Origin: an uncultured Lachnospiraceae bacterium
Lineage (GTDB): Bacteria; Bacillota; Clostridia; Lachnospirales; Lachnospiraceae
DNA length: 64,000 bases
Direction of reading: 5' to 3'
Assembly: GCA_902785055.1 (NCBI GenBank)
Contig: CACZXG010000010.1
Span: 26,790-90,789, forward strand
In this document: positions 1 to 64,000 of the stretch, in pieces
Numbering within the stretch: the first letter of the stretch is position 1
Layout: every line of letters starts with the position of its first letter
Made by a program: the position numbers and the translations under genes
The notes under the pieces: model-generated
Told to the model about the DNA's origin: nothing
Database searches by the model: none
The model's input: the letters and a program-made list of their open reading frames with translations, nothing else

Positions 1-1
1 C

Positions 2-301
2 ACCATCGAGGACGGCGTTGTCAGGATCCTTGGCAAGGCGCGCGGCTCCCGCAACGGAAATAACATGCTGACGGAGTTCGCGGAGAAACTCGGCGGGATC
101 GACTTCGAGCGCCCTTTCTGCTTCGGATACACGGGATTCTCTGATGAAACGCTGAAGAAATACATCCATGACTCCGTCAGGCTTTATGCGGATCAGATCG
201 ATGTAAATGATCCGGGAAAATTCCGGATCGCCAAGGTCGGTGCCACGATCGGAACTTATGCCGGTCCGGGAGCGATCGCGGTCGCTTTCTTTGCGCGATA
301 A
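2..301 (+). CDS. DegV family fatty-acid-binding protein, C-terminal part
   Basis: The reading frame is open from the window edge and ends in TAA, so only about the last 99 residues are present. The visible tail has the DegV ending: a KARGSRNG-like basic stretch followed by KVGATIGTYAGPGAIAVAFF, which forms part of the fatty-acid pocket in this family. DegV (FakB-like) proteins bind a fatty acid and hand it to the kinase FakA for phospholipid synthesis. No partner gene is visible here. The family call is firm; the ligand is unknown. Confidence 0.85.
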   Translation, partial: TIEDGVVRILGKARGSRNGNNMLTEFAEKLGGIDFERPFCFGYTGFSDETLKKYIHDSVRLYADQIDVNDPGKFRIAKVGATIGTYAGPGAIAVAFFAR

Positions 302-374
302 GCCGGTAAGCGCAGCTCGTGCTTGCACGAAGATGCATTTACCGGCCAACGGTTCTAAGTTTACGGTGCTATTT

Positions 375-1478
375 TCATAAGATTTCGATCAGTTTATCCA
401 CATCGCTGCTGTCGGTTGCCCAGCTGGTGCAGATGCGAAGGACCGTGCGTCCGTCCGGCAGTTTTTCCCAGAAACTCAGTTCAAGGAGCGCTTCAAGGCG
501 CTCCTTTTGCGTGTCATCCACAGTGATAAAGAGCTGGTTTGTGGGGCACTCAAAAGAGATTTCATATCCTTTTTCAACAAGAGCCGCGCGGATGCGGTCC
601 GCCGCGTCGATCGCATTTTGGCCGATCGCCTCATAGAGGAGAGGCATGTCTGAAGCTGCAGATTCTCCTGACTCGCCGCTGCTGTTCATCGGCAGCTCTG
701 AAAACAGAGTCTCGAACTGAATTCCTGCAATCCTTCCCTTGGCCAGCAGAGCGCCATTCTGCTTGATAAGTGTGAAGAAATGCGGGATAAAATCATGCTG
801 GGGCAGGACGACCGCTTCACCGAACAGCGCGCCGCACTTGGTTCCGCCGATATAGAAGGCGTCACAGAGACGGGCGAGGTCGGGGAGCGTCACATCATTC
901 TGCCTGCAAGCCAGGCCGTAGGCGAGTCTTGCGCCGTCGACATAAAGAGGAACATTGTGCTTGCGGCAGGTTTCGCTGATCTTCGTCAGCTCATCCAGTG
1001 AATAAAGCGTGCCGAATTCAGTGGGCTGGGAAATATAGACCAGGCCGGGCATGACCATATGCTCATGATTGGCGTCGTCCCAGTAACCCTGAATGCAGCG
1101 CTCGATGGAATCGGCGTCAAGTTTTCCGTTTTTGTGAGGCAACGTGATAACTTTGTGGCCGCCGGCTTCGATCGCGCCTGCCTCGTGTGTGCTGACATGA
1201 CCGGTCTCGGCTGCGATCACGCCCTGGTAAGGGCGAAGGATGGACCCGATCACGGTGGCGTTGGTCTGTGTCCCGCCGACAAGAAAATAGACGTCAGCAT
1301 CGGGAGCATTGCATGCTTTCCGGACTTTCGCGCGGGCTGATTCAGAGAATTCATCGGTTCCGTAGCCGGCTGTGTGGAGAAGATTTGTCTCCATAAGCCG
1401 CTGCAGGATCAAAGGGTGAGCGCCTTCCATGTAGTCGGAGGCGAAGAATAGTTTGGATGAGTTTTTATTCTGATTCAA
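375..1478 (-). CDS. ltaE: Low-specificity L-threonine aldolase (beta-eliminating lyase family)
   Basis: A 367-residue PLP enzyme expected to cleave L-threonine or allo-threonine to glycine and acetaldehyde. The N-terminal half has FASDYMEGAHPLILQRL and GGTQTNATVIGS; YVDGARLAYG supplies the Asp that contacts the pyridine nitrogen, and YIGGTKCGALFGEA carries the Schiff-base lysine. Length is normal for the family. It is monocistronic and diverges from the TauE gene. Its start is preceded by an AAAAGGAGCC ribosome site. Related serine/threonine aldolases act on other beta-hydroxy amino acids, so the exact substrate is an inference. Confidence 0.85.
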   Translation of the reverse strand: MNQNKNSSKLFFASDYMEGAHPLILQRLMETNLLHTAGYGTDEFSESARAKVRKACNAPDADVYFLVGGTQTNATVIGSILRPYQGVIAAETGHVSTHEAGAIEAGGHKVITLPHKNGKLDADSIERCIQGYWDDANHEHMVMPGLVYISQPTEFGTLYSLDELTKISETCRKHNVPLYVDGARLAYGLACRQNDVTLPDLARLCDAFYIGGTKCGALFGEAVVLPQHDFIPHFFTLIKQNGALLAKGRIAGIQFETLFSELPMNSSGESGESAASDMPLLYEAIGQNAIDAADRIRAALVEKGYEISFECPTNQLFITVDDTQKERLEALLELSFWEKLPDGRTVLRICTSWATDSSDVDKLIEIL

Positions 1479-1579
1479 TGTTTTGGCTCCTTTTCATAAC
1501 TTCTGGTACAAGATTACCATTTTTTACGAAATTATACATCTATTTAGGTCAACCCATAACTGAAAACAGCGGTAAATGA

Positions 1580-1621
1580 AAAGCGCACCGGACTATTAAC
1601 TTTAGTCCGGTGCGCCTTTAA
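1580..1621. terminator. Strong hairpin between divergent genes
   Basis: AAGCGCACCGGACTA pairs with TTAGTCCGGTGCGCCTT around a short loop, giving a 14-15 bp stem with A and T runs on either side. It would act as a terminator on either strand. It lies in the gap between two divergent genes, upstream of both, which is unusual for a terminator. It may insulate the two promoters or end a short leader transcript. Confidence 0.6.
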
Positions 1622-1628
1622 AATCGGG

Positions 1629-1657
1629 TTGACAAAGAATTATGTTGTGATTACTAT
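1629..1657 (+). promoter_or_regulatory. Sigma-A type promoter for the TauE gene
   Basis: TTGACA at 1629-1634 and TACTAT at 1652-1657 with a 17-bp spacer, close to consensus. It would give a leader of about 60 nt before the start at 1724. It starts only a few bases after the hairpin at 1580-1621. Confidence 0.6.
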
Positions 1658-1723
1658 TCTAAGCATGCTTACAGGTAATGCAAGTACGGACCATTCACTA
1701 TCAAGTCAGAATACGGAGTCTAA

Positions 1724-2503
1724 ATGATTATATCAACAGTAATAGAAACACTGCTCAAATACTGGCCGGTCTTCCCGGCCGTTTTCGTCGCCGGTATCGT
1801 GGATGCGATCGCTGGAGGCGGGGGACTGATCACCCTGCCTGTGTACATGCTGGTCGGCCTGCCGCCCCATGAGGCGATCGGAACCAATAAGATGAGCTCC
1901 TGCATGGGAACGACGACGGCAACATACAGGTTCGCCAGGGAAGGCTATATCAACTTCAGGATGGCGGTGTTCGCAGTGGTCTTTGCGCTGGCGGGCTCTT
2001 ATACAGGCGCCCATATCAGCCTTCTCATCAGCAATGAATCATTCAAAATACTGATGCTCTTCATTCTCCCCGTCACAGCCTGGTTTGTATTGCGGACCAA
2101 GAACTTTGATGTGGAGAGAGAGCCTTACAGCTTCAGAAAGACTTGCGCCCTGAGCTGTGTGATCGCGTTTGTGATCGGCGTCTACGATGGATTTTACGGA
2201 CCCGGGACAGGAACCTTTTTGATCTTGCTTCTGACTTCTGTGGCACATCTGACGCTTAAAGAGGCGAATGGACTTACAAAAGCTATCAACATGACGACCA
2301 ACATCACGTCGCTGGTGGTGTTTCTCATAAATGGAACGGTGCTGATACCGCTGGGTATCCTCGCAGGACTCTGCAATATTGCGGGGAACCAGATTGGCGT
2401 CAACTTCTTCGATAAGAAGGGCGGAGCGGTCGTCAAACCGGTAATGCTGCTGGTGCTGACCATTTTCCTTGTGAAGACGATCATGGAGATTGCGGGAGTA
2501 TAA
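1724..2503 (+). CDS. TauE/SafE family anion exporter (DUF81)
   Basis: A 259-residue polytopic membrane protein with about eight hydrophobic segments. The diagnostic N-terminal repeat, AGIVDAIAGGGGLITLP followed by GLPPHEAIGTNKMSS, is present, and the second half has the matching YDGFYGPGTGTFLILLL and EANGLTKAINMTTN elements. The family exports sulfite, sulfoacetate or other organosulfur anions. Nothing adjacent fixes the substrate. The ribosome site is weak (CGGAG about 8 nt before ATG). The gene is transcribed alone and ends in a strong terminator. Confidence 0.85.
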   Translation: MIISTVIETLLKYWPVFPAVFVAGIVDAIAGGGGLITLPVYMLVGLPPHEAIGTNKMSSCMGTTTATYRFAREGYINFRMAVFAVVFALAGSYTGAHISLLISNESFKILMLFILPVTAWFVLRTKNFDVEREPYSFRKTCALSCVIAFVIGVYDGFYGPGTGTFLILLLTSVAHLTLKEANGLTKAINMTTNITSLVVFLINGTVLIPLGILAGLCNIAGNQIGVNFFDKKGGAVVKPVMLLVLTIFLVKTIMEIAGV

Positions 2504-2505
2504 TG

Positions 2506-2555
2506 AACAGGCCTAATGATATGCTGCACATGCGGCATATCATTGGGCCTGTTTC
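2506..2555. terminator. Bidirectional intrinsic terminator
   Basis: AACAGGCCTAATGATATGC pairs with GCATATCATTGGGCCTGTTT, giving a stem of about 19 bp between the convergent TauE and CoA-transferase genes. It would serve both strands. Confidence 0.75.
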
Positions 2556-2601
2556 ATATTAGGCCGCTGAAGCGGCGATAAAACGTCAGATCCTTCTCCA
2601 T

Positions 2602-3936
2602 TCATCGTTTGTTGGACCTGAGCCAGATTTTCTGCTCCTGCGCGGCGCGGATCAGTTCATCCCGGAAATCGGGGTGCGCAATGCTGATAAGCATTTCCGC
2701 ACGCTCCCAGGTAGTGCGTCCGGTCAGATTGACAGCGCCGAATTCGGTGACTATAAAATAACTCTGGCTGCGGGGGTTCGTCACGATTTCCCCGTTAAAG
2801 TGCGGCAGGATCCGGGAACGGACAGTGCCGTCTTTTTCTTTGTGGGTAGAAGTCATGCAGATGAAAGCTTTTCCGCCGCGGCTCATTGCCGCTCCGGTCA
2901 GATAGTCCAGGGAACCGCCGGTCCCGCTGATGTGCCGCAGCCCCGCGCTCTCGGCGTTGACCTGTCCGTAGAGATCCACGGAGATGCAGCTGTTGATGGA
3001 AATCATGTTCTGGTGCTTGGCGATCGTCTCGGCGGCGTTGACATATTCCAGCGGCTCAATGATGACGCCCGGATTGCGGTCCACCCAGTCATAGAGTGTA
3101 CGTGATCCGAAGACCATGCCTGTGACGCCCTTGTCGGGCTGGTAGGTCTTGCAGCGGTTAGTGAGTTTGCCCGCCTTGAACAGTTCGTAATATGCGTCCC
3201 CGCAGAGCTCTGTGTGCATACCCAGATCTTTGACGTCGGACTGTGAGAGTCTGGATCCGATGACGCCGGGAAGTGAGCCGATGCCAAGCTGCAGCGTCGC
3301 ACCGCTCTGTATATAAGGGATGATGTGGTCGGCGATCATGGACTCGGCCTCGGAAGGCGGCGCGATCGGAAATTCAGGAAGCGGCGGATGCTCGCCCTCC
3401 ACGACGCAGTCGACCTCGGAAATGTGGATGACCTCGTCAAAGCCCCCATATATGTAGGGCAGGTGCTCGTTGATCTCCAGGATCACGATGTCCGCATCCC
3501 GCAGAATGCCTTTGGCAATGCCGGCTGCGCAGGAGAGGTTGAAATAGCCGTGCCTATCCATCGGAGTGGCGCACATCATCGCGACGTTTACGTTCAGGAA
3601 ATGGCGGTAATAGGGCACCACATTCCTGAAGATCATTGGGATATAATTGCACAGACCCCTGTCGCAGAGTTTTCTCTCGTAAGCGGAGCAGTGCCAGCTG
3701 TTGTAAATGAAGTGCTCCCGCAGGGGGTCGCATTCCGCGATCTCGACCGGGCCAAAAGCCAGATTGCCGCGGACTTTGACATCGGTCAGTTCATCGCGGC
3801 GGGCGGCCAGGGCCTTGTCTAGGAGAGTCGGAAAACAGACATTGGTGCCGTAGTCAACCCAGTCGCCGCTCTTTACGCAGCGGACGGCCTGTTCCGGAGT
3901 CTTTAGTTTGCTGCGGTATTCGTCGTAATAATTCAT
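2602..3936 (-). CDS. Acetyl-CoA hydrolase/transferase family CoA-transferase (butyryl-/4-hydroxybutyryl-CoA:acetate type)
   Basis: A 444-residue family I CoA-transferase of the Cat1/4HbT/But group. [15 protein letters not shown] contains the glutamate that forms the glutamyl-CoA thioester; [30 protein letters not shown] and [11 protein letters not shown] are the CoA-binding and oxyanion elements. These enzymes move CoA between acetate and an acyl-CoA, in gut clostridia often for the last step of butyrate formation or for 4-hydroxybutyrate or succinate use. Sequence motifs alone do not separate these substrates. It lies 34 bp downstream of a DeoR gene on the same strand, so control by that regulator is likely. 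Length is typical. Confidence 0.85.
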
Positions 3937-3970
3937 TTTGGTTTGCGCTCCTTTTCATACCGTATGCATA

Positions 3971-4726
3971 TCAACTGGACAGTACTTCTATTCCCCGGGC
4001 GTTAAGTTCGGTGACGATCTGCTCCTCAATATTTTGATCCGTGATGACTGCCTTCACCTGATCTTTCAGATTCAGCGGTACAGTGCCGTGTCTGTCAAAC
4101 TTTTCAGATTCCGTCAGAACGATTACCTGGTCCGCCTGTCTTGCCATGTCTCGAACAGCCTGGGCGCGCATCTGGTCCTGATTGGTAAAGCCGGCCCGCG
4201 CGGACCAGCCGTCCACGCCGATAAAGAAGCGGTCGACCCAGAAATTTTCCGCGCATTGGCGCACCATGGGACCGACCATGACCTGGGCGTCCTGCTGGTA
4301 AATGCCGCCCAGAAGAATGATCTGGAAATCGGAGGAGCGGCGAATGTAATCCGCGATGAAGGCACTGTTGGTGATCATGGTTATTCCGCTTCGCAGTTCT
4401 GTCAGTGCCGCAGCCAGCAGTGCGCAGCAGCTGCCGCTCTCGATCATAATGGTGTCACTGTCTTTCACAAGTTCTGCCGCGCGCAGCGCGATCTTTTTCT
4501 TTTCTTCATAGTGATAGGCCAGCCGCCCCTTGATATCATCCGTGCTGGACAGGACTGCGAAGCCGTGCTCTCTGGTGATCAGGCCCTGTGCTTCCATGGC
4601 GTCCAGATCCTTGCGGACTGTGACTTGAGAGACACCCAGATGCGCCGAGAGCTCGGCGACTTCTATTTTCTTTTCTTGTACTAAAAGCGCCAGAATCTGG
4701 CTGGTGCGGTCTTCTTTTCTGCGCAT
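3971..4726 (-). CDS. DeoR family transcriptional regulator
   Basis: A 251-residue repressor-type protein. The N-terminal winged helix-turn-helix spans residues 1-60 (EVAELSAHLGVSQVTVRKDLD, then LITREHGFAVL). The sugar-phosphate-sensing DeoRC domain follows, with IESGSCCALLAAAL, ITNSAFIADYI and ILLGGIYQ. The ligand is normally a phosphorylated sugar or glycolytic intermediate. A good AAGGAGGT site precedes the start. It is the first gene of a two-gene unit with the CoA-transferase, so it probably controls that gene and itself. No operator was identified. Confidence 0.85.
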   Translation of the reverse strand: MRRKEDRTSQILALLVQEKKIEVAELSAHLGVSQVTVRKDLDAMEAQGLITREHGFAVLSSTDDIKGRLAYHYEEKKKIALRAAELVKDSDTIMIESGSCCALLAAALTELRSGITMITNSAFIADYIRRSSDFQIILLGGIYQQDAQVMVGPMVRQCAENFWVDRFFIGVDGWSARAGFTNQDQMRAQAVRDMARQADQVIVLTESEKFDRHGTVPLNLKDQVKAVITDQNIEEQIVTELNARGIEVLSS

Positions 4727-4979
4727 GCGGAGGACCTCCTTAATGGATTTTGTTTGTAATTTGAATTATAGCATATTTGCAGTGGAATGATGTGGGTGCT
4801 CTTACGTTCATAAGTAATAAGCGTCGGCAAGACGCTTGGCGCTTTCGGGTCACGCGGAGCTTTACATTTTCTGATCTATCATGAATAATGTCTATATCTG
4901 GTGTTGTTCTTTCACCGGCAAAATTCTTCTGCGTTCGCAGGAAACGAATTCCACAGAAAAGGGTATAACGGTATCGATG

Positions 4980-5510
4980 CATTTAGTTTTATAAGGGCTG
5001 GGGTAAGTGTAGACATGGGAGCTGAAACGAGCACTTACATGTTCGAGGGCTGGGGTAAGTGTAGACATGAAAAATGAAACTATGCACTTAGATGAGCACA
5101 GCTTGAATAAGTACAAGGCGGAGAATTTAAAAGCGCACTTATTTGCGCGGACCTCAAATAAGTGCAGATCAAACTATTAGAGATATGCACTAGCTACTTT
5201 AACAACCTGCTTAATTGCAAATCAAAAATGTGAATTATGCACTTATCTTTTTTGGATTGTTTTAATTGCGGAATCAATGATTGCGGAAGAACACTTATAA
5301 ATTGACCGAGAAAATAAGTGGTAATATGCCAGGAACAAGTTTGCAATTAAAAAAATGAAAAAAAGGTAGGTGCAATAAAGAAAAATCAGAATAGCAATTA
5401 TCGGAACTATAAAAAAGCTAATTGCAAAACAAAAAAGAGTGGAAGAACAATTACAATGCCCGAAAGTTCATGGGTACAAATAAAAAACGTAGAGATAACA
5501 CTTATCACGA
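4980..5510. repeat. 52-bp-period array with TAAGTGC/GCACTTA core motifs (array A)
   Basis: CACTTA or close variants start at 4980, 5032, 5085, 5136, 5188, 5240, 5292, 5344, 5395, 5448 and 5499. TAAGTG or variants start at 5004, 5056, 5108, 5159, 5211, 5263, 5315, 5367, 5419 and 5471. Successive sites are 51-53 bp apart throughout, so each unit carries one motif on each strand with starts about 28 bp apart. From 5211 to 5453 most cores become TAATTGC/GCAATTA, one base different. The first two units share an exact 24-bp stretch (4994-5017 and 5046-5069). The array is AT-rich and ends just before the ribosome site of the nuclease gene. No coding gene lies in 4727-5526. Confidence 0.9.
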
Positions 5511-5526
5511 AGAGGGGAGGAAACAA

Positions 5527-6345
5527 ATGCCGAATATTGGATTGAGGGAAATGCTCCTGAAAAAGGAACAGGAGTTGGAAAAACTGGTTCAGATAGTCGA
5601 AAAGCATGCCGACAGTCCATTGCCGGGAACACTGCAAATCTCAATGATTAAAGGAAAACCGCGTTATTATCATAGTTATCTTGACAAAAATGGAATCAAG
5701 CAGCTGAAATACCTGTCGGCTGTGAAGGAAGGTCCTAAAATTATGGAATTGGCTCAGCACAGTTATAATGCGGCGTTCCTGAAGACGGCAACTGATCAGC
5801 TGAAAGCGGTGAGAAGAGCGCTTAACAGAATTGATGAGAAGGCATTGGCTAATGTATTCGCTCTTCTTCACAGCGAGCGCAAAAAGCTGATCACGCCATT
5901 TGTGCCGGATGAAGAGATGTTCGTCAAACAATGGGAGCAGGATGAATACCAACCAGGGTATTTTTCTGATCAGACACCGTCAATATACAGCAATCGCGGT
6001 GAAAGGGTGAGATCCAAATCAGAAAAGATAATTGCTGATAAATATTATGAAAGAGGAATTCCATATAAGTATGAAAAGCCTTTGCTTCTCAGAAAGCAGG
6101 CTAAAACTATAACGATCAGACCGGACTTTACAACACTGAATAAGAGAACGCGCATACAGCGCTATCATGAGCACTTTGGAAAAATGGACGATCCGCAGTA
6201 TGCCCGAAAAGCTCTGGAAAAGATCAGGCTATATGAGAGTAATGGGATTTTTATTGGGGAGCAGCTCATTATTACATTCGAATCTTCCGAGCAGCCTTTG
6301 GACAAAAGGGAATTTGAGCTGCTCATTGAAAAGTATTTAATTTGA
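5527..6345 (+). CDS. Array-associated PD-(D/E)XK-like nuclease, paralogue A
   Basis: A 272-residue protein of unknown function. Residues 1-110 are charged and partly coiled coil, with a GTLQ...KGKPRYYHSY segment. The C-terminal half matches a DUF559/Vsr-like endonuclease pattern: RSKSE at 162-166, IPYKYE, RPDFT with Asp200, HEHFG with Glu215, then KIRLYESNG and LIITFESSEQPLD. The spacing Glu, PD, E-x-x-G suggests a metal-dependent DNA nuclease. The same motif order occurs in the protein at 56674-57510. The start at 5527 has a GGGGAGG site; upstream in-frame ATGs would translate the repeat array. It is AT-rich compared with its neighbours, which suggests transfer. Nuclease activity is inferred. 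Confidence 0.7.
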   Translation: MPNIGLREMLLKKEQELEKLVQIVEKHADSPLPGTLQISMIKGKPRYYHSYLDKNGIKQLKYLSAVKEGPKIMELAQHSYNAAFLKTATDQLKAVRRALNRIDEKALANVFALLHSERKKLITPFVPDEEMFVKQWEQDEYQPGYFSDQTPSIYSNRGERVRSKSEKIIADKYYERGIPYKYEKPLLLRKQAKTITIRPDFTTLNKRTRIQRYHEHFGKMDDPQYARKALEKIRLYESNGIFIGEQLIITFESSEQPLDKREFELLIEKYLI

Positions 6346-6447
6346 TAAACGAAACCATATTATTGCCAAAACAGAGCAATATGAGTAAAATAAATCCATA
6401 TTAGATCCATTACCAAACAAACGGCTCTAGAATGGATGGAGGCTATC

Positions 6448-7236
6448 ATGACAATAGAAGAAATGCAGCGAAGGAAAAGAGAATTTGGATACAGTAACGA
6501 GAAACTGGCAGAGCTTTCAGGCGTGCCCCTGGGCACCGTGCAGAAGGTAATGAGCGGAAGTACGAAGAGCCCCAGGCAGGGAACGCTGGAAGCGCTGGCC
6601 AGGGCGTTAAACGGTCAGAAGGAGGTGCCAACCAGGTATCCGGGCGAGATGATCGACGGATGTATCAGAGTGCTCAGAGAGCCCTGGGGCGCATATGCGG
6701 CAAAGAAAGAGGAGTATACAATTGAGGATATCTATGTTTTGCCGGAGGGCGTCAGGGCGGAACTGATCGATGGGGAGATCTATTACATGGCGACGCCCAC
6801 GAGAACTCATCAGAAGATCGTGGGCGAGATGTATCTTGCAGTTGCAGGTTTCGTCCGATCCCATGGGGGAGCGTGTGAAGTGTATATTCCGCCGTATGCA
6901 GTTTATCTGAACGCAGATAATTCTATCTATCTGGAACCGGATCTTACGGTAATCTGTGATCCGGCCAAGTCGGAGGATAAAGGCTGCGTGGGGGCGCCGG
7001 ACTGGGTTGTTGAGGTCGTATCCCCCTCCTCGAAACGGATGGACTATTTGCTCAAGCTTTTCAAATACCGCACAGCCGGCGTCCGGGAATACTGGATCAT
7101 CAATCCGGAAAAGAGAATTGTTTCAGTTTACAGCCGGAACGACGGACACGAGTCGGCGGAGATGTATTCCTTTGAGGATGTGATTCCATCGGGCATCTAT
7201 CCGGACCTGAAGATCCGGCTGGCTGATGTGGTTTAA
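6448..7236 (+). CDS. XRE helix-turn-helix fused to Uma2 family endonuclease-like domain
   Basis: A 262-residue fusion. Residues 1-55 form an XRE-type HTH (NEKLAELSGVPLGTVQKVMSG). From about residue 85 comes a Uma2 (DUF820) PD-(D/E)XK domain: VRAELIDGEIYYMATPTRTHQ, YLEPDLTVICD with the metal-binding Asp, DWVVEVVSPSSKRMDYLLKL with the catalytic Glu, and YRTAGVREYWIINPEKR. Uma2 proteins are abundant in some bacteria but their role is poorly known. I chose ATG 6448 because GGAGG lies 5 bp upstream; ATG 6436 overlaps that site. It stands alone downstream of nuclease A. Confidence 0.8.
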   Translation: MTIEEMQRRKREFGYSNEKLAELSGVPLGTVQKVMSGSTKSPRQGTLEALARALNGQKEVPTRYPGEMIDGCIRVLREPWGAYAAKKEEYTIEDIYVLPEGVRAELIDGEIYYMATPTRTHQKIVGEMYLAVAGFVRSHGGACEVYIPPYAVYLNADNSIYLEPDLTVICDPAKSEDKGCVGAPDWVVEVVSPSSKRMDYLLKLFKYRTAGVREYWIINPEKRIVSVYSRNDGHESAEMYSFEDVIPSGIYPDLKIRLADVV

Positions 7237-7248
7237 TGGAAAAAAGGA

Positions 7249-7300
7249 AGAACGGGCTGTTGCAATAAGATAGTGATTCTTAATGCAATGGCCCGTTCCA
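7249..7300. terminator. Hairpin between convergent genes
   Basis: GGAACGGGCTGTTGCA-like left arm (from 7249) pairs with TGCAATGGCCCGTTCC at 7284-7299, about 13 of 15 bases matched. It sits between the Uma2 fusion and the glycyl-radical activase, which converge. The U-run is weak. Confidence 0.5.
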
Positions 7301-7306
7301 AAGTTC

Positions 7307-8254
7307 TCAGAAGAAGCACTCAATCCCCAGGTCCAGAAAGACCTTCTGATAATCCGTCAAGTCTTCCGGATGCAGAGCTTTCACACCGGTCATTTCATAA
7401 TTCCTGTTCAGAAACTCATATTTGCGCTCTCCCATCTGGTGGAAGGGCAGGAGCTGTACGTGCCCCAGTCCGATATCATGCAGAAGCTTTGCAATTCCCT
7501 CCGCATCTGACAGTTCTGCGTTGAAGCCCGGGATTACCGGAATCCGGGGCAAAACATTCAACCCCTGTTCGTGCGCCCATCTCAGGTTCTCAACGATCAA
7601 TTCGTTGCCGACACCTGTCCCAATCTTATGCTTCTCGGAATCATACTGCTTGACATCAAAGAGCAGGAGATCGAAGAGGGGAGCAAGCCTGTGAAAGACT
7701 TCCTGACTCACACACCCGGTGGTCTCGATCGCAGTGTGGACTCCTTTCTCTTTAAAACGAAGGACCAAAGCTTCCACGAAGTCGGGCTGCACCATGCCTT
7801 CGCCGCCGGAGATGGTCACACCGCCGTCAGACTCCTCATAGAAAAAAGAATCCTGCATACACACTTCTACAACCTCATCGACAGTTTTGTACTCCCCTTC
7901 ATTTGTCAGCGCGCGTCCGGGGCATCCCTGTACGCAGGAAAGACAACCTGCACACCTATTAAAGTCGATATGAATTCTTCCGCCCTCTTCAGCAGTGATC
8001 GCCTTCTCTGGACAGGTATGCACGCACTTCTGACAGTGCAGGCAGTTGTCGCTGCGGTACATGATCTGTACTTTGGCAAGTTGGGACTCCGGATTGGAGC
8101 ACCATTTGCATCGAAGGGGACATCCCTTCATGAAAACGGTGGTCCGCACACCCGGACCGTCGTGGATGGAGAACTTCTGTATGTTAAAAACAATTCCTTT
8201 TGCTTCCAAATCAAATCTCCTTATTACTTTCAGATTCTGTTCCAATGATAGCAT
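7307..8254 (-). CDS. Glycyl-radical enzyme activating enzyme (PflA/YbiY-type radical SAM)
   Basis: A 315-residue radical SAM enzyme that installs the glycyl radical on its partner using SAM and a [4Fe-4S] cluster. The SAM cluster motif is GCPLRCKWCSNPE (CxxxCxxC). An inserted two-cluster ferredoxin domain follows: CLHCQKCVHTCPEKAI and CAGCLSCVQGCPGRAL. GGVTISGGEGMVQ is the SAM-binding GGE segment. The double ferredoxin insert is typical of activases for non-PFL glycyl radical enzymes. It is divergent from the glycyl radical enzyme at 8402, sharing a 147-bp control region. It would be oxygen-sensitive. Confidence 0.9.
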   Translation of the reverse strand: MLSLEQNLKVIRRFDLEAKGIVFNIQKFSIHDGPGVRTTVFMKGCPLRCKWCSNPESQLAKVQIMYRSDNCLHCQKCVHTCPEKAITAEEGGRIHIDFNRCAGCLSCVQGCPGRALTNEGEYKTVDEVVEVCMQDSFFYEESDGGVTISGGEGMVQPDFVEALVLRFKEKGVHTAIETTGCVSQEVFHRLAPLFDLLLFDVKQYDSEKHKIGTGVGNELIVENLRWAHEQGLNVLPRIPVIPGFNAELSDAEGIAKLLHDIGLGHVQLLPFHQMGERKYEFLNRNYEMTGVKALHPEDLTDYQKVFLDLGIECFF

Positions 8255-8280
8255 TATCTGATGATTCTGTAAATAATAAA

Positions 8281-8381
8281 TTACGAACGTAAAATATAAT
8301 TATTCCTTACGAAATAGATGTTGACGCAAATAGGATTGATGATATAATTATCCTACGAACAGAACATTGGTAAATTACGAT
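8281..8381. promoter_or_regulatory. Repeated TTACGAA-type operator candidates
   Basis: The divergent control region holds TTACGAACGTAA at 8281-8292 (palindromic arms TTACG/CGTAA), CTTACGAAAT at about 8308, CCTACGAACA at about 8352, and ATTACGAT at about 8374. Two of the copies flank the promoter of the glycyl radical enzyme. They look like sites for one regulator serving both genes. The regulator is not identified. Confidence 0.4.
8321..8348 (+). promoter_or_regulatory. Sigma-A type promoter for the glycyl radical enzyme
   Basis: TTGACG at 8321-8326 and TATAAT at 8343-8348 with a 16-bp spacer, followed by a leader of about 50 nt and an AAAGGAG site before ATG 8402. Confidence 0.6.
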
Positions 8382-8401
8382 AGAAAATAAAGGAGCGCCA
8401 A

Positions 8402-10813
8402 ATGGAAAACAAAGCACATTTCGGATCCCTGACACCCAGAATGCAGGTCTACCGCGAGAGCGTCCTGGATCAGAAGCCCTACATCGACGCACAGCGTGCT
8501 GTCCTGGCTACAGAATCCTATAAGAAGAATCTGAATCAGCCTGCAGTCATGAAGAGAGCGCTGATGCTTCAGAATATTTTGGCAAAAATGGATATATATA
8601 TTGAGGACGAGACCGTTCTGGTCGGAAATCAGTCCTCCGTCAACCGCGGCGCGCCGGTCTTTCCGGAGTACACGATGAAGTTCATCATGGATGAGCTCGA
8701 CCTGTTTGAGAAGCGCGACGGCGATGTCTTCTATATTACGGAAGAGACCAAGCAGCAGCTCCGAGAGATCGCTCCCTTCTGGGAGAACAACAACCTTCGT
8801 TCCCGCGGCGAAGCGCTGATCCCGGAAGAGATGCAGGTCTACATGGACACCGGATTCTTCGGCATGGAGGGAAAGCTCAACGCCGGCGACGCGCATCTGG
8901 CAGTAGACTACGGCAACATGCTGAAGGTCGGCCTGAAGGGATATGAGGACCGCGCGAGAAAGCTCAAGGCAGAGCTGGACCTGACCGAGCCGGAATCCAT
9001 CGACAAGTACCAGTTCTACAAGGCAGTCCTGATCGTGATCGATGCTGTGAAGGGATTCGCTGAGCGCTTTGCGGCGCTGGCCCGCGAGAAGGCGGCGGCA
9101 GCGGAGGAGCCCAGGAAATCCGAGCTTCTTGAGATCGCCCGCGTCTGCGACAAGGTCCCTTATCAGCCGGCGGAGACCTTCCACGAGGCAGTGCAGGCCG
9201 TCTGGTTCATCCAGCTGATCCTGCAGATCGAGTCCAACGGACACTCTCTCAGCTACGGCCGCTTCGACCAGTACGTATATCCTTATCTGGCGTCCGATCT
9301 GGAAAAGGGAACCATTACCGAGGATCAGGCTGTTGAGCTGCTTACCAACCTCTGGATCAAAACACTCACCATCAACAAGGTTCGCTCCCAGGCGCACACA
9401 TTCTCCAGTGCCGGAAGCCCTATGTACCAGAACGTCACGATCGGAGGCCAGACGGCTGATGGCAAGGACGCTGTCAACAAGCTGTCCTTCCTGATCCTGA
9501 GATCCATCGGCCAGACAAGGCTTCCCCAGCCCAACCTGACGGTCCGCTATCACAGAAATATCAACCAGGCCTTCATGGACGAAGCCCTTGAGGTCTTAAA
9601 ACTCGGAACAGGCATGCCTGCATTTAACAACGACGAGGTCATCATTCCTTCCTTCATCGAGAAGGGTGTCAAAAAAGAGGACGCCTACTGCTATTCCGCA
9701 ATCGGATGTGTGGAGACCGCAGTTCCCGGTAAATGGGGCTATCGCTGCACCGGCATGAGCTACCTGAACTTCCCTCGTATTCTCCTGATGGTCATGAACA
9801 ACGGCATCGACGTGACCAGCGGAAAGAGATTTGTTAAAGATTATGGCAACTTCCGGGATATGGAATCTTTTGACGAGCTGATGAAAGCTTGGGACGGCGC
9901 GATCAGAGAGCTGACCCGCGCGAGTATCATCGTGGAGAATGCGATCGACCTGGCGAGTGAGCGCGAAGTGCCCGATATCCTCTGCTCCTGCCTGACTCAG
10001 GACTGTCTGGGACGCGGCAAGACTATCAAAGAGGGCGGCGCAGTTTATGATTTCATCTCCGGTCTGCAGGTCGGCATCGCGAATATGGCTGACAGCCTTT
10101 CTGCCATCAAGAAGCTGGTATACGAAGAGGGGAAGATCTCCCGCGACGAGCTTATGAACGCTCTGGCGACGGATTTTACCGGAGAAGAGGGCGAGCGGAT
10201 CCGCCAGATGCTGATAAATGATGCGCCAAAATACGGCAACGACGATGATTATGTCGATCAGCTGGTTGTGACTGCTTACGCATCCTACCTGGATGAGATG
10301 AAGAAATATAAGAACACCCGCTTCGGAAGAGGTCCGATCGGCGGCATCCGTTATGGCGGAACCTCTTCGATCTCTGCAAACGTCGGGCAGGGTTTTGGCA
10401 CGATGGCAACCCCTGATGGACGCCATGCCAAGGAGCCCCTCGCTGAGGGCTGTTCACCTGCACATTCCATGGACAAGCACGGCCCGACGGCGGTGTTCAA
10501 GACCGTGTCCAAACTTCCCACCCATGAGATCACGGGCGGCGTGCTCCTGAACCAGAAGGTCACACCGGCGATGCTCTCCACACCGGAGAACACCAAGAAG
10601 CTTGAATTTATCGTCCGCACATTTTTCAACCGTTTGGAAGGCTACCATGTGCAGTATAATGTAGTGGATAAAGCGACCTTGCTGGATGCGCAGGCGCACC
10701 CGGAGAAGCACAAGGATCTGATCGTCCGCGTGGCGGGATACAGCGCATTCTTCAATGTCCTTAGTAAAGCGACACAGGACGATATTATTGGAAGAACGGA
10801 ACAGACACTGTAA
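8402..10813 (+). CDS. Glycyl radical enzyme, PflD/YbiW-like
   Basis: An 803-residue member of the pyruvate formate-lyase superfamily. The active-site thiyl cysteine and general base are in AIGCVETAVPGKWGYR (Cys436, Glu438). The radical glycine is Gly779 in VRVAGYSAFF. The single Cys before Val-Glu marks a dehydratase/lyase-type enzyme and not true PFL, which has adjacent cysteines. The activase is divergent upstream and an FSA-type aldolase follows by 43 bp. That linkage also occurs at E. coli ybiW/ybiY/fsaA and pflD/fsaB. From memory, recent work assigns such enzymes to ring-opening of 1,5-anhydroglucitol 6-phosphate. Glycerol or hydroxyproline dehydratase fits the pocket motif less well. 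Confidence 0.85.
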   Translation: MENKAHFGSLTPRMQVYRESVLDQKPYIDAQRAVLATESYKKNLNQPAVMKRALMLQNILAKMDIYIEDETVLVGNQSSVNRGAPVFPEYTMKFIMDELDLFEKRDGDVFYITEETKQQLREIAPFWENNNLRSRGEALIPEEMQVYMDTGFFGMEGKLNAGDAHLAVDYGNMLKVGLKGYEDRARKLKAELDLTEPESIDKYQFYKAVLIVIDAVKGFAERFAALAREKAAAAEEPRKSELLEIARVCDKVPYQPAETFHEAVQAVWFIQLILQIESNGHSLSYGRFDQYVYPYLASDLEKGTITEDQAVELLTNLWIKTLTINKVRSQAHTFSSAGSPMYQNVTIGGQTADGKDAVNKLSFLILRSIGQTRLPQPNLTVRYHRNINQAFMDEALEVLKLGTGMPAFNNDEVIIPSFIEKGVKKEDAYCYSAIGCVETAVPGKWGYRCTGMSYLNFPRILLMVMNNGIDVTSGKRFVKDYGNFRDMESFDELMKAWDGAIRELTRASIIVENAIDLASEREVPDILCSCLTQDCLGRGKTIKEGGAVYDFISGLQVGIANMADSLSAIKKLVYEEGKISRDELMNALATDFTGEEGERIRQMLINDAPKYGNDDDYVDQLVVTAYASYLDEMKKYKNTRFGRGPIGGIRYGGTSSISANVGQGFGTMATPDGRHAKEPLAEGCSPAHSMDKHGPTAVFKTVSKLPTHEITGGVLLNQKVTPAMLSTPENTKKLEFIVRTFFNRLEGYHVQYNVVDKATLLDAQAHPEKHKDLIVRVAGYSAFFNVLSKATQDDIIGRTEQTL

Positions 10814-10856
10814 TTGTCAACGGGACAGGTCCTTTGACACCATAAGGAGGTACAAA

Positions 10857-11534
10857 ATGAAATTCTGTATTGATGACGCAAATGTTGAGAAGATCCGCCG
10901 CATTTATGAGTATTATCCGGTCGACGGCGTTTCCACCAACCCTTCGATCCTGGCAAAAGCCGGAAGAGACCCCTATGAGGTCTTAAAAGAGATCCGTTCC
11001 ATTATCGGCGAGGACGGTGAGCTGTTCGTTCAGGCAACATCGACAACTGCAGAGGGCATGGTCGAAGAAGCGCACAGAATCGTGGAAGTGCTGGGAAAGA
11101 CCACGCTGGTTAAGATTCCCTGCGTCCCCGAAGGCTTCAAGGCTATGAAGCAGCTGAAGAAAGAGGGCATCCGTTTCATCGGCACAGCGATCTACACAGC
11201 TATGCAGGGCTTCCTGGCAGCCAAGTGCGGCGCAGAGTATGTGGCTCCTTATGTTAACCGCATCGACAACATGGGCTTCGATGGCGTACAGGTCGCAATG
11301 GATATCCACGATGCGATCACTGAAAACGGCCTGGACAGCGGCCTTCTTGCAGCAAGCTTCAAGAACAGCCAGCAGGTCCTTGAACTGATCAGATATGGCG
11401 TGAAGGCAGTTACCGTAGCGCCGGATGTCATTGACGGGCTCGTAAAGAACCCGGCAATCGATGCGGCGATCGACCAGTTTACCAAGGATTTCCAGGGGCT
11501 GGTCGGAGAAGGAAAGAGCATGGCGGACTGCTGA
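10857..11534 (+). CDS. fsa: Fructose-6-phosphate aldolase / transaldolase-like protein
   Basis: A 225-residue short transaldolase of the FSA/TalC group. DGVSTNPSIL, the Schiff-base lysine Lys86 in TLVKIPCV, GIRFIGTAIYTAMQGFLA and YVAPYVNRIDNMG are all present. Such enzymes split fructose 6-phosphate or a 1-deoxy analogue into glyceraldehyde 3-phosphate plus dihydroxyacetone or hydroxyacetone. ATG 10857 has a perfect AAGGAGG site 7 bp upstream, so longer in-frame starts are rejected. It is co-transcribed with the glycyl radical enzyme, which suggests it cleaves that enzyme's product. Confidence 0.85.
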   Translation: MKFCIDDANVEKIRRIYEYYPVDGVSTNPSILAKAGRDPYEVLKEIRSIIGEDGELFVQATSTTAEGMVEEAHRIVEVLGKTTLVKIPCVPEGFKAMKQLKKEGIRFIGTAIYTAMQGFLAAKCGAEYVAPYVNRIDNMGFDGVQVAMDIHDAITENGLDSGLLAASFKNSQQVLELIRYGVKAVTVAPDVIDGLVKNPAIDAAIDQFTKDFQGLVGEGKSMADC

Positions 11535-11564
11535 TTGGCAAGCGGAATACTAATGACCTATATG

Positions 11565-11596
11565 GCGAGCCGGATATAATTTCCGGCTCGTTTTTT
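11565..11596 (+). terminator. Intrinsic terminator
   Basis: GAGCCGGA, a 7-nt loop (TATAATT region) and TCCGGCTC followed by GTTTTTTG. It closes the glycyl radical enzyme-aldolase unit. Confidence 0.85.
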
Positions 11597-11738
11597 GTGG
11601 GTATAACAGCAGTTGCAACCGCCGGTTGACAGATTGACAAGGGATGTTGGTGGCATGCACCCGGGGTCAGAAGTATACTCGGAGCAGATAAGCAAAGAGC
11701 GCAGACATGCGGTATACTTAGATCGTGGAGGTAGTAAG

Positions 11739-12737
11739 ATGATTCTTGCAGACAAAATTATAGAAAACAGAAAGAAAAACGGTTGGTCGCAGGAAGAACT
11801 GGCGAACAGGCTGGGGGTATCCAGGCAGTCCGTGTCCAAATGGGAGAGCGCGCAGGCCGTGCCGGATCTCAAGAAGATCCTGCAGCTCGCGGAAGCTTTC
11901 GGAGTCACGACGGACTATTTAATAAAAGATGAAATCGAAGAGAAGCCGGAATTGGAACTTGCGCCTGTTGACAAAGGCCTCGAAGAGACGGTCAGAAGTG
12001 TTTCCATGGAGGAAGCGTCTTCCTTTTTGGAATATAATGAATCCTCATCGCGCCTGATCTCGACAGGCGTTATGGTCTGCATTTTGTCTCCTGTAGTCCT
12101 GGTCCTTTTGGCAGGGCTTGCAGAACAGGGCCGGATCGCGATGGATGTAAGTGTAGCCGAAGCGGCCGGAACAGCACTCCTTCTGATCATGGTCGCCGCT
12201 GCAGTAGGCGTTTTCATCCGGGAAGGGATGCGAGGAAAGAAATACGAATATTTAGAGAGAATTGCGATCGATACAGATTATGGCGTGGACGGAATGGTGA
12301 AGGAGCGCCGGGACGCCTATGCGGAAACCCACAGCAGGCGGCTGATCATCGGAGTTATGCTGTGTATTGTTTCGGCAGTACCCATGCTGGGAGTCTATGC
12401 AGTCAAGTATAGCAATAACAGCGACCTTTTCCCGCTGCTTTGCACAGCGTTGCTGCTGGTCATGTGTGCCGTCGGCGTTAAGCTGATCGTGCTCACCTGT
12501 ATCAGGCAGGGCGGTTATGACAGACTGCTGGAAGAAGGCGATTATACAAGACTCAACAAAGCGGCAGGGAAATACGATGGCGTGTATTGGGCAATCGCAT
12601 TAGCGGTGTATCTGATCTGGAGTTTCACGACAATGCGCTGGGATCTCACCTGGATCGTATGGCCGGTGGCCGGCGTCCTGTATGCCGCATTCCGGGAGAT
12701 CATGAAAGCGATTATCCGCGCCAAAGAATCAAAATAA
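11739..12737 (+). CDS. XRE family regulator with a multi-pass membrane domain
   Basis: A 332-residue protein. Residues 1-65 hold a classic helix-turn-helix (SQEELANRLGVSRQSVSKWESAQAVPDLKKILQLAEAFGV) close to those of clostridial XRE regulators. The rest has about five to six hydrophobic helices (roughly residues 105-130, 138-160, 208-230, 238-260 and 288-325). HTH proteins with attached membrane domains may sense envelope signals, but the signal is unknown. ATG 11739 has GGAGG just upstream. It is a single gene with no clear target next to it. Confidence 0.8.
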   Translation: MILADKIIENRKKNGWSQEELANRLGVSRQSVSKWESAQAVPDLKKILQLAEAFGVTTDYLIKDEIEEKPELELAPVDKGLEETVRSVSMEEASSFLEYNESSSRLISTGVMVCILSPVVLVLLAGLAEQGRIAMDVSVAEAAGTALLLIMVAAAVGVFIREGMRGKKYEYLERIAIDTDYGVDGMVKERRDAYAETHSRRLIIGVMLCIVSAVPMLGVYAVKYSNNSDLFPLLCTALLLVMCAVGVKLIVLTCIRQGGYDRLLEEGDYTRLNKAAGKYDGVYWAIALAVYLIWSFTTMRWDLTWIVWPVAGVLYAAFREIMKAIIRAKESK

Positions 12738-12818
12738 ACCGAATTTTCATCAGAAATTCACCTGTTTTAGGACCTCCTCCGGTATTAAGATGTTCAATCG
12801 TTAAGGAGGTAAAAACAA

Positions 12819-13199
12819 ATGAAATTTAAGAATATATTACTCGGAACTATGCTCACAATCGCGATCGCGTGCGGCGCAGTCGCGGCATATCCTGTTGCTG
12901 CGAATGCAACAGCTTTCTCTAATCTCACGGCACAGAAGATGAACGAGCAGGTTTTTGTCAAAACACAGAAGCTGGAGTACACTTCCGACGAGGGACAGAA
13001 ACACAGCGTAGCAGTCTCTTCAAACAGTGATGATTCTTCAATGCTGATGTATTTTGACTTCTTCGGAGACAGTCAGCGCGCAGTGGTACAGAGAGGTGAT
13101 GACGGCGAGTATGTTGTGAAGGAAGGCACATTCTCTGATACTGACGCAGTGAAGGTCGCGGAGATCGCTTCCGAGAGCGGACAGTGGAGAGAAATGTAA
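12819..13199 (+). CDS. Small secreted protein of unknown function
   Basis: A 126-residue protein with a Sec signal peptide: KFKN, a hydrophobic core ILLGTMLTIAIACGAVAAYPV, and a likely cleavage after ANA near residue 30. There is no lipobox, so it should be released or wall-associated. The mature part is acidic and Ser-rich, with EYTSDEGQKHSVAVSSNSDDSS and FFGDSQRAVVQRGDDGEYVVKEG, suggesting a small beta-rich domain. AAGGAGGT precedes the start. I do not recognise the family. Confidence 0.65.
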   Translation: MKFKNILLGTMLTIAIACGAVAAYPVAANATAFSNLTAQKMNEQVFVKTQKLEYTSDEGQKHSVAVSSNSDDSSMLMYFDFFGDSQRAVVQRGDDGEYVVKEGTFSDTDAVKVAEIASESGQWREM

Positions 13200-13225
13200 T
13201 CAGCTCAGTCTATATTCAGAAATGA

Positions 13226-13266
13226 AAAAGATCCCATGACACGAAACCCGGTCATGGGATCTTTTA
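13226..13266. terminator. Bidirectional intrinsic terminator
   Basis: AAAAGATCCCATGAC pairs perfectly with GTCATGGGATCTTTT around a 10-nt loop, between convergent genes. Confidence 0.85.
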
Positions 13267-13277
13267 TGTTTTACAAC

Positions 13278-13823
13278 TTAGTCCTCCCCGACAAGGTGAA
13301 CCGTAGTATATGCATGTCCGGTGGCCGGAAGGAACTTTTCGATCACGTCCTTCGTGCGCAGCTTCAGGCTGCTCGTGCACACACAGGGGTGGCAGCCAAT
13401 ATACTCGTCCTTGAGGATGTCTTCATCGATCAGGAGCGTGATATGGTGCTCTTTGTCGTTCGTGAGTCCCATGATGCTGACGGCGCCCGGCTCGATATCC
13501 AGATATTTCAGCATATCGTCTTCTCCGGCAAAAGAGAGTCGGGCGGAATTAATCTGCGAGGAGAGCTCCTTGGTCTTGAATTTCTTGTCTCCGGGCATCA
13601 TGAGCAGGTAGAATCTGGTCTTTTGGCGATTACAGAGAAAGAGGTTCTTGCAGATCAGTACACCGAGTACGGCGTCGATCTCGTTGCAGGCCTCCATGTT
13701 ATCGGCGCGTTCATGATCAGTGCGCAGATAAGGAATCTGCAGGTTGTCCAGATAGTCATAGGTTCGTATTTCCCGAGGGAGACGCCCTTCCGTGTCCTGC
13801 GGTCTGCCTTCATATAAAGTCAT
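13278..13823 (-). CDS. Prolyl-tRNA synthetase-associated (YbaK/ProX) trans-editing domain protein
   Basis: A 181-residue stand-alone editing domain related to the INS domain of ProRS and to PrdX/ProXp-ala. It hydrolyses mischarged aminoacyl-tRNA(Pro), usually Ala-tRNA(Pro). Seen in the sequence: LPYLRTDHERAD-like substrate strand, KNLFLCNRQKTRFYLLMMPGDKKF with the conserved Lys, LSFAGEDDMLKYLDIEPGAVSIMGL and GCHPCVCTSSLKLRTKD. Length is normal for the single-domain form. Its tRNA and amino-acid specificity cannot be read from motifs alone. Confidence 0.85.
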   Translation of the reverse strand: MTLYEGRPQDTEGRLPREIRTYDYLDNLQIPYLRTDHERADNMEACNEIDAVLGVLICKNLFLCNRQKTRFYLLMMPGDKKFKTKELSSQINSARLSFAGEDDMLKYLDIEPGAVSIMGLTNDKEHHITLLIDEDILKDEYIGCHPCVCTSSLKLRTKDVIEKFLPATGHAYTTVHLVGED

Positions 13824-13967
13824 ATTTATTGCCTTTCTAAATATCTTTATGGTGATTTCTAATTATGATGTGCCAACCAAGTATAACACAAGAATTGAGT
13901 TTTTTTGTGCTATTCTTATAGAGGTTAGGTAAATGACAATCAGCAGTCGCAACAGAGGACGGATAGT

Positions 13968-14585
13968 ATGACCGGTAAAGAAGCAATAGATAAAAAACAG
14001 CAGCGAGGGCTTGCTATAGAAAGACGCCGCGCGCTCACGCAGGAGGAGCGGGATGAGAAGAGCAGAGCGATCTGTGACCTCCTCATCAAACTTATAAAAG
14101 ATTCCAGGTACAGTGAGGTGAGTACTATTTTCTCCTACAGAGGGACCTGGGATGAAGTAAATGTCGACGCTTTTAATAACTGGGCAGAGGGACAGGGCTA
14201 TCGCGTCGCCTATCCGATATCTCTCCCTAAAGGCATAATGAAAGCGGCTGTACCGGCAGAGAAAGATGCCTGGCACCGCGCCGCCGAGAAAGATGCCTGG
14301 CATCGCGCCGCCTATGGAATTCTTGAACCGGTCATGAAGAATTCGAAGATCCTTGAACCGAGGGATATTGACCTGATTATTGTTCCCTGTGTCGCGTTCG
14401 ACGAGCATGGCAATCGCTGCGGCCACGGAGCCGGCTATTATGACCGCTTTATGACGTTCATGCCGCCAGAATCTTTGATCATGGTGGCGTTCGAGGCACA
14501 GAAATTAGAGAAACTCATTACGGAAGAGACTGATATTTCGGTCTCAACGATCGTGACAGAGACGGGTATTACCAAAATCTCTTGA
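13968..14585 (+). CDS. 5-formyltetrahydrofolate cyclo-ligase
   Basis: A 205-residue enzyme (MTHFS/YgfA family) converting 5-formyl-THF to 5,10-methenyl-THF with ATP. The N-terminus has ERRRALTQEERDEKS; SRYSEVSTIFSYRGTWDEVN and the ATP-binding NRCGHGAGYYDRFM near the C-terminus follow the family pattern. Unusual here is an exact in-frame tandem duplication, EKDAWHRAA twice at residues 98-115, just before the YGILEP motif. The insert lies in a loop, so activity may be kept. The gene stands alone between two converging or unrelated units. Confidence 0.85.
   Translation: MTGKEAIDKKQQRGLAIERRRALTQEERDEKSRAICDLLIKLIKDSRYSEVSTIFSYRGTWDEVNVDAFNNWAEGQGYRVAYPISLPKGIMKAAVPAEKDAWHRAAEKDAWHRAAYGILEPVMKNSKILEPRDIDLIIVPCVAFDEHGNRCGHGAGYYDRFMTFMPPESLIMVAFEAQKLEKLITEETDISVSTIVTETGITKIS
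14259..14312 (+). repeat. 27-bp in-frame tandem duplication
   Basis: Copies at 14259-14285 and 14286-14312 differ at one position (CAC versus CAT for His). Each encodes EKDAWHRAA inside the cyclo-ligase gene. The single silent difference suggests a recent duplication with some time to drift. Confidence 0.95.
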
Positions 14586-14594
14586 ATCTATATG

Positions 14595-14637
14595 AAAACG
14601 GATCCCATGGCATTCATGCCGTGGGATCCGTTTTTTT
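14595..14637. terminator. Bidirectional intrinsic terminator
   Basis: AAAACGGATCCCATGGCA pairs with TGCCGTGGGATCCGTTTT, followed by a T run, between the cyclo-ligase gene and the convergent small gene at 14643. Confidence 0.85.
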
Positions 14638-14642
14638 AGCTG

Positions 14643-14813
14643 TCAGGATTCCGGTTTTTCGTCCAACACGTCTCCGGGAATGCTCTTGTAATTCATGATC
14701 GCGTACAGAAGGCACATAATCATGTCGTCCATCGGACCCGGAGCAAGGTCGACCGGAGATATTACATAAGCGAGAAGCGCAATGAGCGCGATGATCTTCA
14801 TTTTCTTATCCAT
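14643..14813 (-). CDS. 56-residue DUF1232-like small membrane protein
   Basis: Too short for most gene callers but well supported: ATG at 14813 is preceded by AAAGGAG, and a TGA closes the frame at 14643. The protein begins MDKKMK, continues with a hydrophobic helix IIALIALLAYVISPVDLAPG, then PMDDMIMCLLYAIMNYKS. The pattern Y-x-I-S-P-x-D-L-x-P-x-P-x-D-D is the core of the YkvA/DUF1232 motif. The usual Pfam domain is of comparable size. Function is unknown. It runs into a shared terminator with the cyclo-ligase gene. Confidence 0.7.
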   Translation of the reverse strand: MDKKMKIIALIALLAYVISPVDLAPGPMDDMIMCLLYAIMNYKSIPGDVLDEKPES

Positions 14814-14979
14814 ATTGATTCTCCTTTCAAGCGATAAGGTAATGCGGCATTTTCCTTCCGCATTTCAACTTAATATACGTTTTGGAAAGGAGAGTTCAAT
14901 GAAGATCAGGAGCTTGAAATGTGATCATTGTGTGTCTGATCCATCCCAATAATTATGAACGCTTCTATATTCCGGGTAT

Positions 14980-15399
14980 TCACATCTCCTTGAGCGTCAC
15001 CATCTGATAAGCATGGTAAGCAAGCTGCACAGGGAGAGGCAGGACTGTATCTGCTATTGTTTCGCCGAGGATACGCATGCGGAGTTTGCGCTTGAGCTCA
15101 GGATCAAGTTTTCTTTTTTTCATTTCTTCGGCGCTGATCCTGGCGTTCTCTTCCTCTTTCTCGGCCATCATCTGCACGTTGTCAAAATTGAAAGAGCTCA
15201 GGCGGCGGATGATCTCGCGGCGGTCTCCGGTGTAAGTGATGGCGCAGCCGGCGGAGGCCTTGTAGACTGTCACTTCGCTTACGCCGGGAGCGTGTGAAAA
15301 GGCATATTTGAGAATTTTCGCCTGTTCTTCGGACAGTTTGCGGGTGCCGATCCGGATACGGATTCTATGTTTTGTCTCTGCTTCAATGTGATAATTCAT
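14980..15399 (-). CDS. HMA-like domain protein without the metal-binding cysteines
   Basis: A 139-residue protein. Residues 1-75 resemble the ferredoxin-like HMA domain found at the start of heavy-metal P-type ATPases (RIRIRIGTRKLSEEQAKILKYAF, GVSEVTVYKASAGCAITYTG), but no CxxC is present. Residues 76-112 are strongly charged and probably helical. The C-terminus (ADTVLPLPVQLAYHAYQMV) may touch the membrane. Such proteins often accompany metal ATPases, but none is adjacent. AGGAGT lies upstream of the start. It lies 36 bp downstream of hflX on the same strand and may be co-transcribed with it. Confidence 0.6.
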   Translation of the reverse strand: MNYHIEAETKHRIRIRIGTRKLSEEQAKILKYAFSHAPGVSEVTVYKASAGCAITYTGDRREIIRRLSSFNFDNVQMMAEKEEENARISAEEMKKRKLDPELKRKLRMRILGETIADTVLPLPVQLAYHAYQMVTLKEM

Positions 15400-15435
15400 G
15401 GATACTCCTCGTAGTGCAGCGATAAGTGTGTTGTT

Positions 15436-16818
15436 TCATTGTCTCAGTATTTTCTCAACCTGCTCCGCAGTAGCTGTATCACATTCAGCCGTGATCTTCG
15501 TCCCGTCCGCTGTGTACTCTGTCTGTAAAACAACAGACCGTTCCATTAAAAATGAAACAACGCTTCCCCGATCATACGGAATGAGGAAGGTTCGGATGGT
15601 CCGCTTGGCGTGGAGAATATCAAAGATCGTTCTGCACAGGCACTCGATCGAACTGCTTTCCTTGGCGCAAAGGTAAAGATTTACATTGGTTATTCCGTCG
15701 ACTGTCTGTTCTATAGCGCCTTTGACGGGATGTGCCGCAGGCGGGTCGCAGAGATCCGCCTTGTTATAGACTGTGATCATGGGAATATGTCCTGCGCCAA
15801 TTTCGTTAATGATCTGTTTAGTAACTTCTATATGCTTCCTGCAATGCGGATCAGAGCCGTCTACCACTTGAACGAGAAGGTCTGCCTGCGTCACTTCCTC
15901 GAGTGTCGATTTAAACGCCTCGACGAGGGAAGTGGGAAGTTTGTGGATAAAGCCGACCGTATCGGACAGAAGGAATTCCTGTCCTCTCGCCACTGTGATA
16001 CGCCGGACGGTCGTATCGAGGGTCGCAAAGAGCATATCCGCTTCAAAGACCTGCCTCTTATCAGGTTCACCTTCCGTTACTGCGTCGGAGGAGTACTGAG
16101 CCAGCATCGCGTTCATGATCGTAGACTTTCCGGCGTTGGTATATCCCACAAGGGATACCAGCGGGATTCCGGATCCCTGCCTCTTTTTGCGCTGCGTAGC
16201 GCGTTCACGGCTGACGCCCTTGAGTTCCTTGGTCAGCTCGCTGAGACGGTGGTCAATGGTGCGGCGGTCGATCTCGAGCTGGGTCTCGCCTTCGCCCTTG
16301 GCGGACATAGAGCCCGAGGCGCCGCCCTGGCGGTTCTGGGTCTCCCACATACCGATCAGCCTGGGCTTTAAGTAGCGGAGTTTGGCAAGTTCCACCTGAA
16401 GACGCGCTTCCCTGGTCCTGGCCCTGCGCTCGAAGATCTCAAGGATCAGCGCCGTCCGGTCCATCACGGGCAGTTTCAGGAGTTTTTGCAGGTTCCGGAT
16501 CTGGGAGGGGGACAATGTATCATTGAAGATGACCCGCTCCGCGCCGAACATTTCCGCGCTGATCCGGATCTCATCTGCCTTTCCGGCGCCAACATAGAGG
16601 CCGGTATTGATATGGGAGAGTGTCTGCGTAACAGTGTCCAGCGGCTCCATCCCGCAGGCTTTCGCAAGCTCGGCCAGCTCTTCCAGGGAGTGGGCGAATT
16701 CTTCTTCCGAGACCGGTACCTTTACATCTGTTTCGCGCACGCCTGCCAGAACGACAGGCTCCCTGCCTTCCCCGTCATACGATTTCCATATCTCATTTGC
16801 TCCAAAAAAGGCTGCCAT
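15436..16818 (-). CDS. hflX: GTPase HflX
   Basis: A 460-residue ribosome-associated GTPase that can split stalled ribosomes. The N-terminal domain has IFNDTLSPSQIRNLQK and VMDRTALILEIFERRARTREARLQVELA, followed by a glycine-rich linker GASGSMSAKGEGETQLE. The G domain has G1 GYTNAGKST, G3 DTVGFIHKLP and G4 NKAD. A C-terminal extension (TIRTFLIPYDRGSVVSFLME) matches the family's C-terminal domain. Length is normal for Firmicutes. It reads opposite to the LysR gene, with a shared 150-bp upstream region. Confidence 0.93.
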   Translation of the reverse strand: MAAFFGANEIWKSYDGEGREPVVLAGVRETDVKVPVSEEEFAHSLEELAELAKACGMEPLDTVTQTLSHINTGLYVGAGKADEIRISAEMFGAERVIFNDTLSPSQIRNLQKLLKLPVMDRTALILEIFERRARTREARLQVELAKLRYLKPRLIGMWETQNRQGGASGSMSAKGEGETQLEIDRRTIDHRLSELTKELKGVSRERATQRKKRQGSGIPLVSLVGYTNAGKSTIMNAMLAQYSSDAVTEGEPDKRQVFEADMLFATLDTTVRRITVARGQEFLLSDTVGFIHKLPTSLVEAFKSTLEEVTQADLLVQVVDGSDPHCRKHIEVTKQIINEIGAGHIPMITVYNKADLCDPPAAHPVKGAIEQTVDGITNVNLYLCAKESSSIECLCRTIFDILHAKRTIRTFLIPYDRGSVVSFLMERSVVLQTEYTADGTKITAECDTATAEQVEKILRQ

Positions 16819-16909
16819 GCAGAAAAACCTCCTCCGCTGTTTACTGTATGACAGTCATTATAACACGTTCTGCGTCTCTTTTTTGGCACGACGTTTCTTT
16901 GGAAAGGAA

Positions 16910-16938
16910 TTGCCAAAATATTGCTGAAACAGGATAAT
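16910..16938 (+). promoter_or_regulatory. Sigma-A type promoter for the LysR gene
   Basis: TTGCCA at 16910-16915 and GATAAT at 16933-16938 with a 17-bp spacer. The start codon follows 32 bp later after an AAGGAG site. Confidence 0.5.
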
Positions 16939-16970
16939 TAATGTAATGCATCCCCTGAAGGAGTAAATAA

Positions 16971-17846
16971 ATGAAACTTAATCAATTGGAATACTTCTGC
17001 GCCGTTTGCCGCTACCACAGCATCACCCGGGCGGCGGAAGAATTATATGTGACGCAGCCCACGATCTCGGTCGCGATCCGCGAGCTGGAGAATGAATTGA
17101 AGCTCCGCCTGTTTCATCATGAAAAGAACAGGATCTCTCTGACAAAGGAAGGGGAAGCGTTCTATCGGCGGGCGGAAGCGCTGCTCAAGGAGACACGGGC
17201 CATGGTCTCAGAGTTCTCCTCTTTGGGAGAACAGGAGACGCCGATCAGGATCGGAATCCCTCCGCTGATCAGCACGGTGTTCTTTCCAAGTCTTACAGAC
17301 GGGTTTCAGGAGAAGACAGGACTGCCGGTCCAACTTTTCGAATACGGTTCCGTGAAAGCCTGCAATCTGGTGCAGGAGGAGAAACTCGACTGCGCGCTCG
17401 TCAATATGGACTTTTATAACATTGACCAGTTTAATTCCCATGTACTGATGGAAGATTCGTATGTGTACTGTATTGGCAGAAATCACAGGTATGCGGGGGA
17501 GAAAGAGGTTACCTTCGAGATGCTGAGGGATGAGAAGATCATCCTCTTCAATACCGACTCTGTTCAAAATGAGACAGTGACGGCCCGCTACAGAGCTATG
17601 GGACTTACGCCCAACGTAATCGCATATTCCAGCCAGCTTTACACGATCCTCAACTTCCTGCGGGGCGGCATCTGCGGCGCGCTGCTGTACTCTGTTCTGG
17701 CGGTCAACCCAAGGGATTTTGTGCAGATTCCGATCCGTCCCGAGATCACCAGTAAGTTCGGCGTCATATGGAAGAAAGGAGTGTTTGTGCCGGAGCGCAC
17801 CAACAAATTCATAGAGTATATCAAAAAGTATCCGATCATCAGATGA
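16971..17846 (+). CDS. LysR family transcriptional regulator of the tartrate/malate genes
   Basis: A 291-residue LTTR. The winged HTH covers residues 1-60 (LEYFCAVCRYHSITRAAEELYVTQPTISVAIRELENEL), then a linker helix and an effector domain starting near residue 90 (PIRIGIPPLISTVFFPSLTDGF). It reads in the same direction as the transporter-dehydratase genes starting 237 bp downstream. Placement parallels E. coli ttdR beside ttdABT, so activation by tartrate or a C4 acid is the likely role. A terminator follows the gene, so the downstream genes need their own promoter. Confidence 0.85.
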   Translation: MKLNQLEYFCAVCRYHSITRAAEELYVTQPTISVAIRELENELKLRLFHHEKNRISLTKEGEAFYRRAEALLKETRAMVSEFSSLGEQETPIRIGIPPLISTVFFPSLTDGFQEKTGLPVQLFEYGSVKACNLVQEEKLDCALVNMDFYNIDQFNSHVLMEDSYVYCIGRNHRYAGEKEVTFEMLRDEKIILFNTDSVQNETVTARYRAMGLTPNVIAYSSQLYTILNFLRGGICGALLYSVLAVNPRDFVQIPIRPEITSKFGVIWKKGVFVPERTNKFIEYIKKYPIIR

Positions 17847-17848
17847 AA

Positions 17849-17885
17849 GAGCCCGGGGAGATGGCAGCATTTCCCCGGGTTTTCT
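17849..17885 (+). terminator. Intrinsic terminator after the LysR gene
   Basis: CCCGGGGA and TCCCCGGG around a 12-nt loop, followed by TTTTC. Confidence 0.75.
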
Positions 17886-17907
17886 CTTTCTATTTCAGCC
17901 AGACAAC

Positions 17908-17962
17908 ATATCTGATATAGTGCACAAAACTGATTGACAGTATAAATTTTGCCTATGCATAT
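17908..17962 (+). promoter_or_regulatory. Candidate LysR-controlled promoter region
   Basis: ATATCTGATAT at 17908-17918 is a perfect 5-bp inverted repeat around T. TTGACA follows at 17934-17939, with a weak GCATAT 17 bp further. The layout, a dyad just upstream of a promoter with a poor -10, fits an activator-dependent LTTR promoter. The binding site is a guess from position. Confidence 0.3.
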
Positions 17963-18083
17963 CTAAAAACACACAAATTTACTTATCGCTATCCCCCATA
18001 TACAATAAAGACAGATCAAATGAATCCCGGCCGGATCATCAAACTTTAGAAGCTTTTAACCTTGCTTATGGAGGAAAGAGAAA

Positions 18084-19358
18084 ATGAGTCCAGCCACAAT
18101 TACACTGATTTTTCTGGCTTTTGCCATTGTTATGTTCGTTACGGAGAAGATTCCGCTCGGCCTCACATCCATGATCGTCTGCGTCGGCCTCTGTGTCACA
18201 CGCGTTCTCGATGTCAAGACCGCCTTCGCGGGATTCATCGACTCAAACGTCATCCTGTTCGTAGCGATGTTCATCGTCGGCGGCGCGTTTTTTGAAACGG
18301 GAATGGCCAATGAGATCGGAGGCATTGTCACAAAGTTTGCCAAAACAGAGAGAAGCCTGATCGTAGCGATCATGGTCATCGTTGGTCTGATGAGCGGCGT
18401 TCTCTCCAACACGGGAACGGCAGCAGTCCTGATCCCGGTCGTGATCGGAATCGCGGCAAAGTCCGGATTCAAGCGCTCCAGACTCCTGATGCCCCTCGTA
18501 TTCGCGGCGGCCATGGGCGGCAACCTCTCCCTGATCGGAGCGCCCGGCAACATGATCGCCCAGTCAGCCCTTGAGCCCCTCGGATTAAAGTTCGGATTTT
18601 TCGAATACGCGATCGTGGGACTTCCGATCCTGATCTGCGGTATCATCTTTTACGCGACCATCGGTTTCAATCTTTTGCCCAATCATGACACAACGGATAA
18701 CGGAGATTCCGTATTCGACAACCAGAGAGATTTCTCAAAGGTACCGCAGTGGAAGAAGACACTCTCCCTGGTCATCCTGATCCTGACACTGGCAGCAATG
18801 GTCTTCGAGGACCAGATCGGCATTAAGCTCTGTGTCTCCGGATGCGTCGGCGCGATCCTTTTGATCCTCACTGGTGTTATCTCTGAGAAAGAGGCGCTCA
18901 AATCGATCGATCTTAAGACCATCTTCCTCTTCGGCGGAACGCTCTCCCTGGCATCTGCACTACAGAGCACAGGTGCAGGCGAAATGATCGCAAGTAAAGT
19001 GATCGGCGCGCTGGGTTCCAATCCCTCCCCGCTCATCTTCACTTTCGTAGTATTTATCCTCTGCTGCGTGATGACCAACTTCATGTCCAACACAGCGACC
19101 ACCGCTCTGATGGCTCCCATCTGCCTCTCTATCGCACAGGGCATGGGCGCGGATCCCAGAGCAGTCCTGATGGCATGCGTCATCGGCGGCTCCTGCGCAT
19201 ACGCAACGCCGATCGGCATGCCCGCCAACACCATGGTTGTAGGCGCCGGCAATTACAAGTTCATCGATTACGTGAAATCCGGTCTTCCGCTGATCGTCAT
19301 CGCTACTGTAGTAAGTATGATCATTCTTCCGATCGCATTTCCCTTCTACCCGGGCTGA
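18084..19358 (+). CDS. SLC13/DASS-type anion permease, probably dicarboxylate or tartrate
   Basis: A 424-residue integral membrane protein of the ion-transporter superfamily with about 11 hydrophobic segments. Two inverted structural repeats each carry a substrate/cation motif: GVLSNTGTAAVLIPVV and MTNFMSNTATTALMAPI (the SNT motif of DASS carriers). NLSLIGAPGNMIAQSA and SCAYATPIGMPANTMV are the paired loops. It is first in the operon before tartrate dehydratase, so import of tartrate or another C4 acid is likely. The shorter length compared with CitT/TtdT means substrate should not be over-read. Confidence 0.8.
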   Translation: MSPATITLIFLAFAIVMFVTEKIPLGLTSMIVCVGLCVTRVLDVKTAFAGFIDSNVILFVAMFIVGGAFFETGMANEIGGIVTKFAKTERSLIVAIMVIVGLMSGVLSNTGTAAVLIPVVIGIAAKSGFKRSRLLMPLVFAAAMGGNLSLIGAPGNMIAQSALEPLGLKFGFFEYAIVGLPILICGIIFYATIGFNLLPNHDTTDNGDSVFDNQRDFSKVPQWKKTLSLVILILTLAAMVFEDQIGIKLCVSGCVGAILLILTGVISEKEALKSIDLKTIFLFGGTLSLASALQSTGAGEMIASKVIGALGSNPSPLIFTFVVFILCCVMTNFMSNTATTALMAPICLSIAQGMGADPRAVLMACVIGGSCAYATPIGMPANTMVVGAGNYKFIDYVKSGLPLIVIATVVSMIILPIAFPFYPG

Positions 19359-19443
19359 TGCAGACGGATTGAGATATCAAAATATTGAAACTATCAATTA
19401 TACTTCAACGTAAAACACTCATAACATATGAAAGGAGATTCTC

Positions 19444-20352
19444 ATGTCACACGAAGCACAGGTAAAGAAACTCAAAGACATTATGGCGCAGTTTGTAGGA
19501 TTCACCGGCATCAAGCTCCCCGACGACGTCATCGCAAAGCTCCAGGAGCTCAGTGAGAAGGAGACTTCCCCGATGGCAAAGGTCATCTATGAGACCATGT
19601 TCCGCAACCAGGAACTGGCTGTAAAACTGAACCGCCCTTCCTGCCAGGATACAGGAGTCCTGCAGTTCTGGGTAAAATGCGGCACACAGTTCCCTTATAT
19701 CGACGATCTGGAAGTGCTTCTTAAGGAAGCAGTAATGCAGGCTACAATTGATACTCCTCTTCGCCACAATTCCGTGCAGACTTTTGACGAGTACAACACA
19801 GGCAAAAATGTCGGCAAGGGTACACCTACTGTCTGGTGGGACATCGTTCCTCACTCTGATAAATGTGAGATCTACACATATATGGCAGGCGGCGGATGCA
19901 CGCTTCCCGGCAACGCAACTGTTCTGATGCCCGGCGAAGGCTACGAAGGCGTCACAAAGTTTGTCCTCGACAGAATGACAACTTACGGACTCAATGCATG
20001 TCCGCCTCTGTTGGTTGGCGTAGGCGTCGGCACTTCCGTAGAGACCGCAGCCCTCAATTCCAAGAAGGCACTGATGCGTCCCATCGGATCCCACAATGAC
20101 AACGCCAATGCTGCCAAGATGGAGAAGCTCCTTGAGGACGGCATCAACGCGATCGGCCTCGGTCCCCAGGGTATGGGCGGCAACTACTCAGTTATGGGCG
20201 TCAACATCGAGAATACAGCCCGTCATCCTTCCGCGATCGGCGTCGCAGTAAACGTCGGATGCTGGAGCCACAGAAGAGGCCATATCGTTTTTGACAAGGA
20301 CCTCAACTTCACCGTAGATACGCACACAGGATTTGAATACAAAGAGAAGTAA
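19444..20352 (+). CDS. ttdA: L(+)-tartrate dehydratase alpha subunit (class I fumarase-type)
   Basis: A 302-residue iron-sulfur hydro-lyase subunit. It follows E. coli TtdA almost throughout: LNRPSCQDTG with a cluster cysteine, APLRHN-like TPLRHNSVQTFDEYNTGKN, YMAGGGCTLPG, NACPPLLVGVGVGTSVETAA, RPIGS, GPQGMGGN and HPSAIGVAVNVGCWSHRRG. With TtdB it converts L-tartrate to oxaloacetate using an oxygen-sensitive [4Fe-4S] cluster. Two-subunit fumarases are close relatives, so fumarase activity is the main alternative. It has a good AAAGGAG site and lies 85 bp after the permease gene. Confidence 0.85.
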   Translation: MSHEAQVKKLKDIMAQFVGFTGIKLPDDVIAKLQELSEKETSPMAKVIYETMFRNQELAVKLNRPSCQDTGVLQFWVKCGTQFPYIDDLEVLLKEAVMQATIDTPLRHNSVQTFDEYNTGKNVGKGTPTVWWDIVPHSDKCEIYTYMAGGGCTLPGNATVLMPGEGYEGVTKFVLDRMTTYGLNACPPLLVGVGVGTSVETAALNSKKALMRPIGSHNDNANAAKMEKLLEDGINAIGLGPQGMGGNYSVMGVNIENTARHPSAIGVAVNVGCWSHRRGHIVFDKDLNFTVDTHTGFEYKEK

Positions 20353-20427
20353 GTCGCAGCAACAGTAAGTCCTTAGATTTATCCGAAAGATGCAGATATA
20401 TATAAACTCAGGAAGGAGTGTACGAAA

Positions 20428-21057
20428 ATGGCAGTAGAAATCAGAGACGGCAAGAAGATCCTGGTCACCCCCATATCCGCGGAGGACCTCAAAGATATCC
20501 ATATCGGCGACATTATTTACCTGACAGGCGATCTCACAACCTGCCGCGACGTGGCGCACCGCCGCGTTGTTGAGGAGGGACGCGAGATTCCCGTAGATGT
20601 CAGAGATGCAGCGATCCTGCACGCAGGCCCCATCATCCGTCCTCTGGGAGACGACAAATATGAGATGGTCTCCGTAGGACCGACAACCTCCATGCGCATG
20701 GAGAAGTTTGAGTATGAATTTGTCAAGATCACAGGTGTTCGCGTCATTCTCGGCAAGGGAGGCATGAAAGAAAATACAGAGCGCGCTTGCAAAGACTTCG
20801 GCGCGATCCACTGTGTATTCCCCGCCGGCAACGCCGTTGTCGCAGCGACAGAAGTTGAGGAGATCGTCGAGGCGCAGTGGAAGGACCTGGGAATGCCCGA
20901 GACCCTCTGGCACAGCCACGTAAAGGAATTCGGCCCTCTCATCGTTTCCATTGACTCCTATGGAAGAAATTACTTCGAGGAGAAGAAAGTGGAGTATAAT
21001 CGTAAGAAAGACGAGCAGGTAGAGCTGATCAGCAAGCAGGTCGGATTTATCAAATAA
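20428..21057 (+). CDS. ttdB: L(+)-tartrate dehydratase beta subunit
   Basis: A 209-residue partner of TtdA. Family features are [61 protein letters not shown], the catalytic region [15 protein letters not shown] and an end close to that of E. coli TtdB. It supplies residues that bind the substrate carboxylates. It follows ttdA by 75 bp and has an AGGAG site, so the subunits should be co-expressed. The same fumarase caveat applies. Confidence 0.87.
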
Positions 21058-21078
21058 GCAGTTGTGGAGGAGGAGATT

Positions 21079-22146
21079 ATGAAGGAATATCGGATCGCTG
21101 TCGTCGCAGGAGACGGAATCGGACCGGAAGTCATGGCGGAGTGCAAAAAAGTGCTGAATGCAGCAGCCTCACTCGACGGAAATTTCCGGTTTTCCTTCAC
21201 GGATTTCCCCTGGGGCTGCGAGTATTATCTGAAGACCGGACAAATGATGCCGGAGGACGGAATTGAGATATTGGCAAAATATGACGCGATCCTTTTGGGA
21301 GCAGTCGGATATCCGGGAGTTCCGGACAATGTCTCCCTGCGGGGGCTTCTGATCAGGATCCGTCACGATTTTGACCAGTATATAAACCTGAGACCGGTTA
21401 AGCTCCTGAAGGGAGCGCAGTGCCCGCTCAAAGATGTTAAGGCGGAAGAGATCGACATGACCTTCATCCGTGAGAACACGGAGGGAGAGTACTCCGGACA
21501 GGGCGCGTGGCTTTACAAGGGGCAGCCGGGTGAGGTGGTCATCCAGGACAGCGTCTTTTCCCGCAAGGGAACGGAGCGAGTCATCCGGTACGCATACGAG
21601 CTGGCGAGGAAGGAGCACAAGACGCTCACCAGTGTCAGCAAGGCAAATGCGCTCAACTATTCGATGGTCTTCTGGGACAGCATTTTCAAGGAAGTGGGAG
21701 AGGAGTACCCGGATGTGGTAACGCATTCGCTCCTTGTGGACGCGGCGTCGATGTTCATGGTCAAGGATCCCGGAAGGTTCCAGATCGTGGTCACATCAAA
21801 CCTGTTCGGCGATATTTTGACCGATCTGGGAGCAGCGATCGCGGGCGGTATGGGATTGGCGGCAGGCGCCAACCTCAATCCGGAGAGAAAGTTCCCCTCT
21901 ATGTTTGAACCGATCCACGGATCTGCGCCGGACATCGCAGGACAGCAGATCGCCAATCCGCTGGCGGCAATCTGGTCTGCATCGCAGCTTCTTGATTTCT
22001 TCGGACACGAGGATTTGGGAAAGAAGATTCTGGAAACGATGGAAGTGATGCTGACAGAGCACAGGGATAAACTCACGCCGGACCAAGGGGGTTCAGCCAA
22101 AACTTCTGAGTGCGGCGACGCGTTTGTTGAGCTGCTGGTAAAGTGA
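21079..22146 (+). CDS. Tartrate dehydrogenase/decarboxylase or D-malate dehydrogenase
   Basis: A 355-residue NAD- and metal-dependent beta-decarboxylating dehydrogenase of the isopropylmalate/isocitrate family. GDGIGPEVM begins the fold; YINLRPVKLLKGA, FIRENTEGEYSGQG, LTSVSKANAL, DAASMFMVKDP and SNLFGDILTDLGAAIAGGMG are seen. The YINLRPVK and ENTEGEYS patterns point to the DmlA/tartrate dehydrogenase group and not to LeuB. It can give pyruvate from D-malate or act on tartrate. ATG 21079 has GGAGGAGG upstream; the GTG at 21064 lies before that site and is rejected. It closes the operon. Confidence 0.8.
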   Translation: MKEYRIAVVAGDGIGPEVMAECKKVLNAAASLDGNFRFSFTDFPWGCEYYLKTGQMMPEDGIEILAKYDAILLGAVGYPGVPDNVSLRGLLIRIRHDFDQYINLRPVKLLKGAQCPLKDVKAEEIDMTFIRENTEGEYSGQGAWLYKGQPGEVVIQDSVFSRKGTERVIRYAYELARKEHKTLTSVSKANALNYSMVFWDSIFKEVGEEYPDVVTHSLLVDAASMFMVKDPGRFQIVVTSNLFGDILTDLGAAIAGGMGLAAGANLNPERKFPSMFEPIHGSAPDIAGQQIANPLAAIWSASQLLDFFGHEDLGKKILETMEVMLTEHRDKLTPDQGGSAKTSECGDAFVELLVK

Positions 22147-22169
22147 TTAAAGATATTGTGAAATGAAAT

Positions 22170-22206
22170 GAGCCGCCAAGGGTTAATCCTTTGGCGGCTC
22201 ATTTTC
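22170..22206 (+). terminator. Intrinsic terminator of the tartrate unit
   Basis: GAGCCGCCAAAGG-type stem (GAGCCGCCAAGGG with CCTTTGGCGGCTC) followed by ATTTTC. Confidence 0.75.
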
Positions 22207-22287
22207 GATCAGCAACATATTTGATATCGAACAAAGTGTCTGATACAATTCAAGAAGACCAGGAAACGGTGTAAATAGGAGATAGCA

Positions 22288-22470
22288 ATGGATAAAGATA
22301 TTAATAAGAATACAGCGGATGAGACCACCGGTTTTTGCGGCGGCTGCCGCAGCAACTGCCCCCTCTCTGCCCCGAATTGTCCGACAGGCATGGAGAGAGC
22401 AGGCTGGAGCACTGAAGAAATTGAGAAAGCGATGGCTGAGCGGGCAGTGCCCATTAAACGTCACAGTTAA
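22288..22470 (+). CDS. 60-residue cysteine-rich small protein
   Basis: The peptide has four cysteines in a compact centre: FCGGCRSNCPLSAPNCPTGM, then a helical tail ERAGWSTEEIEKAMAERAV. The spacing CxxCxxxC...C could bind zinc or an iron-sulfur cluster, or could form disulfides, though there is no signal peptide. GGAGA precedes the ATG at good distance. I do not recognise the family. It is convergent with the cupin gene, with only a short gap. Confidence 0.55.
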   Translation: MDKDINKNTADETTGFCGGCRSNCPLSAPNCPTGMERAGWSTEEIEKAMAERAVPIKRHS

Positions 22471-22502
22471 CTCAGCATCTGAACGGCTTTTGGTGACGCG
22501 TC

Positions 22503-22841
22503 TTAGTCCTCTACAAAGTCTTTCCGGTAGGGATTGAAGATATCCAGCAGAACGCCGGCTTCCAGACACACGCAGCCATGGATGACGTCATTGGTCTTGA
22601 GCATTGTGTCGCCTTTTCTTACGACATTCTTTACGCCGTCGATCTCGAACTCAAAAGCCCCGCTCGCCACATAGGTGATCTGTGTGTGGGGGTGATGATG
22701 AAGGGATCCGACGGCGCCTTTCTCGAAGGTGTTCTCTACTACCATCAGATCATCCGAATAAGCCAGAACGCGGCGGGTGACTCCGCCTCCCATATCCTGC
22801 GGCTTTACGTCTTTGTAATATACCCATCTGTCGTTTTTCAT
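22503..22841 (-). CDS. Small cupin-domain protein
   Basis: A 112-residue single-domain cupin. The metal-binding motif is GSLHHHPHTQITYVASGAFEFEI (H-x-H and Glu side), with a second motif around TNDVIHGCVCLE. Proteins of this size (often tagged as cupin or pectin-degradation-like) bind a metal and a small ligand, with varied roles. No neighbour indicates a substrate. It has no obvious operon partner. Confidence 0.8.
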   Translation of the reverse strand: MKNDRWVYYKDVKPQDMGGGVTRRVLAYSDDLMVVENTFEKGAVGSLHHHPHTQITYVASGAFEFEIDGVKNVVRKGDTMLKTNDVIHGCVCLEAGVLLDIFNPYRKDFVED

Positions 22842-22990
22842 AATTAATACCTCTGACGGGAGTGCTGTACTGCCGGCGCCGCCGCACTCTCTTTTTTAGT
22901 TAACGGCGCCTCGGGTTTATGTTCTTTATTTATAGTACATAATCCTGAAAGGATGCCGCAATGGTAAATATTTAAGGTGTGATACTCCGC

Positions 22991-23019
22991 TTGATTTGTC
23001 GTCAGAATATAGCTACTAT
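22991..23019 (+). promoter_or_regulatory. Sigma-A type promoter for the isomerase-kinase fusion
   Basis: TTGATT at 22991-22996 and TACTAT at 23014-23019, spacer 17 bp. Otherwise the 256-bp gap 22842-23097 shows no gene. Confidence 0.45.
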
Positions 23020-23097
23020 TATTCTGTATGAGAATGTCTGTATACTGTCAGATCAATACCGAAGCAGTGTAAAAAAGAGCGCAATACGAGGTGGGGC

Positions 23098-24948
23098 ATG
23101 AGTATTCTGAAATTAAAACCGGCCTGCAAGGACTATCTGTGGGGCGGGCACAGACTGGTAGATGAGTATAATGTTGAGTATGAAGGAGACATCCTCGCAG
23201 AGGCGTGGGAGCTCTCCTGTCATCCCGACGGCCCGTCAATAATCATGAACGGACCCTACAAGGGAAAATCCCTGCGGGACTATCTTGAAGCAGAGGGGAT
23301 GGAAGTGCTTGGAACCCATTGCCGCAGATTCCGGGAATTCCCTATTTTGACCAAGTTCATTGACGCGAAGGACAACCTGTCGATCCAGGTCCACCCGAGC
23401 AACGGATTCGCGCTGCAGAACGAAGGCCAGTATGGCAAAACAGAGATGTGGTACGTTCTCGACGCTGAGGAAGGCGCATTCCTGTATTACGGCTTCAAAC
23501 AGGAGATCACAAGGGAAGAATTCGCCAGGAGGATCGAGGAGAACACGCTGCTTGAGGTGCTAAACGCTGTTCCCGTCAAAAAGGGCGACGTCCTGTTCAT
23601 CGAGTCCGGCACCCTTCACGCGATCGGCAAGGGAATCCTGATCGCCGAGATCCAGCAGAACTCCAATGTAACCTATCGCGTGTACGATTACGGCCGCGTC
23701 GGCAAGGACGGCAAGAAGCGAGACCTGCACATCGAGAAGGCATTGGCTGTGACCAGCCGCGTTCCGATCATAAAGAGCGGCAGCGAGTATCCGCATGTGG
23801 CGGACTGCGATTACTTTACAGTCGACAAACTGAACCTGGACGGAAGACTCACATACCGCATGCAGGGAACTGTTACGGGAGAATCCTTCCTGAGCATTCT
23901 GATCCTGGACGGTGAAGGCACGATCAGCTGCAAGGGCGAGTCGGTATCCTACCGCAAAGGAGACAGCTTCTTCCTGGCAGCAGGCAGCGGCGACTGGCAG
24001 ATCGAGGGGAGATGCGACGCTCTGCTCACCACGATCCGCGAGAAAGCAAGCCCGATCCGTGCGGGCGTCATCATTGGCAGCACCGAGACGCAGATCGGAC
24101 TGGTAAACGACCACCAGCAGATCATCGCGATGCGCACTTTCCCCACGGATGTGGTGAAGGATGCTTCGGAGTTTATCGACGAAGTGGCGCAGGCGACACT
24201 GGATCTTCTGAAGGAGCAGGAAATCCCGCTGGATCAGTGTATCGGCGTTGGAGCAGGCGTTCCCGGAACCATCGACAGGCGCGAAGGAAAAGTGATCTAT
24301 TCCAACAACCTGCGCTGGAGGGATGTGGATCTGGTAAAGGAACTCGGGCGTGTTATCCCCTGCCCGGTCCGCATAGCGAATGACGCGGACTGCGCGGCCC
24401 TGGGCGAAGCGGTGGCAGGAGCCGGCAAGGACTACTCCGATGTTGTCATGTTCACTCTCGGCGGCGGAGTAGGCGGCGGTATTATCCTGGGAGGCCAGGT
24501 CTTTGAGGGCGGCATCATGGGCGGCAGCGAAGTCGGGCACCAGGTTGTGCGGGTCAATGGAAGACGCTGCACCTGCGGCAGAAAGGGCTGCCTTGAGGCT
24601 TATGTATCGGTGCCCGCGCTCCAGCGCTCGGCAGAGGAAGCCACAGGCCGCAAGATGAAACCGGAGGAGATCTTCAGGGGAGCTTCAAAGGGAAATATCG
24701 ATCTGCAGGAAACCGTGCAGCAGTATGAAGAAATGCTGGGGACCGGCATTGTCAACATCGTCAACATGTTCCGGCCGCAGCTGATCCTGCTCGGCGGCGC
24801 CATGAGCGAATATGCCCAGACTATGATCGGACCGATCCGCGAGATCATGGAGAGAGACTGCTTCGGCGGCGTTAACGGCAAGATCCCGGAGATCGCGGCA
24901 GCAGAGCTCGGCAGCAATGCGGGCATGATCGGAGCGGCGAACCTGTAA
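23098..24948 (+). CDS. Fusion of type I mannose-6-phosphate isomerase and ROK sugar kinase
   Basis: A 616-residue two-enzyme fusion. Residues 1-310 are a short-type phosphomannose isomerase: zinc ligands in LSIQVHP, YGKTEMWYVL and SGTLHAIGKG, then a cupin-like tail. Residues 320-616 are a ROK kinase: VGAGVPGTID, NDADCAALGEA with the catalytic Asp, TLGGGVGGGIILGG, and the zinc signature GHQVVRVNGRRCTCGRKGCLE. Together they could phosphorylate mannose (or glucose) and isomerise mannose 6-phosphate to fructose 6-phosphate in one polypeptide. The ROK N-terminal phosphate motif (VIIGSTETQIGL) is degenerate compared with DIGGT-K, so kinase activity needs testing. The frame is continuous with no sign of an assembly error. 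Confidence 0.85.
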   Translation: MSILKLKPACKDYLWGGHRLVDEYNVEYEGDILAEAWELSCHPDGPSIIMNGPYKGKSLRDYLEAEGMEVLGTHCRRFREFPILTKFIDAKDNLSIQVHPSNGFALQNEGQYGKTEMWYVLDAEEGAFLYYGFKQEITREEFARRIEENTLLEVLNAVPVKKGDVLFIESGTLHAIGKGILIAEIQQNSNVTYRVYDYGRVGKDGKKRDLHIEKALAVTSRVPIIKSGSEYPHVADCDYFTVDKLNLDGRLTYRMQGTVTGESFLSILILDGEGTISCKGESVSYRKGDSFFLAAGSGDWQIEGRCDALLTTIREKASPIRAGVIIGSTETQIGLVNDHQQIIAMRTFPTDVVKDASEFIDEVAQATLDLLKEQEIPLDQCIGVGAGVPGTIDRREGKVIYSNNLRWRDVDLVKELGRVIPCPVRIANDADCAALGEAVAGAGKDYSDVVMFTLGGGVGGGIILGGQVFEGGIMGGSEVGHQVVRVNGRRCTCGRKGCLEAYVSVPALQRSAEEATGRKMKPEEIFRGASKGNIDLQETVQQYEEMLGTGIVNIVNMFRPQLILLGGAMSEYAQTMIGPIREIMERDCFGGVNGKIPEIAAAELGSNAGMIGAANL

Positions 24949-24958
24949 GGGATATTGA

Positions 24959-24995
24959 GAGGAGACAGAGGATGATTCGCTGTCTCCTCTTTTTG
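24959..24995 (+). terminator. Intrinsic terminator
   Basis: GAGGAGACAG pairs with CTGTCTCCTC, followed by TTTTT. The ribosome site of the next gene begins directly after it. Confidence 0.7.
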
Positions 24996-25008
24996 GGGAG
25001 GAAGCGCA

Positions 25009-25629
25009 ATGAAAAGAGCGTTTTTTTACGGAGATTCCAATACATTCGGATATGATCCGGCGGATTATCTCACCGGACGCTATCCTTGGAAGCATCGTTG
25101 GACCGGCATTTTGAAGGACAGGCTTACAGGGGAGTGGGAGATCAGGGCGGACGGCATGCCCGGACGGGTGATCCCGAAGCCGGGAAGGGCCGTCCGGTTT
25201 CTGGCGGACCGGGTGCGCGCGGAAATGCCGCTCGATCTGTTTGCGGTCATGCTCGGCACGAACGACATCCTGGGGACACGGCATCCTGACGCGGAGCGGA
25301 GCGCGCGAGAGATGGAGGTGCTGCTCGATGCTGTGCAGGAACTCGGGATCCCTCGGATCCTGCTCATCGCACCGCCAAGGATCGAACTGACGGATCTGTC
25401 TTTTGACGCATCCTATGTGCAGGGAGACCGCTCTTACGCGGAGAGATACCGAAGCCAGGGAAGGGAACTGACCAGGCTCTACAGGGAACTCGCGGCGCGC
25501 AAAGGACACCTGTTTGCGGACGCGTCTTCCTGGGATCTGGATTTTGCCTTCGACGCAGTGCACCTGTCTGAAAAAGGGCATGAGACGTTTGCTGAAGAAA
25601 TGACAGAGATCATGAGGGAGATTACTTGA
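25009..25629 (+). CDS. SGNH/GDSL family hydrolase (arylesterase-like)
   Basis: A 206-residue esterase of the SGNH fold. Block I is FFYGDSNTFGY with the catalytic Ser, block III is VMLGTNDIL with the oxyanion Asn, and block V is DAVHLSEKGHE with the Asp-His pair. No signal peptide, so it is cytosolic. It may deacetylate sugars, in keeping with the glycosidase downstream, but the family is broad. GGGGAGG lies before the start. Confidence 0.85.
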   Translation: MKRAFFYGDSNTFGYDPADYLTGRYPWKHRWTGILKDRLTGEWEIRADGMPGRVIPKPGRAVRFLADRVRAEMPLDLFAVMLGTNDILGTRHPDAERSAREMEVLLDAVQELGIPRILLIAPPRIELTDLSFDASYVQGDRSYAERYRSQGRELTRLYRELAARKGHLFADASSWDLDFAFDAVHLSEKGHETFAEEMTEIMREIT

Positions 25630-25777
25630 AAAAACAGTCTGTTTTGGACAGAAAAATGTTGGAGATGCCAATATACTTTGATTCCGCAGTTTCCTATAAT
25701 GGAGAATAGAGCGGCTTCAGAGACAGCGTGTTCCGCAGTGTTTCAGTAAGACTTGAAGATAGCCACAGGGGGTTACT

Positions 25778-26812
25778 ATGAGGGGAATGGATGGATATAT
25801 GAGAGGCGTCAATCTCGGCGGCTGGCTCTCCCAGTTCGACGCTCCGACAAAGGAGCACTTTGACACCTTCATCACTGAAGATGACATTCGGCGCATCGCG
25901 GGGCTGGGCCTCGACCATGTCCGCGTACCGGTGGATTACACGGTCATAGAGACGGAAGACGGCGAACCTGTTGAGGAAGGATATCAGTATATCGACAACT
26001 GTGTGCGGTGGTGCAGGGAAAATGGCCTGCATATGATATTGGATATCCACAAGACTTACGGGTACTCCTTTGACCCGCTGGACAAGGATGACAAGACGAT
26101 CTTCTTCACGGATCCCGGCCGTCAGAAGCGCTTCCTTGACATGTGGCGCACTATTGCGAAGCGCTACTGCGAGGATACGGACGTCGTGGCTTATGAGCTG
26201 CTCAATGAGATCGTGGCGGTAGAGGTCAAAGATCTCTGGAACGGCATCGCGCTGCGGGCGATCGAGGCGATCCGGGAGTTCGCGCCGGACACCTGGGTCA
26301 TCTTCGGCGGAGTGTTCTACAATGCTGTTACCGCCGTGCCTTTCCTGGCCGACACGCCGGACCGGAAAGTCGCGTATACATTCCACTGCTATGAGCCCTT
26401 TATCTTCACTCATCAGGGAGCATACTGGGTTGACGGAATGCCTTTGGACTTCCGCATCGGCTACCCCAAGACGGTGGAGGAGTACCGCGAAGCGACCAAA
26501 ATAGTGGATCCCTCCTGCACATACACGATCTTTAATGAGGACATCAGGCCGATCGGCACTGAATTCTTTACCGGGCTGTTCGAGCCTGCGCTCAAGACAG
26601 CGGAAGAAAGGGACATCCCGCTCTATTGCGGCGAATATGGCGTCATCGACAGGGCAGACCGCGAGGACGCGGTGCGGTGGCTGGCGGACATCCACGAGGT
26701 GTTTGAGAAGTATAAGATCGGACGCGCTCTCTGGAATTACAAGGAAAAAGACTACGGTATCGCCGGAGAAGAGGCGCGCCCGTACCTGCAGGCGATCGCT
26801 GATAAACTGTGA
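25778..26812 (+). CDS. Glycoside hydrolase family 5 (cellulase-like), cytosolic
   Basis: A 344-residue (beta/alpha)8 hydrolase. Seen: MRGVNLGGWL at the barrel start, HVRVPVDYTVIE, LDIHKTYG, the acid/base Glu in AYELLNEIV, FHCYEPFIFTHQ with the conserved His-x-Tyr, and the nucleophile Glu in LYCGEYGVI. There is no secretion signal, so it probably trims imported beta-gluco- or manno-oligosaccharides. Linkage to the phosphomannose isomerase-kinase fusion and an esterase fits use of acetylated manno-oligosaccharides, but this is inference. Confidence 0.85.
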   Translation: MRGMDGYMRGVNLGGWLSQFDAPTKEHFDTFITEDDIRRIAGLGLDHVRVPVDYTVIETEDGEPVEEGYQYIDNCVRWCRENGLHMILDIHKTYGYSFDPLDKDDKTIFFTDPGRQKRFLDMWRTIAKRYCEDTDVVAYELLNEIVAVEVKDLWNGIALRAIEAIREFAPDTWVIFGGVFYNAVTAVPFLADTPDRKVAYTFHCYEPFIFTHQGAYWVDGMPLDFRIGYPKTVEEYREATKIVDPSCTYTIFNEDIRPIGTEFFTGLFEPALKTAEERDIPLYCGEYGVIDRADREDAVRWLADIHEVFEKYKIGRALWNYKEKDYGIAGEEARPYLQAIADKL

Positions 26813-26818
26813 ACATGC

Positions 26819-26875
26819 CGGAAGCCGCCTGTGAAGGCGGTGTTTACCGGATAAATGCATTTTTTTAAGAGGTAA
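26819..26875 (+). terminator. Weak hairpin with a T run after the GH5 gene
   Basis: GCCGCCT and AGGCGGT around GTGA, enclosed by CCGG/CCGG, with TTTTTTT about 15 bp downstream. The distance to the T run makes termination uncertain. Confidence 0.4.
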
Positions 26876-26883
26876 AACAAACT

Positions 26884-27852
26884 ATGATCAAACCTGTTGT
26901 CTTATTCATCATTGGTCTTGCATGCCTTATCAAGGGCGGCGACTGGTTCGTGGACGGCGCGAGCGCGCTGGCAAGAAAATTCAATCTGCCCGAGCTGCTG
27001 ATCGGCGCGACAGTCGTTTCCATCGGAACTACACTTCCGGAAGTCATGGTCTCCACCATGTCGGCTCTGTCCGGTCACGGCGAGATCGCTTACGGAAACG
27101 CGATCGGTTCCGTAATATGCAATACAGCCCTGATCGCGGCGATCACTATAGCGGTGCATCCCGGCCCCGCAGATCCCAAAACATTGAAAGTGCCTGTGGC
27201 ATTCTTCTATGTAGCCGCGGCGATCTACTGCATCGCGGCCTATGCGATGGGACGCTTTACAAGACCTATGGGCTTTATCATGCTGGCGGTATTCGTGTGC
27301 TATATGATCGTCAATGTCCGGTCCATGAAGAACAGCCCCCAGCCGGTCCCGGAAGAGGGAGAAGAGCATGAAGAAGACATGACAATGGGCAAGATCCTGA
27401 TCCTTCTCGTGCTGGGAGCGGCCCTGATCGCAGTCGGCGCCAATCTCCTGGTGGAAAACGGAACACTGATTGCGCAGGCTCTGGGCGTTCCGGAGTCGGT
27501 CATCGCGCTCACCTTCGTGGCGCTGGGAACCAGCCTTCCGGAACTCGTTACAGCGATCACATCCCTGCTCAAGGGCCACGGTGCGCTTTCTCTCGGAAAT
27601 GTCATCGGCGCCAATGTATTCAACCTGGTGCTGGTCAGCGGCGTTTCTGTAACTCTTGCTCCCTTTGACGTGCCCAAGAGCGCGGTGTTCATGGGGCACA
27701 ATGCCAGCCTGATCCTGGAGATCCCGGTCATGCTGCTCGTCATGACCATCCTGACGGTTCCCACCCTCATCCGCGGCAAACTGACCCGCGCCCAGGGAAT
27801 CATCCTGCTTGCGATCTACGCAGTATTTTGCTTTATTCAGTTTACAATGTAA
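26884..27852 (+). CDS. Calcium/sodium antiporter (CaCA family, YrbG-like)
   Basis: A 322-residue cation exchanger with ten predicted membrane helices in two inverted halves. Both alpha repeats are clear: GATVVSIGTTLPEVMVS...GNAIGSVICN and LTFVALGTSLPELVTAI...GNVIGANVFN, including the ion-binding Glu in each. A short acidic loop (EEGEEHEEDM) separates the halves. It exports Ca2+ (or K+) in exchange for Na+. Likely monocistronic. Confidence 0.9.
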   Translation: MIKPVVLFIIGLACLIKGGDWFVDGASALARKFNLPELLIGATVVSIGTTLPEVMVSTMSALSGHGEIAYGNAIGSVICNTALIAAITIAVHPGPADPKTLKVPVAFFYVAAAIYCIAAYAMGRFTRPMGFIMLAVFVCYMIVNVRSMKNSPQPVPEEGEEHEEDMTMGKILILLVLGAALIAVGANLLVENGTLIAQALGVPESVIALTFVALGTSLPELVTAITSLLKGHGALSLGNVIGANVFNLVLVSGVSVTLAPFDVPKSAVFMGHNASLILEIPVMLLVMTILTVPTLIRGKLTRAQGIILLAIYAVFCFIQFTM

Positions 27853-27854
27853 AT

Positions 27855-28045
27855 AAAACCAGCACCCCGGAAAGAAAATTACAGACAGCAGGGGAGCTCG
27901 CTCACCTGGCTGGCTGTGATTTTCTTTCCGGGGTGGCCAAGGCGTGAAACGCCTCTGGCCAAACGTAGTCCCGAACGCGAAGCGTTTGGGACTCGTGTGC
28001 TGGTTTTTGCGAAGCGCCGGCGTTTGGGACGCGGGTGCTGATTTT
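27855..28045. repeat. Cluster of hairpins upstream of the chromate transporter genes
   Basis: Three structures in 200 bp. A long stem pairs CCCCGGAAAGAAAAT (27863 on) with ATTTTCTTTCCGGGG (about 27921-27935). A second pairs GGCCAAGGCG with CGCCTCTGGCC (27934-27959). A third, GTCCCGAACGC with GCGTTTGGGAC (about 27968-27991), has one G-U pair. CGTTTGGGAC then recurs at 28021, with a following GTGCTG in both copies. The first may terminate the antiporter mRNA; the role of the others is unknown. Confidence 0.6.
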
Positions 28046-28059
28046 CTGAAAGGACTCCT

Positions 28060-28644
28060 ATGAACGAACTTCTGGATCTTTATATTACATTCGTCCGGAT
28101 CGGCTGCGTTAACTTCGGCGGAGGCTATGCAATGCTCCCGCTTCTTGAGAGGGAACTTGTCGACAAGCGGCACTGGACGACAATGGATGACCTGCGGGAC
28201 TATTTTTCCATCGGGCAGTGCACGCCCGGAATCATCGCGCTTAACGTCTCCACTTTTATCGGAGAGAAAAAGGGCGGAGTAGTCGGCGCGCTCTGTGCTA
28301 CTATCGGTTTCCTTACCGGTCCGATCATAATCATCATTGTCCTCGCAACATTCTTATCAAATTTTGCTGATCTTCCGGTCGTACAGCATGCCTTCGCGGG
28401 AATCCGCGTCTGTGTCTGCGTCTTGATCCTGCAGGCAGTCATGAGGCTGTGGAAGAAATCAGTGGTTGATGCATTTACTCTGTTTCTGTATCTGGTGATC
28501 TTCTCGCTGAACGCTTTCAAGGGGATTCTTCCTGTCAAGATTCCTGCGGCGGTTCTTGTTATCTGCGCAGGCGTGATCGGCGTCCTGATGTCCATGAGAA
28601 ATCGGAAAGCGGCATCCGGCACGGGGAAGGAGGCGGACAAGTGA
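28060..28644 (+). CDS. Chromate transporter family protein, first half
   Basis: A 194-residue CHR-domain membrane protein: FVRIGCVNFGGGYAMLPLLERELVD, the ISIGQCTPGII-like FSIGQCTPGIIALNVSTFIG motif, and several hydrophobic helices. It is a short-chain form that pairs with the next gene, as in other Firmicutes. Natural substrate may be chromate, sulfate or another anion. Its stop overlaps the next start by four bases (GTGA), which suggests translational coupling. Confidence 0.85.
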   Translation: MNELLDLYITFVRIGCVNFGGGYAMLPLLERELVDKRHWTTMDDLRDYFSIGQCTPGIIALNVSTFIGEKKGGVVGALCATIGFLTGPIIIIIVLATFLSNFADLPVVQHAFAGIRVCVCVLILQAVMRLWKKSVVDAFTLFLYLVIFSLNAFKGILPVKIPAAVLVICAGVIGVLMSMRNRKAASGTGKEADK

Positions 28645-29204
28645 CACTCCTTCGATTAATGATAGAATTCTTCAAGACAGGCCTTTTCTCAGTGGGCGGC
28701 GGCCTCGCGACCCTGCCTTTCCTTTATGAGATGTCGGACAAGACCGGTTGGTTTAGTCATGCAGACATCGCGGATATGATCGCGATCTCCGAGTCCACAC
28801 CCGGCGCGATCGGAATCAACATGTCAACCTACGCCGGCTATAAGACCGCAGGCATTCCGGGCGGAATACTTGCTACGCTGTCATTGGCGGCGCCTTCTGT
28901 GATCATTATCCTGATCATCGCTAAATTCCTGAACAAGTTCAGGGACAATCCGCATGTGGAAGGTGCTTTCTACGGCCTGCGTCCTGCTTCGATCGCTATG
29001 ATCACAGCAGCGGGCCTGAACGTGGCCAAAGTGGCGCTGGTCAGCATTCCGGCCTTTGAAGCCAGCGGCAATGTAGCAGATTTGTTCCTGCCCAAGGCGA
29101 TCATACTGGCGGTTGTGATCTTTGTGGGGCAGAAGAAGCTCAAATGGAGCCCGATCATCTTTTTGGCGATTGCGGCGGTTGTGGGAATTGTATTTAAGTT
29201 CTGA
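28641..29204 (+). CDS. Chromate transporter family protein, second half
   Basis: A 187-residue CHR-domain protein with FFKTGLFSVGGGLATLPFLYEM and ISESTPGAIGINMSTYAGY. It starts with GTG inside the stop of the preceding gene; AAGGAGG is 13 bp upstream. Heterodimeric short-chain CHR pairs are common in Bacillota. Both proteins are needed for transport in characterised pairs. Confidence 0.85.
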   Translation: MTLLRLMIEFFKTGLFSVGGGLATLPFLYEMSDKTGWFSHADIADMIAISESTPGAIGINMSTYAGYKTAGIPGGILATLSLAAPSVIIILIIAKFLNKFRDNPHVEGAFYGLRPASIAMITAAGLNVAKVALVSIPAFEASGNVADLFLPKAIILAVVIFVGQKKLKWSPIIFLAIAAVVGIVFKF

Positions 29205-29317
29205 ATGTGTTTAGTGGATCGAATGGTCGGAGATGTGTTTAGCTGCCGCGCTGCGGCAGCTTCTTTTTGATTGTGGCGGAGGGACTTAAGGCTGGTTTAG
29301 CTTGTTTAGCGGGGAAA

Positions 29318-29763
29318 CTCCAACCATTAAGGGACTTTTCCAAATCGGATGTATCGATAAATGCTTGTTTATCGGGAAGACTCCAACGATTAGGGGATTT
29401 TTCCAAATCGGATGTATCGATAAATGCCTGTATTGAAGAGAAGCTCCATCCTTTGAGAAATACTTAAAAATTCGATGGATGAGTTCAGGTAAAGTGTTTG
29501 CCTGGAGTCCATCCAAATAGGGCTTCTTGCCTGTTCGGATGTAGGGTACGGGCAGAAATGTCTGAATGGAGTCCATCCAAATAGGGCTTCTTGCCTGTCC
29601 GGATGTAGGGTACGGGCAGAAATGTCTGAATGGAGTCCATCCAAATAGGGCTTCTCGCCTGTCCGGATGTAGGGTACGGGCAGAAATGTCTGAATGGAGT
29701 CCATCCAAATAGGACTTCTCGCCTGCTCGGATGGAGTGCTAGGGGCAGATCGCATCCAAGCAG
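29318..29763. repeat. 63-64-bp-period array with CATCC/GGATG core motifs (array C)
   Basis: CTCCAACC/CTCCATCC/GTCCATCC cores start at 29318, 29381, 29444, 29507, 29571, 29635 and 29699 (steps 63, 63, 63, 64, 64, 64). Opposite-strand CGGATG cores lie at 29346, 29409, (TGGATG 29476), 29536, 29600, 29664 and 29728. The last four units are nearly identical; the first three are more diverged. CCATCC and CGGATG starts are 27-28 bp apart, almost the same as in array A. The surrounding gap 29205-29880 has no convincing gene. A shortened unit may end near 29760. Confidence 0.9.
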
Positions 29764-29815
29764 CCGCAAAACCAAGCCAAGCAGCAAAAAAGCAACCCAG
29801 GCAACCATGTAAACC

Positions 29816-29863
29816 AGACAAAAACAAAAACAGGGCGGCTGCACGAATGTGCAGCCGCCCTGT
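29816..29863 (-). terminator. Intrinsic terminator of the Na/Pi cotransporter gene
   Basis: ACAGGGCGGCTGCAC and GTGCAGCCGCCCTGT around GAAT form a perfect 15-bp stem at 29830-29863. On the minus strand it is followed by a T-rich run. Confidence 0.85.
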
Positions 29864-29880
29864 TCAGTTCAATGAAAAGA

Positions 29881-31518
29881 TTAAGCATTCTGCTCTGTAA
29901 GATCTCTGACAACTTCTGCCAGGTTGATGGCGTGGTCGGAGCAGCGCTCCATGTCGATGCAGAAGTCTGTGAAGAGGATGCCGCCCTTGGGGTCGCAGGC
30001 TTTCTTGGCCATGCGCTCGATGTGGGATGCCTCGATCTGCTCCTTGGTCTCGTCGACGAGGTCTTCCATGGCCTCTGCGTCAGCGAAGCGGTCCATGAGT
30101 TCCTGTTCGAAGACGATCAGGGAGACGTTCATAGACTGCATTGTGATGTTTGCCAGCATTTGGAGGTCGTCAAGGGCTTCCTGGTGCATGGAAGCTTTGC
30201 CTGTGCGCATCTGCTCTTCATACTCGACGATATTCTCGGCGTGGTCGGAAATACGCTCGAGGTCGTCTACAACCTGAATATATCTGTAGAGCTTGTTCAG
30301 GTGTTTGGGAGAAAGGTCGAGGGAGCGGAGCTCCACTAGCTTTCCGAGGATTGCGCCGGTCAGGTAGTCGACGGTCTCTTCGCCCTGAAGTGCCATCTGA
30401 CCCTTCCTGGCATCGTGTTCAAAGAAGCAGTCGATGGAATACTGCAGGTTGTCGATGGCGAAGTGAGCCATTCTGCAGATCTCGCGGTGCGCCTGATCCA
30501 TAGCGATGACCGCAGGGATCTGAGAGGTATTGTTGAGGTAAACGAGCCTCTGATCCTCGCCTCTTCTGGTCTCTTCCTCGGAAGGGGGAATGAGCTTGCC
30601 GGCCAGTTTCACGATGAATTCCGACACGGGCGCAAGAACAAGTACTGCGAGGATCGCGAAGCAGGTGTGCGTGTTCGCGATCTGTCTTGCGACATTGCCC
30701 GGAGAAAGGTTCTGAATAAAGGTCAGGATCTGCGGGAAGACCGTGATCAGGACCAGGATCAGTATAGCCCTCAGGGAGTTGAACAGAAGGTTCAGCACCG
30801 CGCAGCGCTTGCCGTTGCGGTTGGCTGTAAGGCCTGCCAGAAGGTTGGGCATAACAGAACCGACGGCTGCACCGATGACCAGGTATACTGCTGTCTGGTA
30901 GCTGATGATATTCTGCACTGCAAAGGCCTGGAAGATAACAGTTGCCGAAGATGAGCTCTGCAGCAGCGCCGTGAAGGCGATACCAAACAGAACAGTCAGG
31001 ATCGGGTTCTCCAGCGATGTGAGAAGCGCGCGGAACGCGGCGGTCTCTGCGAGAGGCGCGATCGCGGACTTCATGAGGGTGATGCCCTGGAAGAGCATAC
31101 CGAATCCGAGGATTACGGATCCGACTTCCTTGAGAGTCCTGTTCTTGAGGAACAGGTTCATCACCGCACCGAGGAAAAGGATCATGGGCGCATAAGCGCC
31201 GATGTTGAAGGCGGTGATCTGTGCTGTCACGGTCGTTCCGATGTTGGCGCCCATGATGACGCCGATCGCCTGGCTCAGGGTCATCAGGCCGGATGTGACG
31301 AAGCCGATGACCATAACATCCGTGGCAGAGGAACTCTGCACGAAGATCGTGACGGCAATACCTGCCAGAATGGAAGTGACCTTATTCTTGGTCGCTTTTC
31401 CCAAAATGACCTTAAGATTGTCGCCGCAGGCATTCTTGAGGCCGCTTGACATGATCGTCATACCGTAAAGGAACAGGCCTACGCCGCCCAACAGTATGAA
31501 AATATCGTAGATTGACAT
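29881..31518 (-). CDS. Na+/phosphate cotransporter with PhoU-like C-terminal domain
   Basis: A 545-residue NptA/YjbB-type transporter. The membrane part (1-310) has two inverted repeats with the QSSSAT motif: IFVQSSSATDVMVIGFV and ALLQSSSSATVIFQAFA, and GVIMGANIGTTVTAQ. Residues 340-545 are two PhoU-like helical bundles (MDQAHREICRMAHFAIDNLQ; RISDHAENIVEYEEQM; CSDHAINLAEVV). It imports phosphate with Na+ and may sense it through the PhoU part. A PhoR/PhoB-like pair lies just upstream on the same strand, 120 bp away, which fits control by phosphate supply. Confidence 0.9.
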   Translation of the reverse strand: MSIYDIFILLGGVGLFLYGMTIMSSGLKNACGDNLKVILGKATKNKVTSILAGIAVTIFVQSSSATDVMVIGFVTSGLMTLSQAIGVIMGANIGTTVTAQITAFNIGAYAPMILFLGAVMNLFLKNRTLKEVGSVILGFGMLFQGITLMKSAIAPLAETAAFRALLTSLENPILTVLFGIAFTALLQSSSSATVIFQAFAVQNIISYQTAVYLVIGAAVGSVMPNLLAGLTANRNGKRCAVLNLLFNSLRAILILVLITVFPQILTFIQNLSPGNVARQIANTHTCFAILAVLVLAPVSEFIVKLAGKLIPPSEEETRRGEDQRLVYLNNTSQIPAVIAMDQAHREICRMAHFAIDNLQYSIDCFFEHDARKGQMALQGEETVDYLTGAILGKLVELRSLDLSPKHLNKLYRYIQVVDDLERISDHAENIVEYEEQMRTGKASMHQEALDDLQMLANITMQSMNVSLIVFEQELMDRFADAEAMEDLVDETKEQIEASHIERMAKKACDPKGGILFTDFCIDMERCSDHAINLAEVVRDLTEQNA

Positions 31519-31638
31519 GGATTTTCTCCTTTCAAAGTGCGCGTTGCAATTCCATTTTAAAGGATGTACATCAAATTAGGGGGAATTGCTGTGTAAAATT
31601 TATGTAAAACCGAAATTTGGTTGAGTACTTTTGCATTT

Positions 31639-32958
31639 TTACGCTTGTTTGGGAAAATAGACCGTAAAAACAGAGCCCTTGCCGAGCTCACTTGTGACGC
31701 TGACCTGTGCGCCGTGGACCATGGCGGCGTGTTTGACGATGGAAAGGCCCAGACCGGTGCCGCCCACTTCCTTGGAACGGCTCTTGTCGACCCGGTAGAA
31801 ACGCTCGAAGATCCGGTCCAGATCTTCAGCGGGAATACCGATTCCGTTGTCCTCGACGCTGAGCTCTGTTTTGCCCGGGTAATCGCGGACGCGGACCAGG
31901 ACGCGGCCTCCTCTGTTGCTATAGTGAACAGCGTTGCTGCACAGATTGTAGATGATGCTGTACAGAACCTGGGGCACGCCGTACAAGACAGAACTCTCTC
32001 CCTCGACTGTAAGGGTCACGCCTGCATCCGAGGCGGCGGTCTCAAGGCTTTCCGCAGCGTTAACCGCAATTCGGTAGAGATCTGTGAATTCTCTGGTCAT
32101 TCCGGCGCCTCCGCCATCGAGCTGCGACAGGTCTATGATGTCCTCCACGAGTTTGGACATGCGCTGGGATTCCGCCCTGATTTTGCCCGCGAAGAGGCGG
32201 CGGGACTGCTCGGAAGGGACCATGCCGCTCTCAAGCAGTTCCGCGTAACCGGAAATGACATGCAAAGGAGTCTTGAGTTCGTGAGAGGCGTTGGCGGTGA
32301 ATTCCTCGCGGATCAGAGAGGTCTTTTCCAGTTCTTCCCGGTCCCGGGCGAGCTGTTTGTGCTGGTCGTCCAGACGCCGCAGCAGCGGCAGGATCTCTTC
32401 ATAAGCTTCTTGGTCGGCGTTTTCAAGAGGCGAGTCCAGATTCAGCTCGTTGATCGGCTGGACTATACGCTCGGAAAGGCGGGAGGCCAGAAGAAGAGAG
32501 ATCGTAAGGAGCACCGGGATACTCAGGGCAAGGGGCAGTATAAAATGAAGAAACAGAGTCCAGATCGTCGCCTGTGTGATCGAAAGGCGCAGGACCGTTC
32601 CGTCCGGGAGCCTCTGGGCTGTGTAAAGCTGCCGCTCAAACAGGGTGGAAGAATAGCGGCTGCTCTCTCCGTAACCGCTCTCGAGCGCCTCGCGGATCTC
32701 CTCCCTCTCCAGATGGTTAGGCATGATATGAGAGTCCGCCTCGTTGTCATACAGGATGGTCCCGTCGGAGGTGATCCATGTGATACAGTCCTGTCCGTTG
32801 AGAGTAACGGCCTGGGAGACCAGCTTAGTCTCTCCGCGCAGCTGCTCAAGCTGTTCGCTTGTGAAGTGATTGTACAGAAATATCGCAGTAAGACCGAAAG
32901 ATACGGTCAGAGTGGCGAGAAGAACGAACCAGATGGAACGGAATATTTTGCCGCGCAT
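31639..32958 (-). CDS. PhoR-like sensor histidine kinase
   Basis: A 439-residue membrane kinase. TM1 is at about 7-28, an extracellular sensor at about 30-145, and TM2 at about 148-170. HisKA has the phosphorylated His in ASHELKTPLHVISGYAELL. The ATPase domain has the N box NLCSNAVHYSN, DNGIGIPAEDLDRIFERFYR and GGTGLGLSIV. Domain order matches PhoR/WalK-type kinases without an intracellular PAS domain. It lies 26 bp downstream of its response regulator. Confidence 0.9.
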   Translation of the reverse strand: MRGKIFRSIWFVLLATLTVSFGLTAIFLYNHFTSEQLEQLRGETKLVSQAVTLNGQDCITWITSDGTILYDNEADSHIMPNHLEREEIREALESGYGESSRYSSTLFERQLYTAQRLPDGTVLRLSITQATIWTLFLHFILPLALSIPVLLTISLLLASRLSERIVQPINELNLDSPLENADQEAYEEILPLLRRLDDQHKQLARDREELEKTSLIREEFTANASHELKTPLHVISGYAELLESGMVPSEQSRRLFAGKIRAESQRMSKLVEDIIDLSQLDGGGAGMTREFTDLYRIAVNAAESLETAASDAGVTLTVEGESSVLYGVPQVLYSIIYNLCSNAVHYSNRGGRVLVRVRDYPGKTELSVEDNGIGIPAEDLDRIFERFYRVDKSRSKEVGGTGLGLSIVKHAAMVHGAQVSVTSELGKGSVFTVYFPKQA

Positions 32959-32984
32959 AAAGTGTTACCTGCTCTTCCTTATGA

Positions 32985-33650
32985 TCATCCGAGCCGGTAG
33001 CCGACGCCGCGGACAGTACGGATCGCCTCGCCGCTCTCGCCGAGTTTGGTGCGCAGAGTGCCGACGTGCACGTCAACAGTCCTTGTCTCGCCGGAATAAT
33101 CCTGATCCCAGACAGAAGACAGGAGCTGGTCGCGGGTAAATACCTGGCCGATGTGTTCCAAAAGCAGCTTAAGGAGGTCATATTCCTTGAGGGTGAGGGA
33201 GACTTCGCGCCCGTCCACAAGGACTACGTGCCTGGACTGGTCCATAGTGATCGCCCCGTAGGAGAGATAGTTCTTGTGCTCGCTCATCGATGTGCGGCGG
33301 AGAACGGCCCTGATCCGGGAGACCATCTCCATCATGCCGAAGGGCTTGCACAGATAATCGTCGGCGCCAAGATCGAGGCCGATGACCCTGTCATATTCGC
33401 TTCCTTTGGCGGTGGCCATGATGACCGGAAGAGTTGCTGTCATAGGGGCGGAGCGCAGCTTCTTGAGGATTGAGATCCCGTCCTCGCCCGGGAGCATAAT
33501 GTCAAGCAGGATCAGCTCAGGACGTCCGGTCTGCATTTCCTTCCAGAAAGATGCACTTTCCGCAAAGCCTTTCGCCTCAAATCCGGCGATAGTCAGTGTA
33601 TAGATCATCAGATCCCGGATGCTGTTGTCGTCTTCCACGCAGTAAATCAT
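32985..33650 (-). CDS. OmpR/PhoB-type response regulator
   Basis: A 221-residue regulator. The receiver domain has the acidic pair EDD, the phospho-acceptor Asp in LILLDIMLPGEDG, and the Lys in DDYLCKPFGMMEM. The C-terminal winged helix (SLTLKEYDLLKLLLEHIGQVFTRDQLL; TRTVDVHVGTLRTKLG; VRGVGYRL) binds DNA. It is the first gene of the unit with the kinase. The Na/Pi transporter downstream is a likely target, though no Pho box was identified. Confidence 0.92.
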   Translation of the reverse strand: MIYCVEDDNSIRDLMIYTLTIAGFEAKGFAESASFWKEMQTGRPELILLDIMLPGEDGISILKKLRSAPMTATLPVIMATAKGSEYDRVIGLDLGADDYLCKPFGMMEMVSRIRAVLRRTSMSEHKNYLSYGAITMDQSRHVVLVDGREVSLTLKEYDLLKLLLEHIGQVFTRDQLLSSVWDQDYSGETRTVDVHVGTLRTKLGESGEAIRTVRGVGYRLG

Positions 33651-33727
33651 CGTGTTCTCCTTTGAAATAATAATCTGCTCAGTATTATAACATGCCCCGG
33701 GACCGGCTAGGGAAGTGTAGTATATTT

Positions 33728-36691
33728 ATGAAGAAAAAAGACAGTTTTCGTATTACAATAAATACATATTTGGAAGAACAGAAGGAGTGGACCGGATACT
33801 CTATGAAGAATATAAGGGAAGACAATTCAGGACCGAACAGAATTGATAAGGCACAGCAGCGCCTGCGCAGGATGCAGAGCAGGATCAGGCGCTATCGAAG
33901 AAACAGTGTTACAGGCATTGTTCTGGCGGCGGTGCTTCTTGCCTCTGTTTTCGCGGGAGTCAGAGTGACCTCGGATAACGAGCAGGCGATCCGTCTCGCT
34001 TTGGGACAGAGTAATTATGCGCCGGCCGGAGAGGAAGGTCCGCAATATTTTGAAACTGAGTATGAGGACGCCGCGGAACTGAGGACGGACAGTACGGAAC
34101 TGGCGAAAAAGATCCAGAGAGAGGGAATCGTTCTGCTGCGCAACGCCGACGAAGTGCTTCCGCTGCGCAAAGGTGCGATGATCAGCGTTTTCGGGAAAGG
34201 CTCGGTGACCCCGGTTTACTGCGATGAGAGCGCGGCGGCTTCTTCCGTGACTTTGAAGGACGCGCTGGAAGCGGAAAAGATCCGCGTCAATGAAAAACTG
34301 TGGAATTTCACGCAGAGAGGAGGACGAAATTCCTTCTCGGGGAGCGTGGAGAAGAGCATGGAGGAGTACTCCGAGGCCGCGCTGGTCGTGATCAGCCGCG
34401 GATCCGGCAGCGCAGATCTGTATGAGCCTGCCTTTGCGGAAGCGGAAGCGGAAGAGAGCGGCGACCCGGTGATGACCGGAGCGAAAGCTCTGCAGCTGAC
34501 GCAGGAAGAGAAGGAACTGCTAAGTTATGTGAAGGAGCGCTTTGATCAGGTGATCGTGGTGCTCAACACCGAAAATCCTATGGAAATGGGGTTTGTGGAG
34601 GAATACGGGATCGACGGGTGCCTTTGGACAGGCGCGCTTGGCATAAACGGGATGACAGCCGTGGCGGAAGTGCTCAGCGGAAGCGTCAACCCTTCCGGAG
34701 GGCTTCCGGACACCTTTGTATATAACAGCCTGAACGCGCCGGCGGCAGCAAATCTGGGAGACTACCAGATCAGGAACAGTAATGTAAAGTTCGGCGACAG
34801 GTATCTGGTGTACGCCGAGGGGATCTACGTCGGGTACAGATACTATGAGACCCGCTATGAAGACACTGTCCTGGGGAGGTCCTCCCGGAGTGCTTTCGAC
34901 TATGACCGGGAAGTCGCCTTTCCTTTCGGATACGGCCTGTCCTACACAGATTTCGAGCTGCAGGACATGACGATGGAACAGGGAAAGAAAGGCTATGAGG
35001 TCTCGGTGAATGTTCTCAATACCGGGGACCGTGCGGGCAGGGAGATCGTACAGTTTTATATCCAGAAGCCCTATTCCCAGTATGCGGAAAAGAATGGGAT
35101 GGAAATCCCTTCCGTGGAACTGGCGGCTTATGTAAAGACTAAGGAGCTCGAGCCGGGAGAATCCGCGAGGGTCAAAATAGTGCTGGGCGAAGAATCCTTC
35201 AAGTCATTCGACGCTGCAGGCAGAGGGACTTATATCATTGACGGCGGAACATATCTGGTGACAGCTGCCCAGGATGCACACAGGGCGGTCAACAATATAC
35301 TCATGTACAAGATGAAAGGCGGTTCCGGGGCGTTTAGCGGAAACGGCGACGGGGGTCTTGTGGAGACGGTCGATCTTGTCAGGGACAACAGTACCTTTGC
35401 GGTATCTTCACAAACCGGCGGTGATATCGGCCGCGTGTTCAGAGAAGCGGATCCCGCGGCTTATGATTCGGACTACCGGCAGCTCACGAGGAGCCTGTGG
35501 GGCAGTACCTGGCCGGTGACATGGAACGGAGGTTCCTATTCGGCGCCCGCGTCTTTCCAGGAACTTCTGAAGGTCAGCAGTAAGGAAGACAGCAAAGCAG
35601 GGGCGCCGGTCTATAATAAAGCCCACGGGGAGAAAAACGCGGGTCTTGCAGCGCTTCGGGAGACAGCCTTTGACGATTACCGCTGGGGAGCCCTGCTGGA
35701 CCAGCTGACCTGGAGAGAGACGTACTCTCTGGTGCGAAAGGGAGGAGGCCTTGTCAATGAGGTGATCTCCTGTATCTCGCCCCAGGCTCTGATCTCTGAA
35801 GAAAAGATCGGATACCCGTCAGCCACCGTTATTGCGGCGACCTGGAATACGGAGCTGATCCTGCAGATGGGGAAAATGATCGGAGAGGAGGCGCTCCATG
35901 CAGGCTTCACTTTCTGGAAGATACCTTCCCTTAACCTGCACCGGACAGCCATGGGAGGCGGAAACAGCAGCAGTTTCTCGGAGGACAGTTACCTTACAGG
36001 AAGCATGGCCGCTGCAATATGCCGGGGAGTCAGCGGAAAAGGCGTCATACCTGTCCTTGGAAGAATGGTCCTTGCGGATCAGGAGACCAACTATACAGGA
36101 GTAGTGGTGATGGCGGGAGAGCAGGCACTCAGAGAACTGTATCTGAGGCCCTTCGAGATCGCGCTGCGGGACGGAGGATCCGGAATGAAAGCCGTTATGG
36201 CCGGAATGAACCGGGTGGGACCCAGATGGTGCGGCGGACACAGTGGTCTTTTGACCAAAGTCCTGCGTGATGAGTGGGGATTTACCGGGATCGTAATGAC
36301 CGACCGGATCACCGGCGGAACGGACGAATACGCGGATATCCTGGAAGGGCTCGAGGCAGGAACTGATCTGTGGCAGAACACTTCCAGCAACAACTATAAA
36401 CTGCGTGGGGGACAATTGACGTACGGTGTGAGAGCCCGCTTCAGGACAGCTGCAGGCAGGATCCTTCAGACCGTTTCCAGAAGCAATGCGATGAACGGGA
36501 TCGGAACCAAAACGACGCTGGAGTATAAGTCTCCTATGTGGAAGACGCTTCGCACTGTCCTGGCCGGAGTCATAATAGTGATCAGCGCTGCGCTTCTATG
36601 GTTCGCCTTTGCCCAGAGCAGAAAAGCAGTCAATCTGAGGGTGAAGATGGATCAGGAGAAGAGAGAGAACAGCAGAAGCAGAAGAAGATGA
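33728..36691 (+). CDS. Membrane-anchored, domain-permuted GH3 family protein
   Basis: About 987 residues if ATG 33728 is used; ATG 33803 with a GAAGGAG site is an alternative. A membrane helix lies near residues 60-80, and another near 940-962. The order of GH3 modules is swapped: the alpha/beta sandwich (LAKKIQREGIVLLRNADEVLPL on) comes first, then an FnIII-like domain (GREIVQFYIQKPYSQ), and the (beta/alpha)8 barrel last. The barrel keeps the nucleophile Asp in GFTGIVMTDRI and FSEDSYLTG, but the usual Lys-His of the KHF motif is replaced around GRMVLADQETN. Activity may be altered or lost. It is divergent from the PhoB-like gene. Confidence 0.75.
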   Translation: MKKKDSFRITINTYLEEQKEWTGYSMKNIREDNSGPNRIDKAQQRLRRMQSRIRRYRRNSVTGIVLAAVLLASVFAGVRVTSDNEQAIRLALGQSNYAPAGEEGPQYFETEYEDAAELRTDSTELAKKIQREGIVLLRNADEVLPLRKGAMISVFGKGSVTPVYCDESAAASSVTLKDALEAEKIRVNEKLWNFTQRGGRNSFSGSVEKSMEEYSEAALVVISRGSGSADLYEPAFAEAEAEESGDPVMTGAKALQLTQEEKELLSYVKERFDQVIVVLNTENPMEMGFVEEYGIDGCLWTGALGINGMTAVAEVLSGSVNPSGGLPDTFVYNSLNAPAAANLGDYQIRNSNVKFGDRYLVYAEGIYVGYRYYETRYEDTVLGRSSRSAFDYDREVAFPFGYGLSYTDFELQDMTMEQGKKGYEVSVNVLNTGDRAGREIVQFYIQKPYSQYAEKNGMEIPSVELAAYVKTKELEPGESARVKIVLGEESFKSFDAAGRGTYIIDGGTYLVTAAQDAHRAVNNILMYKMKGGSGAFSGNGDGGLVETVDLVRDNSTFAVSSQTGGDIGRVFREADPAAYDSDYRQLTRSLWGSTWPVTWNGGSYSAPASFQELLKVSSKEDSKAGAPVYNKAHGEKNAGLAALRETAFDDYRWGALLDQLTWRETYSLVRKGGGLVNEVISCISPQALISEEKIGYPSATVIAATWNTELILQMGKMIGEEALHAGFTFWKIPSLNLHRTAMGGGNSSSFSEDSYLTGSMAAAICRGVSGKGVIPVLGRMVLADQETNYTGVVVMAGEQALRELYLRPFEIALRDGGSGMKAVMAGMNRVGPRWCGGHSGLLTKVLRDEWGFTGIVMTDRITGGTDEYADILEGLEAGTDLWQNTSSNNYKLRGGQLTYGVRARFRTAAGRILQTVSRSNAMNGIGTKTTLEYKSPMWKTLRTVLAGVIIVISAALLWFAFAQSRKAVNLRVKMDQEKRENSRSRRR

Positions 36692-36701
36692 TATAAAAAG
36701 A

Positions 36702-36754
36702 GGTGCTGTGAAGGGCGGCGGAGTCAGCCGCGTACCTTCACAGCACCATTTTTG
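36702..36754. terminator. Bidirectional intrinsic terminator
   Basis: GGTGCTGTGAAGG pairs with CCTTCACAGCACC, with an inner GGCGG/CCGC stem and ATTTTT after it. It separates the convergent GH3 and QueT genes. Confidence 0.8.
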
Positions 36755-36778
36755 TGCATGCGGAAGATCCCGCGAGGG

Positions 36779-37285
36779 TCATTGCATATTGTCGGGGTTA
36801 AAGAGCCTTCCGAGGGAAGGCAGGAGCACCTGCAGAAGAAGCTGGCCAAGGCCCATGCAGGAGATCAGCTCGCCGAGACCGACAGTCAGCATGAACAGCG
36901 GAATGCCACCGGGAATATGGTAGGCGTAGGTCAGTACAAAAGGGATGATCAGCGCGTTGGAGACAATGGGAGGGACCGCGCACAGGAAGCGGTGCTCCCG
37001 AAGCGCGTAGGTGCCAAGGGCGCCGAGCAGGGTCGCGAGAGTGCCGAAAATAACATCGGGCAGCGCGCAGCCGGTCAGTATATTGCTCAGAAGGCATCCA
37101 AGCGTCAGGCCGGGGACGGCAGCGGGAGTCAGGAAGGGCAGGACCGTGAGTGCCTCCGAAAAGCGGACTTGTATGGCTCCGCTCGCGAGATCGAATCCCG
37201 CGGCGATCATGGTCAGGACCGTATAAAGTGCGGCGATCAGGGCCGCCTGGGTGATGTAAACGGTTTTCTTTGATAAATTGCTCAT
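36779..37285 (-). CDS. queT: QueT family ECF transporter substrate-binding component
   Basis: A 168-residue membrane protein with five to six helices. It starts MSNLSKKTVYITQAALIAALYTVLTM and has GAIQVRFSEALTVLPFLTPAAVPGLTLGCLLSNI, the QueT signature. QueT S-components capture a queuosine precursor (probably preQ1) and use the shared EcfA/T module encoded elsewhere. I chose the start at 37285; a longer in-frame start adds 29 residues without family similarity. I looked for a preQ1 riboswitch in the leader and did not find its consensus. Confidence 0.8.
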   Translation of the reverse strand: MSNLSKKTVYITQAALIAALYTVLTMIAAGFDLASGAIQVRFSEALTVLPFLTPAAVPGLTLGCLLSNILTGCALPDVIFGTLATLLGALGTYALREHRFLCAVPPIVSNALIIPFVLTYAYHIPGGIPLFMLTVGLGELISCMGLGQLLLQVLLPSLGRLFNPDNMQ

Positions 37286-37450
37286 AGTGTGTTGTAAAAC
37301 CTTCTTTCGTGGTGATCTGTAAACGATTTTTCTACGATACTGTAAATTAGCATAACCCAAAGAAAATAACAAGAAAAACGGATGGAATCTGTTCTTCGTT
37401 TGCTATAATGGTTACGGAGAGAATAGGGAACTCTCCGGAAGGGGTATGAA

Positions 37451-38476
37451 ATGATCACAATCAAAGAAATCGCGTCGAGGCTGGGACTGAGTACAACGAC
37501 CGTATCGAATGTCATCCACGGTAAGACAAAAGAAGTCTCCGCGGAGACGATCGAGCGCGTCAGGAGATTCCTTGAGGAAGTGGAATATGTTCCCAATATC
37601 AACGCGCGCAATCTCGCGCAGGGGCAGTCCAAGATCATAGGGGTGGTGCTCAAGTCACTGGAGTTCCGCCTCTGGCACAGCAGCAACATTCTCAGCGACC
37701 CTTTTGTGGCGGATATGATCGGGGGTATCGAGAAAGCGGTCCGTGAGGCGGGCTATTACATGATGCTCTATATTTCCGACGATATCGCGGAGATCATCCA
37801 GCATATTTCTATCTGGAATGTAGACGGACTGATCCTGTTCTGCATGATGGACGATGACGGAAACCGCGTTGCAGCCAAGTATCACAAGCCCATTGTCTGC
37901 ATTGACACATACAGCTCATTGAAAAACGATGATTTCGTCAATGTAGGACTTGATGATGAGAAGGGCACTTATGAGGCGGTGAAATATCTGATCGGCAACG
38001 GGCACAGAAAAATCGGATTTGTCACCGATAACCGTGTGGGCGTTGATGAGCAGAGATTCTGGGGTTACCGCAGGGCTCTGGCCGAATCAGGGATCGAATA
38101 CAGTGACAGGAACTTCTTCCTGTTAAAGCCGGGCAAAGAACTCTTCGAAAGAAATGTTGAGAAGCTGTGCAGTAAGGCCAAGGATTATACGGCACTGTTC
38201 TGCTGCTCGGATATATATGCGGTCATTATGATGTCGGCTCTGAAAGAGAGGGGGTTCAGGATTCCGGAAGATATTTCTCTTATAGGATTTGATGACAATC
38301 TTTATTCAAGAGTATGCACACCCAGACTCACGACAGTTCACCAGGACGCGGATGAGAAGGGGAGAGTAGCGGTGGAGACACTGGTCGGCATGATCATGGG
38401 CCAGGAGCCGGATTCAAAGAAAATCCGGCTCGAGACACGTCTTGAGATCAGGGACACAGTGCGCAGAATTGGCTGA
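37451..38476 (+). CDS. LacI family regulator of the maltodextrin operon
   Basis: A 341-residue repressor. The N-terminal HTH and hinge are clear: TIKEIASRLGLSTTTVSNVIHGKTKEVSAETIERV and PNINARNLAQGQSKIIGVV. The periplasmic-binding-protein-like sensor follows, with VNVGLDDEKGTYEAVKYLI, ALFCCSDIYAVIMMSAL and DISLIGFDDN. A TATAAT lies at 37404-37409. It sits directly upstream of the ABC sugar transporter, with its own terminator between, so it probably represses that operon. The ligand would be maltose or a maltodextrin by context. Confidence 0.85.
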   Translation: MITIKEIASRLGLSTTTVSNVIHGKTKEVSAETIERVRRFLEEVEYVPNINARNLAQGQSKIIGVVLKSLEFRLWHSSNILSDPFVADMIGGIEKAVREAGYYMMLYISDDIAEIIQHISIWNVDGLILFCMMDDDGNRVAAKYHKPIVCIDTYSSLKNDDFVNVGLDDEKGTYEAVKYLIGNGHRKIGFVTDNRVGVDEQRFWGYRRALAESGIEYSDRNFFLLKPGKELFERNVEKLCSKAKDYTALFCCSDIYAVIMMSALKERGFRIPEDISLIGFDDNLYSRVCTPRLTTVHQDADEKGRVAVETLVGMIMGQEPDSKKIRLETRLEIRDTVRRIG

Positions 38477-38480
38477 TCAG

Positions 38481-38512
38481 AATACTGCTGCCGATAAGGC
38501 AGCAGTATTTTT
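38481..38512 (+). terminator. Intrinsic terminator after the LacI gene
   Basis: AATACTGCTGCC and GGCAGCAGTATT around GATAA form a perfect 12-bp stem, followed by TTT. Confidence 0.85.
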
Positions 38513-38651
38513 GTGTACAAAAGAGCAGGCTTAAACGATTTAGTGAATCGGCCGGCAGAGATGCTTTGCACGGAAATCACAAAACTAACTGTATAAAATG
38601 CCGAAAACAGGAAGAAATAATGTTTTTTGATCAAAGTACAACAAAAATGAC

Positions 38652-38704
38652 TTGTCAAATTCGGCGGAAATGATACAATTCTAATGTAAACTTATGCGCT
38701 AAAG
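38652..38704 (+). promoter_or_regulatory. Promoter and candidate LacI-type operator of the maltodextrin operon
   Basis: TTGTCA at 38652-38657 and TACAAT at 38674-38679 with a 16-bp spacer. CTTATGCGCTAAAG at 38691-38704 is an imperfect palindrome centred on GCGC, just past the expected start point, where a LacI family repressor would block transcription. A second AT-rich dyad with a central CG, TTAAACGATTTAG, lies near 38532. Binding by the adjacent regulator is inferred. Confidence 0.45.
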
Positions 38705-38760
38705 TATCTAAGGAAGATCAAAGTGCAGGTAACAACAGTTTATTTTACAAGGAGGAAACT

Positions 38761-40107
38761 ATGAAGAAGAAACTCTTAGCAGTGGCTCTCGTTGCTGCAA
38801 TGGCAATGGGCCTTATGGCATGCGGCGGCGGCAGCTCATCCGGCAGCAGTGACGCAGCAGCAGGTGATGCGGCGAAGACTGAGGAAGCAGCAGCTCCCGC
38901 AGCTTCCGGCGAAGGCGACATTCGTCTTGTCAACGGCAAGATCGAAGTTGATGCAGCTCTGAAGGCAGCAGCTGAGGCTTACAAGGCTGAGACCGGCGTT
39001 ACAGTAGCGATCGAGTCCATGGGCGGCGGCGTTAACATCCAGGATACCCTCAAGGGCTATTTCCAGGCTGACAACATGCCCGATATCTTTGTTTGCGGTT
39101 CCGACGCTGACTTCGGCAACTGGACCGGCAAGCTGGCTGACCTGAGCGCAGAGCCCTGGGCAGCTGACACAGACGCAGGCTACAAGGATGCCGAAGGCAA
39201 GATCATCGGCTTCCCTTACACAACAGAAGCGATCGGCCTTGCTTACAACGCTTCTATCCTTGAGAAAGCCGGCATCGATCCCGCTTCCATCACAGGCCCC
39301 GAGAGCATGAAGGCAGCTTTCGAGACTCTTGATGCCAAGAAGGATGAGCTCGGACTTACAGCAGTTATCGGCTGGTGCTGCGAGGCGAAGGATCTGTACT
39401 GGTCCACCGGCTCCCACAGCTTCGCTAACTACATTGACGCAGGTCTCTCCAGAGACGACACCACATACAGCGATATGCTCGCTGACGGCGGCAAGATCGA
39501 TCCTACACGTTTCGAGCACTATGCAGAGATGATCGCACTGTTCAACCAGTATTCCGATCCCGCTCTTCTTACTTCCGGAACTTATGATCAGCAGATCCTC
39601 GGCTTCGCATCCGGCAAGTATGCGTTCGTAACCCAGGGTTCCTGGATCGGCGCTACAATGACCAGCGATGACAAAGAGCAGTATGAGGCAGCAGGCAGCT
39701 TCAAGGTTGGTATGATCCCTTACGCATTCGAGGAAGGCATCGACACCATCCTGACCAACTCCCCTTCCTGGTGGGCAGTATTCGAGAACGACAACACACA
39801 GAAGGCTAAGGACTTCCTGAACTGGCTCGCAGGCGACGAAGGCCAGAAGTTCCTTGTAGAAGATGCAGGCTTCATCAGCCCCTTCAAGAGCTGCAAGTAT
39901 GTTGCTAACGATCCTTTCGCTCAGACCATCACAGACTTCACAGCAGCAGGCAAGACCTCTTCCTGGCACTGGCTCAAGAACAAGGCTTCCCTGGACCAGA
40001 ACGTCCTTGGCCAGCTCTATCTTGACTACGCTCTGGGCAACATCCCGGATGCAGCTACCTTCACACAGGTTGTTTCCCAGCAGGTTGCAGCTTACTACGC
40101 ACAGTAA
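38761..40107 (+). CDS. Maltodextrin ABC transporter, substrate-binding lipoprotein
   Basis: A 448-residue extracellular binding protein. The lipoprotein signal has a clear lipobox, GLMACGGGSS, with Cys about residue 21, followed by a Ser/Ala-rich spacer. The mature protein has family 1 features: AAAEAYKAETGVTVAIESM, GYFQADNMPDIFVCGSDADFGNW, KIIGFPYTTEAIGLAYN, and SGKYAFVTQGSWIG. It captures maltose or maltodextrins and delivers them to the two permeases downstream. Ligand is inferred from the amylolytic genes in the operon. Codon use looks like that of a highly expressed gene. Confidence 0.88.
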   Translation: MKKKLLAVALVAAMAMGLMACGGGSSSGSSDAAAGDAAKTEEAAAPAASGEGDIRLVNGKIEVDAALKAAAEAYKAETGVTVAIESMGGGVNIQDTLKGYFQADNMPDIFVCGSDADFGNWTGKLADLSAEPWAADTDAGYKDAEGKIIGFPYTTEAIGLAYNASILEKAGIDPASITGPESMKAAFETLDAKKDELGLTAVIGWCCEAKDLYWSTGSHSFANYIDAGLSRDDTTYSDMLADGGKIDPTRFEHYAEMIALFNQYSDPALLTSGTYDQQILGFASGKYAFVTQGSWIGATMTSDDKEQYEAAGSFKVGMIPYAFEEGIDTILTNSPSWWAVFENDNTQKAKDFLNWLAGDEGQKFLVEDAGFISPFKSCKYVANDPFAQTITDFTAAGKTSSWHWLKNKASLDQNVLGQLYLDYALGNIPDAATFTQVVSQQVAAYYAQ

Positions 40108-40166
40108 TTGCATGATCTGACCCCGCAGACGGACAGTTCTGCATGGCAGGAAACTTTGAACAGGCA

Positions 40167-40189
40167 GGGGCGGCGCTTGTCGCCGCCCC
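40167..40189 (+). terminator. Intercistronic hairpin between binding-protein and permease genes
   Basis: GGGGCGGCG and CGCCGCCCC around CTTGT form a perfect 9-bp GC-only stem without a T run. Such hairpins after a binding-protein gene stabilise its mRNA or partly terminate, so the binding protein outnumbers the permeases. Confidence 0.75.
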
Positions 40190-40219
40190 TATATTGCTAT
40201 TTATAGGGGGAATCACTTT

Positions 40220-41269
40220 ATGAAAACGAACACTGCAGGCTCCAAGGGTCTTTCGATGATCCTCATGGCGGCCGGCGCAATCATGACGATTGCCGCACTT
40301 GCACTCGATTTCATGGGAAACAAGGCATCCTTCAGAGGCCCGCTGCTGGTGATCGGCGTCCTGGCTTTTGTGCTGGGCGTATACCTGTTTCCTACTCTGA
40401 AGCACCACAGAAAGATCGTTTATGTCATCTTCCTGTTCCCGCTTCTCTTTACTTTTGTTGTCACAGTCATCATCCCGCTGGTCCTTGGTATCTTCTACTC
40501 CATGACTGACTGGACGGGTATCCAGTTCACAAAGTTCGTGGGACTTGCGAACTACGCGGTCATGTTCAAGGACCCGGCTTTCATCTGGTCCGTACTGATG
40601 ACCTTCGTATTCGTTGTCATCAACATGGTCCTTGTAAACCTCGTCGCTTTCCTTCTGGCGCTGCTGTGCACGTCGGGACTTAAGGGCGACGGCTTCTTCA
40701 GAGCGGCTTACTTCCTGCCCAACCTGATCGGCGGTATCGTCCTGGGTTATATCTGGCAGTTCGTATTCAATAACGTTCTGATTAATATCACGAAAATTTC
40801 CTGGCTGGTCCAGACCAAGACCGCGATGCTGGCCATCGTCATCGTCTATATCTGGCAGTACGCCGGTTATATCATGCTGATCTACATCACCGGCATTACA
40901 CAGGTCCCCAAGGATGTACTGGAAGCGGCTTCCATCGACGGCGCGGACGCCAAGCAGACGCTGTTCCAGATCAAGATTCCGATGATCGCTTCCACGATCA
41001 CGATCTGCACGTTCCTGACCCTGACGAGCGCATTCAAGCAGTTCGACGTCAACCTGGCGCTGACCGGCGGTACCGGATCCGTCCCGAACTTCATGGGGGC
41101 ATACCTGACCAACGGTACCCAGATGCTCGCCCTGAACATCTACAACACTGCAGTGTCCAAGAACAACTACTCCCTCGGCCAGGCCAAGGCAGTGCTGTTC
41201 TTCATCATCCTGGCATGCGTATCCCTCGTCCAGGTTCGTATCTCTAACTCGAAGGAGGTGGAACTGTAA
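40220..41269 (+). CDS. Maltodextrin ABC transporter permease (MalF-like)
   Basis: A 349-residue inner permease with two extra N-terminal helices before the core of six. The binding-protein-dependent transport signature appears as VPKDVLEAASIDGADAKQTLFQIKIPMI (EAA loop), which docks the ATPase. KIVYVIFLFPLLFTFVVTVIIP and AAYFLPNLIGGIVLGYIWQFVF are MalF-type helices. It shares one base with the next gene (TAATG). No ATPase gene is present in the operon; a shared MsmK-like ATPase encoded elsewhere is likely. Confidence 0.88.
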   Translation: MKTNTAGSKGLSMILMAAGAIMTIAALALDFMGNKASFRGPLLVIGVLAFVLGVYLFPTLKHHRKIVYVIFLFPLLFTFVVTVIIPLVLGIFYSMTDWTGIQFTKFVGLANYAVMFKDPAFIWSVLMTFVFVVINMVLVNLVAFLLALLCTSGLKGDGFFRAAYFLPNLIGGIVLGYIWQFVFNNVLINITKISWLVQTKTAMLAIVIVYIWQYAGYIMLIYITGITQVPKDVLEAASIDGADAKQTLFQIKIPMIASTITICTFLTLTSAFKQFDVNLALTGGTGSVPNFMGAYLTNGTQMLALNIYNTAVSKNNYSLGQAKAVLFFIILACVSLVQVRISNSKEVEL

Positions 41270-42141
41270 TGGTAGGAAAGGAAAAAAGAACAAAATCCTA
41301 TATTCTGACAGTGGTCGGTGTCATCATCGCCCTGTACGTCCTGTTCCCGTTCTTCCTGGTAGTGCTCAACTCCTTCAAGGCGCAGGCCTCCATCGTCGAG
41401 AGTCCCGTAGCGTTTAAGGGAGCGTCCTTCGGACAGCTGATGAAGAACCTGAACGCAGTCATCAACAACTCGAACTTCCAGTTCTGGTATGCATTCGGGA
41501 CCTCCGCAGTCATCACGATCATCTCGCTGGTGCTGCTGGCAGTCCTTGGTGCCATGGCCGCATGGGTCATCAGCCGCAACAACAAGACCACCTGGGCTAC
41601 AGTGATCTACATGGTGTTCATCGCATCCATGATCATCCCCTTCCAGGTCGTCATGCTGCCCCTGATCTCCACATTCCGTGATGTCGGCAAGTTCATCGGC
41701 ATCAGCATGCTGCAGTCGATCCCGGGCATCGTATTTGCTTACTGCGGATTCGGCGGAGCCATGACCGTATTCATCCTGACCGGCTTCATCAAGGGCGTGC
41801 CTTATGACCTTGAGGAGGCGGCAGCGATCGACGGCTGCTCACCGGAAGGCACTTTCTTCAAGATCATCCTTCCTCTGCTGACCCCCGTCATCACGACAGT
41901 CACGATCCTGAACGGCATGTGGATCTGGAACGACTATCTGCTCCCTTCCCTGATGCTGGGCCAGAACGGCAAGGTCAAGACCCTGCCCGTAGCAGTGCAG
42001 GCGTTCGTCGGCTCCTACGTCAAGCAGTGGGACCTGATCCTGACGGCAGCCCTGCTGGCGATCATCCCTATGGTCGTCATCTTCCTGATCGGCCAGAAGC
42101 AGATCATGAACGGCATGGTCGAGGGCGCGGTCAAGGGCTGA
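41269..42141 (+). CDS. Maltodextrin ABC transporter permease (MalG-like)
   Basis: A 290-residue permease with six helices. The EAA loop is VPYDLEEAAAIDGCSPEGTFFKIILPLL. The start PSFFLVVLNSFK-like LFPFFLVVLNSFKAQASIV and the end IGQKQIMNGMVEGAVKG are typical of MalG-type subunits. It forms the channel with the preceding protein, and their genes overlap. Confidence 0.88.
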   Translation: MVGKEKRTKSYILTVVGVIIALYVLFPFFLVVLNSFKAQASIVESPVAFKGASFGQLMKNLNAVINNSNFQFWYAFGTSAVITIISLVLLAVLGAMAAWVISRNNKTTWATVIYMVFIASMIIPFQVVMLPLISTFRDVGKFIGISMLQSIPGIVFAYCGFGGAMTVFILTGFIKGVPYDLEEAAAIDGCSPEGTFFKIILPLLTPVITTVTILNGMWIWNDYLLPSLMLGQNGKVKTLPVAVQAFVGSYVKQWDLILTAALLAIIPMVVIFLIGQKQIMNGMVEGAVKG

Positions 42142-42187
42142 TGCCTGTATCGCCAGTACCGTATATGCAAATTTATTGAAATGGCTC

Positions 42188-42226
42188 AAAGAGGCTGTGC
42201 CGAAACCGGGTGCAGCCTCTTTTTTA
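42188..42226 (+). terminator. Intrinsic terminator inside the maltodextrin gene cluster
   Basis: AAGAGGCTG(TGC) and (TG)CAGCCTCTT around CCGAAACCGGG, followed by a T run. It separates the transporter genes from the yesL-malQ-glucosidase part, so the enzymes may depend on read-through or a separate promoter. Confidence 0.75.
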
Positions 42227-42277
42227 AAAAGCCCCGGTCGCAGGGGCAAAATATTGTGATAGTAAGGTTAAGGACAT

Positions 42278-42952
42278 ATGAGGAATCTGTTTGGACAGGA
42301 AGGACCGGTGATGCGCGCGATCAGCGACCTGAGCACGCTGGTGTTTCTCAATATTTTGACAGTGATCTTCTGTATTCCGATAGTGACGGCAGGCGCGTCC
42401 CTCGCGGCAATGCACTATGTGATCATGGAGATGATCGAGGATAGGGGCGGCGGGCTGCTGCAGGAATTTTGGAAGCGATTCAGGGAAAACCTGAGGAATG
42501 CCACGCCGGTATGGCTGATCCTGCTGGCGGCTGCGGTATTTCTATACGCGGATCAGCGGATCATCGCAGGCGGGCAGCTCGGCCTTCCCCGTGCGATGCT
42601 GATCCCGATCTACGTGGGAGCTTTTGTGGTTGTGGCTGTCTATGTGTACGCGATCCCGCTGACAGCGAGGTTTGTGTACTCCACAGGCGCAGTGTTCAGG
42701 AACGCGGTGATCCTGGCTGCGGCATATCTGCCCCGGACGATCCTGATGGCTGCGATCACGGTGGCGATCCCTTACCTGTTCGCGAATGTCTCCAGCCTGA
42801 TGCCGCTGTTTTTCCTGCTCGGGTTCTCGCTGCCGGCATACCTGTGCGCGCTGCTGTACACACCGGTATTTGAGAAGATGATCGGGAAGAGGGAGGACGA
42901 GGACAGACCCTGGATTCTTCCGGAAGATGACACAAAGGGAAATGAGGAATAA
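42278..42952 (+). CDS. YesL family membrane protein (DUF624)
   Basis: A 224-residue protein with five hydrophobic helices. The N-terminal pattern LSTLVFLNILTVIFCIPIVTAGASLAAMHYV is the YesL/DUF624 signature. These proteins commonly accompany carbohydrate ABC transporters in Bacillota, but their function is not established. It ends 19 bp before malQ, with a charged C-terminal tail facing the cytosol. Confidence 0.8.
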   Translation: MRNLFGQEGPVMRAISDLSTLVFLNILTVIFCIPIVTAGASLAAMHYVIMEMIEDRGGGLLQEFWKRFRENLRNATPVWLILLAAAVFLYADQRIIAGGQLGLPRAMLIPIYVGAFVVVAVYVYAIPLTARFVYSTGAVFRNAVILAAAYLPRTILMAAITVAIPYLFANVSSLMPLFFLLGFSLPAYLCALLYTPVFEKMIGKREDEDRPWILPEDDTKGNEE

Positions 42953-42971
42953 GTTTCAGTAAGGAGGAGCT

Positions 42972-44465
42972 ATGCGTACAAGCGGAATTCTGTTTCCGAT
43001 ATTCAGTCTGCCCGGAAAATACGGGATCGGCTGTTTTTCGGAGGAGGCGTACAAGTTTGTGGATTTTCTTAAGGAGGCGAGGCAGACCTACTGGCAGATC
43101 CTGCCGCTGGGACCTACCGGCTACGGAGACTCACCTTATCAGTCCTTTTCGACTTTCGCGGGAAACCCTTATCTGATCAGCCTTGAGGACCTGATCGCGC
43201 AAGGTCTGCTTACAAAGAAAGAATGTGACGAGGTGGACTTCGGCGACGGCAGGGAAGTAGACTACGGAAAGCTCTACAATGGCCGCTGGGACCTTCTGAG
43301 GAAGGCATACCTCAGAAGCGGGCACGGGGATACACAGGAGTTCGCCGATTTCCAAAAGGACAACGAATTCTGGCTGCATGACTACGCCCTCTTCATGGCG
43401 GTCAAAAAAGTGCACGCAGGAGCCGGACTGAGCGGCTGGGAGCCTGATATCCGCGACTATAAAGCCGAAGCAGTAAAAGAGTGGTCGGAAAAGCTTCAGG
43501 ACGAGATCGGGTTTTATGAGTATCTGCAGTTCGAGTTCGCAAGGCAGTGGAAGAAACTCAAGGACTACGCGTCAGAAAAAGGAATCTCTATTATCGGAGA
43601 TATCCCGATCTATGTCTCTGCGGACAGTTCTGATTTCTGGGCTCACAGGGAACTGTTCCAGCTCGATGAGAGGGGCCGCATCCGCATGATCGCAGGCGTG
43701 CCTCCGGACGGTTTTTCCGCCACAGGGCAGGTGTGGGGGAATCCCCTGTATAACTGGGAGAAGCACAAGGAAACCGGCTATGACTGGTGGATCCGCCGTA
43801 TTGCCAAGTGTAGGGAGCTGTACGACGTCATCAGGATCGACCATTTCCGCGGGTTCGATGAATATTTTGCCATCCCTGCGGAGTCGGATACGGCGGCATC
43901 GGGCCACTGGGAAAAGGGACCGGGCACAGACCTCTTCGATGCGATCAAGGCTGCTCTGGGAGAGACACCGATCATTGCGGAGGATCTGGGGTACGTTACC
44001 GAGACAGTGCGCCAGCTGGTCCGCGATACAGGCTTCCCCAACATGAAGGTGCTGGAGTTCGCGTTCGACTCAAGAGATTCCTCGGGAGCTATGGAGTATC
44101 TGCCCTATCGCTATAAGAACAACTGCGTGGTCTACACAGGCACACACGACAATGAGACGCTGCGGGGCTGGATCGACAGCATCCTGCCGGTCGAGAGAAA
44201 GCAGGTCTGCGATTACCTTGATGTGCGCACCAAAGATCCGCAGGAGATCGTGGAGAAGATGATCATCGCGGCCTTTGGCAGTGTGGCGGACTACTGCATC
44301 ATTCCGCTGCAGGACTATCTGGGACTGGACAACAGGGCACGGATCAACCAGCCTTCCACAAACGGCAAGAACTGGAAGTGGAGAGTGAAAAAAGAGGCTT
44401 TAAACGGAAGACTGTCAGGAAGGATCGCGGAATTGACGGCCCTGTACGGAAGACTTCCGGAGTGA
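42972..44465 (+). CDS. malQ: 4-alpha-glucanotransferase (amylomaltase)
   Basis: A 497-residue GH77 enzyme that rearranges maltodextrins. Seen: FSLPGKYGIGCFSEEAYKFVDFL, LPLGPTGYGDSPYQSFSTFAGNPYLI, GDIPIYVSADSSDFW, the nucleophile region DVIRIDHFRGFDEYF, the acid/base region ETPIIAEDLGYVT, and YTGTHDNETLRGW with the third carboxylate. Length is standard for the bacterial type. A GGAGGAG site precedes the start. It works in the cytosol with the GH13 enzyme that follows. Confidence 0.93.
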   Translation: MRTSGILFPIFSLPGKYGIGCFSEEAYKFVDFLKEARQTYWQILPLGPTGYGDSPYQSFSTFAGNPYLISLEDLIAQGLLTKKECDEVDFGDGREVDYGKLYNGRWDLLRKAYLRSGHGDTQEFADFQKDNEFWLHDYALFMAVKKVHAGAGLSGWEPDIRDYKAEAVKEWSEKLQDEIGFYEYLQFEFARQWKKLKDYASEKGISIIGDIPIYVSADSSDFWAHRELFQLDERGRIRMIAGVPPDGFSATGQVWGNPLYNWEKHKETGYDWWIRRIAKCRELYDVIRIDHFRGFDEYFAIPAESDTAASGHWEKGPGTDLFDAIKAALGETPIIAEDLGYVTETVRQLVRDTGFPNMKVLEFAFDSRDSSGAMEYLPYRYKNNCVVYTGTHDNETLRGWIDSILPVERKQVCDYLDVRTKDPQEIVEKMIIAAFGSVADYCIIPLQDYLGLDNRARINQPSTNGKNWKWRVKKEALNGRLSGRIAELTALYGRLPE

Positions 44466-44511
44466 GTATACGTAAAAGCATGTTTTCCGGCAGCTAAGGA
44501 AGGAGGCGCTT

Positions 44512-46176
44512 ATGAAGAAGACCTGGTGGAAAGAAAGTGTGATTTATCAGATCTATCCCCGCAGTTTCGCGGACAGCAACGGAGACGGGATCGGAGACCT
44601 GAACGGGATCACCTCCAAGCTTGACTACCTTAAGAACCTGGGGATCGATGTCATCTGGCTCTCCCCCGTTTACAAATCGCCCAACGACGACAACGGTTAC
44701 GACATAAGCGATTACGAGGCGATCATGGACGAGTTCGGGACCATGGAGGATTTTGACAGGATGCTGGCTGAGGCCCATGCCCGCGGGATCAGGATCGTGA
44801 TGGACCTCGTTGTCAACCACACCTCCGACGAACATAAATGGTTCCTTGAGAGCCGCTCCTCGAAGGACAATCCCAAGAGGGATTATTACTTCTGGCGGGA
44901 AGGGAAGGACGGCAAAGAGCCCAATAACTGGGGATCCTGGTTCTCCGGATCCGCGTGGAAGTACGACGAGACAACGGACATGTACTATCTGCACCTGTTC
45001 TCCCCCAAGCAGCCCGACCTCAACTGGGACAACCCGGCGGTGAGAAGGGATGTATTCGACATGATGACCCGCTGGTGCGAAAAGGGAATCGACGGCTTCC
45101 GCATGGACGTGATCAGCCTGATCTCCAAGCCGGCAGGCCTGCCTGACGCGCCGCTCATGAATGAGCTCTACGGAGACTGCGGCTGCACGGCAAACGGCCC
45201 GCATGTCCACGAATATCTGCAGGAGATGAACCGCGAAGTCCTCTCAAAGTATGACATCATGACTGTCGGCGAGACGGCCTGCGTCACTTTGGAGGAGGCC
45301 AAAAAATACGCGAACAGCGAGGGCACAGAGTTGAATATGGTGTTCCAGTTTGAACATGTCGGCCTCGACGGTGACACGGAGTTCAAGTGGTCCACAAGGA
45401 AGATGCCGCTCGTACCTCTCAAGGAGAACCTGACCAAATGGCAGAAAGGCCTCGACGGGGTTGCGTGGAACAGCCTGTTCTTCTGCAATCACGACCAGCC
45501 GCGTGTCATCAACCGCCTCGGTGACCCTTCAGACGAACTGCGCGAGGTATCCGCCAAGTGCATCGCCACATGCCTCCATATGATGCAGGGAACGCCCTAT
45601 GTCTATCAGGGCGAAGAACTCGGAATGGTCAATTATCCTTTCCGCACGGTAAAGGATTTCAACGACCTCGAATCCATCAATGCATACTATGAGCTCACAG
45701 AGAAGATGGGTTGGGATCCCAAGGAGATCTTCCCCAAGATCGCGAACAAGAGCCGCGACAACGCCCGCACGCCCATGCAGTGGGATGACTCGCCGAACGC
45801 AGGCTTTACGACAGGAAAACCCTGGCTCGCTGTGAACCCGAACTATGTTAAGATCAATGCGGCGGATCAGGTGGTTCGCGAAGACTCTGTATTCAACTAC
45901 TATAAGAAGCTGATCGAGCTGCGCCACACCTACGATATTATCGTCTACGGCCACTACGAACTGCAGATGGCGGAGGATCCGGATCTCTACGTCTACACAA
46001 GGGAACTGGACGGACACAAACTTCTGGTAGTCTGCAACTTCTCCGACCATGAGAGGGAGTTCATGCCCGACGAAGAATTCCGCGAGGGAAAGGTACTGAT
46101 CCGGAACCTTGACAACAACAAGATCCTGGACGGGATGCTGGAGCCGTATGAGGCGTATGTCATCTATGCGGAGTAA
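44512..46176 (+). CDS. malL: GH13 alpha-glucosidase (oligo-1,6-glucosidase/MalL type)
   Basis: A 554-residue cytosolic enzyme. KESVIYQIYPRSFADSNGDGIGDLNGI is the GH13_31 start. The nucleophile Asp is in GIDGFRMDVIS, the acid/base Glu in IMTVGETAC, and the transition-state stabiliser in FFCNHDQPRVINRLG. Oligo-1,6-glucosidases often carry Val after the nucleophile, and MDVI is seen here, which favours alpha-1,6/isomaltase-like activity. It finishes breakdown of imported maltodextrins to glucose. AAGGAGG lies before the start; a terminator follows. Confidence 0.9.
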   Translation: MKKTWWKESVIYQIYPRSFADSNGDGIGDLNGITSKLDYLKNLGIDVIWLSPVYKSPNDDNGYDISDYEAIMDEFGTMEDFDRMLAEAHARGIRIVMDLVVNHTSDEHKWFLESRSSKDNPKRDYYFWREGKDGKEPNNWGSWFSGSAWKYDETTDMYYLHLFSPKQPDLNWDNPAVRRDVFDMMTRWCEKGIDGFRMDVISLISKPAGLPDAPLMNELYGDCGCTANGPHVHEYLQEMNREVLSKYDIMTVGETACVTLEEAKKYANSEGTELNMVFQFEHVGLDGDTEFKWSTRKMPLVPLKENLTKWQKGLDGVAWNSLFFCNHDQPRVINRLGDPSDELREVSAKCIATCLHMMQGTPYVYQGEELGMVNYPFRTVKDFNDLESINAYYELTEKMGWDPKEIFPKIANKSRDNARTPMQWDDSPNAGFTTGKPWLAVNPNYVKINAADQVVREDSVFNYYKKLIELRHTYDIIVYGHYELQMAEDPDLYVYTRELDGHKLLVVCNFSDHEREFMPDEEFREGKVLIRNLDNNKILDGMLEPYEAYVIYAE

Positions 46177-46200
46177 CTGATACGGAATAAAAATGACAGG

Positions 46201-46234
46201 AAAAGCCCCCGGCGAAATGCTGGGGGCCTTTTTG
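46201..46234 (+). terminator. Intrinsic terminator of the maltodextrin operon
   Basis: AAAAGCCCCCGG and CTGGGGGCCTTTTT around CGAAATG. Confidence 0.8.
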
Positions 46235-46343
46235 CGCAGTTATAAAGCATTTCCACCTGCTTCCATTTCACTAGATCCCGGCGTTTATGTGTTATAATTA
46301 GACACTAAGCAATTATAACGACCGACAAGGAGACTTTTAAGCT

Positions 46344-48731
46344 GTGAAATGGTTTCAGCGTTTTTACCTGGATAAAGAGAAAGATATGATCGTAGACCTG
46401 TACCGGGAGGAAGGCAGGGGTACCATGCACTTTGTGCTCTCCACACCCAACCACGGGACCGGAAACCTGATCCGGAATCTGGCGGCGCTTTGCGGGCTGC
46501 CGCTTTCGGAGGGAAAGAACGGACTTTTGGTCATCCGCGGTACAGTGCCGAGTTACATCGACGGCTATAACAGGCTGATCTATGTTTTCAGGCTGGGGGA
46601 CACGAAGGTGGCCAATATCTACCCGGACGGGCGGGTGGAGACGAAGGCGCACATCCCGGCTATTTCCAAGACACTGATGAGCCAGACTAAGGACTACCGT
46701 CTTGACGAAAAGCGCACGATCGTGAAGACATATATCCGCAGCGAGAACAAGTTCCGCACGGATCTGCACACGCATATGAACGCAAACCTTCACCCGGACA
46801 TTCTGATCGCGCTGGGAATCTGCCATCAGATCCGTTACCCGCTTTATTACATTAAAAAGCTGAGTCTGCGCTGCAGTGAGGAGCAGAAGGAGAAGCTCGC
46901 GGCGCGCCGGGCGGTGTCGGAGGAGAAGTACAGGGACTGCGGCCTTACAGGCAAGTACCTGGACAGAAGAATCGATGACAATACATTTTTAAACTTTGCC
47001 GACCTGATCCTAAATAATCCTGAGGACGCGGCGTACAATATTCCGCGGATCAGGAGTTCTCTGTCGATCCTCAAGGACGGACAGGCGGTCTTCACTAATT
47101 TGGAGAAGGTTTACCTGTACCGCTATGTTTTCTGCAAGGGACAGGAAGCGGAGGACAGGATCGCGCTGGAAAGTGAAAAGATAAGCGGGATCCCGGATGC
47201 GGACATCTGTGCCGCGGTCCGGCAGATTCTGAAGGACCGGGAGAATCCGGCGTATGCGGAGAATACACTGTTTCAGGACAAACTCCTGTGGATCGCCCGC
47301 AGTTACGCGAAGCAAGGCGTCTGCTACGCCGAGATATCGGACACGACTCTGGTCAAAAAAGAGGGAGCCCCCGCGATGCTGGCTCAGGTTCATGCCGTCA
47401 TGCCGGCTGTCACGAAGGAGACGGGCGTGCTTCTGCGGTTTCTGGCGGCGATCCGGCGCATTCCGCTGACGATCGTGAAAGACCAGGTGGAGACAGGGGA
47501 TTATTTCCGGGAGAATCTGCAGACGCTGAGGGCGATCGCAGCTGATCCCTATGTGGCGGGGAGTGACATTATCGGCGAGGAGTTAAACGATATAAGGGAT
47601 ATCGCGCCGGTGCTCCACGAACTGGTGAAGATCGCGCAGGCGGATCCGGGATTTGTGATCAGGATCCACGCTGGCGAGAACGACGGGCTGCAGGACAACA
47701 TCGCTAACAGCCTCAAGTGCGTGAAGGAAGCGCTGGCCCCGGGGCAGAAGATGCCGTATGTGCGGATCGGTCACGGGCTCTACACACCGGACCTGCGGAG
47801 AGCGAAGGGAAAAGCGCTGATCAGCGCCCTGAAGGAGAGCGGCGCAGTGCTGGAGTTCCAGATCACCTCAAATGTGCGGCTCAATAACCTCAGCAGTATG
47901 AAGCGGCATCCTCTCAGGCAATACCTCGCGCTTGGAATCGGGTGTGTGCAGGGGACGGACGGAGGCGCCCTGTATGGAAGTGATTCCATCGACGAGCAGC
48001 TCTCCCTGGAGAAAATGCTGGAGCTCAGCGGTGAAGAGATGCATATGATGAGAGCGTGCGAGGACAGGGTCCTGCACAGGAGCCTGAAGGCGTTCGAGGT
48101 CAAATGCGAAGCTTATAAAGAAAAAGCCGGGGCGGAGGCAGAGAGGGATACGGAGGAGCCGGAGCTCTCCCTGATCGGGAAGCGCTCGCTTAAGGCGGCG
48201 GAGACTTTGGCAGAGCAGATCAGAGAGATGCCGTCCGATAAGAATCCGATCGTGATCGTCGGCGGGAGCTTCAGCCATGACAGCCACAAGGTGAGGATGA
48301 CTGAGGAGAACAGGAAGAGGATCGACGATATTTTGGCAAATGAGGATCCGGAGAAGTCTTTCTTCGTGGTCGGGCACTCGCTGCGCGGCTATGAGCAGTA
48401 TCTGGTGGAGCAGAACCGGGGGAGGTTCGAGATCTTTGCCATGGTGCCGTCCATGATCACGGAGCCCGAATACCGCAAACTCCGCGATGCGGGGGTCGGG
48501 ATCAGGGTCTCTATTGAACCTGTGCCGATGGGCACTTACAAGAGTTTTGCCTATGAGATATTCAAGAGGAGGCCTTCAAAGCTGATCGCGTTCGACGGAA
48601 ATATCGCCGGAGCAAATATGATCCAGGAGGCCAAGAACAGCAAGTATCCCTGCGTCATCCTTGTCAACAGCAGGTGCAAGGCTCTCAAAGTTAAAGCGGA
48701 TTCGCTGGAAGGATATGTTAAACTGTTCTGA
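46344..48731 (+). CDS. Adenosine-deaminase-like metallohydrolase fused to a SLOG-like domain
   Basis: A 795-residue protein with GTG start and an AAGGAGA site. Residues 1-135 are an unrecognised domain. Residues 138-600 follow the adenosine/AMP deaminase barrel: FRTDLHTHMNAN (His142, His144), IRIHAGENDG with the metal His and catalytic Glu near 443-446, RIGHGLY near 477, LEFQITSNVRL, and an Asp in GTDGGALYG near 537. Residues 633-795 resemble a SLOG/DUF2493-type nucleotide-binding domain: PIVIVGGSFSHDS, SFFVVGHSLRG, KLIAFDGNIAGANMIQEAK. It is much longer than metabolic ADA. Its size recalls the RADAR deaminase RdrB, but no RdrA-like ATPase is near. Substrate is unknown. Confidence 0.7.
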   Translation: MKWFQRFYLDKEKDMIVDLYREEGRGTMHFVLSTPNHGTGNLIRNLAALCGLPLSEGKNGLLVIRGTVPSYIDGYNRLIYVFRLGDTKVANIYPDGRVETKAHIPAISKTLMSQTKDYRLDEKRTIVKTYIRSENKFRTDLHTHMNANLHPDILIALGICHQIRYPLYYIKKLSLRCSEEQKEKLAARRAVSEEKYRDCGLTGKYLDRRIDDNTFLNFADLILNNPEDAAYNIPRIRSSLSILKDGQAVFTNLEKVYLYRYVFCKGQEAEDRIALESEKISGIPDADICAAVRQILKDRENPAYAENTLFQDKLLWIARSYAKQGVCYAEISDTTLVKKEGAPAMLAQVHAVMPAVTKETGVLLRFLAAIRRIPLTIVKDQVETGDYFRENLQTLRAIAADPYVAGSDIIGEELNDIRDIAPVLHELVKIAQADPGFVIRIHAGENDGLQDNIANSLKCVKEALAPGQKMPYVRIGHGLYTPDLRRAKGKALISALKESGAVLEFQITSNVRLNNLSSMKRHPLRQYLALGIGCVQGTDGGALYGSDSIDEQLSLEKMLELSGEEMHMMRACEDRVLHRSLKAFEVKCEAYKEKAGAEAERDTEEPELSLIGKRSLKAAETLAEQIREMPSDKNPIVIVGGSFSHDSHKVRMTEENRKRIDDILANEDPEKSFFVVGHSLRGYEQYLVEQNRGRFEIFAMVPSMITEPEYRKLRDAGVGIRVSIEPVPMGTYKSFAYEIFKRRPSKLIAFDGNIAGANMIQEAKNSKYPCVILVNSRCKALKVKADSLEGYVKLF

Positions 48732-48852
48732 GAGGTGAAATCCCGGATCAAAATAATATGATTAAATGTCAATTGATCTGTAAGACTTCACCCGTCTCAG
48801 CGTCATCTATAGTATAAGCGGTGCGCAAGCACCGGCCTAAAAGGGAAAATCC

Positions 48853-49419
48853 ATGGAAGATACCGCAATCATCGATCTGTACTGGAAGAGGGACGAACAG
48901 GCCATCGTCGAGACAGATCTCAAATACGGAAAATATTGTCATACAGTGGCGTACAATGTCCTGAACGATATCGAGGATTCAAGAGAGTGCGTCAATGATA
49001 CATGGCTGCGCGCCTGGAACTCAATGCCTCCGAAGAGGCCTTCTGTGCTGCGCGCGTTTTTGGCTAAAATAACGCGCAACCTGGCTTTTGACCGGTACAG
49101 GGCGCGAAGCGCGGCGAAAAGGGGCAGCGGCACTATGGAAGCTGTGCTCGATGAGCTGGCGGAGTGCGCGGACATGTCCGGAAACTGGGATGCGGAAGAG
49201 GCCTATCTGGCCACGGAGCTGAAAGAAGCCATCAACCGCTTTGCAGAGCAGCTGCCCGAGAGGGAGTGCGACCTGTTTGTGAGAAGATACTTTTTTGCCG
49301 ATGAGATCCCCAGTATTGCGAGGCGGTATCAGATGACGGAGAACAACGTCACAGTGAGCCTGAGCAGGATCAGGAAGAAACTTCGGAAGTATCTTAAAGA
49401 GGGGGAATTTATCGAATGA
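48853..49419 (+). CDS. ECF-type RNA polymerase sigma factor
   Basis: A 188-residue sigma-70 family protein. Region 2 has YGKYCHTVAYNVLNDIEDSRECVNDTWLRAWNSMP; region 4 has LPERECDLFVRRYFFADEIPSIARRYQMTENNVTVSLSRIRKKL. The linker contains a basic stretch (DRYRARSAAKRGSG). It heads a three-gene unit and overlaps the next gene by four bases (ATGA), so the membrane protein encoded there may be its anti-sigma factor. Confidence 0.85.
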   Translation: MEDTAIIDLYWKRDEQAIVETDLKYGKYCHTVAYNVLNDIEDSRECVNDTWLRAWNSMPPKRPSVLRAFLAKITRNLAFDRYRARSAAKRGSGTMEAVLDELAECADMSGNWDAEEAYLATELKEAINRFAEQLPERECDLFVRRYFFADEIPSIARRYQMTENNVTVSLSRIRKKLRKYLKEGEFIE

Positions 49420-50192
49420 GAGCAGAGGACTTATTTGAAGCGATGGGCGGCATCGACGAAAAGCTGATCGCCCGAAGTGACCGGAGAGTGCGTAGTTCTC
49501 AGAGCAGGCCTTCCTCCGGAAAAGCCGTAAAAAGAGCAAAAAAGAGAAAAGGCAGAAGGAGTGTCGGAGCGGAGATCTACCGCTTTACAGTGGTCGCTAT
49601 GTCGACGGCAGTTGTTGTTTTCCTGCTCTTTATGGCCAGGGATCTGCTGGGTATCCGCAATCTCTCAGATGTCAGAGACCGTTTGGACTCAACCCAGATG
49701 AGCAGTATTGCCGAGCCGGCGCAGGCTGATGATTTCGCCGCTGAACAGCCGGAAGTATCTTCTGAGATGAGAGCCGCTGACGGCGGGCAGGCAGAGGAAG
49801 CGGCGGAAAGTGAAGCCGCGGACAGAGCAGCAGGAGTTGATAATAGCGTTAAGACCGCGGTAGATATGCTCGGAGAGCTCAAGGGAGACTATATCAGACT
49901 TGAATATATCTCGGCGGAAGATGAGGCTAACGGCGGCAGCCGCAAAGTGCCTGAATATACCGAGGAAGGCGAGATCGCTCTTTCGGAAGCATTTTCTAAA
50001 GGCAAGGCGACGCCGGCGATAATGGTTTCCACCGGAAAGGCCACTTATTATGTGTATCTCACGAGGGAAAACGGAGAAGTGCACAGGGCGGTCTTCTATG
50101 AGAACGCGTATGTCAGCATGGACAATATTCCCGGAATTGTGATGAAGATTTCACAGGCGGATTACGAGGAAATAGAGAACCTCTTCCGCTGA
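49416..50192 (+). CDS. Single-pass membrane protein, possible anti-sigma factor
   Basis: A 258-residue protein with a basic N-terminal segment of about 60 residues (SRPSSGKAVKRAKKRKGRR), one membrane helix at about 62-82, and an extracellular part rich in Ala and Glu followed by a folded domain from about residue 150. The N-terminal segment starts RAEDLFEAMGGIDEKLI, a pattern seen in proteins encoded after clostridial ECF sigma genes. No zinc-binding ZAS motif is visible. Translational overlap with the sigma gene supports a regulatory link. Confidence 0.6.
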   Translation: MRAEDLFEAMGGIDEKLIARSDRRVRSSQSRPSSGKAVKRAKKRKGRRSVGAEIYRFTVVAMSTAVVVFLLFMARDLLGIRNLSDVRDRLDSTQMSSIAEPAQADDFAAEQPEVSSEMRAADGGQAEEAAESEAADRAAGVDNSVKTAVDMLGELKGDYIRLEYISAEDEANGGSRKVPEYTEEGEIALSEAFSKGKATPAIMVSTGKATYYVYLTRENGEVHRAVFYENAYVSMDNIPGIVMKISQADYEEIENLFR

Positions 50193-50205
50193 AGGGAGGA
50201 TCAGT

Positions 50206-51351
50206 ATGAGAAAGATTAAACTGGCGGCAATAGCTGTTTTGGCAGTTTCACTGTGCCTGACAGGCTGCGGCGGCTCTTCAAACATGAACAGCGCCGCTTA
50301 TAAGGAAGAGACTGCAGCTGCGGGCGATTACGCGTACGATTCCTATGCCGCAGAGGAAGCCGTGGCTATGGCAGAAGGGGAGGAGTATAAATCGGACGGC
50401 GGATCTGGATCGACAGAATCGGCGCTGCGGGCGCAGGATGGTCAAAAGATCGTCTACACGGGGAACCTGAGCATCCAGACTTTGGAATATGACAAGTCCG
50501 CGGCCAGTATCCGAAAGAAGATCAAGGACGCCGGCGGCTTCTCGGAGGCCGAGAGCGAGCGCGACAACGATTACTACTGGTACAGTTACAACAGCGGTTC
50601 CAACAATACGCGCTATCTGAACATCACCGCGAGGATCCCCTCTGAGAAGTTTGAGGACTTTATCAATTCCCTGAGCGGAGACGGCAAGATCATGAGCCGC
50701 TCTGTCAACGCGGAGAATATCAGCCAGGTATACGCGAATAAAGAGACTTACAAGAAATCTCTCGAGAAGGAGCAGGAGAGGCTTCTGGAGATGATGGACA
50801 AGGCGGAGACCATTGAAGACATGATCACCGTTGAGTCCAGGCTCTCGGAAGTGGAGCGCCAGCTGAATGTATACAAGACAGATCTGGCTCAGATGGACAA
50901 GGACGTGGAATTCTCCACGATCTACATTGAGCTGAAGGAAGTGAAGCGCTATACAGAGGAAGTGAACAGCACTACCTTTGGCGAGGAAGTGAAGTACGCT
51001 TTTGAGGACGCGATCAACAGTTTCAGGAACTTCTGCGAAGGTATTGTCCTGTTTGTAGTGAGGAACTTCCCTTATCTGATCATCCTGGCAGTCATCCTTG
51101 CCCTGATCATCCGGGCTATTGGCAGGAGCAGGGCTAAGAGGATCGCGATGATGTCAGATCCGGAATATGCCAAGCTCGTGAACGCTAAGGCGCGGGCCAA
51201 GGCGGAAGCAGACGCGAGAAAGAGAGCGGAAAAGGAAGCGAAGCGCAAAGGGCGCGGAGGGCTCTTTGGAAAGAAGGAAACTGCAGACGGGAACGCAGCA
51301 GTTTCTCCTCAGGCGGAGAATCCTGAGGCAAACAATGAAGATCCGAAGTAA
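50206..51351 (+). CDS. DUF4349 lipoprotein
   Basis: A 381-residue lipoprotein: lipobox LCLTGCGGSS with Cys at about residue 21. The DUF4349 core (GQKIVYTGNLSIQTLEYDKSAASIRKKIKDAGGFSEAES; LNITARIPSEKFEDFINSL; YANKETYKKSLEKEQERLLEMMDKAETIEDMITVESRLSEVERQL) includes a coiled coil at about 180-240. A membrane helix follows at about 285-305, then a long Lys/Arg/Ala-rich cytosolic tail. DUF4349 proteins are often in sigma-factor operons; their job is unknown. It follows the preceding gene by 13 bp. Confidence 0.8.
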   Translation: MRKIKLAAIAVLAVSLCLTGCGGSSNMNSAAYKEETAAAGDYAYDSYAAEEAVAMAEGEEYKSDGGSGSTESALRAQDGQKIVYTGNLSIQTLEYDKSAASIRKKIKDAGGFSEAESERDNDYYWYSYNSGSNNTRYLNITARIPSEKFEDFINSLSGDGKIMSRSVNAENISQVYANKETYKKSLEKEQERLLEMMDKAETIEDMITVESRLSEVERQLNVYKTDLAQMDKDVEFSTIYIELKEVKRYTEEVNSTTFGEEVKYAFEDAINSFRNFCEGIVLFVVRNFPYLIILAVILALIIRAIGRSRAKRIAMMSDPEYAKLVNAKARAKAEADARKRAEKEAKRKGRGGLFGKKETADGNAAVSPQAENPEANNEDPK

Positions 51352-51379
51352 ATTAAGAAAGGCAGAAATGCCGGACAAG

Positions 51380-51409
51380 AAAAGAGCACCGGAAGCGGTG
51401 CTCTTTTTG
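51380..51409. terminator. Bidirectional intrinsic terminator
   Basis: AAAGAGCACCG and CGGTGCTCTTT around GAAG, with A and T runs on the two sides, between convergent genes. Confidence 0.85.
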
Positions 51410-51436
51410 AGTCGGAAGGATAACAGGAAGCTGCGG

Positions 51437-52267
51437 TCAGTCATGCCGCTGGGAGAAATCGCTGTAGACCTCGGTAAAGAGAGCGGAATGGGGCAGGCGC
51501 TCCGTCCGCAGTCCGGCCATAGTCAGGTGCGTCGTGTCGCCGATCCGGGTCGCGCGGAAATTCGCAATGCCTCTCTGCCGCTCTTCGGTGTAGACTTCCG
51601 TGACTGAGGAAGTGGGCATGCAGAAGGACTGCAGAGGCACAAAGGGCGAGATGCTCCAGAGATGGGAGAGCAGCACGCATGTGATGCCGAAGTGGCAGAA
51701 AAAGGTAAGAGTCTCGATGCTCTCGCGCTCAACGCGGTAGTGGCGGCCTTCACGCACATAGCCGTGCTCGGCCAGCAGATCGTCAAAGGAGGAGATGACG
51801 CTGTCGTAGATGGGCAGCAGGTCGGAGTTGAGCGCGACCAGAGTCCCGCGCCAAGCTACGTAATCGGAATAGGCGGGATGCTCCGTATAATAGGAGGGGT
51901 ACATATCCCATACGATCCTCTTTTTAAATGATCCGTCGGACGCAGTCTTGATATAATAGGCGTCCTGAAGCAGTGTGACGTCATTTACGTCCACCTGGGC
52001 CGGGAACTCCCGCAGCCAGTCCAATGTAGTGAGAATATCTCCGCAGTTAACAGCGGCAGCAGCGCCGCGCGCACCGGGGACAGCGCGTCCAAGGGTGATC
52101 GCGGCAGTTTCCTGCGCCCGTCCCAGGGGGGAGGCGTAGCAGGTCCCCAAGTTCATCTTTGTGCTCGATCTCAGAGCACAGAGCGCCTTGGCTTCATTGC
52201 GGCCGATCTCGTTGAGACAGTCGCTCGCGTAATCCGGATCTCCGTGTCGGATGAACAATAGTCTCAT
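51437..52267 (-). CDS. Histidine phosphatase superfamily protein
   Basis: A 276-residue branch 1-type phosphatase. MRLLFIRHGDPDY carries the phospho-acceptor His in RHG, YASPLGRAQETAAI gives the second Arg region, and FFCHFGITCVLLSHLW has the second catalytic His. The middle has a longer insertion than phosphoglycerate mutase (VNDVTLLQDAYYIKTASDGS). Substrate is unknown. It is monocistronic. Confidence 0.8.
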   Translation of the reverse strand: MRLLFIRHGDPDYASDCLNEIGRNEAKALCALRSSTKMNLGTCYASPLGRAQETAAITLGRAVPGARGAAAAVNCGDILTTLDWLREFPAQVDVNDVTLLQDAYYIKTASDGSFKKRIVWDMYPSYYTEHPAYSDYVAWRGTLVALNSDLLPIYDSVISSFDDLLAEHGYVREGRHYRVERESIETLTFFCHFGITCVLLSHLWSISPFVPLQSFCMPTSSVTEVYTEERQRGIANFRATRIGDTTHLTMAGLRTERLPHSALFTEVYSDFSQRHD

Positions 52268-52419
52268 AATATCTCCATTCCTCCGCGCAGCTGCGCGGCT
52301 ATTAATTGCACTTTGTAGTAATGAAAAGTTTGTGCGATAATGATGTTGTTCATGTAATATATTTTACTTGAAATTTACCGAAAATTGTAAACAGATTGCG
52401 GGCAAAGACGAGATACAGC

Positions 52420-53607
52420 ATGAAAAAGAACAGCAATGAGCCGTGGCCGGCAGTGCGGGCCAAAATATTCAGGATGGTTTCAGTCGGCGTGATCGACGAA
52501 CCGGTCAACCAGGCCTATGACGCGATCAGCATCATTGCGCTGCTGGCAAACCTTCTGGTCAGCGTGATGGGCACCTTCGACAATCTCCAGGCAGCATACG
52601 GGAGTATATTTATTTTGGTGGAGCAGGTGACGGTGTTCCTGTTCGGCGTCGACTACGTGCTGCGCGTGATCACAGCGCCGGAACTGTACCCGGAGGAGAC
52701 GCCCGTCGGAGCCAGGGCAAAATATTGCCTGTCCTTGTCCGGTATCATAGACCTGCTCTCTTTTTTGCCTTACTACCTGCCGGTATTCTTCCCGGCCGGC
52801 GTCGCGGCCTTCAGGATGTTCCGCGTGGTCAGGATCCTGAGGCTGTTCCGGATCAATGCGTATTATGATTCTCTCAATGTGATCACGGAAGTCCTAAAAA
52901 GCAAGAAGCAGCAGCTTCTCTCCTCGGTATTCATCATCGCGACTCTGATGCTCGGCTCGAGTCTGTGCATGTACAGCCTGGAGCACGAAGCGCAGCCGGA
53001 GGTATTCTCCAATGCCTTCTCGGGCATCTGGTGGGCCGCCTCGACACTTCTGACAGTAGGCTACGGAGACATCTATCCGATCACGCCGCTGGGCAAACTC
53101 TTCGGCATATGCATCACCTTCCTCGGCGTTGGAATGGTGGCGATCCCTACCGGTATCATCAGCGCCGGATTTGTCGAACAATATACACAGTTCGCGCTGC
53201 TGGGGGACAACAGAAGAGACGAGACCCTGAGATTCATCAGCATCGAACTGACTCCCGGTGACTCCTGGACCAATCAAGCCATCCGTGAATTGAAGCTCCC
53301 GGCAGGCCTTCTCATCGCGATCGTCAGAAGGGGAAAGGATTCCATCGTGCCCAACGGAGATCTGGTGCTCGAAGCCGGAGACATAGTCGTTCTCGGCGCG
53401 GAACCGCTTCCTGGCACGGATAACATGGAACTGAGGGAAATGACCATCTCTTCCAAACACAAGTGGAAAGACCAGGCGATCCGCGATCTTGATATCTCCC
53501 GGCAGACCTTTATCATCATGGTGAAGCGGGGCGACAGGAAAATCGTTCCCCGCGGCTCGACGGTCCTGCAGGAGGGCGACAGCGTTTACATGTATAAGAA
53601 AGCGTGA
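52420..53607 (+). CDS. Voltage-gated-type potassium channel with two TrkA-C domains
   Basis: A 395-residue channel. Six membrane helices span residues 30-250; the S4 segment AFRMFRVVRILRLFRI has regularly spaced arginines and the pore has STLLTVGYGDIYP with the TVGYGD filter. The cytosolic part has two RCK_C/TrkA-C-like repeats: FISIELTPGDSWTNQAIRELKLPAG and ISSKHKWKDQAIRDLDISRQ, without an RCK_N Rossmann domain. TrkA-C domains often bind cyclic di-AMP or similar ligands. ATG 52420 is the first good start; a TTG at 52396 has no support. The ribosome site is weak. Confidence 0.85.
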   Translation: MKKNSNEPWPAVRAKIFRMVSVGVIDEPVNQAYDAISIIALLANLLVSVMGTFDNLQAAYGSIFILVEQVTVFLFGVDYVLRVITAPELYPEETPVGARAKYCLSLSGIIDLLSFLPYYLPVFFPAGVAAFRMFRVVRILRLFRINAYYDSLNVITEVLKSKKQQLLSSVFIIATLMLGSSLCMYSLEHEAQPEVFSNAFSGIWWAASTLLTVGYGDIYPITPLGKLFGICITFLGVGMVAIPTGIISAGFVEQYTQFALLGDNRRDETLRFISIELTPGDSWTNQAIRELKLPAGLLIAIVRRGKDSIVPNGDLVLEAGDIVVLGAEPLPGTDNMELREMTISSKHKWKDQAIRDLDISRQTFIIMVKRGDRKIVPRGSTVLQEGDSVYMYKKA

Positions 53608-53646
53608 CGCGCAGGAACGCATCAATATTGTTTCAGACACAAATAA

Positions 53647-53681
53647 ATGCAGGCGGGTGACCGCCTGCATTATCTTTTTTT
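53647..53681. terminator. Bidirectional intrinsic terminator
   Basis: ATGCAGGCGG and CCGCCTGCAT around GTGA, then TTATCTTTTTTT. Between the convergent channel and pepT genes. Confidence 0.85.
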
Positions 53682-53705
53682 CGGAACGGGCCTCAGGGAT
53701 CAGCC

Positions 53706-54941
53706 TCACACCGCCGCGATCAGGATCAGCAGCTCAGCGCTCTTTTCCATCTCCTGAACGGATGCGTATTCGAAGCGCCCGTGGAAGTTGTATCCGCCGT
53801 TGCACAGGTTGGGGCAGGGAACGCCCATGTAGGTGAGCCTTGCGCCGTCAGTGCCGCCGCGGATGGGGCGGGTGATGGGCTCGATGCCGAGCTTTCGCAT
53901 GGCCTCCTCCGCGCGGGTGATCAGGTGCATGTGATCCTTGAGCGGAATAGCCATGTTGTAATACTGGTCGCGCAGTGTGATCTTGAGAATATCTCTGCCG
54001 ACAAAAGACTTGTACTTGGCATTGATGAACTTGGCCGCGTCAGTCATGAACTCTTTCCTGGCCTGGAACTTGTCATAGTCATGGTCGCGTATGATGTATT
54101 TGAGGACAGCGTGGTCCACGCGCCCTTCCATGCTGTCGAGATGATAAAAGCCTTCGTACCCTTCCGTATGCTCCGGCCGTTCGGAAGCCGGGAGCATCGC
54201 GTTAAATTCCATACCGACCAAAACAGCGTTGAGCATCGCGTTTTTGGCATCTCCGGTGTGTATACTCCTGCCCGTGATCTCCACACGCGCTGAGGCAGCG
54301 TTGAAACACTCATATTCGATCTCGCCGAGTTTGCTGCCGTCGACTGTATATGCTTCCCGCGCGCCGAAGAGCTCCGTATTAAAGTGGTCGACGCCGGCGC
54401 CGATCTCTTCGTCCGGCGTGAAGGCGACGCAGATGGTCCTGTGAGGGAGTTCCGGGTGTGAGGTGTAGTAGGCGAGCAGGTTCATGATCTCCGCGACACC
54501 TGCTTTGTCATCGGCGCCGAGCAGGGTCTTGCCATTTGTGACGATCAGATCTTCACCGATGTGGTTCTGCAGCTCCGGGAAAGCTTCGTGGCGCATCACG
54601 ATGGACTCACTGCCTGCGTGGCCTTTGAAGAGCAGGATGCTGTGACCCTGGTAATTCTCCTCGATTCGGGGATGGACGTTTGCGCCGCTTGCCGCCGGTG
54701 AAGTGTCCATGTGCGCGATAAAGCCGATTGCGGGCTCTTCGCCGGGGAGTTTGGCGTAGACATAGCAGTTTTTGCGGTCATAGTGCGCCTCGACGCCCAT
54801 CTCACTCAGCTCTCTGTAAAGAAGTTTTGCCAGGTCATGCTGCCTGGCGGTGGAGGGCTGGGTGCCGGTGTCTTCGGCTGACTGCGTGTCTATTTTGACA
54901 TATCTGAAAAATCTGTCGATCAGATCATGATTCTTGATCAT
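53706..54941 (-). CDS. pepT: Peptidase T (aminotripeptidase)
   Basis: A 411-residue M20B dinuclear zinc peptidase that removes the N-terminal residue from tripeptides. Metal ligands and catalytic residues lie in GFIAHMDTSPAASG, TLLGADDKAGVAEI, AFTPDEEIGAG and YNFHGRFEYAS. IRGGTDGARLTYMGVPCPN is the family's Arg/Asp segment. Length is standard. Monocistronic, cytosolic. Confidence 0.95.
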   Translation of the reverse strand: MIKNHDLIDRFFRYVKIDTQSAEDTGTQPSTARQHDLAKLLYRELSEMGVEAHYDRKNCYVYAKLPGEEPAIGFIAHMDTSPAASGANVHPRIEENYQGHSILLFKGHAGSESIVMRHEAFPELQNHIGEDLIVTNGKTLLGADDKAGVAEIMNLLAYYTSHPELPHRTICVAFTPDEEIGAGVDHFNTELFGAREAYTVDGSKLGEIEYECFNAASARVEITGRSIHTGDAKNAMLNAVLVGMEFNAMLPASERPEHTEGYEGFYHLDSMEGRVDHAVLKYIIRDHDYDKFQARKEFMTDAAKFINAKYKSFVGRDILKITLRDQYYNMAIPLKDHMHLITRAEEAMRKLGIEPITRPIRGGTDGARLTYMGVPCPNLCNGGYNFHGRFEYASVQEMEKSAELLILIAAV

Positions 54942-55050
54942 TTCGGTGCCTCCTGCGGATAATTGTATTTCTTTGTGCTTCTATGATAGCACTCGGGCGC
55001 CGGTCAGTGTTATACTAGATGTCACTATTGTAAAAGAAAGAGGAAAACCT

Positions 55051-55653
55051 ATGACATATAACTTTTTTGCCACGCTGTCGAGAATGAAATACATCGAACG
55101 CTGGGCGCTGATGAGAAATGCGCGCGAGGAGACGCTGAGCGAGCACACGCTGGACGTCGCGATGATCGCACATGCGCTGTGCGTGATCGGCAATAAACGG
55201 TTCGGGAAATCGCTCAACGCGGACCGCGCGGCACTGATCGGGCTTTACCACGACGCGTCGGAGATCATCACCGGCGACATGCCTACGCCGGTCAAGTATT
55301 ACAACGACGACCTGCGGGACGCCTACAAAGAAGTGGAGCGGGCGGCGGAGCAGAGGCTTTTAAAGCAGCTGCCGGAAGACCTGCAGGATGTCTACGGCGA
55401 GATCTTCGAGGGGGATTCTTCCGAAGAAGACAGCTATATGCGCCGGCTCGTGAAGGCGGCGGACAAGCTCTCCGCGCTGATCAAGTGCATGGAGGAAACG
55501 GGAGCCGGAAACGGCGAGTTCCGGACTGCGCAGGCATCTACTCTCAGGGCAGTGGAGAAGCTGGCCTGGGAAATGCCGGAAGTGAAGGTTTATCTGGAGG
55601 AGTTCCTTCCTCCCTATGGCAGCACATTGGATGAACTTCTCGGGAGAGGATAG
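55051..55653 (+). CDS. yfbR: HD-domain 5'-nucleotidase (YfbR-like)
   Basis: A 200-residue deoxynucleoside monophosphatase. Metal ligands: LSEHTLDVAMIAHAL and LYHDASEIITGDMPTPVKY (HD pair with the following E), and VKAADKLSALIKC with the last Asp. It hydrolyses dNMPs, tuning nucleotide pools. ATG 55051 follows an AGAGG site; an upstream in-frame start at 54934 lies outside the family pattern. The phosphoesterase gene follows by 36 bp, probably in the same transcript. Confidence 0.9.
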   Translation: MTYNFFATLSRMKYIERWALMRNAREETLSEHTLDVAMIAHALCVIGNKRFGKSLNADRAALIGLYHDASEIITGDMPTPVKYYNDDLRDAYKEVERAAEQRLLKQLPEDLQDVYGEIFEGDSSEEDSYMRRLVKAADKLSALIKCMEETGAGNGEFRTAQASTLRAVEKLAWEMPEVKVYLEEFLPPYGSTLDELLGRG

Positions 55654-55689
55654 TACCCGCGCCGGGAAGCGGCGGAATGGAGAGTATTT

Positions 55690-56193
55690 ATGAAAGTATT
55701 GGTAGTCAGCGATTCCCACGGAAGACATGATCTTCTCCGCAAAGCCATCGGGCAGGAGGCCCCCATCGACATGCTGATCCATGCGGGCGACGTCGAGGGC
55801 GACCTCGACAAAATATTGGGACCGGGGCGCGAATACATCGTGCACGCAGTGGCCGGCAACATGGACTGGGGAACGCCGGAAGACAGCAGTATTACATTTG
55901 ACATGGGGGGACACAAGGTATTCCTGACCCATGGGCACCACTATGGCGTTTCCTACACACTGGCCAATCTGCGGGAAGCCGCGGAGAACTGCGGGGCGGA
56001 TGTGGCGATCTACGGCCACACCCATATGCCGGCGCTGGATGAGCAGAATGACATTCTGCTGCTCAATCCGGGCAGTGTGTCCAAACCCAGGCAGTCGGGA
56101 CTGAAGAAGACTTACGCGGTGATCACGATCAATGATAAGACCGGGAAGATGTCGGTGAAATTCAAGAGTCTGCCTATGATTGGCTGGATCTGA
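55690..56193 (+). CDS. YfcE/MJ0936 family metallophosphoesterase
   Basis: A 167-residue calcineurin-like phosphoesterase. All five metal motifs are seen: SDSHGRHD, HAGDVEGD, GNMDW, FLTHGHHYGV and YGHTHMPAL. Small members of this family cleave phosphodiesters such as bis-pNPP in vitro; the cellular substrate is uncertain. It lies directly downstream of yfbR. Confidence 0.9.
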   Translation: MKVLVVSDSHGRHDLLRKAIGQEAPIDMLIHAGDVEGDLDKILGPGREYIVHAVAGNMDWGTPEDSSITFDMGGHKVFLTHGHHYGVSYTLANLREAAENCGADVAIYGHTHMPALDEQNDILLLNPGSVSKPRQSGLKKTYAVITINDKTGKMSVKFKSLPMIGWI

Positions 56194-56210
56194 AGACGGA
56201 GCATTATAAA

Positions 56211-56235
56211 AAACGGCGGTGAGCCGTTTTTTTGT
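56211..56235 (+). terminator. Intrinsic terminator
   Basis: AAACGGC and GCCGTTT around GGTGA, with TTTT following. The left repeat array starts here. Confidence 0.8.
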
Positions 56236-56640
56236 GGGATAATCCGGTCGCGCGCAGTGTTTGTCATGGGGATTTGTTGATTCCAGGTGCGGTTGGGTAC
56301 AGAGGGGCGAGGTCGCGGATTTGTTCCACCTGGATTTTGTTGATTTTGGGCGCGGTTGGGCACAGAGGGGCATTTTTAGAAATTGTTCTCCAGGGCTTTT
56401 GCTGATTTTGAACGTAGTTGGGCACAGAAGAGCATTTACAAGAAATAATTCTCTTTCCGCGAGGAAATTCTTGGAGAAGAAATCAAGAAAAACCTTGCAG
56501 TGCCCAACAGCCTTCAACTCATCGAAAAACCAAGGGGAAGAAATCAAAAAGAACCCTTACAGTGCCCAACAGCCGTCAAACCATCGAAAAACCGAGGGGA
56601 AGAAATTAAGAATGCCCAGAACAGTGCCCAGCGGGGGAAT
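56229..56640. repeat. 62-bp-period array with GTTGGGCAC/GTGCCCAAC cores, left copy (array B-left)
   Basis: GTTGGGCAC lies at 56355 and 56417, with a GTTGGGTAC variant at 56292 and a degenerate unit near 56229; steps are 62-63 bp. After an 83-bp centre the motif is inverted: GTGCCCAAC at 56500 and 56562, and a GTGCCCAGC variant at 56614. The centre is a rough palindrome (ATAATTCTCTTTCCGCGAGG region, 56446-56480). From about 56347 the block is nearly identical to the right copy at 57811 on. No gene is seen in 56194-56673. Confidence 0.9.
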
Positions 56641-56673
56641 AAGGATTCATGACGCTTCGCCCCGAAACGCCGT

Positions 56674-57510
56674 TCAATATAAAGGGACAGTTTCACAGGA
56701 GAAAAATTCTCTGAGTTTATCTTGAGCAATTGTAATATCAAAAGGGCGGCCTTCGCTCTCGTAAGTCAGGATTAAATTGTAATCGGGAATAAGACCATTG
56801 TTGATGTAAATTCGCATTTTTTGAATGAAGTCTGAGCGATATTCCGGCATATGGAGAGCTCCGACATGTTCCCAATAATAGGTTTTTCCGGTGACAGGAT
56901 GACGAATCGTGAAATCAGGATAATAGATATGCCCGCCAATTTCCAACTTGCATTCATAACGATAAGGAATGTGCTGTGCAGAAAGAAGCATTACGATGAA
57001 TGCTTCAGATTTAGAACGGACCATTGTCCCGTCAACGGTCGGAACGTTTTTGTGTTCAGGATGGTAAGGATTAGTTTCGTACTCTTCATGAGCCCATCTT
57101 TTCAATTCTTCAGACAAATCATCTGAGGTCGGCAACTCTTCGTCTTCCAGAAGATTAAAAAGCAGTGGCACATTAAGAAGGTCTTTAAGAGCTGAATTCT
57201 GGCTGTATTTTGCCAAAAAAGAATCCATTGCACTAAGCTGGTTTTTAATATCCTTAAGGCGTTTACTGTGGAGCCTTTTTCGAGCAAGCTGCTTCGCGAA
57301 ATTTCGATTCTTACGGGAAATATAAATTTTCTTATTGAGGCCATCCTTATCAGTAACGGAGACATAGTACTTGTAGTAAGTCCTCCCTTTGGAAGTGTTT
57401 TTACTGTAGATGAGCGTGCCAACTGGTGCTTCGCGAAGAAGCTTTTCCAGCTTGCGCTTCTCCTGGATCAAGGATTCACGAGTGTCTTCTATGATGTTTT
57501 TCAGTGTCAT
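56674..57510 (-). CDS. Array-enclosed PD-(D/E)XK-like nuclease, paralogue B
   Basis: A 278-residue protein of unknown function, paralogous to the product of 5527-6345. Residues 1-110 are helical and basic with GTLIYSKNTSKGRTYYKYY. The C-terminal part has RSKSE at 165-169, IPYRYE, YYPDFT (Asp199), YYWEHVG (Glu214), KMRIYINNGL and LILTYESEGRPFD. The motif order agrees with a DUF559/Vsr-like endonuclease. AGGAAAGGAG precedes the start. Both flanks carry copies of the same 62-bp-period array, so gene and repeats look like one unit. Nuclease activity and target are inferred. Confidence 0.72.
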   Translation of the reverse strand: MTLKNIIEDTRESLIQEKRKLEKLLREAPVGTLIYSKNTSKGRTYYKYYVSVTDKDGLNKKIYISRKNRNFAKQLARKRLHSKRLKDIKNQLSAMDSFLAKYSQNSALKDLLNVPLLFNLLEDEELPTSDDLSEELKRWAHEEYETNPYHPEHKNVPTVDGTMVRSKSEAFIVMLLSAQHIPYRYECKLEIGGHIYYPDFTIRHPVTGKTYYWEHVGALHMPEYRSDFIQKMRIYINNGLIPDYNLILTYESEGRPFDITIAQDKLREFFSCETVPLY

Positions 57511-57689
57511 GGGGCTCCTTTCCTCCGAATGGAGATAGAAATGAAATGTGAAAGTGTAAATTGGTTTGTTCCGACTGTCGCCTGATGATTACGGCGAGAT
57601 CCATCGGAAGAACGATTATTCCTAGATTATATGGCGAATGGAGATGGGAGGCAAGAAGGAAGAGTTGGAATTTGTGCGGCTGGTTTTTA

Positions 57690-58100
57690 GGCGTGGTTGG
57701 GCACTAGGTTGATTTGTTGGAAATTGTGCTCCTGGGATTTGGTGATTTTGGGCGTGGTTGGGTACCAGGTTGGTTTTGGGGGAAATGTTCCCCCAGGATT
57801 TTAGTGATTATGGGCGCGGTTGGGCACAGAGGGGCATTATTAGAAATTGTTCTCCAAGGTTTTTGCTGATTTTGAACGTAGTTGGGCACAGAAGAACATT
57901 TACAAGAAAGAATTCTCTTTCCGCGAGGAATTTCTTGGAGAAGAAATCAAGAAAAAACCTTGTAGTGCCCAACAGCCTTAAAATTAGTGAAAAACCGAGG
58001 GGAAGAAATCAAGAAAAACCCTTGCAGTGCCCAACAGTCTTTAAATCATCGAAAAACCGAGGGGAAGAGATTTAGAATAACCATCACAGTGCCCAACGGG
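57690..58100. repeat. 62-bp-period array with GTTGGGCAC/GTGCCCAAC cores, right copy (array B-right)
   Basis: GTTGGGCAC at 57696, 57819 and 57881, with GTTGGGTAC at 57757 (steps 61, 62, 62). After an 84-bp centre the motif inverts: GTGCCCAAC at 57965, 58027 and 58089 (steps 62). The part from about 57811 to 57980 matches the left copy at 56347-56512 almost base for base. The last core ends 11 bp before the YgiQ stop codon. The remaining gap 57511-57689 shows no gene. Confidence 0.9.
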
Positions 58101-58108
58101 GCACAGAG

Positions 58109-60091
58109 TCAATGCTTCTTCGGCCCGGAGCGTCGCCCGGAACTCCCGGATTTGCCAGAATTGCCGCGCGGCTTACGTGAATCATGCGCAGTCTGAGAAC
58201 CGCGTGATTTCTGTGACTTCCGCGAATCAGAAATTCCCCGCGGCGAAAGCGAATCGGTTGCTCTCCGCGGTTCCCTGGGCGGGATCAGGAACTTATCGCC
58301 GAAGCCGATGAGGTCGCCGCGGCCTTCGCGGAGGAGAGCTTCTTTGACGAGAGTGTAGTTTTTCGGGTCACGGTACTGGATCAGCGCCCGCTGCATCGCC
58401 TTTTCGTGCGGGTCGCGCGGTACATACACTTTCTGCATCGTGGAAGGGTCGCCGCCGCGCATTGTTGTCGGGTCAAGACCGGTGTAGTACATGCAGGTGG
58501 AGATCGTGCCCGGCGTCGGGTAGAAGTCCTGCACCTGCTCCGGCATGTAACCGAGGTCACGGATGTACTCCGCCAGCGCGATCGCGTCCTTCATGGTGCT
58601 GCCCGGGTGGGAACTCATCAGGTAGGGCACGATATACTGATCTTTGCCGAGCTTTTCATTCATTTTCTCGAATTCGCGGCAGAAAGCGTTGTATACGTTC
58701 ACCGAAGGCTTGCCCATTTTGGAGAGCACATTGTCCGAGATGTGTTCAGGTGCCACTCGGAGCTGCCCGCTGACATGATACTCGCAAAGTTCCCGCAGGA
58801 AGGTCCGGTCCTTGTCTGCCAAAAGATAGTCGAATCGGAAGCCTGACCTGACGAACACTTTTTTGACGCCCGGAAGGGCGCGGAGCTTTCTAAGGAGCGA
58901 TAGGTAGTCGCTGTGGTCGACTTTGAGGTTGGGGCAGGGCTGTGGGTAGAGGCAGCGGCGGTTTTTGCAGGCCCCTTTTGTGAGCTGCTTGTCACAGGCG
59001 GGGCGCCTGAATTCCGCGGTGGGACCGCCGACGTCGTGGATATAGCCCTTGAAATCAGGATCCTTCAGGCAGGTCTTAGCCTCCTCGAGGATAGACTTAT
59101 GGCTGCGGGCCTGAACGATGCGGCCCTCATGGAAGGTGAGAGCACAGAAATTGCAGTCGCCAAAACAGCCCCTGTTCGAAGTGAGGCTGAATTTGATCTC
59201 GCTGAGCGCAGGGATGCCCCCATCTTTCTCATAGGAGGGGTGATAGGCGCGCATAAAGGGCAGCGCGTAGACGTCGTCCATCTCCTGAGTAGTCAGAGGC
59301 TTCGCGGGCGGGTTCTGCACGACGAAGAGTTTGCCGTCGTAGGCCTCGTAGATACGTTTGGCCTGGAAGGGATCCGTGTTCTCATGCTGGATCGCGAAAC
59401 TGCAGGCGTACTGTCTCTTGTCGCTGCGGACCTGCTCGAAGTCGGGGAGCCTGATGGCGTCGTAGATGTTCTCCTCGTCGCGGGTCTTGTAGACAGTTCC
59501 GTCGATATAGGTGATATCGCGAATGTCGAGGCCGGAGGCGAGAGCGTCGGCGATCTCAGGAATGCTGTGCTCGCCCATGCCGTAGGAGATGAGGTCGGCG
59601 CCGGAATCGAGAAGGATCGAGCGGCGGACCTTGTCAGACCAGTAGTCATAGTGGCTCAGTCTCCGGAGAGAGGCCTCAATGCCGCCGATGATAATTGGCG
59701 TGCGCTTATAGGTCTGCCGGATCAGGTTGCAGTAGACAATGACCGCGTAATCGGGCCGTTTGCCGATAACGCCGCCGGGGGAATAGGTGTCCTGGTGGCG
59801 TCTCTTTTTTGCCACTGTATAATGGTTGACCATGGAGTCCATATTGCCGGAGGAGACAAGAAAGCCAAGGCGAGGCTCTCCATAAATCTGTACGCTCTTC
59901 GGGTCGCGCCAGTCGGGCTGGCAGATCAGGGCAACGCTGTAGCCGCGCGACTGCAAAAGGCGGCAGATGATCGCGGTGCCGAAGCTCGAGTGGTCTACGT
60001 AGGCGTCGCCGCTGACATAGACAAAGTCGGGCCGGTCAATGCCGTCCGCTATGAGGTCTTGTTTGCTGATGGGTAGAAAGCCGTTGGGCAT
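58109..60091 (-). CDS. YgiQ family radical SAM protein
   Basis: A 660-residue B12-fold-less radical SAM protein of the YgiQ type. The cluster motif is SLTSNRGCFGDCNFCALTFHEGR (CxxxCxxC). DFVYVSGDAYVDHSSFGTAIICRLL, the N-terminal signature, GGIEASLRRLSHYDYWSD, and PGVKKVFVRSGFRFDYLL are also conserved. Function is unsettled. The last 50 residues form an odd Ser/Arg/Lys/Gly-rich tail (RKSQKSRGSQTAHDSRK region), probably disordered. ATG 60091 has an AAGGAG site; a longer in-frame start is less likely. Its 3' end abuts array B-right. Confidence 0.9.
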   Translation of the reverse strand: MPNGFLPISKQDLIADGIDRPDFVYVSGDAYVDHSSFGTAIICRLLQSRGYSVALICQPDWRDPKSVQIYGEPRLGFLVSSGNMDSMVNHYTVAKKRRHQDTYSPGGVIGKRPDYAVIVYCNLIRQTYKRTPIIIGGIEASLRRLSHYDYWSDKVRRSILLDSGADLISYGMGEHSIPEIADALASGLDIRDITYIDGTVYKTRDEENIYDAIRLPDFEQVRSDKRQYACSFAIQHENTDPFQAKRIYEAYDGKLFVVQNPPAKPLTTQEMDDVYALPFMRAYHPSYEKDGGIPALSEIKFSLTSNRGCFGDCNFCALTFHEGRIVQARSHKSILEEAKTCLKDPDFKGYIHDVGGPTAEFRRPACDKQLTKGACKNRRCLYPQPCPNLKVDHSDYLSLLRKLRALPGVKKVFVRSGFRFDYLLADKDRTFLRELCEYHVSGQLRVAPEHISDNVLSKMGKPSVNVYNAFCREFEKMNEKLGKDQYIVPYLMSSHPGSTMKDAIALAEYIRDLGYMPEQVQDFYPTPGTISTCMYYTGLDPTTMRGGDPSTMQKVYVPRDPHEKAMQRALIQYRDPKNYTLVKEALLREGRGDLIGFGDKFLIPPREPRRATDSLSPRGISDSRKSQKSRGSQTAHDSRKPRGNSGKSGSSGRRSGPKKH

Positions 60092-60192
60092 GGCGGGCTC
60101 CTTGTAATGGTTTGATCTGCATGCTGCTTTGGTTATTATATCATGATTTTGCATGCCGAATGGGACAGTATTTGGAGGGTGAGACGAGAAAA

Positions 60193-60245
60193 ATCCGTAA
60201 TTGACGATATGGCGACTGAATGCTACAATATCCGTAATTCACGAT
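60193..60245 (+). promoter_or_regulatory. Promoter with paired 16-bp operators of the HTH-DUF4160 gene
   Basis: TTGACG at 60201-60206 and TACAAT at 60224-60229 with a 17-bp spacer. ATCCGTAATTGACGAT at 60193-60208 and ATCCGTAATTCACGAT at 60230-60245 differ at one base. The first covers the -35 box and the second begins right after the -10 box. This is the expected layout for repression by the HTH protein encoded 23 bp downstream. Confidence 0.6.
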
Positions 60246-60267
60246 GCTGAAAAAAGAGGTGAGTGTA

Positions 60268-60897
60268 ATGACAGTAGGACAACGGATTTTTTATCTTTTG
60301 GAAGAAAAGAAAATGACGCAAGTGGAGTTTTCCAAACGAACTGGAATAGCAACGACTACAATCAGCGATTGGAGAAAGAAGAACACGAATCCGGGATCAG
60401 AGAAGATCATGCAGATCTGTGCGGCACTCGAAGTGACCCCGGAGTATTTACTTTCCGGTGTTTGCGAGGACAGCGACAGAGGTAAGTCTGTAGACTATAT
60501 GGTAATTCCTCAAGGAACAGAGGAGAGGGAACTGTTGGAACTGTTTAACGAAATGCAGTGGCTTGAGCGAACCCGCTTGTTGGAATATGCGAAGAAACTC
60601 TCAGAAAAGAAGAACAGTACTTACGATAGCCAGGGGAAGAAAGCAATGAAAAAGATTGCGGAATTCTGTGACGTTGAGATCTATATGGATGAAGAATTCT
60701 CAGGCAGTCCTGCTGTTGATGTCAACTATCTGGACGATGATGTACAGGGCAGTATCGATCTGGAACAGGGGTTAATAAAAGGCGATTTCTCCAAATATGT
60801 GCTTCCCGTGATCGAAGCGTGGTTAATGGAACACAGGGAAATGCTTATGGAGATGTGGAAATCGAAGAAGATTGGCCTTATTCCGGCATGGGAGTAA
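60268..60897 (+). CDS. XRE helix-turn-helix fused to a DUF4160-like domain
   Basis: A 209-residue protein. Residues 1-65 form an XRE HTH (MTQVEFSKRTGIATTTISDWRKKNTNPGSEKIMQICAALEVTPEYLL). A helical linker (ELLELFNEMQWLERTRLLEYAKKL) follows. Residues 125-209 resemble DUF4160: KIAEFCDVEIYMDEEFSGSPAVDVNYL, then SIDLEQGLIKGDFSKYVLPVIEAWLMEHREMLMEMW. DUF4160 proteins often sit in toxin-antitoxin-like pairs. ATG 60268 has a GAGGTGAG site. It overlaps the next gene by one base (TAATG) and likely represses its own promoter. Confidence 0.7.
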   Translation: MTVGQRIFYLLEEKKMTQVEFSKRTGIATTTISDWRKKNTNPGSEKIMQICAALEVTPEYLLSGVCEDSDRGKSVDYMVIPQGTEERELLELFNEMQWLERTRLLEYAKKLSEKKNSTYDSQGKKAMKKIAEFCDVEIYMDEEFSGSPAVDVNYLDDDVQGSIDLEQGLIKGDFSKYVLPVIEAWLMEHREMLMEMWKSKKIGLIPAWE

Positions 60898-61136
60898 TGC
60901 GTATGGCTTGTAAGGCTGTAAAAAAGCTGCTTGGGTATGAACTCTGTCTGATGGAACCTGAGGGTACACTATATTATTCGGATTCGATTGCCGTGATTAG
61001 GAAGACAGAGTATACAGAAATCTTTAATCTCGAGACAATGCAGCACGAAATTGGCGATTTGATTAAGCGGGAAGTAACTCGAAGAACAATATATCAGTAT
61101 ATCAAAGACCACAGAAAGGATTTTGGGGCCTGCTGA
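60897..61136 (+). CDS. Small protein paired with the HTH-DUF4160 gene
   Basis: 79 residues. ATG shares its A with the preceding stop codon, so translation is probably coupled. The sequence is LLGYELCLMEPEGTLYYSDSIAVIRKTEYTEIF followed by helical LETMQHEIGDLIKREVTRRTIYQYIKDH. I do not recognise the family. DUF4160 genes are frequently followed by a DUF2442 partner, but this protein does not show that pattern clearly. A toxin-antitoxin role is a guess from context. Confidence 0.6.
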   Translation: MRMACKAVKKLLGYELCLMEPEGTLYYSDSIAVIRKTEYTEIFNLETMQHEIGDLIKREVTRRTIYQYIKDHRKDFGAC

Positions 61137-61190
61137 AATTTCGCTTCTTTGCTGTTGATTTTCTTACAATAATAAGATGAGAACCGAATT

Positions 61191-61223
61191 GAATCAGCCG
61201 GGGGTGTGTACCCCGGCTGATTC
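61191..61223 (+). terminator. Perfect hairpin after the HTH-DUF4160 unit
   Basis: GAATCAGCCGGGG and CCCCGGCTGATTC around GTGTGTA form a 13-bp stem. The following bases are only mildly T-rich. Confidence 0.6.
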
Positions 61224-61341
61224 ATTATGATTTACATGTGTCGGTCTCTTGTTATAATAGATGTGTATCAGGGCTGGAAGAACCATGAACGTGCAGGCGG
61301 CCTAAGCTTATAAAGAATATGCGACAGGAGGCAGGAAATAT

Positions 61342-63054
61342 ATGAAAAGAATAATTGCGGCAGCGGTGATCGCAGCGATAATGGCAGGAAGTCTCTTGGG
61401 ATGCGGGGCCGGTCAGGACCAGAAGCCGGAGGCGCAGAATGAAGCGGCGCAGGAGCAGGCAGAATCTTCTCAGGAACAGACCGAAGCGGCTCAGGAAGAG
61501 ACCACGCAGGCACAGCCTACGGTAGGTCAGGAGGAGACCACGCAGGCTCAGGAGGCTGAGTCCGGCGGCGTGCGCCCCATATATAAGCTGCAGGGTCATT
61601 CGCGCATGGAAGAACAGGACCTCACGCTGATCGCAAGCGGTTCCTACGATACAGTAACGCTTACAGAAGAAGCAGTCATAGACTATCCTCATCTGAATAA
61701 AGCCATTGAAGCAGAGAATGACGTGATCGCAGAGAAGTATGAGAAGACTTTCGCGGAGATCAAAGAGGCGGCTGAGAACGCTATAGCGGAACAGAGAGAG
61801 GATACGGAAGAGTTTCCTGTCGGAAATATGGAAGGAAAGATCGTGCCGGTCAGGTGTGACCGGTCGGTCCTTAGTTTCTATGAGGTGACCTCTCTGTATT
61901 ATCCCGGCGCGGCTCACGGCTCCGTGGGTTACAGCGGGTACAATTACAAGCCCGAAAACGGCGAACAGATCACACTCGCGGAAGTCTTTACGGATCCGGC
62001 TGCATTGAAGCCTGTTGTGGCCAAATATCTTCGGGCTCAGGCGGACGGATCTCCCGTTGACGGTGCGGAAGACATGCTGCAGTACTATTTTGACGAGGGC
62101 AACATGGACGCCCTGACGTGGGTGATCGATCAGGACGGCGTGACATTCCTTTTCGCACCTTCCGATATCGCGCCCTACGCGATGGGAACACTGGAATCCA
62201 AAATATTTTTTGACAGAGAGCCTTCTCTCTTCACCGGTAATTACGGATCTTCCAAGGAAGGTTATGTGAAACCTTTGAACCCGTATACGGAGATGACAGT
62301 GGATCTGGACGGAGACGGCAGCGACGAGAAACTGTCGGTGACCGGCACATACGAAGAGGGAAACGAGATCTACGAGTATTCCGGCATTCAGGTTTCTGTG
62401 GGAGATCAGGTCTGCACGGCGGAGCAGTACTGTTTCAGCATGCAGCCGAGCTTTGTGCACACAGAAGACGGAAGAAATTATGTATATGTGGTGACCGGAA
62501 CAGATAACGATTATCCGGAGCTGACTGTGTTTGCGATCAAAGACAATGTTCCGTCGCTCGTTGGAAAGATGGATGGAACCGGCTTCGCGTCTGCCTTCCA
62601 TCCGGAATATGTGGACGGAGAGTACAGCTTGGAACAGAGCTTTAGCGAGCGTTATCCGCTGATCGACCCCTCGAAATTCGCGCTCGGCACGAGAATGCAG
62701 CTTATGAGCACATACAGCGGCCGCCGCTTCTACAAGGCGGGAGAGGACGGAATGCCCGCTCCGCTGACAGATTTATACGAGATTGACGCGGATATCACGC
62801 TCACCACCCTTGTGCCTGTGAAGGCGGAAGTAGTGGACCTTTCGAAAGAAGAAGCGACAGGCGAGGAGAAGGAGATTCCGGCCGGAACTAAACTGAATTT
62901 CTGGAGGACAAACGGCACTGACACCGTTGACATGCGGACGGATGACATGGAAGTCGGAGAAGCCTTCCGCTTCAAAGTAGAGACAAGTGATGGCCAGACT
63001 GTGAACGGCATCAAGCTGGATGAGGCTTTTGACGGGACGGTGTTTGGAGGATGA
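61342..63054 (+). CDS. Large lipoprotein with DUF4163/DUF3298 (RsiV-like) domains
   Basis: A 570-residue lipoprotein: signal IIAAAVIAAIMAGSLLGCGAG with lipobox Cys near residue 21. Residues 25-75 are a Gln/Glu/Ala/Thr-rich linker with a repeated EETTQAQ. Residues 85-290 match the DUF4163-DUF3298 pair seen in RsiV-type proteins (VIDYPHLNKAIEAENDVIAEKYE; GAAHGSVGYSGYNYKPENGEQITLAEVF; YAMGTLESKIFFD). The C-terminal half has an EF-hand-like VDLDGDGSDEKLSV and a beta-rich region. Role in envelope sensing is plausible but not shown. It has an AGGAGG site. Confidence 0.75.
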   Translation: MKRIIAAAVIAAIMAGSLLGCGAGQDQKPEAQNEAAQEQAESSQEQTEAAQEETTQAQPTVGQEETTQAQEAESGGVRPIYKLQGHSRMEEQDLTLIASGSYDTVTLTEEAVIDYPHLNKAIEAENDVIAEKYEKTFAEIKEAAENAIAEQREDTEEFPVGNMEGKIVPVRCDRSVLSFYEVTSLYYPGAAHGSVGYSGYNYKPENGEQITLAEVFTDPAALKPVVAKYLRAQADGSPVDGAEDMLQYYFDEGNMDALTWVIDQDGVTFLFAPSDIAPYAMGTLESKIFFDREPSLFTGNYGSSKEGYVKPLNPYTEMTVDLDGDGSDEKLSVTGTYEEGNEIYEYSGIQVSVGDQVCTAEQYCFSMQPSFVHTEDGRNYVYVVTGTDNDYPELTVFAIKDNVPSLVGKMDGTGFASAFHPEYVDGEYSLEQSFSERYPLIDPSKFALGTRMQLMSTYSGRRFYKAGEDGMPAPLTDLYEIDADITLTTLVPVKAEVVDLSKEEATGEEKEIPAGTKLNFWRTNGTDTVDMRTDDMEVGEAFRFKVETSDGQTVNGIKLDEAFDGTVFGG

Positions 63055-63091
63055 GACCGGCGTCGGGATCCGAGGAAAGGAGAGAGAACCG

Positions 63092-63535
63092 GTGACAGGA
63101 GAAGAAATGATCGCAGCCGCAAGGCTGATCGCGAAACTGGCTCACGCGGGGCAGGTGGATAAAGCCGGAAATGACTATTTTTCACATCCCGAGGCAGTGG
63201 CGGCGATGTTGGATACTCCCAAGGAGAAGGTCGTGGGGTATCTGCACGATACCGTAGAGGACACGGATGTCACAGTCGAAGAAATTCGTGAAATATTCGG
63301 GGACGAGATCGCAGACGCCGTAGCGCTCATGACACATGCGGGCGGAGTGCCTTATATGGATTATGTGAAGGAGATCGGGAAGAACCCGCTTGCCAGGAAA
63401 GTGAAGCTGGCGGACCTGACCCACAATATGGACATCAGGAGGATCAAGGATCCCGGTCCGAAGGATTATGACCGCATTGAGAAAAAGTACAAGCCTGCTT
63501 ACGAATATCTGAAAGGAGAGAGAGATGGAAAGTGA
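63092..63535 (+). CDS. Stand-alone HD-domain hydrolase, SpoT/MESH1-like
   Basis: About 147 residues. GTG 63092 has AAAGGAGAG 7 bp upstream; ATG 63107 is the alternative. The HD motifs of (p)ppGpp hydrolases are present: LAHAGQVDKAGNDYFSHPEAVAAM, VVGYLHDTVEDTDVT (HD with the ED pair) and VKLADLTHNMD. There is no synthetase or regulatory domain. Alarmone hydrolysis is the best guess, but other small HD enzymes share these motifs. It overlaps the GH32 gene by 13 bp, so the two are likely co-translated. Confidence 0.8.
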   Translation: MTGEEMIAAARLIAKLAHAGQVDKAGNDYFSHPEAVAAMLDTPKEKVVGYLHDTVEDTDVTVEEIREIFGDEIADAVALMTHAGGVPYMDYVKEIGKNPLARKVKLADLTHNMDIRRIKDPGPKDYDRIEKKYKPAYEYLKGERDGK

Positions 63536-64000
63536 TCGGTTGAAAAAAGCCAGAGAATATGAGGCGGAATACGGAACGCAGATCACAGAGGAGGAGAGAC
63601 CGGTCTATCACGTCACACCGACAGTGGGATGGCTCAATGACCCGAACGGCTTTTCCTATTTTGACGGACAGTATCACCTGTTTTATCAGTACAATCCTTA
63701 TTCGACGCATTGGGATTCCATGCACTGGGGGCATCTGGTATCGGAGGATATGCTGAACTGGAAGAGACTGCCGGCGGCGCTTGCGCCGGATACATGGTAC
63801 GATAACTTCGGCGTCTTTTCAGGCAGCGCGATCACAGCGCCGGACGGCAGGCATCTGCTCATCTATACCGGGGTGGAAGAGAAGACTAACGCGGAAGGGG
63901 AAAGAACCTATTACCGCCAGACGCAGTGCCTGGCTTTTGGCGACGGCATGAATTATGTCAAATACGAGAACAACCCGGTCATGACGCCAGATATGCTTCC
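63523..64000 (+). CDS. Glycoside hydrolase family 32 (sucrose-6-phosphate hydrolase/fructanase), N-terminal part
   Basis: The first 159 residues; the gene runs off the window. The nucleophile Asp is in VGWLNDPNGFSYFDGQYHLFYQYNP, followed by WGHLVSEDMLNWKRLP and NFGVFSGSAITAPDG, all GH32. No signal peptide, so it is cytosolic and likely acts on sucrose 6-phosphate or imported fructo-oligosaccharides. AAAGGAGAG precedes the ATG. The RDP/EC motifs lie beyond the edge or are not reached. Confidence 0.9.

Follow-up and report, generated by a model that had tools for sequence, protein, structure and literature searches.

A PD-(D/E)XK-type nuclease gene between helically phased motif arrays in Lachnospiraceae: a candidate two-part selfish DNA system

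The array-gene-array unit and its protein

In the 64-kb stretch of Lachnospiraceae DNA analyzed here as a whole (the window), a gene encoding a 278-residue protein is located between two arrays of a short motif (Table 1). The window contains 11 copies of the 9-mer GTTGGGCAC, against 0.41 expected by chance, and none of 100 shuffles reached 11; 10 of the copies flank the gene on one side or the other. Exact copies are found at 56355+, 56417+, 56500- and 56562- in the left flank and at 57696+, 57819+, 57881+, 57965-, 58027- and 58089- in the right flank, and the gaps in the lattice are filled by one-base variants, GTTGGGTAC at 56292+ and 57757+ and GTGCCCAGC at 56624-. Each flank displays three to four plus-strand motifs, a center of 83 or 84 bp and then three inverted motifs, the motif step being 61-63 bp. 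In direct orientation the flanks match over 56317-56492 and 57781-57956 (176 nt, 93%) and again over 56488-56636 and 57953-58101 (149 nt, 86%). A first-pass annotation of this DNA had described ten exact 9-mers plus variants in 61-63 bp steps, their inversion after a center of 83-84 bp, and about 170 bp of nearly identical sequence in direct orientation, and all three descriptions are borne out in both flanks; of the extent it assigned to the unit, 56229-58100, the end at 58100 is right, whereas the array starts near 56273. The left array, when folded as DNA, is also a large imperfect palindrome (z = -3.45).

Table 1. Positions of the unit and its parts in the window
Feature	Position	Strand	Details or basis
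Gene of the 278-aa array-associated protein	56674..57510	-	ORF, alignment, dN/dS
N-terminal part, residues 1-104: helix, three strands, long helix	57199..57510	-	AlphaFold2 model m2cd8f198ccd6
C-terminal restriction-endonuclease-like domain, residues 140-278	56677..57093	-	E169, D199, E214 and H215 invariant; models; PADLOC match
Left array	56273..56640	.	GTTGGG[C/T]AC at 56292+, 56355+, 56417+, inverted at 56500-, 56562-, 56624-; steps 62-63 bp, center 83 bp
Right array	57690..58101	.	GTTGGG[C/T]AC at 57696+, 57757+, 57819+, 57881+, inverted at 57965-, 58027-, 58089-; direct near-copy of the left array
Segment missing entirely from G102 and G123	56194..58265	.	Comparison with relatives

In the genome to which the window belongs (G000, 3.13 Mb), GTTGGGCAC has 29 matches, of which 10 are those described above, 4 lie in an array on contig C73 and 15 are single. 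Arrays are thus confined to two places, and the 9-mer is not the common genome-wide repeat that the annotation had named as evidence against itself. A reversed-pattern control returned no match in the same genome, and for that reason the single sites may also somewhat exceed chance. One lone copy lies at 53347-53355 of the window, away from the arrays and within a predicted coding frame.

Modeled with AlphaFold2, the window protein (pLDDT 87) and its homologue L113 (pLDDT 94) both show a helix that leads to a small beta tip, followed by a long helix and then a restriction-endonuclease-like domain, residues 1-104 of the window protein being predicted to form a coiled coil with a beta tip. Foldseek searches with the models returned weak matches to Bax1, DrdV, BamHI and the R2 endonuclease domain (E 4.5e-3 to 0.3, none below 0.001). 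Residues E169, D199, E214 and H215 are invariant in alignments of 30 and of 50 hand-chosen family members, and H215 directly follows E214, where classical PD-(D/E)XK members have E-x-K. By its restriction-endonuclease-like core and acidic active site the window protein fits the PD-(D/E)XK nuclease superfamily, to which TnsA of Tn7 and Vsr also belong. It resembles BamHI, DrdV, Bax1 and R2 in the fold of the C-terminal domain, to the extent of those weak matches, and differs from them in its coiled-coil/beta-tip N-terminus and its cognate array; a PDB sequence search with the family profile found no relation, the best hit (E 0.11) being an unrelated protein. The models and matches agree with the earlier description of the locus as a discrete unit, with a protein of endonuclease fold encoded between its two arrays. 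An integrase arm-binding domain was also considered for the N-terminus and dropped, as the models give helix, strands and long helix, and prefoldin is among the weak Foldseek matches.

In PADLOC the C-terminal domain alone finds a match, to the C-terminus of the candidate defense protein PDC-S68 (about 1220 aa; 5.9e-27), so that the two have a nuclease domain in common and the likeness is confined to it; weaker matches of the window protein are to HEAT_CxxC_PDDEXK and PDC-S69. Open frames of 1112-1245 aa in G035, G079, G088, G142 and G143, similar in length to PDC-S68, also match this domain. A Pfam scan of the window protein gave nothing at E 1 except Acb1 (0.12), and over 50 family members no Pfam family at E 0.01 was common to more than one. 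No NCBIfam family was found for the window protein, and PHROGs gave no confident family for it (best E 0.018) or for its paralogue on contig C11 (0.0017). The four neighboring genes scanned encode a YfbR-like protein, a metallophosphoesterase, a radical SAM protein and an HTH protein; there is no methyltransferase, and hence no adjoining restriction-modification partner, among them, and no Cas family in these four or in the gene itself.

The gene is under purifying selection. Compared with its counterparts in G132, G112 and G123 it has a dN/dS of 0.06-0.09 (dS against G123 being saturated), and among G000, G145, G132, G112 and G123 nine of the ten pairs fall between 0.06 and 0.12, which argues that the protein is maintained; the tenth pair, G000 and G145, gives 0.27 from two differences.

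A family of nucleases with particular, helically phased motifs

Searches beyond the window confirmed that the unit is one case of a wider nuclease-array system. Eight family members are encoded in the genome of the window, and with one divergent query the family was detected in 37 of 100 sampled genomes, each of another genus of Lachnospiraceae; within the genus itself 34 of 61 genomes have it. Among the pattern matches listed from a species-level genome collection, at least 547 of 589 encode a relative, and the named relatives are, again among the matches listed, mostly Lachnospiraceae; cultivated carriers among them include Faecalicatena contorta and Butyrivibrio strains. There is little sign of carriage by known phages or plasmids, given that the window protein found only three faecal phage contigs (24-35% identity, one spanning most of the query) and that L113 found nine plasmid records, in the nuclease domain only, eight of them in annotated ATPases or helicases and one unannotated. 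A second member in the window itself, at 5545-6357 (G000:C10:32334-33146), is 32% identical and carries two in-frame stops; the same stop count in G112 and G145 makes it look like an old decayed copy, and no clear array was found around it.

The association between gene and array was assessed in 80 loci from the species-level collection, 66 of which have 600 bp of upstream DNA. Arrays with a period of 40-130 bp and a center within 600 bp upstream were found at 44 of these 66, against 8 of the 465 remaining upstream bins, and downstream at 5 of 76 near the gene against 7 of 607 further out. In a motif scan, 108 of 157 loci, near-duplicates included, exceed the 95th percentile of 81 in-locus control windows and 49 do not. 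Placement varies among the 40 loci scanned for it, arrays being upstream, downstream only or on both sides. Both-sided arrays with the two orientations in each flank are found in the window and at L219-L221, whereas other clades often have one side only, mostly upstream in the clade with 53-bp spacing. Several of the 40 loci have a weak array or none (e.g. L222, L223, L224, L226, L244, L245 and L251); no array was detected at the orthologues L222 (67%) and L223 (62%), nor at the paralogue on contig C131 of the same genome.

The motif differs from member to member. Beside the C11 paralogue (56% identity) it is GTTTCGGTACAGAAG / TTTCGGTACAGA, around the member on contig C34 it is CATCGGAT, and TACGGTT, TTGACTC, TGACCGCAA and CCTGCC are found beside further members. 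Since paralogues of one genome are accompanied by different motifs, specificities would diversify inside a single genome. The DNA upstream of the C34 member also contains short repeats in tandem, of about 28 bp (CGGCGCTTCGCCCGGC; L032:900-1100).

Similarity between motifs tracks identity between proteins (Mantel r = 0.59 over 53 loci, 0 of 999 permutations), a covariation that in part reflects shared descent. When the domains are taken separately, the partial r with motif similarity is 0.45 for the beta tip against 0.15 for the nuclease domain. These 53 of the 80 loci have a clear consensus and a protein of more than 240 aa; L095, L116, L118, L138 and L153 were excluded by hand, and pairs above 85% identity were set aside for the Spearman values only. 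Between the arrays of the window and those of the orthologue in G123 (76% aa) identity is 83-87% in the motifs and 50-53% outside them, a sequence comparison which suggests that the motif is under selection.

Tandem repeats are not rare in this genome, and repeat-rich intergenic DNA might lie near such genes by chance. In control stretches that total 400 kb and come from chosen positions on 20 contigs, TRF detected 12 repeat places, with units of 40, 45, 60, 71, 72, 78 and 129 bp and one array of 63/64 bp. The control units mostly differ from those of the arrays, the 63/64-bp array coincides with a site of the C34 motif, and a chance origin, which is excluded by the distance profile of the arrays and by the covariation between motif and protein, is hardly credible. 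In the same genome, long repeats at 2666-11017 of L351 (G000:C16) have a 60-bp unit in up to 18 copies, a period divisible by three, and are possibly a repetitive coding gene.

Motif copies follow the turn of the DNA helix. The modal same-strand spacing, taken in the 93 of 157 loci that remained after those with fewer than five sites or fewer than three usable spacings were dropped, is 53 bp at 35 loci, 52 or 54 bp at 24 and 62-64 bp at 13, the others having 36, 41-42, 47, 50-51, 59, 71-75, 82-86, 91-94, 103 or 125 bp. Only four of the 93 loci, at 36, 47, 59 and 91 bp, are more than 2.6 bp (a quarter turn) away from a multiple of 10.5 bp. Clustering at 70% protein identity left 60 representatives, 33 of them at 51-55 bp, and the 27 outside this range, scanned over periods of 6-20 bp, have their peak at 10.4 bp (R = 0.54, Z = 7.9, phase 0.2 bp). 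The unclustered test outside 51-55 bp (33 loci) gives Z = 11.9, and partial removal of near-duplicates (L219, L220 and L229 out, medians taken) gives 7.2. Such multiples of about 10.5 bp are characteristic of sites that share one face of the duplex. At L238 (G110:C31) a single array mixes steps of 52, 63, 74 and 105 bp, each close to a whole number of helical turns, and also has a step of 79 bp.

Two alternative readings are touched by the phasing. In the first, the array would be transcribed and cut into guides, as in TIGR-Tas or CRISPR-like RNA-guided systems, with the motifs as repeats. Short repeats at fixed spacing beside a nuclease gene, particular to each locus, are reminiscent of TIGR arrays, whose repeats, in the portion of PMC12045711 that describes them, are conserved within a locus and differ between loci. 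However, spacing locked to the helix, with unit lengths quantized to its turns, counts against an RNA product of free length; the arrays of the window invert half way and the sequence between motifs drifts; the window protein lacks any Pfam domain, Nop included, at E 0.01, and no Pfam family is common to more than one of 50 members; and in 55500-59000 nothing reached the Rfam gathering score, the best hit, SNORD94 (E 0.74), being regarded as chance. We consider guide production very improbable. The second reading is a structural one, in which the nuclease fold binds DNA as a chromosome organizer or a plasmid-iteron-like protein and the arrays, moved by ordinary recombination, serve for its docking. 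An architectural protein would require arrays in phase with the helix and dispersed in the genome, yet the four putative catalytic residues are invariant in both alignments, and a genome may hold many paralogues with different motifs, which are gained and lost; this reading is improbable, if less so than the guides.

Gain, loss, relocation and solo arrays

The unit is present or absent as a whole in relatives. The site in the window is full in G000, G145, G132 and G112 and empty in G102 and G123. The flank of G102 is 95% identical, and in place of the segment this genome has some 95 bp of different sequence; neither G102 nor G123 keeps an array there. No target-site duplication and no clean junction were found in these two empty alleles, the intergenic DNA being otherwise remodeled. 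In a set of 16 relatives both flanks were matched in one full and two empty genomes, and the other 13, matched on the radical-SAM side only, are uninformative. The unit also occurs elsewhere: in G123 the orthologue and its GTTGGGCAC-type arrays occupy the site at which G000 has the C11 paralogue with its different motif. Further types occupy this C11 site in G106 and G154, a member lies among rearranged pieces of the site in G135, and tblastn found no member at it in G144, G153, G156 and G121. At 3693-4844 of L038 a gene separates a solo array from the C11 element; it is inverted relative to its neighbors in G106 and reordered in G135, which would fit recombination between the arrays flanking it (L228 and L222 compared with L038).

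In G123 the left and right arrays are 79% alike and only 54-58% identical to the arrays of other genomes, and accordingly both arrays of the unit evolve together there. Joint evolution was not apparent in all lineages, an example being G112, whose two arrays (75%) are no closer to each other than to those of G000.

At the C73 site three states are found, namely no array in G112 and G145, a solo array in G000, and array-gene-array in G132 and G102, the gene of the latter two being a 53% relative. The solo array combines the outer left part of one array with the outer right part of its partner, the junction falling inside a motif, TCCTGTGCCCAACCG; its two BLAST matches overlap at TCCTGTGCCCAACCG, with 13 of 15 bp common to all three sequences. 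Because G102, which at this locus is more distant than G132 (93 against 98%), has the gene too, loss from G000 is the simplest reading, and the solo state is most simply a deletion, of a kind that ordinary recombination could also make. With regard to mobility, the first-pass annotation is supported in that the unit is present or absent in its entirety and an orthologue with the same arrays lies at another locus. It also proposed that close strains be compared for an empty site with a single array, which is what this sister element displays at C73, whereas the window site in G102 and G123 retains neither array; strains keeping both arrays after losing the gene, the outcome it had held to count against it, were not found at this site.

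Arrays also exist at a distance from any detected gene of the family. Phased sites of the C34 motif are found on C13, C34 (twice), C50, C77 and C127, in addition to a pair on C11, and on the short contigs C50, C77 and C127 no family member was found. Up to one mismatch, the motif has 40 hits in its own genome. The three genomes with a 98-100% orthologue of the C34 protein rank first to third of 61 by motif hits, with 40, 30 and 23, followed by 18, 16 and 15; since these three, G000, G145 and G112, are close relatives, the ranking is support and not proof. G132 and G102, in which no C34 orthologue was detected, have 16 and 11 hits, some at array spacing. On C50, G102 lacks 783 bp that include the array and has 1 bp between the flanks; the array has other units in G112 and G132, and G145 has a run of N. 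An open frame of 203 aa spans this solo array (L359:4649-5260, G000:C50), which may be due to chance because the 63-bp unit is a multiple of three, although the array may also have a coding role.

These distributions bear on the main alternative, a defense or stress nuclease directed against invading DNA, whose own array would serve as a cooperative operator or as a storage platform that keeps the nuclease low or inactive. In the 53-bp clade the gene mostly has its array immediately upstream, which would suit an operator; the domain held in common with PDC-S68 points to defense, and patchy presence, with shared sites hosting different types, is typical of defense genes too. Nevertheless, some loci have their array only downstream or have arrays on both sides, solo arrays are found on contigs with no detected member, and there is no defense gene among the four neighbors scanned, so we regard this explanation as unlikely, though it deserves more weight than the structural one. 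The narrower reading of the arrays as operators and nothing else is weakened by the solo and the downstream-only cases.

Proposed mechanism and relation to known systems

We hypothesize, giving it an even chance, that the PD-(D/E)XK-type nuclease and its cognate array form a two-part selfish DNA system. In this model, the N-terminal coiled-coil/beta-tip domain would read a short motif particular to each nuclease, as the stronger correlation of the beta tip suggests. With motif copies at whole helical turns (about 42, 53, 63, 73, 84 and 94 bp), many copies of the protein could line up on one face of the duplex, either next to each other or as dyads, and the C-terminal domain would cut the DNA at or near motif copies. 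The breaks might then be repaired by way of the short homology that motif copies provide, or from a different array, and such repair would duplicate, expand, homogenize and relocate arrays together with the gene, sometimes deleting the gene and leaving a solo array. We infer binding, cleavage and nuclease-driven rearrangement from the genomic patterns described above; the element would accordingly behave in the manner of REP/RAYT or homing elements while being a member of neither.

A bolder proposal, which we hold somewhat more tentatively, is that these elements are an undescribed class of prokaryotic selfish element, single-gene nucleases that own a helically phased array, assemble on one face of it, and cut it to copy, shuffle or drop themselves, as an independently evolved counterpart of REP/RAYT with a restriction fold. 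In the open-access literature, whose silence is a weak negative, no description of these proteins or arrays was found. If the model holds, it would reveal a widespread partnership between nuclease and DNA in gut bacteria and account for a class of intergenic repeats in their genomes, and dozens of natural protein/motif pairs would show how a small coiled-coil/beta-tip domain reads DNA.

The resemblance to REP/RAYT, already pointed out by the first-pass annotation together with the non-transposase nature of the protein, is one of layout. As far as the relevant part of PMC2817692 describes them, RAYT genes are flanked by copies of a short cognate sequence, in regularly spaced clusters of alternating orientation (BIMEs), and gene-free copies are dispersed in the genome. 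The present system resembles them in these points, with arrays on both sides of the gene in the window and at L219-L221 and often on one side only in other clades. In contrast, the window protein is restriction-endonuclease-like and devoid of the Pfam01797 (Y1/HUH) transposase domain, and spacing is here locked to helical turns. Copy number differs as well, exceeding 100 per genome for REP, when GTTGGGCAC has two array places and the C34 motif 40 hits. Considered as a whole, the earlier interpretation is partly supported.

PD-(D/E)XK enzymes are known among homing endonucleases, I-Ssp6803I being one. Like these, the present elements consist of a nuclease gene inside its putative target, are gained and lost at that target, and include different nucleases at the same site; unlike them, they have a many-copy array as putative target, which stays intact beside the gene, and no intron or intein was seen. 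A boundary of the homing type is approached at the C73 site, where the junction falls in the 15-bp motif stretch, although deletion is simpler, and the boundary at the window site is not clean.

TIGR-Tas systems likewise combine a repeat array and a single neighboring gene, with a repeat sequence that is locus-specific in the portion of PMC12045711 concerned. The present loci differ from them in the lack of a Nop domain, in a unit length set by the DNA helix and in the inversion that may occur within one flank. They also differ from CRISPR-Cas, in that the DNA between motifs holds no unique spacers and is instead alignable from one array to another, drifting as it diverges.
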